The position numbers were made by a program, and so were the translations under genes. From Aureispira sp. CCB-E (GTDB lineage Bacteria; Bacteroidota; Bacteroidia; Chitinophagales; Saprospiraceae): 64,000 nt of DNA. Below are positions 1 through 64,000 of the stretch, one piece after another (position 1 is the first letter of the stretch; the number at the start of each line of letters is the position of its first letter). A model generated the notes under the pieces. The model was not told where the DNA came from. It saw only the letters and a list, made by a program, of their open reading frames with translations, and made no database searches. Location of the stretch: the NCBI RefSeq assembly GCF_031326345.1, contig NZ_CP133671.1, positions 868,001 to 932,000 of the forward strand, in the 5' to 3' direction.

Positions 1-2984
1 GAAAAACTTCCTACGTCATTTCCTAACGTATACAATCGATCTTGTTTGTCAAAAACAGTTGGATAAATAGTTCCATTGAAATTAGAGACCTTATTGCCAT
101 TGTTATCGACAATTTCTCCAGAGATGGTTACCAACTCTAATGCACGAATAGTATCTTGATTGGTAATGGCTTGGTTGTTAATTTGTGTTGTCCTTACATC
201 ATGATTTGGATAAGCTAGTTTCATGGTAGGATCGCCCAACAAAGCATATTTTCTTGAATTTACAGGAGGAGAGATAGCCGCATTGTTTTTAGAAAACTGC
301 AATACTTCTCCTGTTGTTGGCATCTCGCCATTAGGTTTTCTATCAAAAATAACATTAAAGGTATTTCTAACCAAACGCTCATTATGAGATGCAATAACAA
401 CTCGAACAGTTGTTAAAACAGAGATCGCACCGCCATTAGGATTAAGTAACAATAACTCACCAGCGGAAACGGTGGTTGGATCATCATGAGGTCCAAAAGA
501 GCAAGTTGCTGTAATAAATAATGGCAATTTATCAACATTGGTTAGAGCATTGATATCACTACTTGTAAAGACACGCTCTTGTGTCCAACCGTCATCCCCT
601 CCATGTCCCAAATAGTTGACAATAAAAGAACCCTTGAACAAAATATCTAACAGAGCATTTTTAGCATCAGGATAACGTTCGCCACCAGAAGTGCTCACTT
701 GTTGAAAAGCATCTAGGTATACTTTTTCAATGTTATAACTACTATCTTGTTGCCCTGCGGTGATAGCGACACCTTCGGCATCGTAAAAGTGTAAATTATT
801 ATCCCCATCATCTGCTACAAAACAAAGTCTATTTTTCCAATCTTTAAGAACATCAGGATTGGTTTCATAATTGATAATTTTGTTGACCAATGTTCTCGCT
901 TCAGCAATATTAGCAGCTGGCAATCGACCCACAGCAATATCCAACCAACCCAAGGTTGTCATTCGTTCGGTCTCATCCAACAATGCAAAATAATCGTCAG
1001 AAGTGTATGTATTGATTGGGTGCATGGACTCTTGAGTCTCATAGACAGGAATCAAGTTCGGGTTGTTGCTAGGTGTTCTGCTGTCGCCCAACGATTTGTA
1101 GTCAAAAGAACCAATACCAAATAGCAACAAATGGGTAAACTCATTGCTAGGAGTAGAGCGTAGGTAAAGCATTCTACAAAAATCACGAATAGCCGTTACG
1201 TCAGGTGCTCCCGAAGCAAATTCATTGTAAATATCCTCCACATTGATAACATCCACGGTAATATTGTCGTGGTTGCGACGATGAGCTGCTAAGCGATCTG
1301 CTTCGGCTCTCAAAGAAGAATGCACAACAAAAACAGCATCAGGAGGAGTGGTAATGCCATGCAAATTTTGGTTGGCAACCGTTCCTCTATCAACAGGGAC
1401 ATAAAATTGGTTGTTGTCAAAAGCAACAAATTCTCTAAGAACATTGGCATCTGCTCCAAAGGAGATGTTGCCAGAACCAGCATATTCTTGAATGAAGACA
1501 TTGCTAGGATCTGTGACGTCCCAAATGGTGACATTATTGGCATTGCTAAGTTGATAAGTGGCATTTCCTTGACTCAAAGAACGACTATCTCTAAAGGGCA
1601 TTTGTCCATTGGTGAAACGAAGTTGACAGCGAGCTTGTAGTGATAAATAATTGAGCCACATATCAGCCGCTGTGCTATTGTGTGCCAAACTAATTTCGAG
1701 ATTGACGTTTTGCCCAGACAAAATGTTAGCACTACAAGGGAAAGTTAATCGTTTGGCATAATCAGAGTAGATATAAACAGTTGTAACCGCAGTATTCACA
1801 GGATTGCCAATCAAATTACCATTCGCTTTAAGAGTCGCTGTACCAGGCGTAAATACTCGTACTGCTAAGTCGGATTGGATGGTGACAGGCTCGCTTTCGA
1901 TTCGATTCGAGAATTGAAAGTTAAAATTTCTTGTTCTATTGTTCAATGTTCTAAACGATTCACCATACCATTCTCTACCCGAAGGAGGGAGTGCAAACTC
2001 TTGTTCCATCAAGTTGATTTCATCCAATTCGTGGTGTGCCAAAGCATCGTAGCTATTCGTTGTATAAGCTGTATTGGCAATAGATGTTCGGTTGGATATT
2101 CTAAGTCCATTAGCACTGCTAATTTTGATAAAGTAATAACTTTCATCAGTGTATGGATTGGTGCTGTGTTTGAAGTTGCCACAAGTAAGATTGCTGTTGT
2201 ACGACCAGTTTTTAGTACCAAGACCATAGAATAGAATGTAATCGTTTTGGTCAAAACTTCCATCCGCTTCACCAGCTACAAAGATTCTATTTTCGATCAG
2301 GTCGTCGGCAATCGGCAGATCCATTCTTTCTTGAAGTTTGTTGCCTCCATTGCCCAGAATTTGAATTTTTCTAGGATCAATATTATCAACATCAACCCCC
2401 AAACTTTTTAAGAAGTCGTAATCCAATTTTTGTATTCCAGTACTAGTAACGGCAATTTTGTAAATTAGACCATCCGATAATTTAGAAGTATTGGTAAAGT
2501 TACGACTATTAGACAAGCTACTAGGGGCTGTTTTTGGAGTGAGACTAACTTGTAAATCAGCGTGGACTAGTTTTTCATATTGTCCTGTTGTAGGATTTTT
2601 GCGAATGGGCGTAAAATAAACAACACCAACAGGTTTTTTTCGGTCAAAACTAACGGCAGTTTCAATGTTAATAGCATCAATATCAGATAAATCTAATTCA
2701 GAAGTATTAGTCAAAGGTGAGTATTGTTCATTGACCAATCTTGCGGTCAAATCACCATAACTATTCAAACGAATTTGTTTAGAGAAGATAGGAAATTGAG
2801 GTTTGGATTCATCATAACTAGCATTCTCAAAATACATATAGTGCAATGTATGTTCGTCAGAGAATCTATATTGGCGAGGTTGTTCCTCCCATTTCAAGTC
2901 AATAGACTCTGTAACGGTTTGAGCATATATACTACTACTAACAATAATTGTTAGAAAAAATGCCTTGAAAAGTGACTGAAGCAT
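1..2984 (-). CDS. porU: Type IX secretion sortase PorU, second tandem copy (partial, 3' end outside window)
   Basis: The reading frame is open from an ATG at 2984 to the window edge (994 codons), so the C-terminus is missing. It is a near-copy of the complete gene at 3593-7483 at a constant offset of 4499 bp with no indels. PorU is the C25-type cysteine peptidase that cleaves the sorting domain from type IX cargo at the cell surface. The gingipain-type dyad is present: His794 in a GHGGDDGW context and Cys828 in TATCSF. An N-terminal signal peptide ends near YAQ. The copies differ in roughly the first 65 residues, around residues 728-748, around 855-875 and near the window edge; much of the rest is identical. 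A possible -7 box for this gene (TATCTTTG on the minus strand) lies at 3046-3039. Both copies look functional as far as visible. Confidence 0.85.
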   Translation of the reverse strand, partial: MLQSLFKAFFLTIIVSSSIYAQTVTESIDLKWEEQPRQYRFSDEHTLHYMYFENASYDESKPQFPIFSKQIRLNSYGDLTARLVNEQYSPLTNTSELDLSDIDAINIETAVSFDRKKPVGVVYFTPIRKNPTTGQYEKLVHADLQVSLTPKTAPSSLSNSRNFTNTSKLSDGLIYKIAVTSTGIQKLDYDFLKSLGVDVDNIDPRKIQILGNGGNKLQERMDLPIADDLIENRIFVAGEADGSFDQNDYILFYGLGTKNWSYNSNLTCGNFKHSTNPYTDESYYFIKISSANGLRISNRTSIANTAYTTNSYDALAHHELDEINLMEQEFALPPSGREWYGESFRTLNNRTRNFNFQFSNRIESEPVTIQSDLAVRVFTPGTATLKANGNLIGNPVNTAVTTVYIYSDYAKRLTFPCSANILSGQNVNLEISLAHNSTAADMWLNYLSLQARCQLRFTNGQMPFRDSRSLSQGNATYQLSNANNVTIWDVTDPSNVFIQEYAGSGNISFGADANVLREFVAFDNNQFYVPVDRGTVANQNLHGITTPPDAVFVVHSSLRAEADRLAAHRRNHDNITVDVINVEDIYNEFASGAPDVTAIRDFCRMLYLRSTPSNEFTHLLLFGIGSFDYKSLGDSRTPSNNPNLIPVYETQESMHPINTYTSDDYFALLDETERMTTLGWLDIAVGRLPAANIAEARTLVNKIINYETNPDVLKDWKNRLCFVADDGDNNLHFYDAEGVAITAGQQDSSYNIEKVYLDAFQQVSTSGGERYPDAKNALLDILFKGSFIVNYLGHGGDDGWTQERVFTSSDINALTNVDKLPLFITATCSFGPHDDPTTVSAGELLLLNPNGGAISVLTTVRVVIASHNERLVRNTFNVIFDRKPNGEMPTTGEVLQFSKNNAAISPPVNSRKYALLGDPTMKLAYPNHDVRTTQINNQAITNQDTIRALELVTISGEIVDNNGNKVSNFNGTIYPTVFDKQDRLYTLGNDVGSF
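1801..2794. repeat. Direct repeat, left copy: 994 bp identical to 6300-7293
   Basis: Line-by-line comparison shows no difference between 1801-2794 and 6300-7293. Identity breaks sharply at both ends, with many changes at 1751-1800 versus 6250-6299 and beyond 2795 versus 7294. Outside this block the two porU copies are similar but clearly diverged in patches. The pattern fits recent gene conversion between tandem paralogues. Confidence 0.85.
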
Positions 2985-3592
2985 TGTGTTCTGTTTTTTA
3001 GAATAATTCATATAGCAATAATTATATACTACTATATTCAAAGATATAAGATCAAGGATACAGAATCTGTACTGTATAAAGTTGATATGGTAAGATATCA
3101 AACTCTATTTAGAATAAGGTTAAGTAATGTTAAAAAATAATTCATTGATTGAACAATATTCTGCCCCATTGCAATTTATAATTTAAGGTGTACCTACTGT
3201 AACATCTTATGTTAAATTGTAATGACGTATCGAAAATTTATTTTTTATCAATACATAAGAGGAACTATAACTTAGGACAAACAAACTTGTGAAAAAGTTG
3301 GGATGTTTAAAAAAATTACAAATTCCTGATTCTTTTCCCAATTAATAAACCATGCAAATATGCAAACTAAAAATAAAGGTTGATTAATGTAAAATTATAC
3401 CATAGATGATATTGTTGAGTGTATCATTTAAAATTCTAAAAAAAATAGTTTTTAGGACGTGCATTTCTAAAACGTATACAAAGGTAAAAGTGTTGATGTA
3501 TAAATTAAAATAAATTTGTTTTTTTGACAAAAAATAGAACAAATACAGGGCAAAATCTGTGAAATAGGTTTACCCTGTATTAGAACGAAATT
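2985..3592. other. Intergenic spacer between the two porU copies
   Basis: There are 608 bases of AT-rich DNA with no credible gene. The first 40 or so bases beside the start of the left copy still resemble the leader of the right copy (both have a GTTCT plus T-run plus AGAAT block). This suggests the duplication included the immediate 5' leader but not the rest of the spacer. A terminator-like hairpin lies at 3543-3580. Confidence 0.6.
3543..3580 (-). terminator. Probable terminator of the complete porU gene
   Basis: An 8-bp inverted repeat (ATACAGGG at 3543-3550, CCCTGTAT at 3573-3580) lies just past the porU stop. Read on the minus strand, it is followed by a T-rich stretch (TTGTTCTATTTTTTG). 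The 22-nt loop is long, so the call is moderate. Confidence 0.5.
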
Positions 3593-6500
3593 TTATTTTA
3601 GAATAACTAGCTTTTGAAATTCACTACTTTGTTTGACCTGATCTGTTGCTCCATCAGCTTGAACCAATATTTTGTAGATATAGACCCCTTTACCAATGCG
3701 ATCTCCGTAGTCGTCCAAACCATCCCAATGGATGTCATCTACACGATAACCGTTATTGCCTTCGGCGCTAATGTCACGATCAATGGTTTTTATCAACTTT
3801 CCAGAAACAGTATAAATTTGCACCTGAACTTCTAAGGCTTGATAAGGCAAGTTGTGTTCAAATTGGAAGTTGGTGCTAGTTGTAAACGGATTGGGATAAT
3901 TTAAGACGTGCGCCAAAGCCATATCCGCAGATTCTGCAACAACAAACTCCGTTGAACCTTCACCAGGATTATTAAACACATCCCAAGCTTTTATTTTTAC
4001 AGTATGCAAGCCCGGTTCTAAGTCTTTTAAGGGATAAACGATTGTTCCTCTCGTATAGTCATCTTTGGTCGATTCATAAAAATCGTTTAAGACATATTCC
4101 AATTCTTCATCCTGTTTTGGTGTTGTAATTTTTCCTGTTAAATCATGTCCAATACTATTTCCTACAGTATTAATACCATTTTCGTCGTACAATTTAACCA
4201 ATAGCTTTGGGTTGTTATCGGTGATGCCTCCTCTGGCAAATTCTTCTGTATTCATATAGACCAAAACTTCAGGTCCTTGATTGTCAACAGGAGGATTAGG
4301 GTTTGATCCACCAACTACAATACCGTCATAATTACCATGAGCATCCAAATTGGATTGATTTTCGGCATAGTAAGAAATTTTACCATATCCCAACGAGTAG
4401 TTGATGTCTTTAGGTACCATAAAAGAAAAGCTAAAATTGCCATTAACAACGCTTGCTTGTCCTTTGAAGATAATTTTTTTTCGTAAAAAGAAATTAGCAG
4501 GATGGCTATCATTGTCATTACCTAATGTCCTCAATTGATCTTGTTTGTCAAAAACAGTTGGATAAATAGTTCCATTGAAGTTAGAGACCTTATTGCCATT
4601 GTTATCGACAATTTCTCCAGAGATGGTTACCAGCTCTAATGCATGAATGGTATCTTGATTGGTAATGGCTTGGTTGTTAATTTGTATTGTTCTTACATCG
4701 TGATGAGGATAGGCTAGTTTCATGGTCGGATCACCTAGTAAGGCATATTTCCTTGAATTTACAGGAGACGGAATAGCCGCATTGTTTTTAGAAAATTGCA
4801 ATACTTCTCCTGTTGTTGGCATTTCTCCATTTGGCTTTTTATCAAAAATAACATCAAAGGTATGCTGAACCAGTGTCGCATTATCATCCGCAACAACAAC
4901 TCGAACAGTTGTAAACAGGGAGATAGCACCGCCATTAGGGTTGAGTAACAATAATTCACCTGCGGAAACGGTGGTTGGATTATCATGAGGACTAAAAGAG
5001 CAAGTTGCTGTAATAAATAATGGCAATTTATCAACATTGGTTAGAGCATTGATATTACTACTTGTAAAGACACGCTCTTGTGACCAACCGTCATCCCCTC
5101 CATGTCCAAAATAGTTGACAATAAAAGCACCTTTGAACAAAATATCTAACAATGCATTTTGGGCATCGGGATATCGTTCGCCACCAGCAGTGCTCACTTG
5201 TTGAAAAGCATCTAAATATACTTTTTCAATGTTGTAATTATTGTTTTGTGCTTCACTAATTTGAGCCGTATATTGTGCATCTCTAAAATAGGCATTGCCA
5301 TCTTCATCATCTGCTACAAAACAAAGTCTATTTTTCCAGTCTTTAAAAGCATCAGGATTGGTTTCATAATTGATAATTTTGTTGACCAATGTTCTCGCTT
5401 CAGCAATATTAGCAGCTGGCAATCGACCCACAGCAATATCCAACAAACCAAAGTTTGTCATTCGTTCGTTATCATCTAGTAGTGCAAAATAATCGTCAGA
5501 AGTGTATGTTCTGATTGGGTGCAGGGATTCTTGAGTCTCATAAACAGGAATCAAGTTTGGGTTGTTACTAGGTGTTCTGCTGTCGCCCAACGATTTGTAG
5601 TCAAAAGAACCAATACCAAACAGCAACAAATGGGTAAATTCATAGCTAGGAGTAGAGCGTAGGTAAAGCATTCTACAAAAATCACGAATGGCCGTCACGT
5701 CAGGTGCTCCCGAAGCAAATTCATTGTAAATATCCTCGACATTGATAACATCCACGGTAATATTGTCGTGGTTGCGACGATGAGCTGCTAAGCGATCTGC
5801 TTCGGCTCTCAAAGAAGAATGCACAACAAAAACAGCATCAGGAGGAGTGGTAATGCCATGCAAATTTTGGTTGGCAACCGTTCCTCTATCAATAGGGACA
5901 TAAAATTGGTTGTTGTCAAAAGCAACAAATTCTCTAAGAACATTGGCATCTGCTCCAAAGGAGATGTTGCCAGAACCAGCATATTCTTGAATGAAAACAT
6001 TGCTAGGATCTGTGACGTCCCAAATGGTGACATTATTGGCATTGCTAAGTTGATAGGTGGCATTTCCTTGACTCAAAGAACGACTATCTCTAAAGGGCAT
6101 TTGTCCATTGGTGAAACGAAGTTGACAGCGAGCTTGTAGCGATAAATAATTGAGCCACATCTCAGCCGCTGTACTATTGTGTGCCAAACTAATTTCGAGA
6201 TTGACGTTTTGCCCAGACAAAATGTTAGCACTACAAGGGAAAGTTAATCGCCTAGCATAATCAGAGTAGATGTAAACGGTAGTGCTAGGGGTATTGATTG
6301 GATTGCCAATCAAATTACCATTCGCTTTAAGAGTCGCTGTACCAGGCGTAAATACTCGTACTGCTAAGTCGGATTGGATGGTGACAGGCTCGCTTTCGAT
6401 TCGATTCGAGAATTGAAAGTTAAAATTTCTTGTTCTATTGTTCAATGTTCTAAACGATTCACCATACCATTCTCTACCCGAAGGAGGGAGTGCAAACTCT

Positions 6501-7483
6501 TGTTCCATCAAGTTGATTTCATCCAATTCGTGGTGTGCCAAAGCATCGTAGCTATTCGTTGTATAAGCTGTATTGGCAATAGATGTTCGGTTGGATATTC
6601 TAAGTCCATTAGCACTGCTAATTTTGATAAAGTAATAACTTTCATCAGTGTATGGATTGGTGCTGTGTTTGAAGTTGCCACAAGTAAGATTGCTGTTGTA
6701 CGACCAGTTTTTAGTACCAAGACCATAGAATAGAATGTAATCGTTTTGGTCAAAACTTCCATCCGCTTCACCAGCTACAAAGATTCTATTTTCGATCAGG
6801 TCGTCGGCAATCGGCAGATCCATTCTTTCTTGAAGTTTGTTGCCTCCATTGCCCAGAATTTGAATTTTTCTAGGATCAATATTATCAACATCAACCCCCA
6901 AACTTTTTAAGAAGTCGTAATCCAATTTTTGTATTCCAGTACTAGTAACGGCAATTTTGTAAATTAGACCATCCGATAATTTAGAAGTATTGGTAAAGTT
7001 ACGACTATTAGACAAGCTACTAGGGGCTGTTTTTGGAGTGAGACTAACTTGTAAATCAGCGTGGACTAGTTTTTCATATTGTCCTGTTGTAGGATTTTTG
7101 CGAATGGGCGTAAAATAAACAACACCAACAGGTTTTTTTCGGTCAAAACTAACGGCAGTTTCAATGTTAATAGCATCAATATCAGATAAATCTAATTCAG
7201 AAGTATTAGTCAAAGGTGAGTATTGTTCATTGACCAATCTTGCGGTCAAATCACCATAACTATTCAAACGAATTTGTTTAGAGAAGATAGGAAGACGTGC
7301 ATCTGTTCCATTGTAATTTGCCTTTTCAAAATAAAGATAATGTAAGGTGTTTCCATCGGGCAATTGGTATGTCCTAGGTTGTTCTTGCCAATTAATGGTG
7401 ATGCTTTCTGTGGTGGTTTGTGCATAGGAGCTTGTACTAACAAGCAATGTTAGTAGAGATGCTTTGAAAAAAGAGTTAAGCAT
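3593..7483 (-). CDS. porU: Type IX secretion system sortase PorU (complete copy)
   Basis: This 1296-residue protein starts with a signal peptide (cleavage likely after YAQ, residue 22). The central C25 (gingipain-like) peptidase region contains His794 in GHGGDDGW and Cys828 in TATCSF, a spacing of 34, as expected for the PorU dyad. The last 90 residues form a FlgD-like/Por-type beta domain with NYPNPFT, VSGKLI, WDGLDDYGDRIGKGVYIY. PorU is a surface peptidase that removes the C-terminal sorting domain of type IX substrates and helps attach them to the cell surface. The context supports it: porP/sprF-like and gldJ genes lie next to it on the other strand, and gldJ neighbours porU in flavobacteria. 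A nearly identical second copy follows downstream, which is unusual because PorU is normally a single gene. Confidence 0.9.
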   Translation of the reverse strand: MLNSFFKASLLTLLVSTSSYAQTTTESITINWQEQPRTYQLPDGNTLHYLYFEKANYNGTDARLPIFSKQIRLNSYGDLTARLVNEQYSPLTNTSELDLSDIDAINIETAVSFDRKKPVGVVYFTPIRKNPTTGQYEKLVHADLQVSLTPKTAPSSLSNSRNFTNTSKLSDGLIYKIAVTSTGIQKLDYDFLKSLGVDVDNIDPRKIQILGNGGNKLQERMDLPIADDLIENRIFVAGEADGSFDQNDYILFYGLGTKNWSYNSNLTCGNFKHSTNPYTDESYYFIKISSANGLRISNRTSIANTAYTTNSYDALAHHELDEINLMEQEFALPPSGREWYGESFRTLNNRTRNFNFQFSNRIESEPVTIQSDLAVRVFTPGTATLKANGNLIGNPINTPSTTVYIYSDYARRLTFPCSANILSGQNVNLEISLAHNSTAAEMWLNYLSLQARCQLRFTNGQMPFRDSRSLSQGNATYQLSNANNVTIWDVTDPSNVFIQEYAGSGNISFGADANVLREFVAFDNNQFYVPIDRGTVANQNLHGITTPPDAVFVVHSSLRAEADRLAAHRRNHDNITVDVINVEDIYNEFASGAPDVTAIRDFCRMLYLRSTPSYEFTHLLLFGIGSFDYKSLGDSRTPSNNPNLIPVYETQESLHPIRTYTSDDYFALLDDNERMTNFGLLDIAVGRLPAANIAEARTLVNKIINYETNPDAFKDWKNRLCFVADDEDGNAYFRDAQYTAQISEAQNNNYNIEKVYLDAFQQVSTAGGERYPDAQNALLDILFKGAFIVNYFGHGGDDGWSQERVFTSSNINALTNVDKLPLFITATCSFSPHDNPTTVSAGELLLLNPNGGAISLFTTVRVVVADDNATLVQHTFDVIFDKKPNGEMPTTGEVLQFSKNNAAIPSPVNSRKYALLGDPTMKLAYPHHDVRTIQINNQAITNQDTIHALELVTISGEIVDNNGNKVSNFNGTIYPTVFDKQDQLRTLGNDNDSHPANFFLRKKIIFKGQASVVNGNFSFSFMVPKDINYSLGYGKISYYAENQSNLDAHGNYDGIVVGGSNPNPPVDNQGPEVLVYMNTEEFARGGITDNNPKLLVKLYDENGINTVGNSIGHDLTGKITTPKQDEELEYVLNDFYESTKDDYTRGTIVYPLKDLEPGLHTVKIKAWDVFNNPGEGSTEFVVAESADMALAHVLNYPNPFTTSTNFQFEHNLPYQALEVQVQIYTVSGKLIKTIDRDISAEGNNGYRVDDIHWDGLDDYGDRIGKGVYIYKILVQADGATDQVKQSSEFQKLVILK
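6300..7293. repeat. Direct repeat, right copy: 994 bp identical to 1801-2794
   Basis: This is the partner of the block at 1801-2794. It covers roughly codons 64-395 of the complete porU gene, including the N-terminal beta-rich part but not the catalytic dyad. Confidence 0.85.
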
Positions 7484-8536
7484 AGCGTTCTTTTTTTAGA
7501 ATGATGATCTAGCAGTGATAGGATTTGCGATCAGAAATATAATTGATATTGCAAAGTGCTTGCTTGGCAACCATCTGTCTTGTGAATAGTGTAGGAGAGG
7601 CTATTTTGGGAGAAGACAAAAACTCAAGTTTAGGAGACAAGAGCGGTTGCATAAAGACTTTGATAAATGACAAAAATTATACAGGTGTATTGGTTTAGTG
7701 TTGTTTAGGTGTTTGGATACAAAATTACATTGGTGAAAAAAATTATAAAGTATCAATTAATAATACTCCGTTGATTTTTTAGTTTTTCTACGAAAAACGT
7801 AAAAAAGCATCTTGTATTAGTTTGATTACCAGTCTTTTAGTGTAAAGATTAGTAAAAATGCATCTTGCTGATAATCAAACTAATACGATTTTTCAACGGA
7901 GTAATGAATTAACATTAGTTTGCGTAAACTATGTAGCAGCAGTGTCCCCAAGTTGTTGGCTCATAACCCAAGAGAATAACAACGCTCATCGAATAAAAGA
8001 GGCTGTTACCTTTCAGTTAAAGAGCTACGTAACTTCTTGCTAGAAGGAAGTGAATGAGCGAACTACTACTGATTAAAACGTAAGAAAATCAAAAATGTAG
8101 AGGGATGTAGTAGAAAAAATAATAGAATTGTTCAATTCCTTAATTTGACATTATCAAGTAGATCCTTTATATTTATAGGCAATACGTTCCCGCCTTTTGG
8201 CTTAAACACCTTTAAGCCGTCACACATCATTAAAAACTTTTAGTGGTGGTGGTCATCCATTACATAGTTATAAGAGTATTATTATAGTATACAATCTTAG
8301 TAGAGTTGGAGACACCAACTATATAAAAGTGGAATAATAATTTTGATTTCGTACATAAGCTTAAAAATAAGTGTACTTTTATCACCGTTAAAAGAGGGTC
8401 GAATTTAAATTCTTTTAGAGAATTTAAAATAATTGATGCTATAGACAACCAAAAGACTTTCGGTTTTGTATGCTTATGAAATGGTTCGAAATCAGCTAGA
8501 ATCGTCATCAATTACCCATCTATCAAATAAAATGTT
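7484..8536. other. Long divergent intergenic region between porU and porP/sprF-like gene
   Basis: There are 1053 bases without a convincing gene. It holds a nested inverted repeat (7764-7903), a compact 8-bp hairpin with a CACC loop (8199-8218), and a weaker inverted repeat CGCTCAT/ATGAGCG (7983-7989 and 8054-8060). Both divergent promoters must lie here, but I find no clear TTTG/TAnnTTTG pair. Two short open frames (7858-8043 plus, 8260-8511 minus) have no recognisable features. Confidence 0.6.
7764..7903. repeat. Nested inverted repeat (15-bp inner and 11-bp outer arms)
   Basis: The outer arms are TACTCCGTTGA (7764-7774) and its exact complement (7893-7903). The inner arms are GTATTAGTTTGATTA (7814-7828) and its exact complement (7872-7886). 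The left side carries about 33 extra bases between the arms, and these contain a small hairpin of their own (GTTTTTC-TAC-GAAAAAC, 7782-7798). GCATCTT occurs at 7807 and again at 7860. Confidence 0.75.
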
Positions 8537-9544
8537 ATGAGATATAGATTTTTTGTACTTTTAGGATTGTTGTTGATTGGTACAAAAATATCAGCACAAG
8601 ATCCTGTTTACAGTCAATTTTTTGCAGCACCAATGCAGTTAAATCCAGCTATGACTGGCTTGGTAGAAGCACCTGTCATCACCCTAAATTATAGAAATCA
8701 GTGGCCTAATATTCCTAATGCTTATTCTACTTATGCTGTATCTATCAGTCATTATGCTTCTAAAATCAATAGTGGTTTTGGGGCATTAGTAGAGGCAGAT
8801 ATAGCTGGTGGAGGTATCTATGCAACCTATCGTATCGGGTTATTTTATGCATATGACATTCGCTTTTCAAAAAAATTCTATATTCGTGCTGGTTTAGAAG
8901 GAAATTTTGTGAATTCTAGATTGGCTTGGAACAAATTGGTCTTTTTAGATCAGTTGAATGTTGCAACAGGAACGGTGGATATGAATGGAAACCCAAATCC
9001 TACCAATGAAGCTCAAGGTAGTTCAAGTCTCAACTATTTTGATTTGGGAACGGGTTTATTGGTCAACACGCCTTATTTTTATGCTGGGGTCTCTGTAAAA
9101 CACTTGACAACACCTAGGGAAAGTTTTTTGGGAGCATCTCAAGATGGATCGGATGAATTGCCCTTGCGCTATAGCATACATGCGGGAAGCGAAATTCGTC
9201 TAACCAAACGCAATAAATTGGGAAAACAAGCGTTTTTATCTCCAAATGTATTATTTGTTAAGCAAAGATCCTTTCATCAACTGAATATTGGTACATACGC
9301 TCGGTACGGAATATTTTTGGGAGGAATTTGGTTTCGACATACTTTTACCAATGCTGATGCCGTTATATTTATGGTTGGTATTCAGAAGGGTGTTTTTAAA
9401 TTGGGATATAGTTATGATTTGACCGTATCCAAACTAGGAGCTGAATCGGGAGGAGCACATGAAATCTCTTTGACTCTCAACTTTGAAAATAAAAAACGAA
9501 AACACCGAAATAGATATAATGATTGCCTAGAAATATTTAGGTAA
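8537..9544 (+). CDS. PorP/SprF family type IX secretion outer-membrane protein
   Basis: This 335-residue protein has a signal peptide (cleavage likely after ISAQ, residue 21) followed at once by the family hallmark DPVYSQFF and LNPAMTG. The rest has the alternating aromatic pattern of an outer-membrane beta-barrel and ends in a strand (ISLTLNFE) before a basic tail. PorP/SprF proteins are outer-membrane parts of the type IX secretion or gliding apparatus; SprF is needed for surface display of the adhesin SprB. The gene is 61 bp upstream of gldJ and divergent from porU. Bacteroidota usually encode many PorP/SprF paralogues, so exact orthology cannot be fixed from sequence alone. Confidence 0.88.
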   Translation: MRYRFFVLLGLLLIGTKISAQDPVYSQFFAAPMQLNPAMTGLVEAPVITLNYRNQWPNIPNAYSTYAVSISHYASKINSGFGALVEADIAGGGIYATYRIGLFYAYDIRFSKKFYIRAGLEGNFVNSRLAWNKLVFLDQLNVATGTVDMNGNPNPTNEAQGSSSLNYFDLGTGLLVNTPYFYAGVSVKHLTTPRESFLGASQDGSDELPLRYSIHAGSEIRLTKRNKLGKQAFLSPNVLFVKQRSFHQLNIGTYARYGIFLGGIWFRHTFTNADAVIFMVGIQKGVFKLGYSYDLTVSKLGAESGGAHEISLTLNFENKKRKHRNRYNDCLEIFR

Positions 9545-9605
9545 TTTAAAAATTTTACTAAATTTGTTAGCCTTTTATTTAGATCATAAAAAATCTTAGC
9601 TCGTA

Positions 9606-11114
9606 ATGAAGAAAATATTTTTATTTGGACTGCTTGGTATGTTGGTAGCAATGTCTTCTTGTAAAAAAGAAGAACGTTCAAACACAACAGGGTGGGTATA
9701 CAACTCTCCAGAATGGGGTGGTTTTGAAAAACCCATTGACTATCAAGGGCAGGAAACAGGTCCAAACCTCGTTTTTATTGAAGGTGGTACCTTCAATATG
9801 GGACAAACAGAAGAAGATGTGATGAAGGATTATCGTGGTATTCCTCGTCGTGTAACGGTATCTTCTTTTTATATGGACGAAACAGAAGTTTCTAATATTG
9901 CTTACTTAGAATACTTATATTGGTTACAACGAGTGCATTCTTCAATGCCTCAATTACATAGAAAAGCATTGCCAGATACATTGGTATGGTTAGAAGAATT
10001 GTCTTATAACGAACCTTATGTTGAAACATATTTGCGCCACCCTGCTTATATGGATTATCCTTTGGTAGGGGTTACTTGGTTGCAAGCACAAGAATATTGT
10101 AAATGGAGAACAGACCGTGTCAACGAAATGATTCTTATCAGAGATGGTAAAATTGCTGGAGACATGGAAGGTCAACAAGGAGCTAACAATTTTGTGACAG
10201 AATCTTACTTAGCAGGTGTTTATGAAGCTGATCCAGGAGACAAGCCAATGGTAAGTCCTTCTACTGGTGAAGAAAGAAGCGTAAGATTTGAAGATGGTAT
10301 TATTCTACCCGACTACCGTTTGCCTTCGGAAGCAGAGTGGGAATATGCTGCTTTGGCTTTAGTAGGAAATCAAGCATATGCTAGAGATGAGCGTATCTCT
10401 GACCGTAGAATCTACCCTTGGGATGGAACTACAGTACGTTATCCTCAACATGGTAGATACCAAGGGATGATTGTGGCTAACTTTAAGCGTGGACGTGGTG
10501 ATTACATGGGTATGGCTGGTGCCTTGAATGATAATGCATCAATCACAGCTCCTGTTCGTTCTTATGTGCCAAACGATTATGGTCTATACAATATGGCTGG
10601 TAACGTAAACGAATGGGTACAAGATGTTTACCGTCCAATGACTAGTACTACTTTAAGAGATGTTGAAACGCAAGATTTGAATCCTTATCGTGGTAATGTA
10701 TTTATGGAAATAGAGTTAGATGCAGATGGCAAGCCTCAATTGGATGATGATTCTATTGCTCCTGGGCGTTTGAAATACAAAGAATTGGATGCAGATGAAA
10801 TTGCAAATAGAAGAAACTTCCAATTCTCTAATGTAATCAATCACTTGGATGGTGATGCTCAGTCTGAAGCAACATATGAGTACGGAAAACACAGTTTAGT
10901 TTCTGACAAAGCACGTGTTTATAAAGGTGGTGCTTGGAACGACAGAGCTTACTGGATGTCTCCTGGTACTAGACGTTTCTTAGAAGAAGATAAATCTTCT
11001 GCTTATTTAGGTTTCCGTTGTGCGATGACTCGTACAGGTTCTCCAAAAGGTAATGGAATGCCAGGTGGTAACCAGTTTAAAACTACAAAACGCAAAACTA
11101 AGAGAAGATACTAG
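9606..11114 (+). CDS. gldJ: Gliding motility lipoprotein GldJ-like (SUMF1/FGE-sulfatase fold)
   Basis: This 502-residue protein starts with a lipoprotein signal ending in AMSSC (Cys19). The body is a formylglycine-generating-enzyme-type (SUMF1) domain: EGGTFNMGQTEED near residue 60, METEV-like DETEVSN near 95, LPSEAEWEYAA near 240, YNMAGNVNEWVQDVY near 330, GGAWNDRAYWMSPGTRR and YLGFRCAM near the end. In GldJ this fold is structural, not enzymatic: GldJ/GldK-type lipoproteins build the periplasmic ring of the type IX secretion and gliding machine. The tail is basic (KTTKRKTKRRY). The position beside porU and a porP/sprF-like gene supports gldJ over gldK. It ends with a strong terminator at 11148. 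Confidence 0.85.
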   Translation: MKKIFLFGLLGMLVAMSSCKKEERSNTTGWVYNSPEWGGFEKPIDYQGQETGPNLVFIEGGTFNMGQTEEDVMKDYRGIPRRVTVSSFYMDETEVSNIAYLEYLYWLQRVHSSMPQLHRKALPDTLVWLEELSYNEPYVETYLRHPAYMDYPLVGVTWLQAQEYCKWRTDRVNEMILIRDGKIAGDMEGQQGANNFVTESYLAGVYEADPGDKPMVSPSTGEERSVRFEDGIILPDYRLPSEAEWEYAALALVGNQAYARDERISDRRIYPWDGTTVRYPQHGRYQGMIVANFKRGRGDYMGMAGALNDNASITAPVRSYVPNDYGLYNMAGNVNEWVQDVYRPMTSTTLRDVETQDLNPYRGNVFMEIELDADGKPQLDDDSIAPGRLKYKELDADEIANRRNFQFSNVINHLDGDAQSEATYEYGKHSLVSDKARVYKGGAWNDRAYWMSPGTRRFLEEDKSSAYLGFRCAMTRTGSPKGNGMPGGNQFKTTKRKTKRRY

Positions 11115-11450
11115 AATTAATATAAGCTAAATTTTTTAGTGACTTGAAGCCGCCTCAATTTAATTGAGGCGGCTTTTTGTTTTTATTAATTGCGTTTTAT
11201 AACTATTTTATAATTATTATCGCTTTAGTAGGGGGAATTATTAGGAAGTTTCTTATGGGCTCAATGATAATAAAATTCGTACCCCAAACACCAAAAAAAA
11301 GCAAGGCTGCATCTTCTAAGTTATAAGCCAATTCAACCAGACCTTATTATATAGACTAGTCGTTGCTCGTCTAGGTTGGATGAGGTCTTAGAAAACCCAA
11401 AGAGTGAAAACTTGATCACCAACTTATTCTTTTATTCCAGTCTTATAATT
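11115..11450. other. Spacer between gldJ and the alpha-2-macroglobulin-like gene
   Basis: Apart from the terminator at 11148-11180, I see no gene or clear promoter in these 336 bases. An in-frame upstream ATG at 11376 would add 25 residues without signal-peptide character, so 11451 is preferred as the start of the next gene. Confidence 0.6.
11148..11180 (+). terminator. Intrinsic terminator after gldJ
   Basis: A 13-bp perfect stem AGCCGCCTCAATT (11148-11160) pairs with AATTGAGGCGGCT (11162-11174) and is followed by TTTTGTTTTTATT. It is the strongest terminator in the window. Confidence 0.95.
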
Positions 11451-14400
11451 ATGAAATCGACAACACAAAAAATAGCTATTTCCTTTTTAATTTTTATGAT
11501 GTTGGGCATTGGCTTAGCAAGTGCTATTTATAACCAACCCAATATATTATCCAATCATCCATTTCTAAAAAACTTGGTAGAAAAGTTAGCGCTTTATCAA
11601 GAGCAAATGGCAGAGGACAAAGTTTATCTGCAATTTGATAAAACTTTTTATGAACCAGGAGAATCAATTTGGTTTACAGCGTATGTTAGAGATGCTCGTA
11701 CGTTTCAGGCAAGTGATAAAAGTGAAGTAGTGTATGTAGAATTACTGAGTCCTAAAGGAAGTGTAGAACAAACCTTAACGCTGATTGCCCAAGAAGGACA
11801 GGTAGGTGGTGCTTTTGATTTGGCCGCAAGTTTAAAAGGTGGTTTGTATACCATCAAAGCCTATACACAATGGCAGAAGAATACAAACGCTTTTTTTGAA
11901 CGGGATATCACTGTCCAAAAATCTGTATTGCCCAACCTTAATATGAAGCTTAATTTTGATAAAAAAGCATACGGTGTAGGAGCTGCTGTAATCGCAACGT
12001 TAGATTTGAATACGCTAACAAAGAAAGCATTGGTAGGACATGCCTTTGATTATGTTGTTAATTTGGAAGGCAAAAGAATAAAAGCAGGAAAAGGAAAGAC
12101 CAATAATGTAGGTCGTGCTTACCTCAAATTTAATTTGCCTCAAAAACTGGCTACCAATGACGGTTTGTTGAATGTAATGATTCAATACAAAGGTCAAACT
12201 GAGTCCATAGCTAGAAGCATTCCTATTGTGCTGGGGAATATTGATTTAGCATTTTATCCAGAAGGGGGGGATTTAATCACAGGTATGAATTGTGGAGTTG
12301 GCTTTAAAGCACTTGATGAGTTTGGTAAACCTGCAGATGTAGAAGGACATATTGTTGATCAAGAAGGAAGAATCGTCACAACATTTGATAGTTACCATCA
12401 AGGAATGGGACAGTTTGAGATGACGGCACAAAAAGGACAACAGTATACTGCCAAAATTACAAGCCCTGCTTTTATAACAAAAGAGTATCCTCTTCCCGTT
12501 GCCTTAGACGAAGGCTATGCTTTAAAAGCCGTGACGTCTGACCCAAAACATATCAATTTAGGGGTAATCAGTTCTAAAGAAGAAGAACTCTATGTTGTGG
12601 TTCAAAGTCGCCATGAGGTTCAGTATTCTAAAGTAGTTGCTGCCCAAAAAGGCTTGAACACACTTTCTATTCCAACAACTAATTTTCCTGTAGGAATTGC
12701 CCAAGTTACCTTGTTTAGTAGTGACAAAATAGCTAGAGCAGAGCGATTGATTTTTGTGAATCCTAATAAACAATTGAATGTAGAAGTTATTACCAACAAA
12801 GAGAAATACCTTCCGAGAGAAAAAGTAGAAATGAGCCTAAAGGTAACTAATGAATTGGGACAACCTGTATCTGGAGACTTTTCCTTGGCAGTAGTAGATG
12901 ATAAGTTGTTGACTTTTGCTGATGATAAACAAGGGCATTTGTTGTCTTATATGTTGTTGGAGTCGGATTTAAAGGGCGAGGTTGTTGAACCTAATTTTTA
13001 TTTTGATGACGAAAAAGATGCAACGCGTTTAAAGCCTAATATTGATCGAAAAAAAGCATTAGACCACTTAATGATGACACAAGGGTGGAGAAAATTTGCT
13101 TGGAAAGAAATTATAGCAGAAAGTTATCAAGCACCAACTCAAACTGGTGAATTAGCTAGAATAGGGGGGACTGTGTTAAATGAAAAGAGAGAGCCAGTGT
13201 CTGGCATAGCTGTCGAGTTAATGGGAAAAGATGTGGTAGCAGTAACCGATCAAAATGGTCGATTTTCTATCAACAATTGGAAGTTGTTTGAATCGGTTAA
13301 TCTTCAGACAAAGTCTGATATTTATTATCCTGTATTGACAAGCGTTTTGGATTATAATAATGACCTCACTCTACAAGTATACAAAAAAAGAGTTATTACT
13401 GGAGTTGTTAAAAATAGTGATAATAAGGTAATTGCAAATGCGGAAGTGCGGGCTTCGGGAATAACAGCAACCAAAACGAATGGAAAGGGCGTCTTTTCTT
13501 TAACCATCCCTAACAATATAACAGCTTTGCAAGTATATGGAGCTGGTTATCGTGCTGAAAATATTATTCTAAAAGAAGGAGAGAATGTTGTTAATGTAAT
13601 GTTGGATGAAGCTTTAATTGTTGCGACTAGGGCTACGGCTGTTAATAGAGGTGGTGTGGTGAGAGTATTTGATGCTCCTGAAGCGGTAGAGGAATTTGAA
13701 GAAGTTGTTATGTTTGATGGAGTAGCAGAGCCTTTGCCAGAGCCAGAACCTGCCCCAATGGATGATGTTGCATTGATAGATGAAGATGTAGAAGGGCTTA
13801 TAATAGGGGAGTTGGTACTTGATAAAGAAGATTTGGTATTAGAGGATTTGGAAATGAAAAAAAATGAATTGGAAGGATATTGGGCACCTCAAATTACAGG
13901 GACACGTTATCAGCGTGTTCGAGAGTTTCCAGTAGTGACGTATGAAAAAGAATCAGTTTCTACAGTGCGGACAGATTTTCGATCAACGGTATATTGGAAC
14001 CCCAGTGTTAGAGTGGGAGCCGATGGCAAAGCACAGATAACTTTTTATAACAATGATGCCATTACGCAGTTTAGAGTGACAATCGAAGGGTTTGGAGATA
14101 ACGGAGGACTTGGTCGTACGAGTTATACATACTTCACACAACTACCATTTGAAATGTTGACAAAAGTACCTAAAGAGGTGTTGACTGGAGATCAAATTAC
14201 CATTCCATTAACGTTAACAAACAACAGATCAATAGCGCTTAAAGGAAATTTGAGCATCACACTGCCTACTCATATTCAACTGCTAGAAAAAGCTCCTACG
14301 ACTATTCATGTAACAGCAGAAGGAAGCAAAAAAATAGCTTTAAAGTGTTTGGTTTTAGACAAAGTTGCAGAAGGAGATTTGTTGCTTGGATTTGAAGCAG

Positions 14401-16013
14401 AAGGTTTAAAAGATCAATTATTGACGACAATTAATGCTCGACCAAGAGGCTTTCCTGTGCATGAGGTAGTTACAGGTGACAAAATGCGCCAAGAGTTTTC
14501 GTTGACAATTCAGGAACAATTAGAAGGTTCTCTAGTTGCCAAATTGCAAGCATATCCCAATACTTTGGATGAAGTTATGAAAGGAATGGAAAATATGTTG
14601 AGAATGCCCCATGGTTGTTTTGAGCAGACTTCTAGCTCTAATTATCCGAATTTATTAGTATTGGATTATTTACGAGAAACAGGAATGTCTTTGCCTCAAA
14701 TAGAAAAACAAGCGATGGAGTATCTTGATGCAGGATACAAGCGTTTGGTAGGTTATGAGTCGCCTTCAGGAGGTTTTGATTGGTGGGGAAGAGACCCTGG
14801 GCATGAAGCTTTATCGGCATATGGTTTGATGGAGTTTGTTGACATGAAACGAGTTTACGATGTTGACAAAGAATTGATTGATCGAACCGCAAAATGGCTG
14901 TTGAGCAGAAAGGATGGAAAAGGGAGCTGGAACAAAAATCAACAGGCACTACATAGTTGGGCGGTAGCTGAAGTTACCGATGCGTATATTGTTTGGGCAG
15001 TAGCAGAAGCAGGATATTCTGATAAAATAACCAAAGAACTGGACAAATCGTATAAGGATGCTGTGAAAAGTGAGGATCCTTACATGATGGCTTTGGTGGC
15101 AAATGCTTTATTTAAGGCAAAGGATAAGCGAGCAACAACGCTTGTAAAAGAACTCGCCAAGTTGCAGCAGAAAGATGGTCGTTTTGTCGGCTTAACTAGT
15201 TCAGTAACCAATTCAACAGGACAGTCTTTGATGATCGAAACGTCTAGCCTAGCGGTTTTAGCAATGTTGCAAGCTCAGGGGTATGACAAGGCTGTACAAG
15301 AGGCTATAAAAGCAATTCAGAGTGGAAAAAATTACTATGGATATGGTTCTACCCAAGGGACAGTTTTGGCATTAAAAGCAATGTTAGAGTATGCCAAAAA
15401 TAGTAAGAAAGCCGCCGAACCAGGAGAACTTGTTGTGTCTATAGATGGGCAACAAGTAGCTACAGTTGCTTACACGGAGGACCAAAGTGAGGTTTTGATT
15501 CCTAATCTAGGTGAATTCTTAAAAGATGGAAAGCAAAATATTGTTGTTGAATACAAAGGAACTAAAGTAGCAATGCCTTGGGATTTAGAAGTTACTTACA
15601 CAACTCGTTTGCCTCAAAATTCTCCCAATTGTCCATTGTCCTTGCATACTACATTGCCTAAAAACGAGGTTAAAATGGGAGAAACCATTCGGTTAACAAC
15701 AACATTGTCTAATACTAGTGCTAAAGGGCAACCAATGGCGATGGCGATGGTTGGGATTCCTGCTGGTTTGAGTTTACAGCCTTGGCAGTTAAAAGAATTA
15801 CAAGAAAAGAAGATCGTCGATTATTATGAATTATTTGATGGATATGCTGTCTTTCATTACGAACAATTAGAGCCCAATCAAACCAAAACGATACAGCTTG
15901 ATTTGAAAGCAGATGTCCCAGGAACTTATGAAGCCCCTGCTTCTTCGGCATTTTTGTACTACACTAATGAGGATAAGGTTTGGGCGAAGCCCAAGCGGAT
16001 GATTATCCAATAA
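11451..16013 (+). CDS. Alpha-2-macroglobulin-like protein with intact thioester motif
   Basis: This 1520-residue protein begins at the ATG at 11451, where a hydrophobic signal sequence starts. An MG2-type segment follows (VYLQFDKTFYEPGESIWFTAYV near residue 50). Two carboxypeptidase-regulatory-like beta domains sit near residues 560-720. Then comes an acidic, Pro/Glu-rich linker (about 735-805), and the core alpha-2-macroglobulin region (VRVGADGKAQITFYNNDAITQFR near 855). The thioester motif Cys1056-Phe-Glu-Gln1059 is intact, and an alpha-helical thioester domain and C-terminal receptor-like region follow. Bacterial homologues trap proteases in the periplasm or at the surface and are often paired with penicillin-binding protein 1C; no pbpC is adjacent here. 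It has its own unit, between the gldJ terminator and the parE promoter. Confidence 0.88.
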   Translation: MKSTTQKIAISFLIFMMLGIGLASAIYNQPNILSNHPFLKNLVEKLALYQEQMAEDKVYLQFDKTFYEPGESIWFTAYVRDARTFQASDKSEVVYVELLSPKGSVEQTLTLIAQEGQVGGAFDLAASLKGGLYTIKAYTQWQKNTNAFFERDITVQKSVLPNLNMKLNFDKKAYGVGAAVIATLDLNTLTKKALVGHAFDYVVNLEGKRIKAGKGKTNNVGRAYLKFNLPQKLATNDGLLNVMIQYKGQTESIARSIPIVLGNIDLAFYPEGGDLITGMNCGVGFKALDEFGKPADVEGHIVDQEGRIVTTFDSYHQGMGQFEMTAQKGQQYTAKITSPAFITKEYPLPVALDEGYALKAVTSDPKHINLGVISSKEEELYVVVQSRHEVQYSKVVAAQKGLNTLSIPTTNFPVGIAQVTLFSSDKIARAERLIFVNPNKQLNVEVITNKEKYLPREKVEMSLKVTNELGQPVSGDFSLAVVDDKLLTFADDKQGHLLSYMLLESDLKGEVVEPNFYFDDEKDATRLKPNIDRKKALDHLMMTQGWRKFAWKEIIAESYQAPTQTGELARIGGTVLNEKREPVSGIAVELMGKDVVAVTDQNGRFSINNWKLFESVNLQTKSDIYYPVLTSVLDYNNDLTLQVYKKRVITGVVKNSDNKVIANAEVRASGITATKTNGKGVFSLTIPNNITALQVYGAGYRAENIILKEGENVVNVMLDEALIVATRATAVNRGGVVRVFDAPEAVEEFEEVVMFDGVAEPLPEPEPAPMDDVALIDEDVEGLIIGELVLDKEDLVLEDLEMKKNELEGYWAPQITGTRYQRVREFPVVTYEKESVSTVRTDFRSTVYWNPSVRVGADGKAQITFYNNDAITQFRVTIEGFGDNGGLGRTSYTYFTQLPFEMLTKVPKEVLTGDQITIPLTLTNNRSIALKGNLSITLPTHIQLLEKAPTTIHVTAEGSKKIALKCLVLDKVAEGDLLLGFEAEGLKDQLLTTINARPRGFPVHEVVTGDKMRQEFSLTIQEQLEGSLVAKLQAYPNTLDEVMKGMENMLRMPHGCFEQTSSSNYPNLLVLDYLRETGMSLPQIEKQAMEYLDAGYKRLVGYESPSGGFDWWGRDPGHEALSAYGLMEFVDMKRVYDVDKELIDRTAKWLLSRKDGKGSWNKNQQALHSWAVAEVTDAYIVWAVAEAGYSDKITKELDKSYKDAVKSEDPYMMALVANALFKAKDKRATTLVKELAKLQQKDGRFVGLTSSVTNSTGQSLMIETSSLAVLAMLQAQGYDKAVQEAIKAIQSGKNYYGYGSTQGTVLALKAMLEYAKNSKKAAEPGELVVSIDGQQVATVAYTEDQSEVLIPNLGEFLKDGKQNIVVEYKGTKVAMPWDLEVTYTTRLPQNSPNCPLSLHTTLPKNEVKMGETIRLTTTLSNTSAKGQPMAMAMVGIPAGLSLQPWQLKELQEKKIVDYYELFDGYAVFHYEQLEPNQTKTIQLDLKADVPGTYEAPASSAFLYYTNEDKVWAKPKRMIIQ

Positions 16014-16068
16014 AGCGATAAAAAAACTTCAATTTCAACATCTTGTTTAGAATTTATTTTTGAAACAA

Positions 16069-16100
16069 TTTGTTTTTTATTCCTAGAATTAGTATATTTG
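16069..16100 (+). promoter_or_regulatory. Bacteroidota-type promoter for parE
   Basis: TTTG at 16069-16072, a 20-nt spacer and TATATTTG at 16093-16100 match the TTTG/TAnnTTTG consensus. It lies 70 bp upstream of the parE start. Confidence 0.65.
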
Positions 16101-16169
16101 TAGTAAAGCTTGAAATTTTTTAGAATTTCAGGCTTTTCTTTTGAAAAGAACAAGCATTAAATAACACAA

Positions 16170-18020
16170 ATGGCAACAGCAAAATATACAGAAGATAATA
16201 TACGATCTTTAGATTGGAAAGAGCATATTCGTTTACGTCCAGGTATGTACATCGGAAAGCTGGGCAACGGAACAGCTCCTGACGATGGAATCTATATTTT
16301 ATTCAAAGAGGTAATTGATAACTCTATTGATGAATATATGATGGGGGCTGGCAAGAAAATTGAAATCAAGCTGACAGATGATGGCATGATGACTCTAAGA
16401 GACTATGGTCGTGGTATTCCTTTGGGTAAAGTTGTTGATTGTGTTTCAAAAATTAACACTGGAGGAAAGTATGATTCCAATGCTTTTCAAAAAGCAGTAG
16501 GACTGAATGGGGTTGGTACAAAGGCTGTTAATGCATTGTCTACTTATTTCAAAGTTTGCTCTTATCGTGATGGAAAAATGAAAACAGCCATTTTTGAGCA
16601 AGGAGTATTGAAAGAAGATAAAAAGCTTGTTAAAACGGAAGAACCTAATGGAACATACATCGAATTCCGTCCAGACAATTCCATTTTTAAGAACTATAAA
16701 TTCAATCGACAATATATTGAAGATCGTATTTGGGATTATGCTTACCTAAATGCAGGCTTGCGATTGACGTTCAACAGCAAATCATTTGTTTCTAAAAATG
16801 GTCTGTTGGATTTATTGACCAAACGTGTCGATATTGAAAAAATTCGTTATCCTATTATTCATTTAAAAGGAGACGATATAGAAATTGCCATGACACATGG
16901 ACAACATTATGGAGAACAATATAATTCTTTTGTTAATGGTCAAAATACGACTCAAGGAGGAACGCACCTAAATGCGTTTCGTGCAGCGCTGGTAAAAACT
17001 GTTCGTGATTTTTATGGTAAAAATTATGATGCAGCAGATATTCGGAGTGCGATTGTTGCAGCAATTAGTGTGCGTGTTCAAGAACCTATTTTTGAGTCAC
17101 AAACTAAAACAAAATTAGGTTCCATTAATGTAGGTCCTCAAGGTCCTAGTTTGAATGTCTTTGTAGGGGATTTTATCAAAGAAAAGCTAGATAACTTTTT
17201 GCACAAAAACCCAGAAGTTGCAACTGCCTTACAGAAGCGTATTGTTCAGTCTGAACGAGAGCGCAAAGAAATTGCAGGAATCAAAAAGTTGGCAAATACT
17301 AGAGCTAAGAAAGCGAATTTGCACAATAAAAAACTTAGAGATTGCCGTTTGCATTACAATACAAATAAAGAAGGGGCAAACGAAACGATGTTGTTTATTA
17401 CAGAGGGAGACTCAGCAAGTGGATCGATTACCAAAGCTAGAGATGTAAAAACTCAGGCTGTTTTTAGTTTGCGTGGAAAACCTTTGAATTGTTATAATCT
17501 TACTAAGAAAGTGGTTTATGAAAACGAAGAATTTAATTTGCTGCAACATGCTTTGAACATTGAAGATGGCTTGGATGATTTGAGATACAACAAAGTAATT
17601 ATTGCTACCGATGCCGACGTTGATGGTATGCATATTCGTCTATTGTTATTGACCTTCTTTTTGCAATTTTTCCCAGAGTTAGTGATTCGTGGACATTTGT
17701 ATATCCTAGAGACGCCTCTCTTTCGAGTAAGAAATAAAAAGAAAACATTCTATTGTTATAGCGAAGAAGAAAAGCAGGAGGCAATGAATAAGTTAGGAAA
17801 AACAGCTGAGGTGACTCGATTTAAAGGTCTAGGAGAGATTTCACCAAGCGAATTCGGACAATTTATTGGCGAAGATATTCATTTAGAGCCTGTACAAATG
17901 AGCCCATCTGCCGATATTGATAAACTATTGTCTTATTATATGGGCAAAAATACTGCCGATCGCCAACAAAATATTATACAAAATTTACGTATTGAACAAG
18001 ATGTCGTAACCGTAGATTAG
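16170..18020 (+). CDS. parE: DNA topoisomerase IV subunit B
   Basis: This 616-residue type IIA topoisomerase ATPase subunit has a GHKL ATP-binding region at the N-terminus ([15 protein letters not shown] at about residue 18, [10 protein letters not shown] near 48, GRGIPLG near 80, [13 protein letters not shown] near 108). The TOPRIM domain follows (EGDSASGS near 413, [13 protein letters not shown] near 485), then [10 protein letters not shown] near 551. The [12 protein letters not shown] start and short length match ParE rather than GyrB in this phylum. The enzyme decatenates and relaxes DNA together with ParC. parC does not follow, although the two are often neighbours. The gene has its own promoter and shares a bidirectional terminator with the convergent gene downstream. 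Confidence 0.9.
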
Positions 18021-18046
18021 TGGAATGTAATTTTTTGTTGTAAATA

Positions 18047-18084
18047 AAAAATCCCCGTATAGCAAGTGCCATACGGGGATTTTT
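18047..18084. terminator. Bidirectional terminator between parE and the BNR-repeat gene
   Basis: Arms AAAAATCCCCGTAT (18047-18060) and ATACGGGGATTTTT (18071-18084) form a 14-bp stem with a 10-nt loop. The A and T tracts at its ends make it work on both strands between convergent genes. Confidence 0.92.
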
Positions 18085-18101
18085 AGCATCAAGATTAATT
18101 C

Positions 18102-21100
18102 TTAATTCTTCACTAGTTTAATCATTTTACCTTCTGTATGGAGAAGATAAATGCCTTTAGGAAGGTCCTGTATAGGTAGGACAAATGTATTCAAACCTTT
18201 GCTAGCTTGAACCTGTCCTTGAAGTAAGTTTTGTCCTAATAGATTGGTAATTCTATAAGGAAGATTGGCAGCAAATTCAGAATGAAATTGCAAAGATACC
18301 TCATTTTTGAATGGATTCGGGAAAACAACAAAGCTGTATACATCAACATCGCAGTTAGCTACTGTGTTTAAGCTATAGTTTTTGGTATCGTTGTTACCAA
18401 TCATAGCTAAACGGTAGAGGTTTTCACCTAAAAGAGGGTTGGGATCATTAAATTGGTATTCTCTTTGGTTGGTTGCTGTTGTCGTGCCAATAGTCGTCCA
18501 TTGTTCATCAATATATTTCTCTATTTCAAATATACCTTTAAACTGATTGTCAGACATTGTCCATTCTAACAAGTTGTTACCACCGCCTTGACAATTTGCT
18601 TTAAAGCTTTCCAATCTTGTTGATAATAGAACGTTAGAAACCAGTCGAATATCATCAATAGCAATATCTGATTGAAAACCATTGCCTGTAATTCCTCTAA
18701 ATCTAAGTTTTACGGTTTGGCCTGTATATGGTGCTAAACTAATGTTTGTTGTTCGCCAAGCATTCCCTTGGTCGCCACTAATGGCTGGCATTATATCTAA
18801 AGTCCAAACACCTCCAATTTGAATATCCAAATGAAGTTCACCAACAGCATTGCCTGTCATGTGGTGTCCAAATACAAAATCATAATTTTGATCTAAAGTC
18901 ATACAAGCTGTTTGAAGAATACCTGTACGACCACTACAACTAGATGCTTCCAAGTAAGCGTAATTTCCTGTTGCAGTACCTGGGTTAAAGTCAACAGAAG
19001 GACCTGTGGCAGTAGAAGGAGTACCTCCTGCATCTACTCGCCAGTCAATATCATCATCCGTACCGTTGGTAAGGTTAGACCATAGTGGATTGGCTAGAGG
19101 GCAAGTTGTTGCTCCACAGTCACTGGTAGTTGCGCAGGCTGCTTCGGCTTCAAAATCGTTATTGAATGAAGAAGCATTGGTTGCACTTGATACTGTAATG
19201 TAGCCATTCTTAGTTTCTAAATCACTTCCCGTAGCATTGCTTGCATTTAACTGTACATTGTAAGTCCCCGCAGCAGTAAAACTTACTTGTGGATTTTGAG
19301 AATTGGCATTGGTACCTCCAACAAAAGTGAATGTAGCTGGCGTAATGGTCCATGTCCAAGAAGTAGGGGTATAAGAAGAATTATCTGTAAAAGTAACAGG
19401 CTCTCCCATACAAACATTGGTAGCAGAGGTTTCAAAGCAAGCCAAAGCAGCAACATTTCCAGGATCTTTAAGATCGCTTTTCCACAATCCTTGTCCGTAT
19501 GTTGCAGCATATAGCATACTTTTACATTGAGCACTGTTGTAGTGAATTTCTAATTCTGTTACCTCAACATTAGGAATGCCTGTTGCGTAAAGTACCCAAT
19601 CTGCTAGTGTGTTGTCTTTGTAATAAACTCCTACATCCATACCAATATACATGGCCTCAACAGGACTTTCAGCATCAATGACAATTGTGTTTAGAGATAT
19701 GTTGGGAAGTGTTCCCGAAACATCTGTCCAACTAACTCCGCTATTGGTTGACTCATAAATATTATTACCTAAAGCGATGAATAAATGAGTAGGATCTGTT
19801 GGGTCAATTTCTATATCTCTAGGTGTTCCACTAGCAGGCAAGTTAGCATCTAAGTCTGTCCATGTAGGAGAGGCAGCGAGTGCGTTGTTGGTACGGTAGA
19901 AGTTGCTACTACCTCCTTTAGAGGCATATAGTACATTGCTATTAGAAGGAGCGATCGCCAAATCGACCATATTAGAAGTATTGGCAAAATTAGAAATCTG
20001 AGTCCATGCTGTCCCTGTACGAACGGCATCGTTGCGCCAGATATCATCATAACCCGCAAACATCCTATTGGCATTATTGGGATCTAATTTATAAGGCGTA
20101 ACCCAACCTCCACCTTCACCAGTAGGGCCAGAGATGCTCGCAAAACTTGTTCCTCCATTGGTAGAGCGTCTGATGTCTCCATAGTACAATGCACCATACA
20201 TATACGTATCATCTGTTGGATCAATGATACATTCCATTCCATCCCCTCCAATTTCGGTTACAAAAGTAGTTCCTTCGTTAATAGCTGTTCCATTATCTTG
20301 ATAACCATTGATTGCTTTATCAAGAGTTTGTTGAGAAACGCCGATTTTATAAATTTGAGCAATAGCAAGACCACTACTAAGATCCGTCCAGTTGGTGCCA
20401 CCATCTACCGTAAGATAGAGCCCTCCATCATTCCCATTATAAAGATTGTTATTATGAGGAGAAAAATCTAAGGCATGTTGGTCGGCATGAACGCCATCAA
20501 CACCACCAGAAGGACCTACCCAATAAGAAACACAATTCATTGTTGCCCCTCCATCAGTAGATTTCCAAATATTAACACCACCCGTATAAATCGTATTAGC
20601 ATCGGTTGGGTCAGCAGCAATGACCAAGTCATACCAAGCCTGACTACCCGTACCAGAACCATTAATCGCATAATCTAATACATTAGGAGTGGTAGTTCGA
20701 GTTGTGAAAGAGGTACCACTATTGGTAGAACGATAAATACCCACTAAGCCATTCCCCGCTCCTCCTATGAGGTATACCCAGTCTGGTTGATTGGGCGAAA
20801 CAGCTAAAGCAATTCGTTGCACTCCACCAGGAACGCCATTGGTAATTCGAGTCCAAGTGACACCACCATCCGTAGATTTGTGAAATCTTGTTCCTGAAGC
20901 GTAGGCAATGTTGGAGTTGGTAGGATGATAGGCAATATCTTTAGGGGTATGCCCTAAAGAAGCAGACGAAGTCCAAGTAGCGCCAGCATCTGTTGTTCTA
21001 TAAATGCGTTGATTGGAACTAGCCGCAATCATAATATTGGGGTTCGTTGGGTCCATCAACAATTCATTGATCGTTCTATTACCCATTCCTGTATTGCGAG

Positions 21101-21746
21101 GAGACCAAGTTAGTCCCCCATCTGTACTACGCCATACACCATACCCAGGAGCATCCCCCCCATCTCTATCCCCCGTTGCTACATAAATCGTATTGGGGTT
21201 AGTTGGATGAATTACAATACTAGATATACCTAATCTTGTTAATCCTGTAATATATTGTGTCCAAGTAGTTCCATTATCTGTGGTTTTCCAAACGCCACCA
21301 GAGGGCGCACCAACATAAATGGTATTGGCATCTGTAGGGTGAAAAGCAATACAGTTTAAACGACCATTCCCGTTTAATTGTCCAGTGCCATTATTTGGGG
21401 TAGGAGTAGGACCTAGTATTGTCCAATTACCAGAACCAGCGGTATAGTTCCTGCTGTTAGAATGTGTATTATAATATTTAGACATTTCATTTAAGACATG
21501 TCCAGGGGCAGGGAATCTCCCTTTTTCATCGACTCGATGTTCCCAATAATATTCCCAACGTTTGTATTGTTTGATACCCAACCCTTTTTTATAGGGAACA
21601 TTGCCTAGTTCATCTTCGTAAGCTTTTTGGATATCATAAAAATTGGCAGTAGGATCGTGAATCATGTCTTGCCAACTATTTTGGCCAAACAAGATAGAGC
21701 TAATAAAAAAAGAAAAGAGTAGAAGTAAGACCGTAAAAATTTTCAT
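18102..21746 (-). CDS. Secreted BNR/sortilin-type repeat protein with PKD domain and type IX sorting domain
   Basis: This 1214-residue protein has a signal peptide ending near LFGQ (residue 22). About nine Asp-box (BNR) motifs of the type STDGGxTW are spread over residues 150-730, together with DPTNPNxxY linkers, as in VPS10/sortilin-like beta-propellers. A PKD-like domain follows (VCMGEPVTFTDNSS near 800). A Cys-containing MAM/galactose-binding-like region with FQSDIAIDDIRL lies near 1045. The C-terminus is a type A Por sorting domain (VFPNPFKNEVSLQF, GIYLLHTEGKMIKLVKN). It is therefore probably exported through the type IX system and fixed at the surface or released. The ligand or activity is unknown; such propellers often act in glycan binding or turnover, but no catalytic residues could be assigned. 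Confidence 0.85.
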   Translation of the reverse strand: MKIFTVLLLLFSFFISSILFGQNSWQDMIHDPTANFYDIQKAYEDELGNVPYKKGLGIKQYKRWEYYWEHRVDEKGRFPAPGHVLNEMSKYYNTHSNSRNYTAGSGNWTILGPTPTPNNGTGQLNGNGRLNCIAFHPTDANTIYVGAPSGGVWKTTDNGTTWTQYITGLTRLGISSIVIHPTNPNTIYVATGDRDGGDAPGYGVWRSTDGGLTWSPRNTGMGNRTINELLMDPTNPNIMIAASSNQRIYRTTDAGATWTSSASLGHTPKDIAYHPTNSNIAYASGTRFHKSTDGGVTWTRITNGVPGGVQRIALAVSPNQPDWVYLIGGAGNGLVGIYRSTNSGTSFTTRTTTPNVLDYAINGSGTGSQAWYDLVIAADPTDANTIYTGGVNIWKSTDGGATMNCVSYWVGPSGGVDGVHADQHALDFSPHNNNLYNGNDGGLYLTVDGGTNWTDLSSGLAIAQIYKIGVSQQTLDKAINGYQDNGTAINEGTTFVTEIGGDGMECIIDPTDDTYMYGALYYGDIRRSTNGGTSFASISGPTGEGGGWVTPYKLDPNNANRMFAGYDDIWRNDAVRTGTAWTQISNFANTSNMVDLAIAPSNSNVLYASKGGSSNFYRTNNALAASPTWTDLDANLPASGTPRDIEIDPTDPTHLFIALGNNIYESTNSGVSWTDVSGTLPNISLNTIVIDAESPVEAMYIGMDVGVYYKDNTLADWVLYATGIPNVEVTELEIHYNSAQCKSMLYAATYGQGLWKSDLKDPGNVAALACFETSATNVCMGEPVTFTDNSSYTPTSWTWTITPATFTFVGGTNANSQNPQVSFTAAGTYNVQLNASNATGSDLETKNGYITVSSATNASSFNNDFEAEAACATTSDCGATTCPLANPLWSNLTNGTDDDIDWRVDAGGTPSTATGPSVDFNPGTATGNYAYLEASSCSGRTGILQTACMTLDQNYDFVFGHHMTGNAVGELHLDIQIGGVWTLDIMPAISGDQGNAWRTTNISLAPYTGQTVKLRFRGITGNGFQSDIAIDDIRLVSNVLLSTRLESFKANCQGGGNNLLEWTMSDNQFKGIFEIEKYIDEQWTTIGTTTATNQREYQFNDPNPLLGENLYRLAMIGNNDTKNYSLNTVANCDVDVYSFVVFPNPFKNEVSLQFHSEFAANLPYRITNLLGQNLLQGQVQASKGLNTFVLPIQDLPKGIYLLHTEGKMIKLVKN

Positions 21747-21774
21747 AGTTTAGTATATTAAAGTGTGGTCTCTC

Positions 21775-21806
21775 TTCTGTTTCTAAATTGGCGATAGGAA
21801 ACAGAA
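21775..21806 (-). promoter_or_regulatory. Inverted repeat in the leader of the BNR-repeat gene
   Basis: TTCTGTTTC (21775-21783) and GAAACAGAA (21798-21806) form a 9-bp stem with a 14-nt loop, starting 29 bp upstream of the start codon. It could be an mRNA hairpin near the ribosome-binding region or a protein-binding site. No function can be read from sequence. Confidence 0.45.
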
Positions 21807-21953
21807 AAGTGCTTTTGGGACAAAAGCAGAAAGAAATTTTAAACTAAAAAATAATTGATTGAGAATTATGCGGTGAGTTTGCGTATTAAATTTCTTTTAA
21901 AGTATTGTTTTTTGTTATTAAAGTTGTTTTTTTTGTTAAAAGTAAAACAATAA

Positions 21954-21987
21954 TTTGGTATAACATCATTATGTTAAGATATATTTG
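21954..21987 (+). promoter_or_regulatory. Candidate promoter of the HD-domain gene with palindrome in its spacer
   Basis: TTTG (21954-21957), a 22-nt spacer and TATATTTG (21980-21987) loosely match the Bacteroidota consensus. The spacer contains TAACATCATTATGTTA (21961-21976), with 6-bp arms, placed where a repressor would block the promoter. The spacer is long and the leader would be about 230 nt, so the call is tentative. Confidence 0.4.
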
Positions 21988-22223
21988 GAGGTGTCTGTTC
22001 AATTTTAGTTAAGATAATGAACCTAAAGGGAGGAGTATAAGTAATAGACAGAGTAAGAGCGATCAATATATGTATCTTATTATAAGTGGCATTATAAATA
22101 GCAAGTGGCTAGCCCAATTCTATTATATATTATGAGATGACTTACCCCTTCAACTTGGTTTTACAGAACGATTGTTATTATATTAGATTAATATGCCAAA
22201 AAACGTAAAGGAATATAAATATT

Positions 22224-23447
22224 ATGAGCTTAGGATATAAAATTGTGAACGATCCAATCTATGGTTTGATAGAAATACCCAAAGGAATTATTTCAGATTT
22301 GATAGAACACCCCTATTTTCAGCGTCTACGTAGAATTACACAATTAGGATTGACACATTATGTATATCCTGGGGCTACACACAATCGATTTCATCATTCG
22401 ATAGGGGCGATGCATTTGACGATGCAAGCCGTCCATACACTAAAGTGTAAGGGAGTAGATATTACAAAAGAAGAATCTGAAGCAGTCATTATTGCTATTT
22501 TGTTGCATGACTTGGGGCATGGCCCTTTTTCGCACTCTTTAGAGCATATGTTGGTAGATATTAATCATGAGGCAATATCTATGCTATTGATGGAGCGTTT
22601 GAATAAGGTTTTTGAGGGGCAATTGGATTTGGCTATTCAGATTTTTAAAAATAAATATCCAAAGAAATTTTTGTATCAATTGGTTTCTGGACAATTGGAT
22701 ATGGATCGGATGGACTATTTAACAAGAGATAGCTTTTTTACAGGAGTTCAGGAAGGTAACATAGGTTACGATCGTTTGTTGCAAATGTTGAATGTACATG
22801 AAGACAAACTAGTCATCGAGTTTAAAGGAATTTATTCTGTCGAAAATTTTCTCATTGCTCGACGCTTAATGTACTGGCAAGTTTACTTGCATAAAAATGT
22901 GATTTGTGCTGGAGAAATGTTAATCCAAATTGTACGGAGAGCAAGGTATTTATGTCAAAACGGGGTGGAGTTACCAATTTCTAAAACATTGCATTACTTC
23001 TTAAGTCAAACTTTAACATCAAAGGATTTGAAAAAAAATGCCAATGAAATTGTAGAGTATTTTTATAGATTAGATGATATCGATATCTTAGCAGCTATAA
23101 AAGGTTTTGAAGAACATCCTGATTTTGTGCTTTCTTTTTTGTCCAAAAGCTTGTTGGAGCGAAAGCTACTAAAAGTAGATCTTAGAAACAAACCTATAGA
23201 TGCGAGTTTTTTGGATGCTGTTCGGACTAAAATTAAACAAATATATCCAGAGATTAGTGACGATGAGCTTTCTTATTTGGTTTTGGAAGGGAAAGAAGCC
23301 AACCGTGCTTATAAAATGGGGAAGGAGGAAATTTTGATTTTATTACAAGATAAGACAGCCAAACCAATTTCTAAATGGCAAGAACATAGCATGCAGCGCA
23401 AAGAAATTGTTAAATATTTTGCTTGTTATCCTAAATTTGTTGTCTAA
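22224..23447 (+). CDS. HD-domain phosphohydrolase
   Basis: This 407-residue protein has the metal-binding HD signature: His53/His57/His58 in ATHNRFHHSIG, His95-Asp96 in LLHDLGHGPFSH, and a downstream Asp in MDRMDYLTRDSF near residue 165. These are the features of the dNTPase/HD hydrolase family that acts on nucleoside phosphates or phosphodiesters. The protein begins with NDPIYGLIEIP, typical of a widespread bacterial HD subfamily distinct from Dgt. The substrate is not known. The gene stands alone, with divergent and tandem neighbours that show no functional link. Confidence 0.85.
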   Translation: MSLGYKIVNDPIYGLIEIPKGIISDLIEHPYFQRLRRITQLGLTHYVYPGATHNRFHHSIGAMHLTMQAVHTLKCKGVDITKEESEAVIIAILLHDLGHGPFSHSLEHMLVDINHEAISMLLMERLNKVFEGQLDLAIQIFKNKYPKKFLYQLVSGQLDMDRMDYLTRDSFFTGVQEGNIGYDRLLQMLNVHEDKLVIEFKGIYSVENFLIARRLMYWQVYLHKNVICAGEMLIQIVRRARYLCQNGVELPISKTLHYFLSQTLTSKDLKKNANEIVEYFYRLDDIDILAAIKGFEEHPDFVLSFLSKSLLERKLLKVDLRNKPIDASFLDAVRTKIKQIYPEISDDELSYLVLEGKEANRAYKMGKEEILILLQDKTAKPISKWQEHSMQRKEIVKYFACYPKFVV

Positions 23448-23665
23448 AAAGTTGATCTTCAAATTAAGATTCGGTAAAAAGCAGTTCTTGGCAAGAATAA
23501 ACCTGCCAATATGATAAAAAAGTAATAAGTTTGCATATATTAATAATAATTGTTATTTGATTAGTAGGCGAATAGTTCTATACTTTCAGTAGTTAAACTT
23601 GTGATTTTACTAATGTTATTGTTCAATAAAATCCCTGAATTAAATTTATGAAACATCTTAATAAT

Positions 23666-24751
23666 ATGAAAAGAATAACTTACATTCTCTGTACGGTCTT
23701 ACTTGTGGTTCCATTTCTTTCTAGTAAAATTATAGCACAAGATTATCCGCCTAATGCTGAACCAGGAAAATGCTACGCCAAATGTATGATTCCTGATGAA
23801 TATGAAAATCTGACAGAAGAGGTTTTAACGAAACAGGCAACACAAAGATTAGAAATTGTTCCAGCTCAATTTGAAGAAGTAGACGAACAAGTTGAAGTAA
23901 AAGGAGCTTCAACTCGCTTAGAAATTATTCCAGCAGTTTATGAGACGGTTACAGAGCAAATTGAAATTAAACCAGCTTCTTTTCGCTTAGAACCTGTTGC
24001 GGCTACTTATAAAGATGTTGAGACTCAAATCATGGTTCGTCCAGAGGAAATTAAGTTGGTTGAAGTACCAGCCGTTTACGAAACGGTAACCGAACAAATC
24101 GAAATTTCTCCTGCTTCTACAAAATGGGTTAAACGGAAAGGTGACAAAAATTGTTTGTCGCAAGATCCTGAAGATTGTTTGGTTTGGTGTTTGGTTGAAG
24201 TGCCAGCACAATATCAAACGGTTACAAAAACAATTATGAAAACGCCTCCAACAACCAAAGAGGTGGTTATCCCTGCTGAATATAAAACGACCAAAGATCG
24301 TGTGGTGGAAACGCCTCCAACAACAAGAAGAGTTGAAATTCCAGCAGAATACAAAACGATTACTAAGACCATCGTTGTTCGCCCATCAGAAACTAGAACC
24401 ATTGAAATTCCAGCAGAATTCAAAACTGTGAAGAAAACAGTAATGGTAAAACCAGCCGAAACAAAGGTGACGGAGGTACCTGCTCAATATAGAACGGTTT
24501 CTAATCGTCGTCTAGTAAAAGCAGGCGGTTTCTCTGAGTGGAGAGAGGTTTTATGTCAAAATAAAATTAATGCGGTTAAAGTACAAGAAATTCAAGCTGC
24601 TTTGAAAGCAAGAGGTTATGATCCAGGACCAATTGATAATGTAATGGGAAAATTGACAAAGGCGGCTTTGGTGAAGTTTCAAAAAGATAATGGTCTTCCA
24701 ATCGGTCAATTAGACTTTGATACACTTAAAGCCTTGGGTGTTAGTTACTAA
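23666..24751 (+). CDS. Secreted protein of ten 23-residue repeats with a peptidoglycan-binding-like C-terminus
   Basis: The start at 23666 (MKRITYIL) places a signal peptide first; an ATG at 23648 would add six residues. After SKIIAQ the protein (361 residues) has ten consecutive units of about 23 residues with the pattern (I/V)PA-x-(Y/F)-x-T-V near the start and a P-x-(E/T)-T segment in the middle. The fifth unit carries a 20-odd-residue insert containing three cysteines. The last 65 residues resemble a peptidoglycan-binding-1 domain (VQEIQAALKARGYDPGPID, TKAALVKFQKDNGLP). This suggests a periplasmic or wall-associated structural protein. I do not recognise the repeat region as a named family. 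Confidence 0.75.
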   Translation: MKRITYILCTVLLVVPFLSSKIIAQDYPPNAEPGKCYAKCMIPDEYENLTEEVLTKQATQRLEIVPAQFEEVDEQVEVKGASTRLEIIPAVYETVTEQIEIKPASFRLEPVAATYKDVETQIMVRPEEIKLVEVPAVYETVTEQIEISPASTKWVKRKGDKNCLSQDPEDCLVWCLVEVPAQYQTVTKTIMKTPPTTKEVVIPAEYKTTKDRVVETPPTTRRVEIPAEYKTITKTIVVRPSETRTIEIPAEFKTVKKTVMVKPAETKVTEVPAQYRTVSNRRLVKAGGFSEWREVLCQNKINAVKVQEIQAALKARGYDPGPIDNVMGKLTKAALVKFQKDNGLPIGQLDFDTLKALGVSY

Positions 24752-24809
24752 ATCTGTAAAAAAAATAATTTAGTAGAAATCATAAATTCTAAACGACAAT
24801 AAAAATATC

Positions 24810-24850
24810 GCCACTTGTTCTTTTTTTAAGGCAAGTGGCCTCTTTTTTTG
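24810..24850 (+). terminator. Terminator after the repeat protein
   Basis: GCCACTTG (24810-24817) pairs with CAAGTGGC (24832-24839) and is followed by CTCTTTTTTT. Confidence 0.85.
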
Positions 24851-24914
24851 CAAAAGAAAGCTTAAATTAGAGGACGAACCATTTATCATACGGATTTGTT
24901 ATAATGATAAACGA

Positions 24915-24936
24915 ACATCTATATTGGCATAGATGT
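24915..24936 (+). promoter_or_regulatory. Hairpin upstream of the coiled-coil gene
   Basis: ACATCTAT (24915-24922) and ATAGATGT (24929-24936) form an 8-bp perfect stem with a 6-nt loop about 80 bp upstream of the next start codon. There is no T tract, so it is not a terminator; it could be an operator or a leader hairpin. Confidence 0.35.
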
Positions 24937-25014
24937 GGAGAGAAAATTAAATATACATTGTACAAAAAGGCTGCTAAATGGCCTTGATTATAAATTACGG
25001 AAAGAAGGACTGTT

Positions 25015-26268
25015 ATGAAAACAAAACTTGTATTGTGGGGAACTAAAGGTACTGAAGAAAATGCTCAAAAAGTATTGATCGCTTTAGAGTTAAATCCTGA
25101 AACAAACAAAGTGAAATCTTGGTTTTTCGAAGGAGAGGTAGCATCAGAGGAATTTGCAAAAGCCTTGATGGACCAATGGCGAAAAGGAGAAGCCGTTGCT
25201 TTTCCTGAAGGAGTAGAAGCGCAAGAGATGGCACTGTCTGCTAGTACTAGCTTGCTCCCAGAAGGGATTAGCACAGACAAAGCAGAGTTGTTAGCACGCA
25301 CACAAACAGAATGGATTTTTATCGTTTTGTCTACCAAATTGTACAAAAACTATCAAGTAGAACTAGAGGAGTTGCAAGAACAGGTCGATGGGTTGAAATC
25401 TTACTCGAAAGATATGTGGGAACGTATGAAAGATTTTTGGGCAAAGGTTCAAATGCAAGTTAGTGAGCAAAACTTATTTAGGGAGCATACTAATAATCTT
25501 AGAAATAGAACCAATGAGTTATTTGCTCAACTGAAAAAAATGCGCTCTCAAGAAGATGCTAAGTTTGAATCAGAGGCAACAGAAAATTATAATAAATTAT
25601 TGGCAGTTTTAGAACCTATTGAAGCACTAATTGAGCAAGAAGGAGCTGACTTGCAAAAGGTGTTTGATAAGCTCAAAACACTTCAGCAAAATTTTAAAAA
25701 CTCTAAATTAACAAGAACTCTTCGATCAAAACTTTGGGATCGAATAGACAGTGCCTTTAAAAAAGTAAAAGCTAAACGCTCTCCTAATAGTTCTCCTGAA
25801 GGTCGCCTTACTCGCCGTATAGAAGGGTTAAAAGGTGCTATTGATAAAATGGAAAAATCTATTGGAAGAGATCAAAAAGAATTGTCTATCCAAAATGATA
25901 AAATCAACTCGGGTGATGTGAGTCAACTAGAAACACAACTAAGAGAGGTACGAGCAAAACTTATTCGTGAACGTATTGATTCTAAAAGTAAGAAGTTAGA
26001 GGATATGTATGCGACTATGAAAGATTTGGAAACAAAGCATGCTCGAAACTTAGCTCGAAGAGCCAAAGAAGAGGCGGCAGCAGCGGCTAAAAAGGCAGAA
26101 GAGGCTAAGGCAGCAGCAGAACAAGCTATTGCTGAGCAGCAAGAGCAACCAAGTGAAACTGTAGAGCAACAAGATAAGACAGAGGAAGTATCTGAAACTG
26201 CTAAAAATGAGGAGATTAAAGAGAATGTTTCTAACGAGACTCCAGCAGAAAAAGATGAAGAGGAATAA
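25015..26268 (+). CDS. Coiled-coil protein of unknown function
   Basis: I do not recognise a family for this 417-residue protein. It has no signal peptide. Residues 1-110 look globular (VLWGTKGTEENAQKVLIALEL, then a mixed alpha/beta composition). From about 115 to 345 it is highly charged and helical with heptad-like spacing, as in coiled coils. The tail (about 345-417) is first an Ala/Lys/Glu helix, then an acidic Glu/Gln/Thr-rich low-complexity end. It has its own terminator on each side, so it is a single-gene unit. A cytoplasmic scaffold or DNA/envelope-associated role is possible but unsupported. Confidence 0.7.
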   Translation: MKTKLVLWGTKGTEENAQKVLIALELNPETNKVKSWFFEGEVASEEFAKALMDQWRKGEAVAFPEGVEAQEMALSASTSLLPEGISTDKAELLARTQTEWIFIVLSTKLYKNYQVELEELQEQVDGLKSYSKDMWERMKDFWAKVQMQVSEQNLFREHTNNLRNRTNELFAQLKKMRSQEDAKFESEATENYNKLLAVLEPIEALIEQEGADLQKVFDKLKTLQQNFKNSKLTRTLRSKLWDRIDSAFKKVKAKRSPNSSPEGRLTRRIEGLKGAIDKMEKSIGRDQKELSIQNDKINSGDVSQLETQLREVRAKLIRERIDSKSKKLEDMYATMKDLETKHARNLARRAKEEAAAAAKKAEEAKAAAEQAIAEQQEQPSETVEQQDKTEEVSETAKNEEIKENVSNETPAEKDEEE

Positions 26269-26312
26269 GGGAACTACAATGAATTTAGTATAACTGATTT
26301 ATAATCAGTAGT

Positions 26313-26350
26313 AAAGTCGCTATCCATTATTGGGTGGCGACTTTTTTTTT
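26313..26350 (+). terminator. Terminator after the coiled-coil gene
   Basis: AAAGTCGC (26313-26320) pairs with GCGACTTT (26337-26344), extended by CCA/TGG inside the loop, and is followed by a run of T residues. Confidence 0.9.
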
Positions 26351-26724
26351 TGAAAAAAAATAATCTAGACACACCAAAATAGAAAATGGCAACATCTATA
26401 TAATCAAATGCTATTATTAAATGCTAGTTTACTTTAGATAGTATTTTATTACTTACTACAAGAGGATAAAATTTGACGAGGATTCACATTGGCTTTGAGG
26501 TTTGTCAAGAAATCAATGAGATAGCAAATTTTCATGCTTCTAAACATAAAGTATAAGTAGTGGGCAAAAGGCTCACCCTACTTTACACACCAATATTTAT
26601 ATTCACCACAACATACTTGTAATTATATCTAAAAGCATAACCCAATGGGTGTTATAGCTAAAGGGCATTGCCATGCCTAAAACTAAACTTTTAACATTAA
26701 ATTGACTATAAGCTCTAGGAGTTT
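26351..26724. other. Spacer upstream of the TonB-family gene
   Basis: I see no gene, clear promoter or repeat in this AT-rich stretch. AGGAG about 8 bases before the ATG at 26725 is the only ribosome-binding-like signal and supports that start. Confidence 0.5.
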
Positions 26725-27708
26725 ATGGTCCAAACAATTCTAAACATTATGAATACATTATTTGCTACATCAACCCTAATTTTGAGTGGGGGACAGGTAT
26801 TGTTAGGTTTTGCTGCTGTAGGAGTAGCCATCTACTTGGGAATTTTTGCCACAAAGACTTATATGAATCAACAGGCATTAAAAATCAAAACAGAAGGAAA
26901 CAAGAATGATTCTCCTTTGGTTCGGAAGTATGCCGCAGTAGATATTCATCAACATACTAAAAATATAAAGTTAGCAGGTTTTGCTTCAGCGGTAGCCGTA
27001 GTATTGATTGCGTTTGCTTGGACACAGTTTACGAGTGAGCAAGTATTGGCAGAATTTTTTCCTGAGCTAGAAGAAATCGAAATGGAGGTGCCACCAACTT
27101 CTCAAGACAAACCTAAATTGCCACCAGCTTTGCCGCCACCAGCTCCTAAACCTGCGCTAACTTTTGAGCCAACAGATGAGCCAGAACCCGAACCAGAAAA
27201 GCCAGAAGAACCTATTATAGATGTGAGTCCAACTCCTAGTACTTATACAGGTCCAACCGACCCAAATGCTACAGAATTGCCACCAGTTATCGCAATAGAA
27301 CCAGAGCCAGAACCAGAAGAACCAGCACCTAATGATGATATTATTCTTGTTCCAGATCAAATGCCAAGATTTCCAGGATGTGAGGAACAAGCAGGAAATC
27401 ATGAAGCGAAAAAAGCCTGTGCCGATAAAAAATTATTGAGCTTTATTTATGAGAATATTAAATATCCAAGTATGGCTCGTGATATGGGTATAGAAGGACT
27501 AGTGGCGGTAAGTTTGGTTATTAACAAAGATGGTTCGGTAGGAGATATTAAAATTCTAAGAGACCCAGGAGGAGGATTAGGCAAAGAGACCATTAGAATT
27601 ATAAAACTAATGAACAAAATGCCTGAAAAATGGACGCCAGGAAAACAACGTGGAAGACCAGTAAGAGTTCGTTATAATTTGCCAGTAAGATTTAAACTAA
27701 ATGATTAA
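26725..27708 (+). CDS. TonB-family energy transducer with two N-terminal membrane helices
   Basis: This 327-residue protein has hydrophobic helices at about residues 15-45 (ILSGGQVLLGFAAVGVAIYL) and 82-104 (AGFASAVAVVLIAFAW). A Pro/Glu-rich periplasmic linker (about 120-210) follows, then a C-terminal TonB domain from about 230 (GCEEQAGNHEAKKACADKKL, YPSMARDMGIEGLVAVSLVI, PGGGLGKE, VRYNLPVRF). The domain form with the two cysteines is common in Bacteroidota TonB proteins. It would couple the proton motive force to outer-membrane TonB-dependent receptors. No exbB/exbD genes are adjacent. A second possible start is the Met at residue 9. Confidence 0.85.
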   Translation: MVQTILNIMNTLFATSTLILSGGQVLLGFAAVGVAIYLGIFATKTYMNQQALKIKTEGNKNDSPLVRKYAAVDIHQHTKNIKLAGFASAVAVVLIAFAWTQFTSEQVLAEFFPELEEIEMEVPPTSQDKPKLPPALPPPAPKPALTFEPTDEPEPEPEKPEEPIIDVSPTPSTYTGPTDPNATELPPVIAIEPEPEPEEPAPNDDIILVPDQMPRFPGCEEQAGNHEAKKACADKKLLSFIYENIKYPSMARDMGIEGLVAVSLVINKDGSVGDIKILRDPGGGLGKETIRIIKLMNKMPEKWTPGKQRGRPVRVRYNLPVRFKLND

Positions 27709-27759
27709 TAAGTATTTATAATCTATTCTATTGATTGCTAGATAGAAGTTATGAATGAT

Positions 27760-27797
27760 AGAGTCGCAGCCTGAGTAACTGCGGCTCTTTTCTTTTT
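27760..27797. terminator. Terminator between the TonB-family gene and anmK
   Basis: AGAGTCGCAG (27760-27769) pairs with CTGCGGCTCT (27779-27788), with one G-T pair, and is followed by TTTCTTTTTT. It serves the plus strand mainly, in a convergent gap. Confidence 0.8.
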
Positions 27798-27804
27798 TAG
27801 AAAC

Positions 27805-28908
27805 TTACAACAAACCTTGGTAAATTGCACCATTTATAGTGTTTCTTCGAGCGCCTGTAATGCTTTTTAGGCTGTTACTGGTCTTTTCTATGCGCATGAC
27901 ACCCAACAATGCCATCAAAATGGCTTCTTTAAAAGAAATAATAGAAGCATCAGGTAGAAATAATTCTACTTCAGCATGGCGATTGCAATAAGCATTGATG
28001 CGCTCCATTAAAAATTCATTAAATGCGCCTCCACCTGTTACTAGAACCTTGTAGTTTTGTTTTGAAAATGCTTCCTTTTGAAGTACTTGTTCGATACAGG
28101 TAGCAATTTCAATAGCAATATGTTCGCAGGCAGTGGCTAGTTTGTCTTGCCATGAAAAAGATGCTGCTAAGTAAAGTGGTAAAACTTGTTGCCGAATCCA
28201 CGCGTTGCCCAGTGATTTTGGGTAGGATTGAGTGTAATAGTCAAAATTGGCAACTTGTTCCAATAGTCCTTGAGCAACGATGCCTTGACTAGACCAAATA
28301 CCTTTATCGTCATATTCTGCTCCTAGTTCTTGCGCCAAAGCATTCAAAACTTGGTTGGCAGGACAACAATCCATAGCTACCCATTTGTTATTGATATTGG
28401 CGGATAAGTTGGCTATCCCTCCAATATTGAGATAAAAATCGTAGCCTTTGAAAAGATATTGGTCGGCTAATGGAGCTAGAGGCGCGCCTTCTCCATCCAA
28501 CGCAACATCTTGGGTTCTAAAGTCACAAATGGTCGTAATACCTGTTTTGGCAGCAAGGGCAGCTCCATCGCCAATCTGAATAGAAATCCGCTGATTGGGG
28601 TTGTGAAAAATTGTATGCCCATGCGAGGCGATAAAATCAATATTTGATAAGTGGTGTTTTTGAATAAACGTTTGAACCAATTCGGCCATATAGTGCCCAA
28701 AATAAGTATGTGTTTTGGCAAAAATAAGCCCATCTTGGCTGGGCAAATTACGAAGCCTACTCTTCCACATATCCGAAAAATCTAATGTTTCGGAAGCCAA
28801 TAATTCCCATTCTTTTACTTGTTGATTTTCCCAATTGATAGAACAATATGCAATATCCAAACCATCTAAAGAACTCCCTGACATGAGTCCTAGTACTTTA
28901 TAATTCAT
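27805..28908 (-). CDS. anmK: Anhydro-N-acetylmuramic acid kinase
   Basis: This 367-residue protein of the ASKHA fold opens with LGLMSGSSLDGLD, the phosphate-binding loop of AnmK. It continues with ASHGHTIFH near residue 93, QIGDGAALAAKTGI near 112, FYLNIGGIANLS near 157, DCCPANQVLNAL near 175 and VLVTGGGAFNEFLM near 288. AnmK phosphorylates and opens 1,6-anhydro-MurNAc to MurNAc-6-phosphate in cell-wall recycling. The length is normal. It is a single gene, convergent with the TonB-family gene; murQ or other recycling genes are not in the window. Confidence 0.93.
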   Translation of the reverse strand: MNYKVLGLMSGSSLDGLDIAYCSINWENQQVKEWELLASETLDFSDMWKSRLRNLPSQDGLIFAKTHTYFGHYMAELVQTFIQKHHLSNIDFIASHGHTIFHNPNQRISIQIGDGAALAAKTGITTICDFRTQDVALDGEGAPLAPLADQYLFKGYDFYLNIGGIANLSANINNKWVAMDCCPANQVLNALAQELGAEYDDKGIWSSQGIVAQGLLEQVANFDYYTQSYPKSLGNAWIRQQVLPLYLAASFSWQDKLATACEHIAIEIATCIEQVLQKEAFSKQNYKVLVTGGGAFNEFLMERINAYCNRHAEVELFLPDASIISFKEAILMALLGVMRIEKTSNSLKSITGARRNTINGAIYQGLL

Positions 28909-29061
28909 AATCTATTTTTATTTGAACGTCGAAAGTACAAAATATTGTTACGAAAAATACAAAGCAGATAATCATTCTTAAAGGGAAATGGCTTATATTT
29001 TTAATAATTGGTGGTGTCGTTATCGTTTTGTAAATGATTGATAAACGTTATCTTGATAAAT

Positions 29062-29484
29062 CTAGCACCAGTCTCCTGAAGTAGCTAACCCAATGATGAG
29101 TATAAGCCCAAGTATTAGAAACAAAAGCAATGGTAAACATAACATGATAATAGCGGCAACAAGTAGGGGCGTAATCCCCAAAACAAGTGCAGTGACTAGC
29201 AATGCAATCGCAATGGGATACCAAGCTATTCCAACAATGACAAGTAGAGTATGTGTCACATCCGAATTGGGGCGAGTCAGTTGCTTTTCTTTAAAATATT
29301 GAATTCGTTTTTTTATTGCCTTTCGTCTTTTTCGCTTCAATTGCTTTTTTTTATGATTGAATTGCTTTGATGTAGAAGTGTTGGATTTGATAACAGGGAC
29401 TGCGGAAGCTTGAATGGTATTGGTAAAACTATTGCCTAAGAGAAAAAAAATTAAGCAAAACAGAAATGATAATTTTATGCTCAT
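29062..29484 (-). CDS. Small membrane protein of unknown function
   Basis: This 140-residue protein has a signal-like N-terminus, a short polar then very basic segment (KKKQLKRKRRKAIKKR near residues 45-60), and two hydrophobic segments (about 83-105 and 108-135). It ends in ATSGDWC. I recognise no specific family. It lies alone between anmK (same strand, 153 bp downstream) and the divergent RidA gene. Confidence 0.6.
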   Translation of the reverse strand: MSIKLSFLFCLIFFLLGNSFTNTIQASAVPVIKSNTSTSKQFNHKKKQLKRKRRKAIKKRIQYFKEKQLTRPNSDVTHTLLVIVGIAWYPIAIALLVTALVLGITPLLVAAIIMLCLPLLLFLILGLILIIGLATSGDWC

Positions 29485-29692
29485 AGTATCTTAAATTTTA
29501 AACTGTTCTTGATTATAATGGAGTGAGGTTTTACAAAAAAGTTTGTTGCGCTACTATGGTTTGAGTAACCTAAAATTACACCAAAATTGAATGTTTGTTT
29601 AATTTTCGAACATTTGTTTAATTTTTAACTTTTTGTTAATGATTTATAGAAGAATAGTAGGCATGAGCCATGTATGCATAAAAAACTAGGAA

Positions 29693-29706
29693 TTGACAAG
29701 TGTCAA
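29693..29706 (+). promoter_or_regulatory. Palindrome upstream of the RidA-family gene
   Basis: TTGACAAGTGTCAA has 6-bp arms around a 2-bp centre and ends 31 bp before the start at 29738. The position and symmetry suit an operator, but the arms are short enough to occur by chance. Confidence 0.3.
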
Positions 29707-29737
29707 CTACTTGTGATTTTATACTTAACAATTAAAG

Positions 29738-30142
29738 ATGATAATGATGATGAACAAGAGACAAAAAATTCAATCTGGTACAAAGTGGGAGAAAACGGTA
29801 GGATATAGCCGAGCTGTTCGAGTTGGAAATATAGTAGAAGTGGCAGGGACAACAGCAATGAATGGAGATCAGTTGATTGGAAAAGACGATGCGTATGCAC
29901 AAACTAAATTTATTTTAGAAAAAATAGAACAAGCACTAGGAGAGGCAGGAGCGTCTCTAAAAGATGTTGTTCGAACTCGAATGTATGTTACCAATATAGA
30001 CGAGTGGGAAGCAATTGGTCGAGCGCATGGAGCCGTCTTCAAAGATATTCAACCAGCAGCTACAATGGTAGAAGTGAGTCGCCTGATAAATCCTGATTTG
30101 AAGATAGAAATAGAAGTTTCTGCCATATTAATGTCAGAATAG
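29738..30142 (+). CDS. RidA (YjgF/YER057c) family protein
   Basis: This 134-residue protein carries the Rid-family core: VAGTTAMNG near residue 32, AYAQTKFILEKIEQAL near 49, VVRTRMYVTNID near 76 with the usual Arg, and PAATMVEVSRL near 105. RidA proteins hydrolyse reactive enamine/imine intermediates released by PLP enzymes such as threonine dehydratase; several relatives have other roles. Four Met codons cluster at the start (29738, 29744, 29747, 29750), so the exact start is uncertain by up to four residues. No metabolic partner gene is adjacent. Confidence 0.88.
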   Translation: MIMMMNKRQKIQSGTKWEKTVGYSRAVRVGNIVEVAGTTAMNGDQLIGKDDAYAQTKFILEKIEQALGEAGASLKDVVRTRMYVTNIDEWEAIGRAHGAVFKDIQPAATMVEVSRLINPDLKIEIEVSAILMSE

Positions 30143-30310
30143 CACTCTAGGAGATTAAATGAACATTCAAATCAATATTAGAGACCAAAATAGAAAAGAA
30201 TTTTGTATATTTTGGAATAGAAGCAAGGTTATTTGATTAGAATAAATTTAAATAAGGATAGCTTCTAGCGAACTGACATAAAAATGACAGGAAAAATGTA
30301 TATTTTCTTG

Positions 30311-30318
30311 TACTTTTG
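30311..30318 (+). promoter_or_regulatory. Probable -7 box of hemA
   Basis: TACTTTTG matches TAnnTTTG and lies 65 bp before the hemA start. A matching TTTG at the -33 position is not present, so the call is tentative. Confidence 0.4.
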
Positions 30319-30382
30319 TGTTCTAAGATAAAGAACCAAACACAAGTTATACAACAGTTAACATCCGTACTTTACTACATAC

Positions 30383-31639
30383 ATGGACACACTAAGTAGT
30401 TACAAAATATTAACTATCACGCACAAAAGCACACCACTTAAAAATATTGGTAATTTTGTATTGCCTAATTTAGATAGTGAATGTGCCCTTCAACAAAAAT
30501 TACAAGCCATCCAAACTGCCCTTGGAATGGACGAATTGTTATATTTGGCTACCTGTAATCGTGTCTTGTTTTTCTTCACATCTGCACAACCTTTAACTGA
30601 TTGTTTTTTAGAGAAATTTGAATCAGTTGTCTATCCTAATTTAAGTGCTAATATTAAATTAAAAGATTCTGCAAGTATTTATTATGGGAATGCTGCCATT
30701 ACTCATTTGTTAGAGGTTGCTTCGTCTGTAGATTCTTTAGTAATTGGAGAAAGAGAGATTTTACGACAGTTAAGGGAGGCTTATCAGCGTTGCTGCAAAG
30801 TTGGAGCAACAGGGGATTCTATCCGTATGGCAGTACAACTAGCAGTGGAATCTGCCAAGAAGGTTTATTCGACTACTCGAATTGGTCAGAAAGCAGTATC
30901 CGTTGTTTCTTTGGCTATTCGCCAATTGTTGGCTAAAAATCCTCCTAGAGATGCTCGTATTTTAATTGTAGGAGCAGGGCAAACCAATACGCTTGTTGGA
31001 AAGTTTTTGTTAAAGTATGGTTTTCAAAACTGTACGGTGTTTAATCGTTCTAAACCCAATGCAGTTACTTTAGCAAAAATGTTGGGCAAAGGTCCGGCAT
31101 TTACATTGGATGCACTGCCCCAATATGACAAAGGTTTTGATATCTTAATTGCTTGTACAGGAGCAACAGAAGCTATCATTACTCCCGAATTATACGAAAA
31201 GCTGTTGCAAGGGGAAACAGATGAGAAAATTTTGATTGACTTGTCTATTCCTAATAATATTAATCCAGTAATTGCAGAAACCTATCCAACAACTTATATT
31301 GAAATTGATGGATTGAAAGAGTTGGTAAACGAAAACTTAGCATTTAGAGAAAAAGAGGTCATTAATGTTCAGGCAATTATCAAAGAGCGTGTCGCTGAGT
31401 TTAGAAAAATTTATAAAGGTAGACAGGTAGAATTAGCTTTGAAGGAAGTTCCGACGCAAATCAAGGCGATTCGTCAACATGCTTTAACGTCTGTTTTTAA
31501 GAACGAAGTTTCTTCTTTGGATCATGAAGTACAAGAATTGATTGATCGAATGATGACTTACATGGAGAAACGATGCATTGCTATTCCAATTCAAGCGGCA
31601 AAAGAACATTTAGCAGGGGTTGTTTCTAGCAAAAAATAG
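30383..31639 (+). CDS. hemA: Glutamyl-tRNA reductase
   Basis: This 418-residue protein has the catalytic Cys58 in LATCNRV, SLVIGEREILRQLREAY near residue 110, the NADPH-binding Rossmann loop ILIVGAGQTN near 195, and a C-terminal dimerisation helix region. It converts glutamyl-tRNA(Glu) to glutamate-1-semialdehyde, the first step of tetrapyrrole synthesis by the C5 route. The length is normal. No other heme gene (hemC, hemD, hemL) follows; a strong terminator closes the unit. Confidence 0.92.
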   Translation: MDTLSSYKILTITHKSTPLKNIGNFVLPNLDSECALQQKLQAIQTALGMDELLYLATCNRVLFFFTSAQPLTDCFLEKFESVVYPNLSANIKLKDSASIYYGNAAITHLLEVASSVDSLVIGEREILRQLREAYQRCCKVGATGDSIRMAVQLAVESAKKVYSTTRIGQKAVSVVSLAIRQLLAKNPPRDARILIVGAGQTNTLVGKFLLKYGFQNCTVFNRSKPNAVTLAKMLGKGPAFTLDALPQYDKGFDILIACTGATEAIITPELYEKLLQGETDEKILIDLSIPNNINPVIAETYPTTYIEIDGLKELVNENLAFREKEVINVQAIIKERVAEFRKIYKGRQVELALKEVPTQIKAIRQHALTSVFKNEVSSLDHEVQELIDRMMTYMEKRCIAIPIQAAKEHLAGVVSSKK

Positions 31640-31667
31640 TTTGAATAATACAAATAATTATTAGAGA

Positions 31668-31710
31668 AAAAGCAAAATCTACTACAACAGATTTTGCTTT
31701 TTTTTTTTGA
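31668..31710 (+). terminator. Terminator of hemA
   Basis: AAAAGCAAAATCT (31668-31680) pairs with AGATTTTGCTTTT (31689-31701), a 13-bp stem with an 8-nt loop, running into more T residues. Confidence 0.93.
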
Positions 31711-31714
31711 AAAA

Positions 31715-31770
31715 TTTACATTTGTTTACATTGTTTTACATTTGTTTACACTCGTTTACAATGTTTTACA
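31715..31770 (+). repeat. Six TTTACA hexamers in exact 10-bp register
   Basis: TTTACA begins at 31715, 31725, 31735, 31745, 31755 and 31765, with variable 4-bp linkers (mostly TTTG, TTGT-like). It lies between the hemA terminator and the promoter at 31808-31838. The array is about 60-120 bp upstream of the predicted transcription start. The spacing puts the hexamers nearly on one face of the helix. Confidence 0.9.
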
Positions 31771-31807
31771 TTTTAAAAATTTTTTTAATATTTTTGTGTT
31801 GAATAAT

Positions 31808-31838
31808 TTTGTAAAAACAGTTTGTTTTTATAAGTTTG
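31808..31838 (+). promoter_or_regulatory. Consensus Bacteroidota promoter for the lipoprotein/barrel pair
   Basis: TTTG (31808-31811), a 19-nt spacer and TAAGTTTG (31831-31838) match the consensus exactly. The leader to the ATG at 31879 would be about 33 nt. Confidence 0.75.
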
Positions 31839-31878
31839 GATGGATATGTAGTTATAAATCATCCAAATAGTCCCAATT

Positions 31879-32907
31879 ATGAAAGCTCGTTTTGTTGCTT
31901 TATTTTTTATCGTTGGTGCATTTACTGCCTGCGAAAGAAAAGAACCTTTACCAAATCTTCCCATCCCCTCTTTAAGTGAGGTTCGTCTGATTGACGGTCG
32001 CTTGCACTTCCCCTCTCAAGAACAATTTGATGCCACTCGTCTAGCCATTAATACACCAATGCCCATTGATGTGAGCGAATGGCAATCGAAAATAGGCTTC
32101 CATTCTATGAAGATGACATTTGATGCCATTCAGAGAGATTTTGAACAGGTTGAAAATAGAGTCGATTATCAGCGCTTTCAAGAACAACATCAAGACTATC
32201 TTTGGATGACACCAGATAGTTCTGTTTCTATGAAGGGCTATCATCCCTTTTTGAGTGCCCTGCTCAACATCAATGGAGAAGTATCGATTGCAAATTTCTT
32301 GGTCAAATATACCAATACGCATATAATACGTATCGAAGATAGTTCTGAGGAAAAACTAGCACAAGCACAAAAAGAACTTATTTCTGATGAAAAAAATGGC
32401 ATTTGGGTAGTACCTAGACGAGATATGGAAGCTAATTTGGTAAATAGTCGATATTGCCATCCCAATGATATATGGCATACATTGCACGGGTATTCTGGTG
32501 TAGAGCATCGAATCTATGCTTATTATAATGTGGATAATAAAACTAGCCAGTTATCTTATAGTGTGTTAATTAATGCAGCACCAATGGAGGTGAAAAGCTA
32601 TTTTAACGTACACATCAAATCTCAGTACAGAGGCTTTTTAAATTATTGGTACCGCAAGCGAACAACCATTACTTGGAATGTAGGATGGGGAGTAGAAGCC
32701 AATGATAAAACTAAAAGCCCTAATTTTGGTCATGGGACAGGCGGAACTGTTGGCAATGTTAGTGAGATCAATTATAGCTATGATATACGACCCAATGGAT
32801 TGTTGATTTACTGGAATGAAAAATCGGATAATGATTATCGATTTGACTACTGTTCATCTTATTTACAAACACCTTTAATGAGTGGTTCTAAATCTTGCCC
32901 ACGATAA
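31879..32907 (+). CDS. Lipoprotein of unknown function
   Basis: This 342-residue protein has a lipoprotein signal ending in FTAC (Cys18), followed by a charged and Pro-rich segment. I recognise no domain. The middle contains a helical region with DAIQRDFEQVENR (about 70-90) and a conserved-looking stretch with a short Trp/His-rich part (HPNDIWHTLHGYSG near 195-208). Tyr-rich beta-like sequence follows. It has four cysteines beyond the lipid anchor, including two near the C-terminus. It is separated by 13 bp from the next gene, a predicted outer-membrane barrel, so the two probably act together at the cell envelope. Confidence 0.75.
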   Translation: MKARFVALFFIVGAFTACERKEPLPNLPIPSLSEVRLIDGRLHFPSQEQFDATRLAINTPMPIDVSEWQSKIGFHSMKMTFDAIQRDFEQVENRVDYQRFQEQHQDYLWMTPDSSVSMKGYHPFLSALLNINGEVSIANFLVKYTNTHIIRIEDSSEEKLAQAQKELISDEKNGIWVVPRRDMEANLVNSRYCHPNDIWHTLHGYSGVEHRIYAYYNVDNKTSQLSYSVLINAAPMEVKSYFNVHIKSQYRGFLNYWYRKRTTITWNVGWGVEANDKTKSPNFGHGTGGTVGNVSEINYSYDIRPNGLLIYWNEKSDNDYRFDYCSSYLQTPLMSGSKSCPR

Positions 32908-32920
32908 AACTACAATTGTT

Positions 32921-33568
32921 ATGAAAATATATTATAGCATCTTATTTATCTTTTTTAGCTATACTCTTGTGGCACAATTTAGTGTAGAGGCTATAGTAGG
33001 GACAGGCTTAAATATGTCAATTCATCGCCAATATGTATCCCAAGAGAAGCCGAGACCTAATTTTACGGCTGAAACGCATTTTCCAGGAGGAGGGTTGGAC
33101 ATAGGCTTTGGAGCTAGGTTGGGATTTGATGACCGCCTTTCTTTTGGTCTGGGGATAGAATATCAGTATAAAGGACACGAAGGAAATTACATAAAGCAAG
33201 CTTATATAAATCCAGAAAACAGTAAATACTGGTTTCATATTTTGGTTATACCAATAGATGCGCAATATACTTTGCCCAATAACATAGGTTTCCATTTAGG
33301 GGTAGAGTTGGGCAATATTTTAGGACCTTGGTTCAACAATGGATTTTTGTTTTATCAAAACAAGGTAATGGTGGGAGCCTTGACAGGGATTTCGTACACC
33401 AAAGGGCGTTTTCGATTTGAGCTCTTATACAAGCACTATTTCAATTATTATATGAAACAGACCATTTACATAGGCAGTACTGCATCTGGCTTTGTAGAGT
33501 TTTCAGATTACAATCGTTTTCACGATATACAATTGAGAATAGCTTTTCGTTTGTTTCGGGTGAATTAG
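32921..33568 (+). CDS. Outer-membrane beta-barrel (PorT-like fold) protein
   Basis: The start at 32921 places a signal peptide (MKIYYSILFIFFSYTLVAQ) at the N-terminus; an in-frame ATG at 32882 overlapping the upstream gene would add 13 unlikely residues. The mature part (about 196 residues) alternates glycine and aromatic residues as in small eight-stranded barrels: LDIGFGARLGFDDRLSFGLG near 55-75, GFHLGVELGNILG near 125, and a final aromatic-ended strand IQLRIAFRLFRVN. It is the second gene of a two-gene unit with the lipoprotein. Confidence 0.75.
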   Translation: MKIYYSILFIFFSYTLVAQFSVEAIVGTGLNMSIHRQYVSQEKPRPNFTAETHFPGGGLDIGFGARLGFDDRLSFGLGIEYQYKGHEGNYIKQAYINPENSKYWFHILVIPIDAQYTLPNNIGFHLGVELGNILGPWFNNGFLFYQNKVMVGALTGISYTKGRFRFELLYKHYFNYYMKQTIYIGSTASGFVEFSDYNRFHDIQLRIAFRLFRVN

Positions 33569-33578
33569 GAAATAAAAG

Positions 33579-33614
33579 AACGGGCAAAGTCTATGTTGAC
33601 CTTGCCCGTTTTGT
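33579..33614. terminator. Bidirectional terminator between two convergent units
   Basis: AACGGGCAA (33579-33587) pairs with TTGCCCGTT (33602-33610) across a 14-nt loop, in the 55-bp gap between convergent genes. Confidence 0.75.
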
Positions 33615-33623
33615 ATCTAAGGT

Positions 33624-36182
33624 TTACCGAATAATCGTAATTCTTTGAGTTGATTTTAGACCACTTTGTGTGATACTGATATAATAAATCCCATCAGGTA
33701 AAGCAGATGTATTGATATGATTGGGCTCGTTTAAGTCCATTTGACCAATAGAATAATCTACCATAGTTTGTCCCACCATATTAGCAATATGAATGTGTAA
33801 AGGTGATGAAAAATCATTTCCAGTATACTCAAATTGAATATAGTCTTTTGCAGGATTTGGATGTAGTTCTGTGGTTAAGTTGTATCCTAATTCTTTGTCT
33901 GAACGTACGCTAATAATAGGAGACTGAGTAATGCTACCATCTATAGCTATAATTTTTAACCTATAGTAAGTCGTAGGAATAAAAGGAATTGGATCTACAA
34001 AAGAATATTTTCTTTGAGTAGGATCACTATTAACAATATCTGTTGTCTCCCAATTAATGCCATCGGTACTTTTTTCGATTCTGAAAAACTCTAAGTTTTG
34101 AGTGTTATCAATAGTCCAACTCAAGAAGTTTTTGGAACCGATTTGTTTGCCCTTAAATTCTATCAAGTCAGTTGACAAAAGAATGCAATCAAATGAAGCA
34201 GGAAATGTAGTTGGTATATCAACAGTACATCCAATATCTGCCCAAACTCCAATTTCTCCATCTGAAAATGTTTTCATAGAAACACTACAATCTGTTTCTC
34301 CTAGACTACAAGCAGTAATGTCTTTAACTTGCAGAGAGAAACAAACTTGCCAGCCCCCAAGATCAGCACATTGAGGAAAATTGTTGTCTCCGTAACTACT
34401 GTTAGGGTCTGTTTCTGGCGTGTTGCAATCACCACTAGGCGAAGCATAAGAAGTTAAAAAGAACCAACCTGCTCCAACATTATCTCCAGAATTTAATCCT
34501 GTTGGGTTGGGGGTGGTTAGGTTATAGGTTACGGCTCCATCAGGAAACCATGCCCAAGAACCTGGAGAATCTCCCTCACAAGGATTGGGAGGGCCTGTTG
34601 TTGAAGGTCCAATAACCCCAACTGTAGACAAAGGCGTTGGCAAACTAGTAGGTTGACCTTGTGCATCGAAAGATACAGGATCCCAGCAGTTTCCAAAACT
34701 AGGAACAATGCCATGAAGATAATTGCAATTGGTTGTAGATGAAATATAAGAATTGATGGTATAACAAAAAGTAACAACCTCTCCAGCTTGGAAAGGTCCC
34801 GTCAAAGGAGACCCCATAGAAGTGCTTGTTACCTCAAGCCTATTATCTACATTACAAGCACTGTTGTCTAAATCTTGACTCAAGCACAAATCAAATACTC
34901 CAGTATTCCCTGAAACATCCGATACGGCAAGAATATAAGTCGTATTAGGCGCTATATTAATTTGTGTCGCAGCAGCACTACCTCCTGTTCCTTCTGTACA
35001 ATTGATAATGGTAAAAGGTCCACAACTATTGGTAAATAAGGTAAACTCAGGGTTTGATAAGTCGGTACTCGTTAGGTTTATATCTAAAGTAGCTGCTGCT
35101 GCATCAGTGGTAAAGGTATACCAAACGGTTTCATTTGGAAGGTCATAACAGTTGTTTCCTGTAAAGTTAGGACCAGCAGTAGCTCCATTGTTACAGTCAT
35201 TAACACAGGCTGCAGCTCCTCCAGAAGCGTTTAAAGTAATTGTCGCTGCAGAGGTACATTCGTTGTTGTCTGTACAACTAGAAGGGGCAACATCTTGGCT
35301 GATACATAAATCAAAAGTCCCTTGATCTGCCGTAGCATCTGAGACGGCAATTAGATAGGTGGTGTTAGGCGTAACAGTTACATTACTAGAGCTAGCCGAA
35401 CCACCAGTGCCTTCTACACAATCAATAACTGTAAAATTGCTACAGTCAGGAGTTGTAAAAACTGTAAATTCAGGGTTGCTAAGTGTAGCACTAGTAAGAT
35501 TAACACTCAAAGAGGTTGCTGTTGCATCAGTAGTAACAGAATACCAAACGGTATTGTTAGGAAAATCAAAGCAATTGGTTCCCGCAAAGTCAGGACCAAA
35601 TGAAGCTCCTGTATTACAATCGTTGACACAGACATCTGCCCCACCAGTAGGGTTTAAGGCAATAGATGCAGGGCTACTACAATCTTGATTATCGATACAA
35701 CCAGGTGGAGGTGCAGGATTGTCTACACAAACACTCAATGTTCCTGTGCTGTTATCGTTATTACTAGAAACAACAATCCAGTAGGTTTCTCCTATTGTTA
35801 ATGGAGTAGTAGCAGCGCTAATACTCGTATAATTACCATTTTGGTCGTTACAAGATACTTCTGTAAAACCCGCACAGGTACTAGCAGGAGTTCCTGATAC
35901 AACCAAAAATTCTGGACGCCAGCCATTGGCCGTACTGCTTACTGTTATATTGGCGGAAATTCCTTGTGCTGTAAATTGAAACCATGTATCGTTATTTCCT
36001 TCTTCGCAAGACCCTGCTCCTAGTGCATTCGTAGTACTTGGAGCACTCGTGGCACAGGTTGAACCTGTTAAGTCCGTGACGGCTACTGCCGATCCACAAT
36101 CGTTCTGTGCACGGGCAAATAAACAAGTGAAGGTGCTCAACAATAGAGTAAATATTATTTTTCTAGTGTATAAATGCATCAT
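33624..36182 (-). CDS. Cysteine-rich secreted protein with type IX sorting domain
   Basis: The start at 36182 (852 residues) gives a clear signal peptide ending in ARAQ; the open frame extends 26 codons further upstream but would overlap the preceding gene. The N-terminal part has a Cys-rich module (DCGSAVAV, CSCEEGN-like, WFQFT), followed by two homologous modules of about 140 residues (around 155-295 and 300-440). Each has the pattern CVNDCN, TVWYxxTTDA, LSNPEFTxFT, CxEGTGGSA, PNTTYxxAVSD. A region with many Cys/Trp/Pro follows. The C-terminus is a type A Por sorting domain (LHPNPAKDYIQFEY, GIYYISITQSG). It is probably a surface protein exported by the type IX system. The function is unknown; no catalytic motif is seen. 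Confidence 0.8.
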   Translation of the reverse strand: MMHLYTRKIIFTLLLSTFTCLFARAQNDCGSAVAVTDLTGSTCATSAPSTTNALGAGSCEEGNNDTWFQFTAQGISANITVSSTANGWRPEFLVVSGTPASTCAGFTEVSCNDQNGNYTSISAATTPLTIGETYWIVVSSNNDNSTGTLSVCVDNPAPPPGCIDNQDCSSPASIALNPTGGADVCVNDCNTGASFGPDFAGTNCFDFPNNTVWYSVTTDATATSLSVNLTSATLSNPEFTVFTTPDCSNFTVIDCVEGTGGSASSSNVTVTPNTTYLIAVSDATADQGTFDLCISQDVAPSSCTDNNECTSAATITLNASGGAAACVNDCNNGATAGPNFTGNNCYDLPNETVWYTFTTDAAAATLDINLTSTDLSNPEFTLFTNSCGPFTIINCTEGTGGSAAATQINIAPNTTYILAVSDVSGNTGVFDLCLSQDLDNSACNVDNRLEVTSTSMGSPLTGPFQAGEVVTFCYTINSYISSTTNCNYLHGIVPSFGNCWDPVSFDAQGQPTSLPTPLSTVGVIGPSTTGPPNPCEGDSPGSWAWFPDGAVTYNLTTPNPTGLNSGDNVGAGWFFLTSYASPSGDCNTPETDPNSSYGDNNFPQCADLGGWQVCFSLQVKDITACSLGETDCSVSMKTFSDGEIGVWADIGCTVDIPTTFPASFDCILLSTDLIEFKGKQIGSKNFLSWTIDNTQNLEFFRIEKSTDGINWETTDIVNSDPTQRKYSFVDPIPFIPTTYYRLKIIAIDGSITQSPIISVRSDKELGYNLTTELHPNPAKDYIQFEYTGNDFSSPLHIHIANMVGQTMVDYSIGQMDLNEPNHINTSALPDGIYYISITQSGLKSTQRITIIR

Positions 36183-36186
36183 ATTA

Positions 36187-36546
36187 TTATTCGCTTTTAG
36201 TTGGGTTAGGAGATATAGAAGCAGGAGTATGACTAAGGGGGAGGATGACAATCGTAACATAATTATCCCAATTAAACCGAACTATTTCGGTTGCTTTTCG
36301 GGAAGCTTTTATCGTTTCTAGCAAGCTCTGGGTATAAAGTACCTGATAATTGGCTAGGTTGGTCTCGACATAAAACGTCCCATCTAGTTCTTTTTTTAAT
36401 AATTCTATATCTGAAGGAACAGTTCGTATGGCTTCAGAAGTAGAGGTTGTGGTGGGAACGACTGTTATAGGAGTTTTGGATAGCGTTGTTTGTCCCCAAC
36501 TTAACCATGGCATAAAGGCAAGAAAGTACAGTAAAGTATATTTCAT
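36187..36546 (-). CDS. Small secreted protein of unknown function
   Basis: Starting at 36546 (MKYTLLYFLAFMPWLSWGQ) this 119-residue protein has a clean signal peptide; an ATG at 36564 would add six residues. The mature part begins with a Thr/Ser/Pro-rich stretch, then a mixed region (ELLKKELDGTFYVETNLANYQVLYTQSLLETIKASRKATEIVRFN is the longest conserved-looking part, about residues 48-93), and ends Pro/Ser-rich. Its stop is 4 bp before the start of the Cys-rich type IX substrate, so they are co-transcribed and translation may be coupled. I do not recognise the family. Confidence 0.6.
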   Translation of the reverse strand: MKYTLLYFLAFMPWLSWGQTTLSKTPITVVPTTTSTSEAIRTVPSDIELLKKELDGTFYVETNLANYQVLYTQSLLETIKASRKATEIVRFNWDNYVTIVILPLSHTPASISPNPTKSE

Positions 36547-36933
36547 AAAATATATTTTAAGCATTAAAAAATAGATAGAATTGGGAAGAAATTGAGAAGG
36601 AATAGTGGAGGGTAATTGTTTACTTCTACTACTTTATGATCAAAAAAGAGCAAAAGTGAACTTAGTTGGACGATAATCTTAGGTAAAAGGGCTGATTAAA
36701 AGATGATAATAAGAAAGTTACTTATCCCAAACCACTACTATCAAATGAATAATATTGTTTTGTGATGGAATGTTTTATCCTTTTTAGGAGATAGATTTGT
36801 AAGAGCGTTTTTAATAGAACGGTGAATTAGAAAACTTTGTTGTGTGAAGAGTAGGGATATTGGATGACATACAACAACTACACTTATGACAACTAAATTG
36901 GTAAAAGGTTGGAATTTTGTAGTGATAAGCATA
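36547..36933. other. Spacer upstream of the small secreted protein gene
   Basis: There is no supported gene or clear promoter in this AT-rich stretch between the small secreted protein gene and the guaA terminator. A minus-strand open frame at 36741-36947 has no protein-like features. Confidence 0.5.
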
Positions 36934-36968
36934 TAAAAAAAAAGCAAGTTTCGACCGAAACTTGCTTT
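36934..36968 (-). terminator. Terminator of guaBA
   Basis: AAAGCAAGTTTCG (36941-36953) pairs with CGAAACTTGCTTT (36956-36968). On the minus strand the stem is followed by a T run (the A run at 36934-36942), directly after the guaA stop. Confidence 0.93.
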
Positions 36969-36980
36969 AAAATTTATTTT

Positions 36981-38522
36981 TTACTCCCACTCGATGGTCG
37001 CAGGAGGTTTAGACGTGATGTCATAAACGATACGATTGACATGTTGTACTTCATTCACAATACGAGTAGAAATAGCTTCTAAAGTAGGATAAGGAATTCT
37101 AGCCCAATCAGCAGTCATACCATCCAAACTTGTGACACCACGTAATCCGATGGTATAGTTATAGGTGCGTTCATCTCCCATCACACCGACTGTTTTAATT
37201 CCTGTTAAGACTGCAAAATATTGCCAAATTTCTTTCGCCAAACCAGCTTTACGAATCTCTTCTCTGTAAATCCAATCTGCTTCACGCAAAATATCCAATT
37301 TCTCTTCTGTAATGTCTCCGATAACTCGAATAGCGAGACCTGGACCAGGGAATGGTTGACGATCTACAACATGATCTGGTAAACCTAGTTCACGTCCAAC
37401 TTCTCGCACCTCATCTTTAAACAAGTCACGCAAAGGTTCAATAACACCAGTAAAAGACATATCCTCTGGTAAGCCTCCTACATTGTGATGACTTTTGATA
37501 ACAGCGGCATGCTCGCTACCACTTTCAATAACATCTGGGTAGATTGTTCCTTGTACCAACAATTCTACGCCATCTAGTTTATCCGCTTCGGCTTCAAAAA
37601 CACGGATGAATGTTTCACCGATATTTTTACGTTTTGTCTCAGGATCGGTGATACCAGCTAATTTACTTAAAAACAATTCTTGTGCATTGACACGAATTAA
37701 ATTTAAATCAAACTGTTCTGTAAATACTTTTTCAACCAAATCACCTTCATCTTTACGCAATAAGCCATTATCCACAAAGATACAAGTTAATTGATGTCCA
37801 ACCGCTTTGTGCACTAGCATGGCTGCCACAGACGAATCAACACCACCAGACAAGGCACACAAGACTTTGCGATCACCAATTTCTTCTTTTAGTTGCTGAA
37901 TGGTGTTTTCTACAAAATTACTCATGATCCAATCTCCTTGACAACCACAGATTTCGTACAAGAAATTCTCTAGCATTTGTCTACCTTCTGTGGTATGCAC
38001 AACCTCAGGGTGGTATTGAAAACCATAAATCTTGTCTTTGTCGTTGGCAAACGCAGCAATTGGACAGTGATCTGTTTGAGCAATTATTTTGTAATCCTCG
38101 CTAGGTAGTTTGGTCACATGATAAGTATGACTCATCCAACAAACTGTTTTCTGATGAACCCCTTTGTAGATAGGATGGGCTCCAGCCACCTCCAGTTCCT
38201 TTTTCCCATACTCACGGTTTTGAGCAGCTTCTAGCGTTCCTCCTAAAAGATGGGCAGTTAATTGAGCACCATAACATATTCCTAAAATGGGAATGCCTAG
38301 CTCAAATATCTTAGGATCAACAGACGGCGCATTTTCTTCGTAAGCAATGCTAGGACCACCTGTAAAAATAATTCCCTTTGGGTTTTTAGCTGTAATAGTA
38401 GCTAAATCAGCATTGTGAGGTAAAACTTCACAATATACTTTTGATTCTCGGACACGTCTAGCAATCAATTGATTGTACTGACCTCCAAAATCTAATACTA
38501 GAATTAACTCGTGGTTATTCAT
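36981..38522 (-). CDS. guaA: GMP synthase (glutamine-hydrolysing)
   Basis: This 513-residue protein has a class I glutamine amidotransferase domain at the N-terminus (Cys83 in ILGICYGAQ, His-Glu in QYHPEVVHT near 170), then an ATP pyrophosphatase domain with the P-loop SGGVDSS near 226, and the C-terminal dimerisation domain ([13 protein letters not shown] near 387, ends TIEWE). It converts XMP to GMP with glutamine and ATP. It lies 107 bp downstream of guaB on the same strand; together they make the IMP-to-GMP branch. The pur genes run away from them on the other strand. Confidence 0.96.
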
Positions 38523-38629
38523 TTTTTTATAATTATGACAATGACCTGTTGAAAATTAACAAGTTTAAGATGATGAATAAAGGAACATTTGCTTTTTAAA
38601 ACCTATAACACAGCATACTTAGATCAACT

Positions 38630-40102
<1,473 letters not shown>

Positions 40103-40128
40103 TTAAGTGGTTTGGAAAAAATTGCGAG

Positions 40129-40160
40129 CAAATCTACATTGTTATTTTGTTAATCCCAAA
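40129..40160 (-). promoter_or_regulatory. Promoter of guaBA
   Basis: On the minus strand, TTTG (40160-40157), a 20-nt spacer and TAGATTTG (40136-40129) match the Bacteroidota consensus, 36 bp before the guaB start. Confidence 0.65.
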
Positions 40161-40347
40161 TATACGCGATTTAAAGTGGTTATAAAAAACAATTAAAGTC
40201 TTAAAATTAATATTAATTTAATAAATTTAATAGACTAAGGAAAAGGTTGAGTGGTTTTATGTGTTTGCTTTTTAGTGTTTTATGTGTTTGTTTTTCTGCT
40301 TTTTATTCCTTTTGATGAATTGGAGGATTATTTTTCGGTAACGATTA
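40161..40347. other. Core of the divergent guaB-purM spacer
   Basis: The guaB and purM promoters face away from each other across this AT-rich 187-bp stretch, which includes a repeated GTGTTT(G/T) series near 40255-40295. No gene is visible. A shared purine-responsive operator would be expected here, but I cannot identify a palindrome. Confidence 0.4.
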
Positions 40348-40377
40348 TTTGTTTTAGATATAAAAATGCTACCTTTG
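40348..40377 (+). promoter_or_regulatory. Promoter of purM
   Basis: TTTG (40348-40351), an 18-nt spacer and TACCTTTG followed by C (40370-40377) are an excellent match to the Bacteroidota consensus, 84 bp upstream of the purM start. Confidence 0.78.
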
Positions 40378-40461
40378 CACTTTAATTCAGAGGGAGAGAA
40401 AAAAGAGTTAGGCAGAGCCTATAAATTTAAACCATTTCATTTCTTTTCACAACATTAACAA

Positions 40462-41541
40462 ATGTCCAATCAAAAGAAAAGTGGCCTAGATATCGACCTT
40501 GGAAATCTTTGTTCCAAAGATGCATTCGGCTGGGCTAAAAAGACCTTCTCCAATAGAACCAATAAGGCAGGTGCTGCCGCACTAAAAGTTGACGGCGTTT
40601 TCTCTAATATGCTTCAATTTGGCAATCAACGCATCGGAATTGCTTCCGATGGTATTGGTACCAAGATAGAGCTGGCAGAACGTACGGGTATTTACGATAC
40701 CTTAGGCTTTGATTTAGTAGCAATGGTAGCAGACGATCTAGCAACGGCAGGTTTTGAACCTACGAATATTTCCAACATCATAGATGTCGATCAGTTAGAC
40801 CGAGCAACCATTAATAGCTTGATGAAGGGACTAACAGAAGCTTGTGACTTTTGTGGCATGAGTATTTCTGGTGGTGAAATTGCTGAATTGGGAAATCGCA
40901 TTGGTGGATATGGTGACGGAATGCATTTCAATTGGTGCTCTACGGCAATCGGTATTTTACCAGAAGAATTAGAAAAACCCTTTGATGGTACTGCTGTTCA
41001 AGCAGGGGATAAAGTGATTGCTTTAAAAGGGCGAGGATTTCGCAGCAATGGTTTTTCATTGATTCGCAGAATTATGCAAGCTAGCTTTGGAGATGCTTGG
41101 CACAATGAAATATACGAAGGCGAGACTACTTGGGGCGAAGCTTTATTGACACCTTCTTTGATTTTTACCCCTGTTATTACCAAAATGATTAAGGCAGGCG
41201 TAGCATTGTCTGGTGTCGCACATATTACTGGTGGAGGTATTATTGATAACTTTCAGCGTGTACTAAAAGCGAATGGAGTAGGGGCAGACTTGGACAACTT
41301 GTTTGAGCCTTTGCCTGTTATGAAACGCTTGATGGACTTAGGAAATGTGGCGGCTGAGGATGCTTATTTATACTGGAATATGGGCAACGGAATGTTGGTT
41401 GTAGCCGAAGAAAGTCAAGTAGATAAAATCCTAGAGATAACGAAAGAACAAGGTTATCAAGCACAGATAGCTGGAACAATTACAGCAGAGCGTAGGATTA
41501 CGCTGAAAACAGCAAGCGCTGAACTAGAAGGAACGTACTAA
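40462..41541 (+). CDS. purM: Phosphoribosylformylglycinamidine cyclo-ligase (AIR synthase)
   Basis: This 359-residue AIR synthase-fold protein has SDGIGTKIELA near residue 60, DLVAMVADDLATAGFEPT near 88, ISGGEIAELG near 133, DKVIALKGRGFRSNGFSLIRR near 178, VAHITGGGIIDNFQRVL near 252, and a C-terminal NMGNGMLVV near 306. It makes AIR from FGAM using ATP. It is closely related in fold to PurL. It opens the plus-strand purine cluster with its own promoter and terminator, divergent from guaBA. Confidence 0.9.
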   Translation: MSNQKKSGLDIDLGNLCSKDAFGWAKKTFSNRTNKAGAAALKVDGVFSNMLQFGNQRIGIASDGIGTKIELAERTGIYDTLGFDLVAMVADDLATAGFEPTNISNIIDVDQLDRATINSLMKGLTEACDFCGMSISGGEIAELGNRIGGYGDGMHFNWCSTAIGILPEELEKPFDGTAVQAGDKVIALKGRGFRSNGFSLIRRIMQASFGDAWHNEIYEGETTWGEALLTPSLIFTPVITKMIKAGVALSGVAHITGGGIIDNFQRVLKANGVGADLDNLFEPLPVMKRLMDLGNVAAEDAYLYWNMGNGMLVVAEESQVDKILEITKEQGYQAQIAGTITAERRITLKTASAELEGTY

Positions 41542-41551
41542 AATAATGAAG

Positions 41552-41582
41552 AAGACTGTCTGCGAAAGACAGTCTTTTTTCT
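41552..41582 (+). terminator. Terminator of purM
   Basis: AAGACTGTCT (41552-41561) pairs with AGACAGTCTT (41567-41576), with a 5-nt loop followed by TTTTCTTT. purM is therefore a separate transcription unit. Confidence 0.93.
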
Positions 41583-42222
41583 TTAACGATATCATGATTT
41601 ATTGAAAAATAATTAAGTTGTTGAATCCATGCTTTGTGACGAAATCGCTTTAAACGAACAATTAGTAGGTATTATAAAGAAATAGGTTGCTAGTTTTGTT
41701 GATTGTTAACAAAATTTGCTTCTCCAGTATTTAAAAAGCTAATTGTTAATTTAATAGCCAATGATTTCTGCTGTTTTGCTTTGTTAACTCTGAGGTTTCT
41801 AGCAACAGTAAAAAACACCAAGCACTATTTTGATCTACTTGAATAGATAAAAGGAACCTTTTTTTATCCCAAATAAGGAACCCTATCTTTTGTTTAAAAT
41901 AGTATATTTGCAATTTAAAATCTACTCAAAATCCCAAAGAAGAAACAGACTAGAAGTAGTGTGTATTTTAGTAGAACATTTTTTAATAGAAGCTATTTGA
42001 AGCAATGTTGGAGGATGGTTTCTGAAAACAATACTTAATGAATTTGATCTCTCTTTAAAGTGTTTTTTAGGAGGATAAATGTGATTTTGTAGCTGTTTGC
42101 TCTTAACGAAATTATTGTATTATAATACAATTTGTAGTGGTAAGCGTGAATTTAAACGTCTTACAAAGAGTAACCAAATCATTATCATCAATCACATTAA
42201 GTAAGACAATAAAAAAAATTTC
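41583..42222. other. Long spacer between purM and the KAS III-like gene
   Basis: There are 640 bases with no gene. It holds a GTATATTTGC -7-like box at 41902-41911 without a good -33 partner, an 8-bp inverted repeat GTTGCTAG/CTAGCAAC (41686-41693, 41799-41806), and an 18-bp perfect palindrome at 42114-42131. Confidence 0.5.
42114..42131. promoter_or_regulatory. 18-bp perfect palindrome upstream of the KAS III-like gene
   Basis: ATTGTATTATAATACAAT is its own reverse complement and lies 91 bp before the start codon. It is a candidate operator or transcription-factor site. In AT-rich DNA about one such palindrome is expected per window by chance, so it is only suggestive. Confidence 0.4.
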
Positions 42223-43305
42223 ATGAAAAGATATAGTTCAAGAATTATAGGGAGTGGATCGGTATTACCAAAAATAAAAAAAGCAAATAATGCTTTTTGG
42301 AACAATACGTTTTTTAATAAAGACCACGAACGAATGACTAAAACAAACGAGGCAATTACCGCTAAGTTTGAAGAAGTGGCAGGTATTGTAGAGCGTCGAG
42401 TAGCAGAGAAAGGAGTGAAGGCATCTGATTTGGGAACTCAGGCGGCTAAATTGGCTATAGAATCTTCAGGAATAGATCCTGAAACGCTAGAATATATTAT
42501 TGTGGCACATAACTTTGGTGATGTAAATTATGGAACGATTCAATCCGATTTATTACCAAACTTAGCCGCTAAAGTAAAACAAAAATTAGGGATCAAAAAT
42601 CCGAATTGTGTGGCATATGATATTTTGTTTGGATGCCCTAGTTGGGTGCAAGCATTTATTCAAGCCAATTACTATATCAAATCAGGTGATGTAAAACGCG
42701 TTATGGTTGTTGGAGCGGATACCGTTTCTAGAATGACCGACCCGCACGATATTGATGGGATGTTGTTTGCTGATGGAGGGGGTGCCGCTATATTAGAGGC
42801 TGTTGAATATGAAGAAGACGAAGAACCAACAGGAATTTTGTCTCATGTGACAGTTTCTGATTGTGTGGGAGAGGCGGATTATTTGAAAATGGGAGACTCT
42901 CTACGTCCAGAAACAGAAGGACAATACATTCGTATGTACGGAAAAGGTGTTTTCCGTTATGCCGTTACCAAAGTGCCTGCTGCTATGAATGAATGCTTGG
43001 CAAAAGCTGGATTGAAGTTGGAAGATGTAGACAAATTTGTCATGCATCAAGCGAATATGAAAATGAATAAGATTATTTTGAAGCGTTTGTATGAGCTAAA
43101 TGGCTATTCGGATTATCCTGAAGAAATGATGCCATTGGTGGTGCACAAGTTGGGCAATAGCTCTGCTGCTACGGTGCCAACTGTCTTAGACCTTATTATG
43201 AAAGGTGTTATGGATGGTCAGACAATCAACAAAGGTGATATTGTTGTTTTTGCATCTGTAGGAGCAGGAATGCACGCCAATTGTGTGGTTTATAAACATT
43301 CGTAA
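42223..43305 (+). CDS. 3-oxoacyl-ACP synthase III family protein (KAS III-like)
   Basis: This 360-residue thiolase-fold protein has the full Cys-His-Asn triad: Cys138 in FGCPSW, His275 in MHQANMKM and Asn312 in LGNSSAAT. FADGGGAAILE near residue 184 and the final VVFASVGAGMHAN match the family. It resembles FabH, which starts fatty-acid synthesis by condensing an acyl-CoA with malonyl-ACP, but Bacteroidota have several KAS III paralogues used for other acyl products. It sits alone within the purine cluster with long spacers on both sides, and no fatty-acid gene is near. I therefore leave the symbol open. Confidence 0.88.
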   Translation: MKRYSSRIIGSGSVLPKIKKANNAFWNNTFFNKDHERMTKTNEAITAKFEEVAGIVERRVAEKGVKASDLGTQAAKLAIESSGIDPETLEYIIVAHNFGDVNYGTIQSDLLPNLAAKVKQKLGIKNPNCVAYDILFGCPSWVQAFIQANYYIKSGDVKRVMVVGADTVSRMTDPHDIDGMLFADGGGAAILEAVEYEEDEEPTGILSHVTVSDCVGEADYLKMGDSLRPETEGQYIRMYGKGVFRYAVTKVPAAMNECLAKAGLKLEDVDKFVMHQANMKMNKIILKRLYELNGYSDYPEEMMPLVVHKLGNSSAATVPTVLDLIMKGVMDGQTINKGDIVVFASVGAGMHANCVVYKHS

Positions 43306-43507
43306 TGCTTTGAAGTAGTTGTAGCGATAGGTTACATCATGTTTGCAATACATAGATTGTTGGATAGATAGGATAGTTCCTCATTGATAATTGTCAAAGA
43401 ATAAGAAAATTATATAGATAATCATAATCACTTAATAAATTGCTTTGTTGAAATATAAATGTTCTAAATGCATGTTTATGAGCACCAAAGTAATTGTTAG
43501 ACTTAAT

Positions 43508-43568
43508 CATTACTTCGTCAAACTGATGCAAAGATGTTTTTAGTTTTTTAGCTAAAATCCACGAAGTA
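43508..43568 (+). repeat. Hairpin-forming repeat upstream of purL
   Basis: CATTACTTCGT (43508-43518) and AAAATCCACGAAGTA (43554-43568) flank a 35-nt loop and pair through ACTTCGT/ACGAAGT. Both end sequences recur identically at 51210-51220 and 51224-51238 upstream of purB with only a 3-nt middle. The element ends 25 bp before the purL start. Confidence 0.7.
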
Positions 43569-43593
43569 TTAACTTAATAACAGAACATAAATA

Positions 43594-46500
43594 ATGACTG
43601 CTTCTATTCAAGTTTTATTGAAACCACACATCGTTGATGTAAAAGGCAAAAAGGTTGAAGAGAAATGCCTAAAACAATTAGGGATTACAACAGGAAAGGT
43701 AAAAAGCGCGAAGCTTTTTTCAATCAACTACAATGCAAGTTCAGCCGAACTACACGACTATGCCACTCGTTGTATTAAAGATGTTGTAACAGATGAAATT
43801 TTGGTTAATGAGTTGTATGCACCGACAGATTATCAATCTTGTATTGCGATTGCTCAATTGCCAGGGGTAACTGATGATGAAGGGATGTCTGCTCAAATGG
43901 CATGGGTAGATTTCTTTAATATAGAAGCGGATGTAAATACACAGCAAATTTTTACGCAAGTAGTGTATTACTTTGAGGAAAAGCTTTTGGAAGGAGAGTT
44001 GAAATTGATTGCCAAACGCTTGTTGGGAAATCCTTTGATCAATCACTTTACCTATGCTTATCAAGACGAAACGGGAACATTGAGTTTCAAACCTTATGTG
44101 CCTGAAGTGAAAATGACAACGGATGCTACGACAGAGATTGTTAACTTGAATCTAAGTGATGAGGATTTGGTACAATTGTCGAAAGAAAAGGTGTTGGCTC
44201 TGAATTTAGCCGAGATGAAAGCCATTGTTGGTTATTATAATAATGACAAGACAAAAGAAGCACGTCAAGCAGTAGGTTTGCCAATAGACCCTACCGATTG
44301 TGAGTTGGAAATACTGGGGCAGACTTGGTCAGAACACTGCAAACACAAGGAGTTTAATGCTGCCATTCATTATAAAAATACAGAAACAGGAGAAGAGAAA
44401 ACCATCAATTCTCTATTTAAAACGTATATCAAAGGAACAACATCTACGGTTCAAGAAAGTCTAGAAGCAAACAACAATAAGTGGTTGGTGAAGGTGTTTT
44501 CTGACAATGCTGGAGTGGTTAAAGCAACCAAAGATCAGCTGTTTGTTTGGAAAGTAGAAACGCACAATTCTCCATCTGCCTTAGATCCTTACGGAGGGGC
44601 TATTACTGGTATATTGGGTAATAATCGTGACCCCTTAGGTACAGGAGTAGGTGGTGCAAAGTTATTGTTTAATACCAATGTACTTTGTTTTGGTAATCCA
44701 GATTATGACAAACCTTTGTTGACGGGGCAATTACACCCTCGCCAAATTATGGAAGGAGTGGTGTCTGGAATTGAAGATGGCGGGAACAAATCTGGTGTTC
44801 CAACCGTAAATGGCTCGGTTGTTTTTGACGATCGTTATAGTGGTAAACCTTTGGTTTATTGTGGAACAGGTGCTTTAATGCCTTACGACTACAAAGGAAA
44901 ACCATCTTGGGAGAAACCAATTGATGCTGGAGATAGAATTATTGTTGCAGGTGGACGTGTGGGGAAAGATGGTATTCATGGTGCAACGTTTTCTTCTATA
45001 GAAATTGATGAGCATTCTCCATCTTCCGCAGTTCAAATTGGAAGTCCAATTACACAGAAAAAAGTAGCAGACTTTTTAGTAAAAGCTTGTTTGGAAGGAT
45101 TGGTGAAGTGTAGTACCGACAATGGTGCTGGTGGTTTGTCTTCTTCTATTGGTGAATTAGCGACTATTTCTGGAGGAGCTATTGTACACCTAGAAAAAGT
45201 GCCTTTAAAATATGCAGGATTAAAACCTTGGGAGATTTTTGTTTCGGAATCTCAAGAGCGAATGTCATTGGTTATTGAGGAGGATAAAGTAGCGCCTTTG
45301 TTTGAAATGGCCAAAGCAATGGAGGTGGAATTGACCGACATTGGAGTGTTTACAGACAATGGTTATTTGGATATTCGCTACAATGATAATAAAGTAGCTT
45401 ATTTGGATATGGAATTCCTACATGAAGGTGATCCTCAAAAAGTGATGTATGCACAATGGGATAAGCCTTCTTTAAAAGAACCAACTTTGCCAACGATAGA
45501 GAATTATAATGAGGTATTGGTTCAATTAATGGGAAGTCTAAATATATGCTCTAGAGAGTCTATTATTCGTCAGTACGATCATGAGGTAAAAGGTAAAACA
45601 ATTATCAAACCGTTGATGGGACCCAAAGGAAAAGCACCACAAGATGCTGCAATTATGCGTTTTGGGTTCAATAGCTTTGAAGGGGTGGCTGTTTCTAACG
45701 GAATTTTGCCTAGATACGGCGATATTGATGCTTATGAAATGTCGGCAGGGGCTTTTGATGAAGCCGTGCGTCAAATTATTTCAGCAGGAGGAAGTTTGCC
45801 AAATACAAAGTCGGATGATGGTATTTTTTGGTCGGTAAACGACAATTTCTGTGTACCTGATTCAGAGTATCACGAAGTCAGTAATCCAGATGGAAAATTG
45901 AAATTGGCTAAATTGGTTCAGATGTGTGAAGCATTGAATGATATGGCAACTTATTTCGATATTCCTCTAACATCGGGCAAAGATAGTATGAAAAATGACT
46001 TCAAAGCAGATGGTGTTAAAATATCGGTACCGCCAACAATCTTGTACTCAATGACAGCGAAGGTAGACGATGTTAGAAAAACAGTTACGTCGAACTTCAA
46101 AGCAGCAGGAGATTTAGTTTATCAATTGGGAACAACTTATGATGAATTAGGTGCTTCAGAGTTTTATAGCTTGTACAACGAGCTAGGGGCAAATGTACCT
46201 AAAGTACGCAAAGAAGCGGCTAAAGAACTGTACTTAAATGTTATGAAAGCGAATGCGGCTAACCTAATTGAATCGAGTCATGATTTATCCGATGGTGGAC
46301 TAGCAGTTGCTTTGGTAGAGTCGGCTTTTGGAGGCGAGTTTGGATTGGAAGCTAATTTGGATGCTTTAGGTGATTGGACAGATTTGGTAAAACTATTTTC
46401 TGAATCACATTCTCGTTTTGTAGTGTCTATTCGTCCAGAGAATAAAGCGGCATTTGAGGCTATTTTTGGCGACAAGGCTTACTACTTAGGAAAAGTAACC

Positions 46501-46599
46501 GCTGAAAAGACAATTAACATTACTTCTAATAATAATAACTTGATTGATTTACCAACAGAAACCCTACTAGATGCTTGGGCAGGAGGTTTGGTATTGTAA
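43594..46599 (+). CDS. purL: Phosphoribosylformylglycinamidine synthase, PurS+PurL part without glutaminase domain
   Basis: This 1001-residue protein matches the large PurL through its first three domains. The N-terminal PurS-like domain (about 1-170) is fused. The linker domain has GQTWSEHCKHKEF near 242. Two AIR-synthase-type halves follow, with HNSPSALDPYGGAITGILGNNRD near 327, STDNGAGGLSSSIGEL near 508, TSGKDSMKND near 795 and ESSHDLSDGGLAVALVES near 893. It ends in DAWAGGLVL, just where the glutaminase domain begins in the roughly 1300-residue fused enzyme. That domain is encoded by the next gene, 16 bp downstream. Together they turn FGAR, ATP and glutamine-derived ammonia into FGAM. Confidence 0.93.
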   Translation: MTASIQVLLKPHIVDVKGKKVEEKCLKQLGITTGKVKSAKLFSINYNASSAELHDYATRCIKDVVTDEILVNELYAPTDYQSCIAIAQLPGVTDDEGMSAQMAWVDFFNIEADVNTQQIFTQVVYYFEEKLLEGELKLIAKRLLGNPLINHFTYAYQDETGTLSFKPYVPEVKMTTDATTEIVNLNLSDEDLVQLSKEKVLALNLAEMKAIVGYYNNDKTKEARQAVGLPIDPTDCELEILGQTWSEHCKHKEFNAAIHYKNTETGEEKTINSLFKTYIKGTTSTVQESLEANNNKWLVKVFSDNAGVVKATKDQLFVWKVETHNSPSALDPYGGAITGILGNNRDPLGTGVGGAKLLFNTNVLCFGNPDYDKPLLTGQLHPRQIMEGVVSGIEDGGNKSGVPTVNGSVVFDDRYSGKPLVYCGTGALMPYDYKGKPSWEKPIDAGDRIIVAGGRVGKDGIHGATFSSIEIDEHSPSSAVQIGSPITQKKVADFLVKACLEGLVKCSTDNGAGGLSSSIGELATISGGAIVHLEKVPLKYAGLKPWEIFVSESQERMSLVIEEDKVAPLFEMAKAMEVELTDIGVFTDNGYLDIRYNDNKVAYLDMEFLHEGDPQKVMYAQWDKPSLKEPTLPTIENYNEVLVQLMGSLNICSRESIIRQYDHEVKGKTIIKPLMGPKGKAPQDAAIMRFGFNSFEGVAVSNGILPRYGDIDAYEMSAGAFDEAVRQIISAGGSLPNTKSDDGIFWSVNDNFCVPDSEYHEVSNPDGKLKLAKLVQMCEALNDMATYFDIPLTSGKDSMKNDFKADGVKISVPPTILYSMTAKVDDVRKTVTSNFKAAGDLVYQLGTTYDELGASEFYSLYNELGANVPKVRKEAAKELYLNVMKANAANLIESSHDLSDGGLAVALVESAFGGEFGLEANLDALGDWTDLVKLFSESHSRFVVSIRPENKAAFEAIFGDKAYYLGKVTAEKTINITSNNNNLIDLPTETLLDAWAGGLVL

Positions 46600-46615
46600 T
46601 AAATAGAAAAATAAC

Positions 46616-47452
46616 ATGACAACAGTAAAATCTTTAGTGATAACAGGCTTCGGAATCAATTGTGAAGAAGAAATGGCAGCTGCTTATCAATTGGCTGGAG
46701 CGATACCAGAAATTGTCCATTTAAATGAGATTCTATTGGGACAAGTTTCTATTCATGATTATGATATTTTAAACTTTCCTGGTGGCTTTTCTTTTGGCGA
46801 TGATTTGGCATCTGGAAAAGTAGTTTCTAATAAAATTAAGTTTAAAAAATTACCTTCTGGAAACGTTTTATTGGATGAAATTAAACAGTTTTTGGAAGAT
46901 GGTAAGTATATTTTAGGCGTGTGTAATGGTTTTCAAATGTTGGTGAGAATGGGGCTATTGCCGAATACGAACCATGACTTTGAGCCAGAAGCTACATTGA
47001 GCAATAACAACTCAGGAAAGTTTGAAGATCGTTGGGTTTATTGTAAGGTTAATAGTACGACCAAAACGCCTTTCTTGAAAGGAATAACTAAGATTGCTTT
47101 GCCTGCTCGTCATGGGGAGGGTAAGTTAATTTTTATGGATGATGCCATGCGTGCAAAAGTGCAGGCAGAAAGCCTAAATTGTTTGACTTATTGTACCGAA
47201 GATGGTACGGAAACAGCAGATTATCCAGCGAATCCCAATGGTGCTGATTTGAATTGTGCTGGTTTAACCAACCCAACAGGACAGGTGTTTGGATTGATGC
47301 CACATCCAGAGGCTTATTTGAGTTTGTACAATCATCCAAATTGGGGACAAATTAAACGAAATAATCCAAATCATAACGAAGCGGGAGAAGGATTAACTAT
47401 CTTTACAAATATTGTAGAGCATATCAAAACGAAGAAGCTGGCAACAGTTTAA
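46616..47452 (+). CDS. purQ: Phosphoribosylformylglycinamidine synthase, glutaminase subunit
   Basis: This 278-residue class I glutamine amidotransferase has Cys103 in LGVCNGFQ, and His230 and Glu232 in PHPEAYL. It starts with VKSLVITGFGINCEEEMA and has FPGGFSFGDDLASG near residue 60. At 278 residues it is longer than the usual free-standing PurQ (about 225) and closer to the C-terminal domain of the fused PurL. It supplies ammonia to PurL, from which it is separated by 16 bp, so the two are clearly co-transcribed. Confidence 0.92.
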   Translation: MTTVKSLVITGFGINCEEEMAAAYQLAGAIPEIVHLNEILLGQVSIHDYDILNFPGGFSFGDDLASGKVVSNKIKFKKLPSGNVLLDEIKQFLEDGKYILGVCNGFQMLVRMGLLPNTNHDFEPEATLSNNNSGKFEDRWVYCKVNSTTKTPFLKGITKIALPARHGEGKLIFMDDAMRAKVQAESLNCLTYCTEDGTETADYPANPNGADLNCAGLTNPTGQVFGLMPHPEAYLSLYNHPNWGQIKRNNPNHNEAGEGLTIFTNIVEHIKTKKLATV

Positions 47453-47569
47453 GACAAAACATTTAATTGAAGGCTAACCAATGAAAACAGGCATTCAAAA
47501 TACGTATATCGTTGATACAAAAATAAACCTAATACAATGTGTATATAGGGAATAAAACTAGGCGAGATA

Positions 47570-47610
47570 GAGCCTGTTTGGAGCATACTTCAAACAGGCT
47601 CTTTGTGTTT
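47570..47610 (+). terminator. Terminator of purLQ
   Basis: GAGCCTGTTTG (47570-47580) pairs perfectly with CAAACAGGCTC (47591-47601) and is followed by TTTGTGTTT. The T tract is imperfect. Confidence 0.75.
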
Positions 47611-47637
47611 GCGTGCGATAGAAATACAACCTAAAAA

Positions 47638-47672
47638 TCAACGACCACGAAGTAGCAGCATCGCTAACTACT
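47638..47672 (+). repeat. Dispersed repeat upstream of purH (CCACGnAGTA core)
   Basis: TCAACGACCACGAAGTAGCAG at 47638 onward, followed by CATCGCTAACTACT, resembles the elements at 49392-49438 and 59563-59592 and, inverted, at 52719-52752. The core CCACGAAGTA is at 47645-47654, 79 bp before purH. Confidence 0.6.
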
Positions 47673-47732
47673 ATTATTAATAACAACATAAGAACAATTT
47701 TTTATCAAAACCACATAAATCAATAACAAACA

Positions 47733-49352
47733 ATGGATCTTTTGATTCCGATTAAACGAGCTTTAATTAGCGTTTCAGACAAAACAGGAATAGTTGAATT
47801 AGCACAATCTTTGGCAGATGCAGGCTGTGAGATTATTTCGACAGGAGGAACACAACGAAAACTAGAGGAAGCAGGCATTACAACAACAGAAATTTCTACT
47901 GTGACAGGAAATCCTGAGGCTTTTGGTGGTCGTATGAAAACAATTTCTTTTAACATCGAGTCAGCTTTGTTGTTTGATCGTGAAAAAGATGCCGAAGAAG
48001 CGGCTGCACTTAATATTGAGCCTATTGATTTGGTGGTTTGTAACTTGTACCCATTTCAAGAAGTCCTCAAAAAAGGAGCTGACTTTGAGACACTAATTGA
48101 AAACATTGATATTGGTGGTCCAACCATGATTCGTGCTGCTGCAAAGAACTTTAAGTATGTGGCGACAGTAACACAACCTTCGGATTATACAGAGTTGATG
48201 GTACAATTAAAAAGCCACAAGGGGGCTTTGACTTATGATTTTCGCAAAAAATTGATGACCAAAGCATTTAATCATACGGCTGACTACGATGCATTGATTG
48301 CTACCACAATGGACAAAGAAATTGGCGTCAATTCTTTGCGATTGGGCTTTGAAGAAGGTATTGATTTGCGTTATGGTGAGAATAGTCATCAAGCTGCTCG
48401 TTTTTACAAAGAAAAAAATGCAGACAATTCTTTGTATGATTTGAATGTTTTGCATGGAAAAGCCTTGTCCTTTAATAATATTCTAGACATTAATGGAGCG
48501 ATTGAAGCCATCAAAGAATCTACTCGTCCTGCTTGTTCTGTAATTAAACACAGCAATCCTTGTGGACTTTGTGAAGGAGACGATCAAGCAGAATTGTTGC
48601 AATTGGCTTGGGCTGGGGATCCTATCTCTGCATTTGGTTCTATCATCGCATTTAATAAAAAGGTGACCTTTGAAACAGTGCAGTTTTTTGAATTGAACAA
48701 TGAGGACAAGAGCAAACGCAAATTTGTAGAGGTTGTTATTGCACCTGCATTTACACCAGAAGCGTTGGTTTATTTACAACAACACAAAAACCTTCGTATC
48801 ATAGAGTTTGATGCTGCTAGCCTAACTGGTCACATGGACTTGCGTTATATGAATGGTAGTTTGTTGGCACAAGATACCGACAATGAGTTGCACAACAAGT
48901 TGGATGTAGTTACAGAAGCTCCTGTTGATATGGAGGTAGAACAACCATTGATTGAGTTTGGCTTGCGTGCCATCAAAACAATTAAGTCAAATTCTATTGC
49001 TATTGTTCGTTTTAAAAATGGTTATGCTCAGTTGTTAGGAATGGGAGCAGGACAACCCAACCGATTGATTGCAACTAAGCTATCTATTGAGAAAAGCCGT
49101 GAAAACCTACGCAATGAATACACTGGAGCAGCCGAAGATTTTGAAGCTTATGTAGCTGAAGAATTGGCAAATGCATGGCTAATTTCAGATGCCTTTTTCC
49201 CATTTGCAGATAATGTGGAGATAGCTGCCGCAGCAGGTATCCGAAAAATTGTTCAACCAGGAGGTTCTATTCGAGACAAGTCGGTTATTGCAACTTGCAA
49301 TGATTTGGGAGTATCAATGGTCTTTACAGGCATTAGACACTTCAAACATTAG
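47733..49352 (+). CDS. purH: Bifunctional AICAR formyltransferase / IMP cyclohydrolase
   Basis: This 539-residue protein has an N-terminal MGS-like IMP cyclohydrolase domain (RALISVSDKTGIVELAQSL, CEIISTGGTQRKLEEAGI, GGRMKTI, NIDIGGPTMIRAAAKN) and a C-terminal AICAR transformylase (LRYGENSHQAARFY near 210, KHSNPCGLCEGDD near 270, DAFFPFADNVEIAAAAGI near 487, QPGGSIRD). It performs the last two steps to IMP using 10-formyltetrahydrofolate. It is slightly longer than the common 510-530 residues. It lies between spacers containing repeats and hairpins, so it may have its own promoter; I could not identify one. Confidence 0.95.
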   Translation: MDLLIPIKRALISVSDKTGIVELAQSLADAGCEIISTGGTQRKLEEAGITTTEISTVTGNPEAFGGRMKTISFNIESALLFDREKDAEEAAALNIEPIDLVVCNLYPFQEVLKKGADFETLIENIDIGGPTMIRAAAKNFKYVATVTQPSDYTELMVQLKSHKGALTYDFRKKLMTKAFNHTADYDALIATTMDKEIGVNSLRLGFEEGIDLRYGENSHQAARFYKEKNADNSLYDLNVLHGKALSFNNILDINGAIEAIKESTRPACSVIKHSNPCGLCEGDDQAELLQLAWAGDPISAFGSIIAFNKKVTFETVQFFELNNEDKSKRKFVEVVIAPAFTPEALVYLQQHKNLRIIEFDAASLTGHMDLRYMNGSLLAQDTDNELHNKLDVVTEAPVDMEVEQPLIEFGLRAIKTIKSNSIAIVRFKNGYAQLLGMGAGQPNRLIATKLSIEKSRENLRNEYTGAAEDFEAYVAEELANAWLISDAFFPFADNVEIAAAAGIRKIVQPGGSIRDKSVIATCNDLGVSMVFTGIRHFKH

Positions 49353-49391
49353 TCAATTATCGTCTGTTAATAGACGGTTTTAATTAGGCAA

Positions 49392-49438
49392 TAGTTCGTT
49401 GAAACCACGCAGTAGCAGCGCAGCTAATCAACGAACTA
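49392..49438 (+). repeat. Palindromic dispersed repeat between purH and purC
   Basis: TAGTTCGTTGA (49392-49402) and its exact complement (49428-49438) bracket a CCACGCAGTA core (49405-49414). The core and flanks are shared with elements near 47638 and 59563. Confidence 0.7.
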
Positions 49439-49464
49439 CTAAATTAGGAATACTGCCATTTAAT

Positions 49465-49505
49465 AATAGTTCGCTCAGAGAATATATTGTTTTGAGCGGA
49501 CTATT
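49465..49505 (+). repeat. Second hairpin between purH and purC
   Basis: AATAGTTCGCTCA (49465-49477) and TGAGCGGACTATT (49493-49505) form a 13-bp stem with one G-T pair and a 15-nt loop. There is no T tract, so a terminator is unlikely on the plus strand. The arm sequence TAGTTCGCTCA is complementary to TGAGCGAACTA at 8055-8065. Confidence 0.65.
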
Positions 49506-49540
49506 GATTTAATTAAAAAAGCTAAATAACGAATAAGAAA

Positions 49541-50839
49541 ATGGATTGCTTAACAAAATTTGATTCTCCTCAGCTAAAAACGCTTCATAGAGGAAAAGTT
49601 AGAGATAGTATCCGTATTGATGATAATACACGTATGATTGTTGTAACGGATCGTATTTCAGCATTTAATAAAAAAATAAAGACAGCTATTCCTACCAAAG
49701 GGGCTGTTTTAAATGGTATTGCCAATTTCTGGTTTGAGCAAACAAAGCATATTATAGACAATCACGTCATTGAGCAAGTAGATGATTATGTGACGTTAGT
49801 AAAAGAAGCAGAACCTATTCGTGTAGAAATGGTAGTACGTGGATATTTGACGGGCTCTATGTGGAGAGGATATGAAAATGGAAAACGCCAAATTAGTGAT
49901 GTAGTCGTTCCTGATGGAATGGTCAAAAATCAAAAATTTGATCAACCTATTTTAACACCAACGACAAAAGATGACGATGATTCTGAAATCAACGAGCAGG
50001 GAATTTTAGAAGCAGGTTTGGTAAGTGCAGAAATTTATCAACAGATGAAAGCTAAAGCCATTGAGTTGTTTACATTTGGTAGTGAATTCTTGGCAGAACG
50101 AGGAATTGTATTGGTGGATACAAAATATGAGTTTGGCTTGCTAGATGGCAAGTTGATTTTGATTGATGAAATGCATACGCCTGACTCTTCTCGTTTCTGG
50201 AGTTTAGAGGATTATCAAGCGAATCCATCAACAGCAGAGCAAATTGATAAGGAATTTGTTCGCCAATGGATGCTAGCGAATCAAGTAAATGGAGAGGTGC
50301 CAACTATTCTGTCACCAGAAGTAGTCGCAGAAACCAGTCGTAGATACCAAGAAATTTACAAAGCAGTTACAGGGAAGCCTTTTAGTTTGGTAGACCTACC
50401 TTCTAAAGTTCGTATTTATAATAACCTTGTTAAAGCGGGCGTATTGAAGCCTGGTTTTATCGGAATTATTATGGACGATGAAGAAGATTTGGACGACTGT
50501 AAAGTTCTAAAAGATTTGGTAGAAGAATACGACCTCTGTGTAGATATGCGCGTGATTTCGGCAGATAGAAATGGAGAGCGAATCTTAGACTTAGCCGCCG
50601 TTTACAATACTTCTGTAGAACCTGTAGCAGTGATTGCTGTTGGTCCAGATAGTTTAGGGATGGCTTTGGTTGCCAATCTCAGTGTTCCTGTTATTGATGG
50701 GGTAGGAGCATCAATGGATAGTGTTGTTCGAGCAACCGTTTCTAGCCTAAATATTCCTAGTATTCGTGAGCAAATGGCTCAAGAGATTGTAGAAATGAAA
50801 CAATCGTTAGCAGATGCAGATGCTGTGATTCGAAATTAG
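49541..50839 (+). CDS. purC: SAICAR synthase fused to a degenerate PurE-like domain
   Basis: Residues 1-280 are a normal PurC: HRGKVRDSI near 16, VTDRISAFNK near 35, EMVVRGYLTGS near 96, ILTPTTKDDD near 138, LVDTKYEFG near 191, DEMHTPDSSRFW near 209. It ligates aspartate to CAIR. Residues 305-432 align by pattern with PurE of the animal PAICS type: FIGIIMDDEEDLDD (305-319), RVISADRNGER (337-347), VIAVGPDSLGMALVANLSVPVI (364-385). The PurE signature GSxSD is replaced by DDEED (312-316). The catalytic His of SAHR/SAHK is Asp342. The AGxxxxLGxxMSGxT stretch is reduced. This part is therefore probably not an AIR carboxylase; a structural or regulatory role is possible. No other PurE or PurK is in the window. 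Confidence 0.9.
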   Translation: MDCLTKFDSPQLKTLHRGKVRDSIRIDDNTRMIVVTDRISAFNKKIKTAIPTKGAVLNGIANFWFEQTKHIIDNHVIEQVDDYVTLVKEAEPIRVEMVVRGYLTGSMWRGYENGKRQISDVVVPDGMVKNQKFDQPILTPTTKDDDDSEINEQGILEAGLVSAEIYQQMKAKAIELFTFGSEFLAERGIVLVDTKYEFGLLDGKLILIDEMHTPDSSRFWSLEDYQANPSTAEQIDKEFVRQWMLANQVNGEVPTILSPEVVAETSRRYQEIYKAVTGKPFSLVDLPSKVRIYNNLVKAGVLKPGFIGIIMDDEEDLDDCKVLKDLVEEYDLCVDMRVISADRNGERILDLAAVYNTSVEPVAVIAVGPDSLGMALVANLSVPVIDGVGASMDSVVRATVSSLNIPSIREQMAQEIVEMKQSLADADAVIRN

Positions 50840-51310
50840 AGAATGCTTAGAACGGGGATTGCCTGTCACAAAAAAACTTGGACAATAATACTTTGAAAGA
50901 TTTAATAATGTTCAATGATAGCTAAGTTGTGTTTTTAAGCTGTTGACTATCATTGTTTATTTAAAAAACACTTCGGGGTATATGCAGTGTTTTAGTATAG
51001 ACAATTTTTTACATTACGTGATAACCCTTAGTAAAAGAATATAAGAATTAGAAGCCTTGTAGCTTCATTGGATTGAAAAAACAATACTTTGATATTCCTC
51101 GTCTTACGGAAGGAAGCGTAACAAAGACCTAGAAGGCAAACCTTGCTTCGGATATCAAAGCACTGATTAAATAACTAGTACGGAATTGAATAATTTATGT
51201 CGCAATAAACATTACTTCGTATAAAAATCCACGAAGTACTAAATAAAAGAATCTATCTTTTATTTTGCACGATATCCTTTATTCAATTCCGCATAATAAT
51301 ACACCTATAA
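50840..51310. other. Highly structured spacer between purC and purB
   Basis: There are 471 bases with no gene but at least five inverted repeats: CAATGATAG/CTATCATTG (50913-50921, 50947-50955), AAAACACT/AGTGTTTT (50965-50972, 50986-50993), CTTTGATAT/ATATCAAAG (51087-51095, 51152-51160), a 13-bp outer pair CGGAATTGAATAA/TTATTCAATTCCG (51181-51193, 51279-51291), and ACTTCGT/ACGAAGT inside it (51214-51220, 51231-51237). Confidence 0.75.
51181..51291. repeat. Nested inverted repeat upstream of purB
   Basis: The 13-bp perfect outer arms (51181-51193, 51279-51291) enclose the short hairpin repeat at 51210-51238. The latter's two halves are identical to the ends of the element at 43508-43568 before purL. 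The outer arm ends 19 bp before the purB start. Confidence 0.75.
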
Positions 51311-52672
51311 ATGATAATTGATGCTATTTCACCTTTAGATGGTCGATACGCTGGAAAATTAGTTCCTCATAGAAAATATTTTTCTGAAAAAGGATTGATG
51401 TACTACCGTTGCAAGGTAGAGCTACTATATGTGTTAGCCTTGGATGAGGCAGGACTATTTGAGCCATTGAATGCAACAGAAAAAGCAAACATTCAAGATT
51501 GTATTGACAATTTCACAGATGTGGACTATCAGCGTATCAAAGAGATAGAAAGTGTTACCAACCATGATGTGAAAGCTTGTGAGATGTTTTTGAGAGAGCG
51601 TACAGAATTGCGCGATGTAAATATGCTGCATTTTGCCTTGACATCGGAGGATGTTAATAATCTGGCGTATAACTTTATGCTAAAAGATTATCTAGAAGAA
51701 CAGCACTTGCCACAAATTGAAGAAGTATTAAATAAATTGATCGAATTGGCAGAGGCTTGGAAGAATATTCCTTTCCCATGCCGTACGCACGGTCAAAAAG
51801 CGTCTCCAAGTACTGCGGGGAAAGAGTTTGCAGTATTTATTAACCGCATTACTCGAATTTACAAATCTTTAAAAAGCTTTACTTTTTTAGGCAAAATTAA
51901 TGGTGCAGTAGGAAATTACTCTGCTATGTTGTCTGCCTTTCCTGATTTTGATTGGTTGACATTTGCGCATAACTTTTTGACAAAGCATGGTTTAGAACCT
52001 AATATTGCAACAACTCAGATCGAAGACCACGATACATTTGCTACGTACTTTAACTGGACGCGCCAGATTAATAATATTGCAATGGATTTGGACGTAGATT
52101 GCTGGTTGTATATTTCCAAAGATTTATTTTCAGAGAAAGTAAAAGCAGGAGAGGTTGGTTCTTCTACCATGCCACATAAGGTAAATCCAATCAACTTTGA
52201 GAATAGTGAAGGAAATCTAATGTTGTCTAACTCTATGTTGACCTTTTTGTCTGACAAGTTGTGTCGTTCTAGAATGCAAAGAGATCTTTCTGACTCAACA
52301 GTTCAACGCAATATGGGCTCCGCTTTGGCATATGCTTCATTGGGTATGACAGAGTTATTAAGAGGGTTGAACAAATTAAAAATTAATGAAGAGAATTGCC
52401 GTCAGGAATTGCAAGATAGCCCAGAATTATTAGCTGAACCAATCCAAACCATTCTTAAAATTGTAGGGGTAGACGATCCATATACTTTATTGAAGAAAGT
52501 TTCTCGTGGACAAAAACCAACTAGAGAAATGTTAATGGATTTGGTAAAAGGCTTGGATATAGAGCAATCTGTAAAAGATAGAATTTATCAGTTAGAGACA
52601 GTAGATTATATTGGAGATGCCGTTCGTATCTGTGATCTAACAATCAAAACAGCTAAGGAAATTATGCAGTAA
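51311..52672 (+). CDS. purB: Adenylosuccinate lyase
   Basis: This 453-residue fumarase/aspartase-superfamily protein has the signature SSTMPHKVNPINFENSEGN near residue 280, TSEDVNNLAYN near 112 and RTHGQKASPSTAGKE near 158. It begins with the PurB-typical ISPLDGRY. It cleaves SAICAR to AICAR and adenylosuccinate to AMP, releasing fumarate. The length (about 455) matches the E. coli-type PurB. It is flanked by long spacers and probably has its own transcription start within the structured leader. Confidence 0.95.
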   Translation: MIIDAISPLDGRYAGKLVPHRKYFSEKGLMYYRCKVELLYVLALDEAGLFEPLNATEKANIQDCIDNFTDVDYQRIKEIESVTNHDVKACEMFLRERTELRDVNMLHFALTSEDVNNLAYNFMLKDYLEEQHLPQIEEVLNKLIELAEAWKNIPFPCRTHGQKASPSTAGKEFAVFINRITRIYKSLKSFTFLGKINGAVGNYSAMLSAFPDFDWLTFAHNFLTKHGLEPNIATTQIEDHDTFATYFNWTRQINNIAMDLDVDCWLYISKDLFSEKVKAGEVGSSTMPHKVNPINFENSEGNLMLSNSMLTFLSDKLCRSRMQRDLSDSTVQRNMGSALAYASLGMTELLRGLNKLKINEENCRQELQDSPELLAEPIQTILKIVGVDDPYTLLKKVSRGQKPTREMLMDLVKGLDIEQSVKDRIYQLETVDYIGDAVRICDLTIKTAKEIMQ

Positions 52673-52718
52673 GGATGGATAGATTTCATCTAGAAATAAT
52701 TAGCGATGTTGCAAAATT

Positions 52719-52752
52719 AGTAGTTAGTTGGGCTACTATTACGTGGTCGTTT
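52719..52752 (-). repeat. Inverted copy of the dispersed CCACGnA repeat upstream of purD
   Basis: Read on the minus strand, 52752-52719 gives ACGACCACGTAATAGTAGC and then CCAACTAACTACT, similar to 47641-47672. The core is CCACGTAATA (one mismatch). An extra TAGCGATGTTGC at 52701-52712 also complements part of the 47655 element. Confidence 0.5.
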
Positions 52753-52894
52753 GGTCTTACTTTTTTATATTTTTAGTGAAAAAGTATATTTATATGACTT
52801 GGCAAGGAAAAGGTTAAGTGAAATATAATAAAACGACAACTTGCTGGCTATTAAACTAATAAAGTTTTTAACGAACTATTGTAAAATTTAAAAA

Positions 52895-54145
52895 ATGAAA
52901 ATAGCAATAATTGGCTCGGGAGGAAGAGAACATGCCTTGGCTTGGAAACTTGCAAAAGATTTAGGCGAACAAGCCGTATACGCCTTGCCTGGAAATGGTG
53001 GAATTCCTAATAGTCATCCAATAGACATTAGCGATTTTGAAGCTATCCAGACGTTCTGTGAAGCCAATGATATTACTTATATTTTTGTAGGACCAGAAGT
53101 TCCTCTTGCTGATGGAATTGTAGATTATTTTAATCAAACAACAATCAAAGCATTGGGACCGTGCAAGGATGCGGCACGTTTGGAAGGTTCTAAGATTTTC
53201 TCCAAGAATTTTATGAAAAAATATGGCGTAGCAACTGCTGCTTTCCATACGTTTTCTGAAGTGAGTGAAGCCGAAGAAATTGTACATGAAATGGACGGTG
53301 ATTTAGTCATTAAGTACGATGGCTTGGCTGCTGGCAAAGGTGTTTTTGTTTGTGATAATGTGCAGGAAGCTTTGGATGCTTTGGATGAGATGAGAGCACA
53401 GTATGGTGAGGAATGTCCGTTTCTGATTGAAGATAAAATTGTTGGGGACGAAATCTCGATTATTGGTTTTACAGATGGGCAAAATATTCAATTATTACTC
53501 CCTTCTCAAGATCACAAGCAGCTGAACGATGGTGATACAGGACCTAATACAGGTGGAATGGGCGTGATGTGCCCTGTCCCGTTTTGGAATGATGATTTGG
53601 CGCAAGAAATTGACGAAAAAATTGTTCAGCCTACTTTGAAAGGGATACAAGCCGAGAAAATGAATTACAAAGGAGTGATTTATTTTGGTATTATGATGGG
53701 AGAAAATGGACCAGAATTATTAGAATACAATGTTCGTTTTGGCGATCCAGAAACAGAGGTATTGTTGCCTTCTTTGAAAACAGATTTGTCAAAAATTGTC
53801 AAGGCTTGTTTGAATGGAACATTGGGCGAATTGACCTTGGAATTTGAGGACGGCTTTTTTGTAGATGTTGTACAAGTATCGGGTGGTTACCCCAAAAGTT
53901 ATCAAAAAGGTTATGAAATTCACGGTTTGTCTGAAGTAAACGATGCCATCGTTTTTCATGCTGGAACCAAAGTACAAGAGGGCAAAATCGTTACCAATGG
54001 TGGACGTGTTTTAAACATTGTTGCACAAGGTGAAACATTAGATGCGGCTATCCAAAAAGCGTATGAGGAATGCAAAAAAGTAAGCTTTAAAGATAATTTT
54101 TATAGAAAAGATATTGGTCAACGTGTTTACAAAGTAGTTCAATAA
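52895..54145 (+). CDS. purD: Phosphoribosylamine-glycine ligase
   Basis: This 416-residue ATP-grasp enzyme begins with MKIAIIGSGGREHALAWKL, the GAR synthetase start. It has FVGPEVPLADGIVD near residue 63, KYDGLAAGKGVFV near 140, GDTGPNTGGMGVMCPVP near 210 and EYNVRFGDPETEVLLP near 268. It joins glycine to phosphoribosylamine to make GAR. Its stop codon touches the purN start (TAA then ATG), so the two are translated as a coupled pair; the next enzyme acts on its product. Confidence 0.95.
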   Translation: MKIAIIGSGGREHALAWKLAKDLGEQAVYALPGNGGIPNSHPIDISDFEAIQTFCEANDITYIFVGPEVPLADGIVDYFNQTTIKALGPCKDAARLEGSKIFSKNFMKKYGVATAAFHTFSEVSEAEEIVHEMDGDLVIKYDGLAAGKGVFVCDNVQEALDALDEMRAQYGEECPFLIEDKIVGDEISIIGFTDGQNIQLLLPSQDHKQLNDGDTGPNTGGMGVMCPVPFWNDDLAQEIDEKIVQPTLKGIQAEKMNYKGVIYFGIMMGENGPELLEYNVRFGDPETEVLLPSLKTDLSKIVKACLNGTLGELTLEFEDGFFVDVVQVSGGYPKSYQKGYEIHGLSEVNDAIVFHAGTKVQEGKIVTNGGRVLNIVAQGETLDAAIQKAYEECKKVSFKDNFYRKDIGQRVYKVVQ

Positions 54146-54715
54146 ATGAAAAAGAAAATCGCGATATTTATATCGGGGCGAGGAAGTAATATGAGGGCTA
54201 TTGTTGAGCAATGTCAACAAGGTATTTTAAAAGACTTGGCAGAAGTAGTGTTGGTTTTTGCCAACAAGCAAAGTGCTGCTGGTTTAGAATATGCCAAAGA
54301 ATTAGGATTGGAGACACAATGGATAGAATCTAAGGGACTAAAACGAACTACTTTTGATGAAAAGGTATTAACTTTATTGTCTAATTACGATTTGGATTAT
54401 ATTGTGTTAGCAGGATATATGCGTGTCTTGTCCAGCAAATTTGTTCAAGCTTATCCAAAGCAGATTATTAATATTCATCCTGCGGATACGACCCAACACC
54501 AAGGTTTAAATGGCTATGGTTGGGCGTTTGAAAATGGTTTGGACGCAACAAAAGTAACCGTCCATTATGTAGATGAAGGATTAGATACGGGAGCTATTAT
54601 AGCGCAGCATCCTGTTGATCTTAAAGGGGCAGATACTTTACAAGAAGTTGAGCGTCGAGGATTGGCAGTAGAGCATTATTTTTATAGTAAAACACTTCAA
54701 GGAATTTTTGAATAA
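54146..54715 (+). CDS. purN: Phosphoribosylglycinamide formyltransferase
   Basis: This 189-residue protein has the formyltransferase core: IFISGRGSNMRAI at the N-terminus, LAGYMRVLSS near 88, Asn109 and His111 in NIHP, and Asp147 in HYVDEGLDTGAII. These are the catalytic Asn, His and Asp of GAR transformylase. The loop after NIHP is ADTTQHQGLNGYGWAFE, unlike the common SLLPxFxG; the start of the usual formyl/GAR loop is therefore altered. It uses 10-formyltetrahydrofolate. It abuts purD with no gap. Confidence 0.9.
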   Translation: MKKKIAIFISGRGSNMRAIVEQCQQGILKDLAEVVLVFANKQSAAGLEYAKELGLETQWIESKGLKRTTFDEKVLTLLSNYDLDYIVLAGYMRVLSSKFVQAYPKQIINIHPADTTQHQGLNGYGWAFENGLDATKVTVHYVDEGLDTGAIIAQHPVDLKGADTLQEVERRGLAVEHYFYSKTLQGIFE

Positions 54716-54949
54716 GAAGTCGTTTAAAATTGCGTCTTTTTTAAATATGAGTACAATTTTTGGTTCTAATTAAGGCGGATTTGAGAATAATAGCCGTAGC
54801 TATTTGACGAAAATCCAACGCAAAGTAGGACAAAAAGTGATTTCATATTTGATTATTACTTAATTTTAAACAACTTCTAAGCTTTTGTTAAAAAAGAGCT
54901 GATTGGAGAGTGTAAAAAAATTACCAACTATCATTTTAAAAAGAAAAAA

Positions 54950-56395
54950 ATGTGTGGAATTGTAGGTTTTATAGGTCGTGAAAAAATAGTATACGACTTG
55001 ATGATGGGCTTAACAGCATTGCAGCATAGAGGTCAAGATGCAGCTGGGATAACAACGTTCAAAAAACTATTTCATGAGAAGAAGGGATTAGGTTTGGTGA
55101 ATAATGTTTTTGAAGAAAAGCACTTAGAGCGCTTGTTAGGGGATATTGGCATTGGGCATGTGCGTTATACAACACATGGCTCCAATGAGTTAAAAAATGC
55201 ACAGCCTATTGGGACAAACTATCCTTTTGGTATTTCAATGGCACATAATGGAAATATCACTAATTTTAATGAAATCAGCGAACACTTGTATAGAGAGCAT
55301 CATATCTTGCCCAATACAACCAATGATTTGGAGTTGATTTTATATACTTTTGTATCTGAATTGCGTTCGTCTAAAGATTTGGGAAATGTAACACCCAATG
55401 ATATTTTTGATGCCGTAGAGGCTACACAGAGAAAAGTGCATGGTGCTTATGCTGCGGTAGCTATTATTGCTAATCATGGTTTGTTAGCATTTTGTGATCC
55501 TAACGGAATTCGCCCTATGATCTTAGGCAAAAAAGAAACTAAAGAAGGAGTGATATATGGTGTTGCCTCTGAAACAGTTTGTTTTGACCACTTGGGGTAC
55601 GAAGTAGTTCGTGATTTGGAACCAGGCGAGATGATTTTTATTGATAACAATAAGAAAATATATTCTAGAAAAGGACATAGCAATGGTCAACGATTCTGTG
55701 TATTTGAATTTATCTATTTTGCTAGAGAAGATTCTTATTTGCATACTCGCTTAGTTGCTGGACAACGTGTAAAAATGGGACGTCAGTTGGCAGAAAAAGT
55801 TCGAGCAGCAGGGTTAGAACCAGATATCGTAATTGATGTTCCAACATCGGGATATTTTGCTGCTTCGGGGCTAGCAGAAGAGCTACAGATTCCACACCGT
55901 AGGGGATTGGTTAAAAGTAACTATATTGGACGAAGCTTTATTTCGTCTAAGCAGTCGGAACGAGAAGATATTGTTAAACGTAAGTTGAATCCTATTTCTA
56001 AAACAGTTGAGGGAAAGAAAATAGCAGTGGTAGACGATTCAATTGTTCGAGGAACGACTTCTAAGCGGATTGTACAAATTCTAAGAGAAGCTGGTGCTGC
56101 CGAAATTTATTTCATCTCTGCGGCACCTCCATTGCTCAATCCTTGTATTTATGGAATTGATATGTCTGTTACCACAGAGTTGATTGCTGCGAATAAGACC
56201 GTAGATGAAATTAGAGATTACATTGGAGCAGATGCACTGATTTATCAATCTTTGGAAGAATTGCAAGCGCAATTTAATGAGATGGGATTAAATACTTGTA
56301 TGGCTTGCTTGTCTGGTGATTATCCTACCGCCAATGCAGCACTTGCTTTGCGCCAAATTGAAGAAGAACGATTAGAAGCAAAGAAACAAGGTTAA
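54950..56395 (+). CDS. purF: Amidophosphoribosyltransferase
   Basis: This 481-residue enzyme has Cys2 as the glutaminase nucleophile directly after the start Met (MCGIVGFIG), so no propeptide is encoded. The phosphoribosyltransferase signature VVDDSIVRGTTS lies at 360-371. Four cysteines sit where the [4Fe-4S] ligands are in the Bacillus-type enzyme: Cys250 (FCVFEFIYFAR), Cys399 (NPCIYGID), and Cys450 and Cys453 (TCMAC). An iron-sulfur form is therefore likely, although such enzymes usually also have a propeptide. It catalyses the first committed step of purine synthesis from PRPP and glutamine. It closes the cluster. Confidence 0.95.
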   Translation: MCGIVGFIGREKIVYDLMMGLTALQHRGQDAAGITTFKKLFHEKKGLGLVNNVFEEKHLERLLGDIGIGHVRYTTHGSNELKNAQPIGTNYPFGISMAHNGNITNFNEISEHLYREHHILPNTTNDLELILYTFVSELRSSKDLGNVTPNDIFDAVEATQRKVHGAYAAVAIIANHGLLAFCDPNGIRPMILGKKETKEGVIYGVASETVCFDHLGYEVVRDLEPGEMIFIDNNKKIYSRKGHSNGQRFCVFEFIYFAREDSYLHTRLVAGQRVKMGRQLAEKVRAAGLEPDIVIDVPTSGYFAASGLAEELQIPHRRGLVKSNYIGRSFISSKQSEREDIVKRKLNPISKTVEGKKIAVVDDSIVRGTTSKRIVQILREAGAAEIYFISAAPPLLNPCIYGIDMSVTTELIAANKTVDEIRDYIGADALIYQSLEELQAQFNEMGLNTCMACLSGDYPTANAALALRQIEEERLEAKKQG

Positions 56396-56420
56396 CGATA
56401 AGACCTTAAAAATTGTAGCT

Positions 56421-56459
56421 ATTTGGAGATGGGAAGCTAATTTTTCCCAAACTCCAAAT
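56421..56459. terminator. Hairpin between purF and the convergent lipoprotein gene
   Basis: ATTTGGAG/CTCCAAAT (56421-56428, 56452-56459) with an inner GGGAA/TTCCC pair forms a two-part stem in the 84-bp convergent gap. The T tract is weak, so it is a probable bidirectional terminator. Confidence 0.55.
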
Positions 56460-56479
56460 GGTTATAAATTAATTTTGAC

Positions 56480-57118
56480 TTAAGAGTCAACCCTAGGACT
56501 CAAATCATACATCGCTCGATATTGTTTCATCAAAGGAGGTAATTCCTTTTTTAGCTGTGTTATTGTGGCAGCTTCATCAAAAAGATTTTTTTCTCCCATA
56601 CGCTTCAACTCTTGCCGCAAGAATTCTTTTCTCTCTTTTCCATTTTTAGCAACAGGATGACTGCGATTATTCTCTGTAATTTCTACTGTAATTTCTAACG
56701 ATTGGTATAGATACTCATACGCCTTTTTGTAATCTTTGGTTATGTGAAAATTGAATTCAGCTAGTTTGAGCAAAGACTGAGGGTTAAGGTAGTTTTCAGC
56801 AGCAATGTAATGGTATTTTTTTGCCGATTCCATCTCCCCAGCAATAGCATACTGATTGGCCAAATAATAAAAACCATAAGAGGCACGATGCAACTCTAGC
56901 CCCTTGGCATTCAATTGCTCTAAGATTTGCTCTTTATCCAAATTTTGAAACTCATCAAAAAGATCTTGATAGTCATTAGCATCTAAAGAGTCAATTCTTA
57001 AATCTAAGGTATTTAATGTGTTGCTTTCCAACTCCTCTAAGGTATAACTTCTTGAAGTGTCGCAAGAAAACAAATAAACAGAAAGTAGTAAGAAAATTAA
57101 ACTTAGTCTTTTTAACAT
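56480..57118 (-). CDS. Lipoprotein of unknown function, helical (TPR-like)
   Basis: This 212-residue protein has a lipoprotein signal with SVYLFSC (Cys19). The mature part is acidic and helical, with short repeats of paired helices (YYLANQYAIAGEMESAKKYHYIAAE at about 81-105, then FNFHITKDYKKAYEYLYQSLEI at about 118-139) resembling TPR/SEL1 units. No enzymatic motif is seen. It is a single gene on the minus strand between purF and the E2 gene. Confidence 0.7.
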   Translation of the reverse strand: MLKRLSLIFLLLSVYLFSCDTSRSYTLEELESNTLNTLDLRIDSLDANDYQDLFDEFQNLDKEQILEQLNAKGLELHRASYGFYYLANQYAIAGEMESAKKYHYIAAENYLNPQSLLKLAEFNFHITKDYKKAYEYLYQSLEITVEITENNRSHPVAKNGKERKEFLRQELKRMGEKNLFDEAATITQLKKELPPLMKQYRAMYDLSPRVDS

Positions 57119-57323
57119 TGTTGTGCTATTTTTAAGGATTTTAATATTTTAGCCTTTGTAAAGGTATTTATGAAAAATAAGACGATTTTGGACTAATGAA
57201 TTTTTAGTCTCTATTACTTAACGTCAAATAAAACGATTCAATTTTATAACATTAAAGAATCATTACTATCTTTATCGTGAGATTATAAAAATATCTAAAA
57301 AACTACCGAAAAAGACAACTATA

Positions 57324-58601
57324 ATGGCAAATGTGGTACATATGCCCGCACTTAGTGATACCATGGAAGAAGGGACACTAGTGGCATGGCACAAAAAAGT
57401 CGGCGATACTGTAGAATCAGGCGAACTATTAGCCGAAATTGAAACAGACAAAGCAGTTATGGAATTTCAAAGCTTCTACGATGGTGTACTTTTGTATATC
57501 GGTGTAGAGGAAGGTAATGCAGTTCCTGTAGATGCTGTAATTGCAGTAATTGGAGAAGAAGGGGAAGATTACAAAGCCTTGCTAGGAGGCGCAGATCAAG
57601 GAACTTCCAAAAAAGAAACTACTCAAGATAAAAAAGAGGCTCCAAAGAAAGAGGAAAAACCTTCAGAGGAGGTTTTAGAAACTGTTTCTGCTCCTCTGAA
57701 AAAAGAGGAAGGAACTAGCAATAATTCGAGCGATGATCGGATCAAAGCATCTCCTTTGGCAAAAGCAATGGCAAAAGAAGAAGGAATTGATTTGAGTAAG
57801 GTTAAGGGAACAGGTGATGATGGACGTATTGTGAAACGAGATATAGAGGAATACCTTAAAAATCCTCAGCCAGAAGAGCCAGTAGCAGCTCCTACGACGA
57901 CTAAAGTTCCTGAACCAGAGGGCGACTACGAAGACGTTCCTGTTAGCCAAATGCGTAAGGTTATTTCTCGTAGATTGGGCGAAAGCAAATTCTCTGCGCC
58001 TCATTTCTATCTAACAATGGAAATTTGTATGGATAAGTTGATGGCTACTCGCAAGCAACTAAAGGAACTAACAGATACTAAAATTTCATTTAATGATTTT
58101 GTTGTTAAAGCAACAGCTAAAGCATTAAAAGATCACAAAAATATCAATGCTTCTTGGTTGGGAGATAAAATCCGTTATTACAACTATGTTAATATGGGAG
58201 TAGCGGTAGCAATTGATGAAGGTTTGGTGGTTCCTGTTGTTCGTAATGCAGATACAAAGGCATTGTCTCAAATTGCTACTGAAATTCGCGACTTAGCTGG
58301 CAAAGCAAAAGATCGTAAATTAACGCCAGAACAAATGTCTGGAAATACATTTACTATTTCTAACTTGGGAATGTTTGGTATTGACGAGTTTACGGCAATT
58401 ATCAACTCACCAGATGCTTGTATTTTGGCTGTAGGTGCTATCAATCCTAAATTGGTGATGGTAGATGGCGAAGTCAAAGAGTCGCACTTTATGAAAGTAA
58501 CATTGTCTTGTGATCATAGAGTAGTAGATGGTGCTTCTGGAGCTAAATTCTTGCAAACACTAAAAGCGATCTTAGAAGAACCAATGCGTTTGATTATCTA
58601 A
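57324..58601 (+). CDS. pdhC: Dihydrolipoamide acetyltransferase (pyruvate dehydrogenase E2-type)
   Basis: This 425-residue protein has one lipoyl domain with the lipoyl-lysine Lys43 in ETDKAVMEF, a Lys/Glu-rich linker, an E3/E1-binding domain at about 140-180 (ASPLAKAMAKEEGIDLSKVKGTG), a second linker, then the catalytic domain. The active-site His398 and Asp402 lie in SCDHRVVDG. The QMRKVISRRL start of the catalytic core suits pyruvate-type E2. It transfers acetyl groups to CoA. No E1 or E3 gene is adjacent, so a branched-chain 2-oxoacid specificity cannot be fully excluded. It is a single gene. Confidence 0.88.
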   Translation: MANVVHMPALSDTMEEGTLVAWHKKVGDTVESGELLAEIETDKAVMEFQSFYDGVLLYIGVEEGNAVPVDAVIAVIGEEGEDYKALLGGADQGTSKKETTQDKKEAPKKEEKPSEEVLETVSAPLKKEEGTSNNSSDDRIKASPLAKAMAKEEGIDLSKVKGTGDDGRIVKRDIEEYLKNPQPEEPVAAPTTTKVPEPEGDYEDVPVSQMRKVISRRLGESKFSAPHFYLTMEICMDKLMATRKQLKELTDTKISFNDFVVKATAKALKDHKNINASWLGDKIRYYNYVNMGVAVAIDEGLVVPVVRNADTKALSQIATEIRDLAGKAKDRKLTPEQMSGNTFTISNLGMFGIDEFTAIINSPDACILAVGAINPKLVMVDGEVKESHFMKVTLSCDHRVVDGASGAKFLQTLKAILEEPMRLII

Positions 58602-58726
58602 GAAAGTCCTAAGAATATAGAATAGATAGGGTTGTTGTCTAATGGTGAATTAGTTGATAGCATGTGCTTAAACTAAACCACCAAGATAGCAATCCTATTT
58701 TTTATGGTATTTCCTTTTCTTATGCT

Positions 58727-59533
58727 ATGTTGAAATCTTGTTATATATGGATGAACTTGTGGTTCTCTTGTGTATTGTATGGTCAAGAAAACTATTTCAT
58801 TTTAGATACGCTAAGTAGTGATGACATTTATCTAGAAGATATTGATTTTAGATATGGACACACCTATCAATTTACAACAACAATTAAGAACGATAGTACA
58901 TTTTTAATTTTGCCTTCAGGAGTGCCCAAAGGATATTACGAGGCATATTATGATAAGGATACCAATCGTTTGGCGTTGGTTTATTATAATAATGGAACAC
59001 AAACGTATGGGCAGCAATTTTATGCTGACGGAACGATGAAAAGCGATACAGAGTATAATGCAACAGGGGAATTTCATGGTTTACAGGTTTTGTACAATCG
59101 AAAAGGAGAAGAAGTATGGCATGCCGAGTATGTAATGGGGATTCTAAAACCTCAGTATGATTTGACTCAGCTGAAAATGATCAATAAAACTCAGTTATTG
59201 TTACAAAACAAAAAGGGGTTTGGATGGTATGTGTTTACACCAACGCCTTCAAGGGCAAGAAGAGAACGCATTCAGCTCAATTCAGACCAGACATTTTTAT
59301 ATGAAAATTCGACACGTGACTGTCATTATTGTAATCGTTATAAGGGGACTTGGACAGCAGTGGATAATTTTATTTATTTAACATTGATTGATTCTACTGG
59401 ATGGAGAGGTACTACTCGCAAATTTGCGATCACAGCGACGAATCGATTCACACACTTAGAATTAATTGAAGTCAAAGATTGGGGCGTTGAGTGGTATCAT
59501 TCAGAATATCGAAAAGTGAAAACTCCCAATTAA
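58727..59533 (+). CDS. Secreted protein with MORN-like segment
   Basis: Starting at 58727 the 268-residue protein begins with a short signal peptide ending in LYGQ; the frame is open back to an ATG at 58664 but those 21 residues are polar and unlikely. A MORN-like stretch (YADGTMKSDTEYNATGEFHG, GEEVWHAEYVMG) lies around residues 105-145, as in proteins with antitoxin-like MORN repeats that mostly act at membranes. The last part (TxPSRARRERIQLNSD, CHYCNRYKGTW) is unassigned; its Cys-x-x-Cys lies near residue 204. The gene is convergent with gmhA. Function unknown. Confidence 0.65.
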   Translation: MLKSCYIWMNLWFSCVLYGQENYFILDTLSSDDIYLEDIDFRYGHTYQFTTTIKNDSTFLILPSGVPKGYYEAYYDKDTNRLALVYYNNGTQTYGQQFYADGTMKSDTEYNATGEFHGLQVLYNRKGEEVWHAEYVMGILKPQYDLTQLKMINKTQLLLQNKKGFGWYVFTPTPSRARRERIQLNSDQTFLYENSTRDCHYCNRYKGTWTAVDNFIYLTLIDSTGWRGTTRKFAITATNRFTHLELIEVKDWGVEWYHSEYRKVKTPN

Positions 59534-59562
59534 TTGAAGTGAATTTTATACTAACAATTATT

Positions 59563-59592
59563 TGTTGAAACCACGTAGTACAGCGAACTACT
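59563..59592 (+). repeat. Dispersed repeat copy overlapping the 3' end of gmhA
   Basis: GTTGAAACCACGTAGTACAGC begins at 59564 and shares its first 12 bases and most of the rest with 49399-49420. The core CCACGTAGTA is at 59571-59580. It lies in the convergent gap and runs into the gmhA stop region, so its presence does not depend on a purine gene. Confidence 0.6.
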
Positions 59593-60178
59593 TATCTCTA
59601 AAAATACGTTCTTCTACTAGTTGGCAAATGGTGTGCCCGATTAGGATATGACACTCTTGTATTCTCGGAGTATCTGAAGAGGGAACATTAAAAACTAGGT
59701 CACATAGGGTTTGCATTGAGCCTCCTTTTTCTCCTGTTAAACCAATGGTTATCAAGCCTATTTTTCGAGCCTGTTCTAATGCTTTGATCACATTGGGAGA
59801 ATTGCCAGAGGTAGAAATCGCCACTAAAATATCTCCTTTTTTACCCTTTGCTTGAACGATTCTTGCATAGATGTCATCAAAGGAGTAATCATTAGCAACA
59901 GCTGTTAAGTAAGAGCCATTGACATGCAAGGCTTCGGCAAATAATGGTGCTCTATCGTAATAAAATCGACCAGAAAACTCGGCTGCTAAATGTTGTGCAT
60001 CCGCAGCACTTCCACCATTGCCACAAAAAAGAACCTTGCCATCAGACTGAAAGCAATCAACCATTAATTCGATTGCTTCTTGAATTTTCTTTAAAATCAA
60101 ATCTTGTTGCAGCAGTTGTTGTTTAACAGCAATAGAAGCTTCTAGGATATTTTTTATGGATTGTTGTTGCTCTTTCAT
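59588..60178 (-). CDS. gmhA: Phosphoheptose isomerase
   Basis: This 196-residue SIS-domain protein has GKVLFCGNGGSAADAQHLAAEFSGRF near residue 47, VANDYSFDDIYARIV near 93, ISTSGNSPNVIKALEQA near 120, the TGEKGG loop and the C-terminal HxxGHxICQLVE (QECHILIGHTICQ). These match sedoheptulose-7-phosphate isomerase, the first step of ADP-heptose synthesis for the lipopolysaccharide core. It is a single gene here; the other heptose genes are not adjacent. Confidence 0.9.
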   Translation of the reverse strand: MKEQQQSIKNILEASIAVKQQLLQQDLILKKIQEAIELMVDCFQSDGKVLFCGNGGSAADAQHLAAEFSGRFYYDRAPLFAEALHVNGSYLTAVANDYSFDDIYARIVQAKGKKGDILVAISTSGNSPNVIKALEQARKIGLITIGLTGEKGGSMQTLCDLVFNVPSSDTPRIQECHILIGHTICQLVEERIFRDK

Positions 60179-60783
60179 TATGGTAATTGGTGCAAATCAT
60201 AAGAATAAATACAAGAATACGAGAAACATTAAGGATTACCTAGCTTTTAATGTATTTCTGTAGAATAATCAAATAGGAGAATAAAGACGTTACAAATAGG
60301 CTTGGCGTTGTAAAATAACAAGAGTGAATTAAGTTTTTTATTAATTCCAGAAGTGTAGTTCATCAATAGAGCACTTTTCTAAACGATTACTTACAACGGA
60401 TCAAAGATAACATTCGTCCATAAACTGGTTGGTTCTCGTATGATTCTTTCATTTTAAATGGCGGAACATAATATGCCAATTTGATAGAATTTATCCAAGG
60501 TATTGTCTAGTATTGTGAATAAACAAACGATTGTGTTACTATATTTAATAAATGCAAAAAAATCGCCAAAGATTTGGCAATCCATAAAATTCCTGCGTAA
60601 CTTGGTTTGTTAGATTAAAAAACACAAAGAAATAAATAAATTAAAATTAGCAAGATTTTGTTGAAAAGAGTAGTCTTGATAATCACTTAAAAGATTGGTT
60701 GTCAATTTTTTTTGAGAGTAGCTATGGGATGGTTGTGATAAAACAAAGTACCGTCATGTCGACAAATAACTAAATAAGTATAT
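60179..60783. other. Spacer between gmhA and cinA
   Basis: There are 605 AT-rich bases without a supported gene. The only structure seen is a short hairpin GCCAAAGATTTGGC (60565-60578). On the minus strand it is followed by a T run (60563-60555), which looks like a small terminator with no minus-strand gene in front of it. Confidence 0.45.
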
Positions 60784-62049
60784 ATGAAAGCAACGATTAT
60801 AAATATAGGAGATGAAATTTTAATAGGGCAAGTTGTGAATACCAATGCAGCTTGGATGGCCGAAAAGTTAAACCAAAATGGTATTGCTGTTGATCTAGTA
60901 TTGACAATTGCAGATACCAAAGAGGCGATAGTAGATGCTTTGGAGTTGGCTATAGCTCGTACGGATCTTGTCTTGATAACCGGTGGTTTGGGATTGACAA
61001 AAGATGATATTACCAAAAGAACATTAACAGACTATTTTGGAATGGAATTGAAGTTTCATGCACCTAGTTTTAATAATCTACAACAATTATTTGCTCAATT
61101 TGGACGAACCCCTGATGACCGCTATAAGGTACAAGCTGAAATGCCAGACGGAGCAAAGGTTTTAATCAATAAAGTGGGCGCTGCTTCTGGAATGTGGTTT
61201 GAACGAGATGGAAAAGTTATTGTTTCCATGCCTGGTATACCTAGAGAGGTTAAGTACTTGATGAAATATGAAGTATTGCCCAATTTAAAAATGCAATTTC
61301 AGTTTCCTTCTATTATGCATTATACTGTAAATGTAACAGGTAAGGGCGAAACTGATTTGGCTGAAATGTTGACAGAATTTGAACAAAAACTGCCTTCAAA
61401 TATCAAATTGGCTTATTTACCTAACTCTATGATTGGAGTTGTTCGTTTGCGTTTGAGTGCTTATGGAGAAGATGTGATGGTCTTAGAAACTCAATTAGAT
61501 CATTATATTCGAAAATTGCCACCAGTGTTGGGAAGCTTAATTTATGGAGAGCACAAAGATACACTTGAACGAGTCATTGGTCAAATGTTGCTAAAAAGAA
61601 AATATACATTAGGAACTGCTGAAAGTTGTACGGGAGGAAATATTGCACATAAAATTACTTCAGTAGCAGGTTGTTCTGCTTATTATGAGAGTAGTGTTAT
61701 TGCTTATTCTAATGCAGTAAAGCGAGATTTACTAGGGGTAAAACAAGAGACATTAGATGAGCATGGTGCAGTAAGCGAGCAAACAGTAATTGAAATGGCT
61801 AGAGGAACACAAAAGTTATTGAATGTAAATTGTGCTATCGCTGTATCAGGAGTTGCTGGACCAACAGGAGGCAGTCCAGAAAAGCCAGTTGGAACAATTT
61901 GGGTTGCAGTAACGGAGAATGAGCGAATTTATACTCAAAAACTGCAATTAGGAAAGGATCGATTGCAGAATATAGAAAGAACAACAACGATTGCGCTTAA
62001 TTTATTACGCCGTTTTTTGCTAGACGATTTGTCTAACGAAGCGGAATAA
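60784..62049 (+). CDS. cinA: CinA-like protein (nicotinamide-nucleotide amidase/competence-damage protein)
   Basis: This 421-residue protein joins an N-terminal molybdopterin-binding-like domain (NIGDEILIGQVVNTNAAWMA at about 7-26, VLITGGLGLTKDDITKRTL at about 63-80) with a C-terminal CinA amidase domain (LGTAESCTGGNIAHKITSVAG near 278, VSGVAGPTGGSPEKPVGTIW near 356). Bacterial CinA proteins of this form deamidate NMN and hydrolyse ADP-ribose-type nucleotides in pyridine nucleotide recycling. The length is the usual one. It is a single gene with its own terminator. Confidence 0.92.
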   Translation: MKATIINIGDEILIGQVVNTNAAWMAEKLNQNGIAVDLVLTIADTKEAIVDALELAIARTDLVLITGGLGLTKDDITKRTLTDYFGMELKFHAPSFNNLQQLFAQFGRTPDDRYKVQAEMPDGAKVLINKVGAASGMWFERDGKVIVSMPGIPREVKYLMKYEVLPNLKMQFQFPSIMHYTVNVTGKGETDLAEMLTEFEQKLPSNIKLAYLPNSMIGVVRLRLSAYGEDVMVLETQLDHYIRKLPPVLGSLIYGEHKDTLERVIGQMLLKRKYTLGTAESCTGGNIAHKITSVAGCSAYYESSVIAYSNAVKRDLLGVKQETLDEHGAVSEQTVIEMARGTQKLLNVNCAIAVSGVAGPTGGSPEKPVGTIWVAVTENERIYTQKLQLGKDRLQNIERTTTIALNLLRRFLLDDLSNEAE

Positions 62050-62106
62050 ATATAATATTGATAGATTGATTCACCTACTGGTATAGCTGATAATCGAAAG
62101 CATTAT

Positions 62107-62140
62107 AAACCATTTTAAATTTAATTTAAAATGGTTTTTT
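62107..62140 (+). terminator. Terminator of cinA
   Basis: AAACCATTTTAAAT (62107-62120) pairs perfectly with ATTTAAAATGGTTT (62124-62137), running into further T residues. Confidence 0.93.
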
Positions 62141-62420
62141 TATGGGCATAGAAACGACTTTAACTTTTTGGTTTGATTTGGTGTTAAGTGTTTGTTAATT
62201 AATTATTTACATTGGGTTGTGTTGGTGTAGGATGTATTGTAACGAGGAAGAGGATAGGCGGTTTTTGCTTTGGCACTAAAAAAAAACTATATATCTTATT
62301 ATCTTGCTGCGTTATTTATTGAAATAGCGCAAAATTTTACCCCTTAAAATACAATCTATTTTTACTAAAAAAAGGCAAAAATAGAAGTCTCATAGTAAAA
62401 CCAATTAATCCAAATAAACA
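62141..62420. other. Spacer upstream of the TonB-dependent receptor gene
   Basis: There are 280 bases with a G/T-rich stretch at 62160-62260 and no recognisable promoter, repeat or gene. Confidence 0.45.
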
Positions 62421-64000
62421 ATGTATCATAAATTAGGAATTATTTTTGGCTTTTTTCTTTTGATGAACACGCTTTGTGCTCAACAAGGAGATAAGTCTGT
62501 TAAGTTGCAAACAGTACGAGGTCAAGTAGTCGACCAAGTGACAGGAAAAGGACTCTCTAATGTATTAGTTGAGTTATTAAATTACACGCCAAGGGTTGCG
62601 GCAATCTCTAGTGAGGACGGTTCATTTGAACTAAAAAATGTACCTATTGGTTATCAAAGAATTCGGGCTAATGGCTACGGTTATTATGATGTAGTTTATA
62701 CTGAGCTGGTTATAGCAGGTAAACAGTCTGTTATGAAGATAAAGATGGAAGAAGAGGTAGAGATTGAAATTGCAACCATAGAAGCAACAACAGATGGTCG
62801 AATCAAGAATGCTAAAATGATAACCATTGATGAGATGAATGTGGTGAGTGCTCGACCCTTTAATATAGAAGAAACGAATCGATACATTACAGGATTTGGA
62901 GGACCAGCGAGAGCCGTAACTAATTATCCTGGCTTACTAAATACAGACGATGCGCAAAACTATATTGTATCTAGAGGATATAGCCCTTATGGTATCCAAT
63001 GGATGATAGAGGGAGTACCTGTAGAAAATCCTCATCATTTTGCTACAATGGGAAATACTGGGGCATTATTCCCGTTGCTAAATAACAATTTATTGGCTTC
63101 TTCGGATTTTGTGAATGGAGCTTTCTCTGCTCGATACAACAACGTGTATGCAGGAATGTTTGATATTAATATGCGTCGAGGAAATAACCAACGTCATGAA
63201 TTTTCGGCTTTGTTGAGTGTGTATGGAGCAGAATTTATTGCAGAAGGACCTTTTAAAAAGAAAGGTGCTTCTTATGCGATAGCTGCTCGTGCAGGTATTT
63301 TTGACGTTTTACAGCAAATTGGATTAAGCTTGGGAACCAATGCTACGCCTAGGTATTATGATGTTAATTTTAAAATTGATATTCCTACTAAGAAAGCAGG
63401 GCATTTTTCCTTGTTTGGAGTAGGAGGACTTTCTGATATTGCCGTTTTGGATGAAGGAGCAATAGACGAGGATGCATTTGTCAATGCAGGGATTAACTTT
63501 TATATTAATACTGGTTTTGGGTTGGCAGGGTTGAACCATCTAAAACATTTTGAAAATGATGTGTCTCTCAAAACAACACTATCTTATTTAATCGAAGATT
63601 ATAAATTGCACCGTGATACGATTTTTCCCGATACTTTAGTGCCATTTTTTACTGTTAGAAATTTCCGTCAACGTGCAGGTATCTCAACACTACTGAGCAA
63701 AAAGTTTAGTCCTCAATTTGTATTGAGAGGAGGGGCTAGTGCATATGTTCACTTTATATCTGTGAAAGGAGAGTGGCGTAGACGAAACGAATTGCATTCT
63801 ATGGCGGATGATATTCAAGTGTTAGCAAATGCTTTTGCTGAGGCACGATATAAATTTTCAAGTGCGTTTGCTTTTGTTTTAGGTGTACAAGGAATGTATT
63901 GGTCTTTGAATAAGAATTCATGGGCAATAGAACCAAGGCTTGCATTAGATTGGCGAGTGGGGAAACGTCATAGAATTAGCTTAGGATATGGCTGGACAAG
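62421..64000 (+). CDS. TonB-dependent receptor with carboxypeptidase-like N-terminal domain (partial)
   Basis: The frame is open from the ATG at 62421 to the window edge (526 codons). A signal peptide (MYHKLGIIFGFFLLMNTLCAQ) is followed by a carboxypeptidase-regulatory-like beta-sandwich (VRGQVVDQVTGKGLSNVLVELL, EDGSFELKNVPIGYQRI). Next is a plug-like region (YIVSRGYSPYGIQWMIEG, ENPHHFATMGNTGALF) and the first barrel strands. The family it resembles usually has RGNSPRG in the plug. It is a TonB-coupled outer-membrane receptor; the ligand is unknown. The TonB-family protein at 26725 is a possible energy partner. The C-terminal half of the barrel lies outside the window. Confidence 0.85.
   Translation, partial: MYHKLGIIFGFFLLMNTLCAQQGDKSVKLQTVRGQVVDQVTGKGLSNVLVELLNYTPRVAAISSEDGSFELKNVPIGYQRIRANGYGYYDVVYTELVIAGKQSVMKIKMEEEVEIEIATIEATTDGRIKNAKMITIDEMNVVSARPFNIEETNRYITGFGGPARAVTNYPGLLNTDDAQNYIVSRGYSPYGIQWMIEGVPVENPHHFATMGNTGALFPLLNNNLLASSDFVNGAFSARYNNVYAGMFDINMRRGNNQRHEFSALLSVYGAEFIAEGPFKKKGASYAIAARAGIFDVLQQIGLSLGTNATPRYYDVNFKIDIPTKKAGHFSLFGVGGLSDIAVLDEGAIDEDAFVNAGINFYINTGFGLAGLNHLKHFENDVSLKTTLSYLIEDYKLHRDTIFPDTLVPFFTVRNFRQRAGISTLLSKKFSPQFVLRGGASAYVHFISVKGEWRRRNELHSMADDIQVLANAFAEARYKFSSAFAFVLGVQGMYWSLNKNSWAIEPRLALDWRVGKRHRISLGYGWT

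Follow-up and report, generated by a model that had tools for sequence, protein, structure and literature searches.

Why should a SAICAR synthase (PurC) carry at its end a PurE-like domain whose catalytic signature has been erased, and what, if anything, does that domain still contribute? The question is raised by one gene of the purine cluster in the window, the 64,000-nucleotide stretch of Aureispira sp. CCB-E analysed here (contig NZ_CP133671.1, positions 868,001 to 932,000), for which the original prediction, made from the DNA letters alone, offered three answers: a pseudo-enzyme organising its complex, a domain binding a regulator, or an AIR carboxylase working by an altered mechanism. 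Class II PurE carboxylates AIR directly with CO2, without PurK. Excerpts of the literature term AIR carboxylase almost exclusively eukaryotic (PMC4177761) and bacteria dependent on PurK together with class I PurE (PMC3261824), class II PurE being already known from Treponema denticola (PMC9376930).

The gene is an unbroken open reading frame of 432 amino acids, its length and coordinates as first proposed (Table 1). Up front it encodes, as had been claimed, a SAICAR synthase: residues 15-247 match SAICAR_synt (PF01259) at 3e-70 and the protein passes TIGR00081 (196.5 bits, cut-off 189.9), while staying under the cut-offs of NCBIfam PRK12607 (333.5 vs 371) and PRK13961 (249.5 vs 251). The best solved match of this half is 1a48, and Foldseek adds 2cnq and 1obd. 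Sequence resembling the linker that follows forms the protein end in three PurE-less genes of relatives (L195, L196, L197) and is weaker in L019.

Table 1. Features of the purine locus, in positions of the window
Feature	Position	Strand	Evidence
Presumed PurL, 1001-aa ORF adjoining the PurQ-like gene	43594-46599		ORF length and position
Glutamine amidotransferase, PurQ-like	46616..47452	+	GATase_5
PurH	47733..49352	+	Profile match
PurC fused to a putatively catalytically dead PurE-fold domain, whole gene	49541..50839	+	ORF, profile matches, model
SAICAR synthase (PurC) domain, residues 1-282, yeast Ade1 / mycobacterial PurC-like	49541..50386	+	SAICAR_synt 3e-70, 1a48, Foldseek
Linker helix (model), residues 288-298, KVRIYNNLVKAG region	50402..50434	+	Model, alignment
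Predicted PurE-fold domain, residues 305-432, class II (PAICS-type) origin, active site apparently lost	50453..50836	+	AIRC 4.7e-7, model, Foldseek
Former phosphate-binding loop MGSxxD, now MDDEED, residues 311-316	50471..50488	+	Alignment; roles from excerpts of PMC9376930
Former SAHK with general-base His, now SADR, residues 340-343	50558..50569	+	Alignment
Former VAGRSNGLGG loop, now VGPDSLGMA, residues 367-375, two codons shorter	50639..50665	+	Alignment
Long C-terminal helix (model), residues 406-431	50756..50833	+	Model, alignment
PurB (adenylosuccinate lyase)	51311..52672	+	Profile match
PurD; its weak ATP-grasp match is not PurK	52895..54145	+	Profile match
PurN	54146..54715	+	Profile match
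PurF-like	54950..56395	+	GATase_6 and phosphoribosyltransferase domain

The rest of the protein had been read as a PurE fold, placed behind PurC as in animal PAICS, and structure prediction bears this out. AIRC (PF00731) matches residues 307-407 at 4.7e-7, with 29.9 bits against a cut-off of 30, and with 32.3 bits in a whole-genome search. The AlphaFold2 model (74-row alignment) has a mean pLDDT of 93, and from residue 301 onwards 13 of 14 ten-residue blocks stand at 90 or above, the remaining one at 86. Foldseek matches the complete model to full-length human and invertebrate PAICS (6yb8, 4ja0; TM about 0.5) and its PurE domain to PurE chains such as that of T. denticola (3rg8), with TMt values of 0.66-0.69. 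Since intact relatives among the aligned sequences could have biased this model, residues 301-432 were also folded from the single sequence. The result, at a low pLDDT of 56, reproduces all nine secondary-structure elements and their order; PurE or PAICS accounts for 48 of the 50 best Foldseek matches listed for it, all of them with E above 0.001. On models, Foldseek matches and profile scores alike, residues 305-432 are predicted to keep the PurE fold. The flavodoxin-like layout common to PurE and receiver domains prompted a response-regulator-like reading of IIMDDEEDL, which was dropped, given that a congener (G205) has Pro at the position of Asp370, that most dead versions of the domain lack the acidic cluster and that Foldseek returns PurE.

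A one-genome-per-species scan for intact PurE domains returned 79 named loci spanning Cloacimonadota, Calditrichota, Marinimicrobia, Chlorobiota, Bacteroidota, Spirochaetota, Armatimonadota and other groups, its patterns demanding [LIM]SAHKNGE or VIA[VI]AGRSN, so that decayed forms could not appear. Contig ends interrupt six of these loci. The remaining 73 are complete, and every one is a PurC-PurE fusion: 70 pass a strict motif test, and three have a variant PurC motif. All 73 keep SAHK and S-N-G-L-G with its flanking Gly. The PurC halves of three intact-type fusions (L137, L145, L146) read DCSR or DAAR in place of DSSR. Because the intact PurE half of L077 finds its best solved matches in PAICS (4ja0, 2h31) and T. 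denticola PurE, ahead of class I PurEs, domains of this type are taken as class II. When 50 genomes with intact fusions were searched for PurK at E <= 1e-30, none was found in 49, the sole exception being an Opitutales MAG (L142); among 60 genomes drawn from the window's order, by comparison, the same threshold finds PurK in 52, and 47 pass the curated cut-off. SAHK, AGRSNGLG and a genome without PurK, the marks of a class II ancestor, occur together in the intact relatives and not in the window protein. These comparisons show, as far as sequence can, that the window's fused domain is of class II (PAICS-type) ancestry. The PurE halves of the two intact fusions scanned (L077, L105) miss the NCBIfam purE cut-off, so automatic annotation may name only PurC in such genes.

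Measured against these relatives, the losses in the window protein are concentrated where catalysis takes place. According to excerpts of PMC9376930, PAICS is an octamer; in the human enzyme AIR is surrounded by Met272-Asp277, Ser301-Lys304 and Val328-Leu335, where the general base is His303 and the phosphate lies among Ser274, Ser276, Lys304 and Arg331, and His303Tyr abolishes complementation. The window protein reads M311-DDEE-D316, S340-A-D342-R343 and V367-GPDSLG, substitutions that had been named correctly at the outset, although the third motif had been scored against a class I consensus and the loss of the second GSxSD Ser (now E315) carries little weight, since that position is Ser in just 36 of the 73 intact fusions. 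Seven of the 18 columns that match the active site of human PAICS are kept, as against 28 of 52 other columns that are invariant in seven intact relatives of the order. Across the 73 intact fusions 38 domain columns are at least 95% uniform, and the window protein keeps 24; nine of its 14 changes fall in active-site loops, including G312, S313, H342 and K343, each of them invariant in 73 of 73 and all replaced here. Relative to class II proteins (VAGRSNGLGGALAANLS) the third loop differs in its AGRSN part and by a two-codon gap, with LG-ALxANLS largely kept, and ahead of the last helices about 26 residues (NxNSSLxMPSxTPAxT...) are deleted; D316, S340 and A341 are retained. TIGR01162 scores 28.9 bits against a cut-off of 149.6, a model on which intact L077 also reaches just 109.5. 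Lacking the residues of GSxxD, SAH(K/R) and the AG-loop expected of a PurE or AIR carboxylase, the fused domain appears to be catalytically dead, and the window protein would no longer unite both PAICS activities in one chain.

How the organism might manage without it is suggested by the rest of its genome. That no second PurE or PurK accompanies the fusion is true of the cluster, but not of the genome, where an intact PurE and PurK lie side by side at C1:4113683-4115255, about 3.2 Mb from the fusion, the PurE being class I by its solved-structure matches. Among the matches listed to P0001 in 198 genomes of the order, fusion-type PurC occurs in two families; nine genomes of the window's genus (g1) and 20 of family f12 were then searched. 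Intact fusions (MGSxSD, SAHKNGE, VA/IA-GRSNGLGGALAANL) are present in one member of the window's genus (G198), one of its family (G117) and five of f12 (G076, G098, G110, G028, G085). The fused PurE is decayed in six assemblies of the window's genus (G000, which is the window's own, G199, G205, G200, G202, G203) and in three of genus g35 of f12 (G133, G104, G011), and is wholly gone from G041. Whether the altered domain always accompanies a separate PurE had been raised by the original prediction, and the answer is uniform: all ten genomes with a decayed or lost fused PurE, the window's included, have a separate PurE and PurK, whereas in the seven with an intact one neither another PurE nor a PurK passed the cut-off. 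These 17 genomes of clear fusion state, in which G199 and G000 represent the same species, supply just two or three phylogenetically independent contrasts, nearly always in the expected direction and too few to give a sign test statistical power. Left out of the count were G092 (gene cut by a contig end; PurE and PurK not found), G201 (PurE and PurK present, fusion not found), G154 (unfused-type PurC, with PurE and PurK), G204, nine f12 genomes with no PurC match, and three genomes treated below (G311, G298, G378). Three of the seven intact genomes (G098, G110, G085) give weak purK-model matches, far under cut-off, in other longer ORFs; some of the seven are 82-90% complete, with G198 at 98% (three contigs), G117 at 100%, G028 at 98% and G076 at 93%.

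No PurC match turned up in some other members of the two groups. G204, a 97% complete genome of the window's genus, shows no PurC match, no PurE over cut-off and no PurK, and its gene content suggests an organism possibly unable to make purines. Nine of the 20 f12 genomes (G054, G065, G116, G122, G128, G138, G142, G146, G150), three of which are more than 90% complete (G054, G065, G128), give no match to PurC (searched with P0001) or to PurE, and none over cut-off to PurK.

Decay of the domain is graded. AIRC scores descend from 125.6 bits in intact L077 and 109 in G198 through 78-81 in G200, 30-32 in the window protein and 27.6 in G205 to 17-19 in G202, with no AIRC match for G203 and G011. 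Three more genomes, G311, G298 and G378, came to light when 199 members of the window's family were searched, and in these PurC stops after the linker; in their loci (L195, L197 and L196, respectively) a purB-like start follows soon after it, so the PurE domain has been deleted. Their PurC lies inside the fusion-type clade, that of G311 beside the window's genus (support 98). Fusion-type PurC forms a single clade apart from the order's sampled unfused PurC, and within its tree the domain has been completely lost at three separate places: G041, G311 and G298/G378.

Within the window's genus the decay has played out at one locus. The gene order purQ-like, purH, purC, purB, purD, purN is common to G198 and G205, and also matches in G200, G202 and G203 as far as the fragments reach. 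PurC trees group the six members of the genus (100; 95 in a second tree) and place intact G198 with the dead G000 and G205 (SH-aLRT 90 and 94; 93 and 94 in the second tree), a placement repeated in a PurH+PurB tree (81/99) that does not resolve the remainder; these supports, from 81 to 99, are mostly below star level, and the outer branches are poorly resolved. With an intact version nested among dead ones and the dead G200, G202 and G203 outside, a single origin of the dead state was judged unlikely, and at least two inactivations in the genus are likely. Since an active site destroyed in this way would hardly be restored, both systems were probably present in the genus to begin with, after which G198 probably lost PurE and PurK and the other members the fused site, by different lesions and at least twice; parsimony without the no-regain argument counts three changes of the intact state (47-row tree). 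The g35 lineage is a further case of inactivation. The PurK of the window's genus and that of g35 form separate clades, on a tree whose deeper branches are weak.

Where it survives, the dead domain is under purifying selection. Maximum-likelihood codon estimates of its omega are 0.058 (0.024-0.123) for G000-G205, with PurC at 0.022, and 0.032 (0.011-0.078) for G133-G104, with PurC at 0.049; omega = 1 is rejected for both (2dlnL 86.5 and 78.1). A counting method puts the domain at 0.12 and 0.032, and G133-G011 and G104-G011 give 0.11 and 0.18, all of them approximate values, as dS is near or at saturation for several and saturated in most remaining pairs; class I PurE stands at 0.006 (one pair, dS saturated). 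Under neutral simulation 4.3-7.5 stops would have accumulated, and the probability of there being none, as is the case, is 0.0003-0.011. The pairs were chosen as both keeping the domain, and such survivors bias omega and the stop-codon test towards constraint. The domain's dN relative to that of PurC is 4.0-fold in G000-G205 and 5.5-fold in G202-G203, compared with 1.45-1.65 in two intact pairs and 0.8-1.7 in dead g35 pairs; constraint is therefore relaxed but real in the window's genus and looks restored in g35. At least six of seven dead versions share 22 columns, all outside the active-site loops, among them K289, R291 and L296 of the linker, Y330, Y355-N356, E360-P361, L376, P383, L403-N404 and R409. 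In G200 (L042 / L193) a stop removes about a dozen end residues of a half-decayed domain, and the frame beyond is still recognisable. Loss of catalytic residues under maintained selection, as sampled from survivors only, agrees with the pseudo-enzyme that had been suggested and lends support to the organising role proposed for it.

We think it moderately probable that the fused class II PurE, redundant and dead, has been kept as a structural or assembly part of PurC. The ancestor would have been a bacterial PAICS-like bifunctional protein, PurC with class II PurE, and in the window's lineage the conversion of AIR to CAIR would fall to class I PurE and PurK, encoded apart from it; as these can carry it out, the fused PurE would have become redundant and its active site would have been lost. 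Octameric PAICS is taken to be held together by its PurE core. Purifying selection on a dead domain means that it still matters for the protein, and by analogy with that core its most likely job is structural: it would buttress PurC or hold PurC in an oligomer. The domain may be entrenched rather than newly useful. Against a structural role stand the complete losses in three lineages, from which it follows that PurC can do without the domain, the early stop in the last helix of G200, the faster evolution of the domain than of PurC in the genus, and, as regards one conserved octamer core, a C-terminal helix that is kept in the window protein and shortened in G202, G203 and the g35 versions. Three separate complete losses, together with omega pairs drawn from survivors, weigh against the structural reading and for a passive relic.

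Such ordinary decay is the main rival, although we hold it to be unlikely: the domain would have no role of its own and be on its way out, its constraint reflecting only that a C-terminal extension must fold without harm to PurC. The graded AIRC series, the complete losses (one of them in G311, sister to the window's genus), a dN in the genus 4 to 5.5 times that of PurC, the truncation in G200 and the choice of surviving pairs all sit well with it. It is harder to reconcile with omega values of 0.03-0.06 for which omega = 1 is rejected, with a dead g35 domain whose constraint, measured against that of PurC, is about the same as in intact ones, or with the absence of stops where four to seven would be expected under neutrality. 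An improbable reading is an adaptor, the dead class II domain forming a hetero-assembly with the separate class I PurE (or PurK) and so docking it to PurC; if so, unstable N5-CAIR or CAIR would be handed on to PurC, and a bifunctional enzyme would have been replaced, independently in two lineages, by a three-protein complex built on its own corpse.

Slightly more doubtful again is a regulatory domain whose emptied pocket binds another metabolite or a metal and tunes PurC. Conservation of a non-catalytic domain would suit this, as would the acidic MDDEED loop, suggestive of a cation, that G000 and G205 have in common; yet the loop is absent from G200, G202 and g35 and partial in G203, so that no common new site is visible, and the segment ahead of the last helices is deleted. 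It is very improbable that the domain still works as an AIR carboxylase or N5-CAIR mutase through other residues. D316, S340 and A341 are retained, and in the class I PurE of A. aceti replacement of the His by Asp leaves some activity, if only traces (excerpts of PMC9376930); but G312, S313, His342, Lys343 and the AGRSN loop, invariant or nearly so in 73 intact fusions, are changed, a segment is missing, and a normal PurE and PurK are encoded elsewhere in the genome, on which grounds we reject the altered mechanism first entertained. An assembly or sequencing artefact is already refuted: a second, separately assembled genome of the species (G199) has an identical gene, and G205 has the same lesions.

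Among known systems animal PAICS (2h31, 6yb8, 4ja0) is alike in its PurC-PurE order, its class II PurE ancestry and its full-length Foldseek match; it differs in that the window's PurC half is nearest yeast Ade1, its PurE half is seemingly dead and its host is bacterial, and full-chain superposition is so poor (rmsd about 23 A, TM 0.50) that the domains may be arranged differently. Closer are the intact bacterial fusions (L077-L155, G198, G117), of the same gene family, order and linker and, in G198, at the same locus, which differ from the window protein in their intact active-site residues and, in 49 of 50 genomes, by the absence of a detected PurK. The class II PurE of T. denticola (3rg8) represents the type of the ancestral domain and shares the fold, whereas the window's version lacks the catalytic residues and about 26 others and is fused to PurC. 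Methanobacterial PurE-PurE' also joins a less typical PurE-like domain, suggested to be catalytic or structural, to a purine enzyme, that enzyme being an archaeal PurE rather than PurC (excerpts of PMC3261824). A dead PurE domain on PurC is not described in the titles and abstract openings of the matches listed from the open-licence literature on bacterial PurC-PurE fusion, class II PurE and PurE pseudo-enzymes.

The PAICS-like fusion of PurC to class II PurE is thus widespread in bacteria, mostly in genomes without PurK, and in the window's genus the state of one locus ranges from an intact fused carboxylase in a genome without PurK, through a half-dead form, to several dead forms in genomes with PurE and PurK. 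Dead versions are maintained by selection in two lineages and have been deleted in three others. This is a compact natural experiment in the turning of a catalytic domain into a pseudo-enzyme, in which the fused carboxylase probably became redundant, and then died, more than once.
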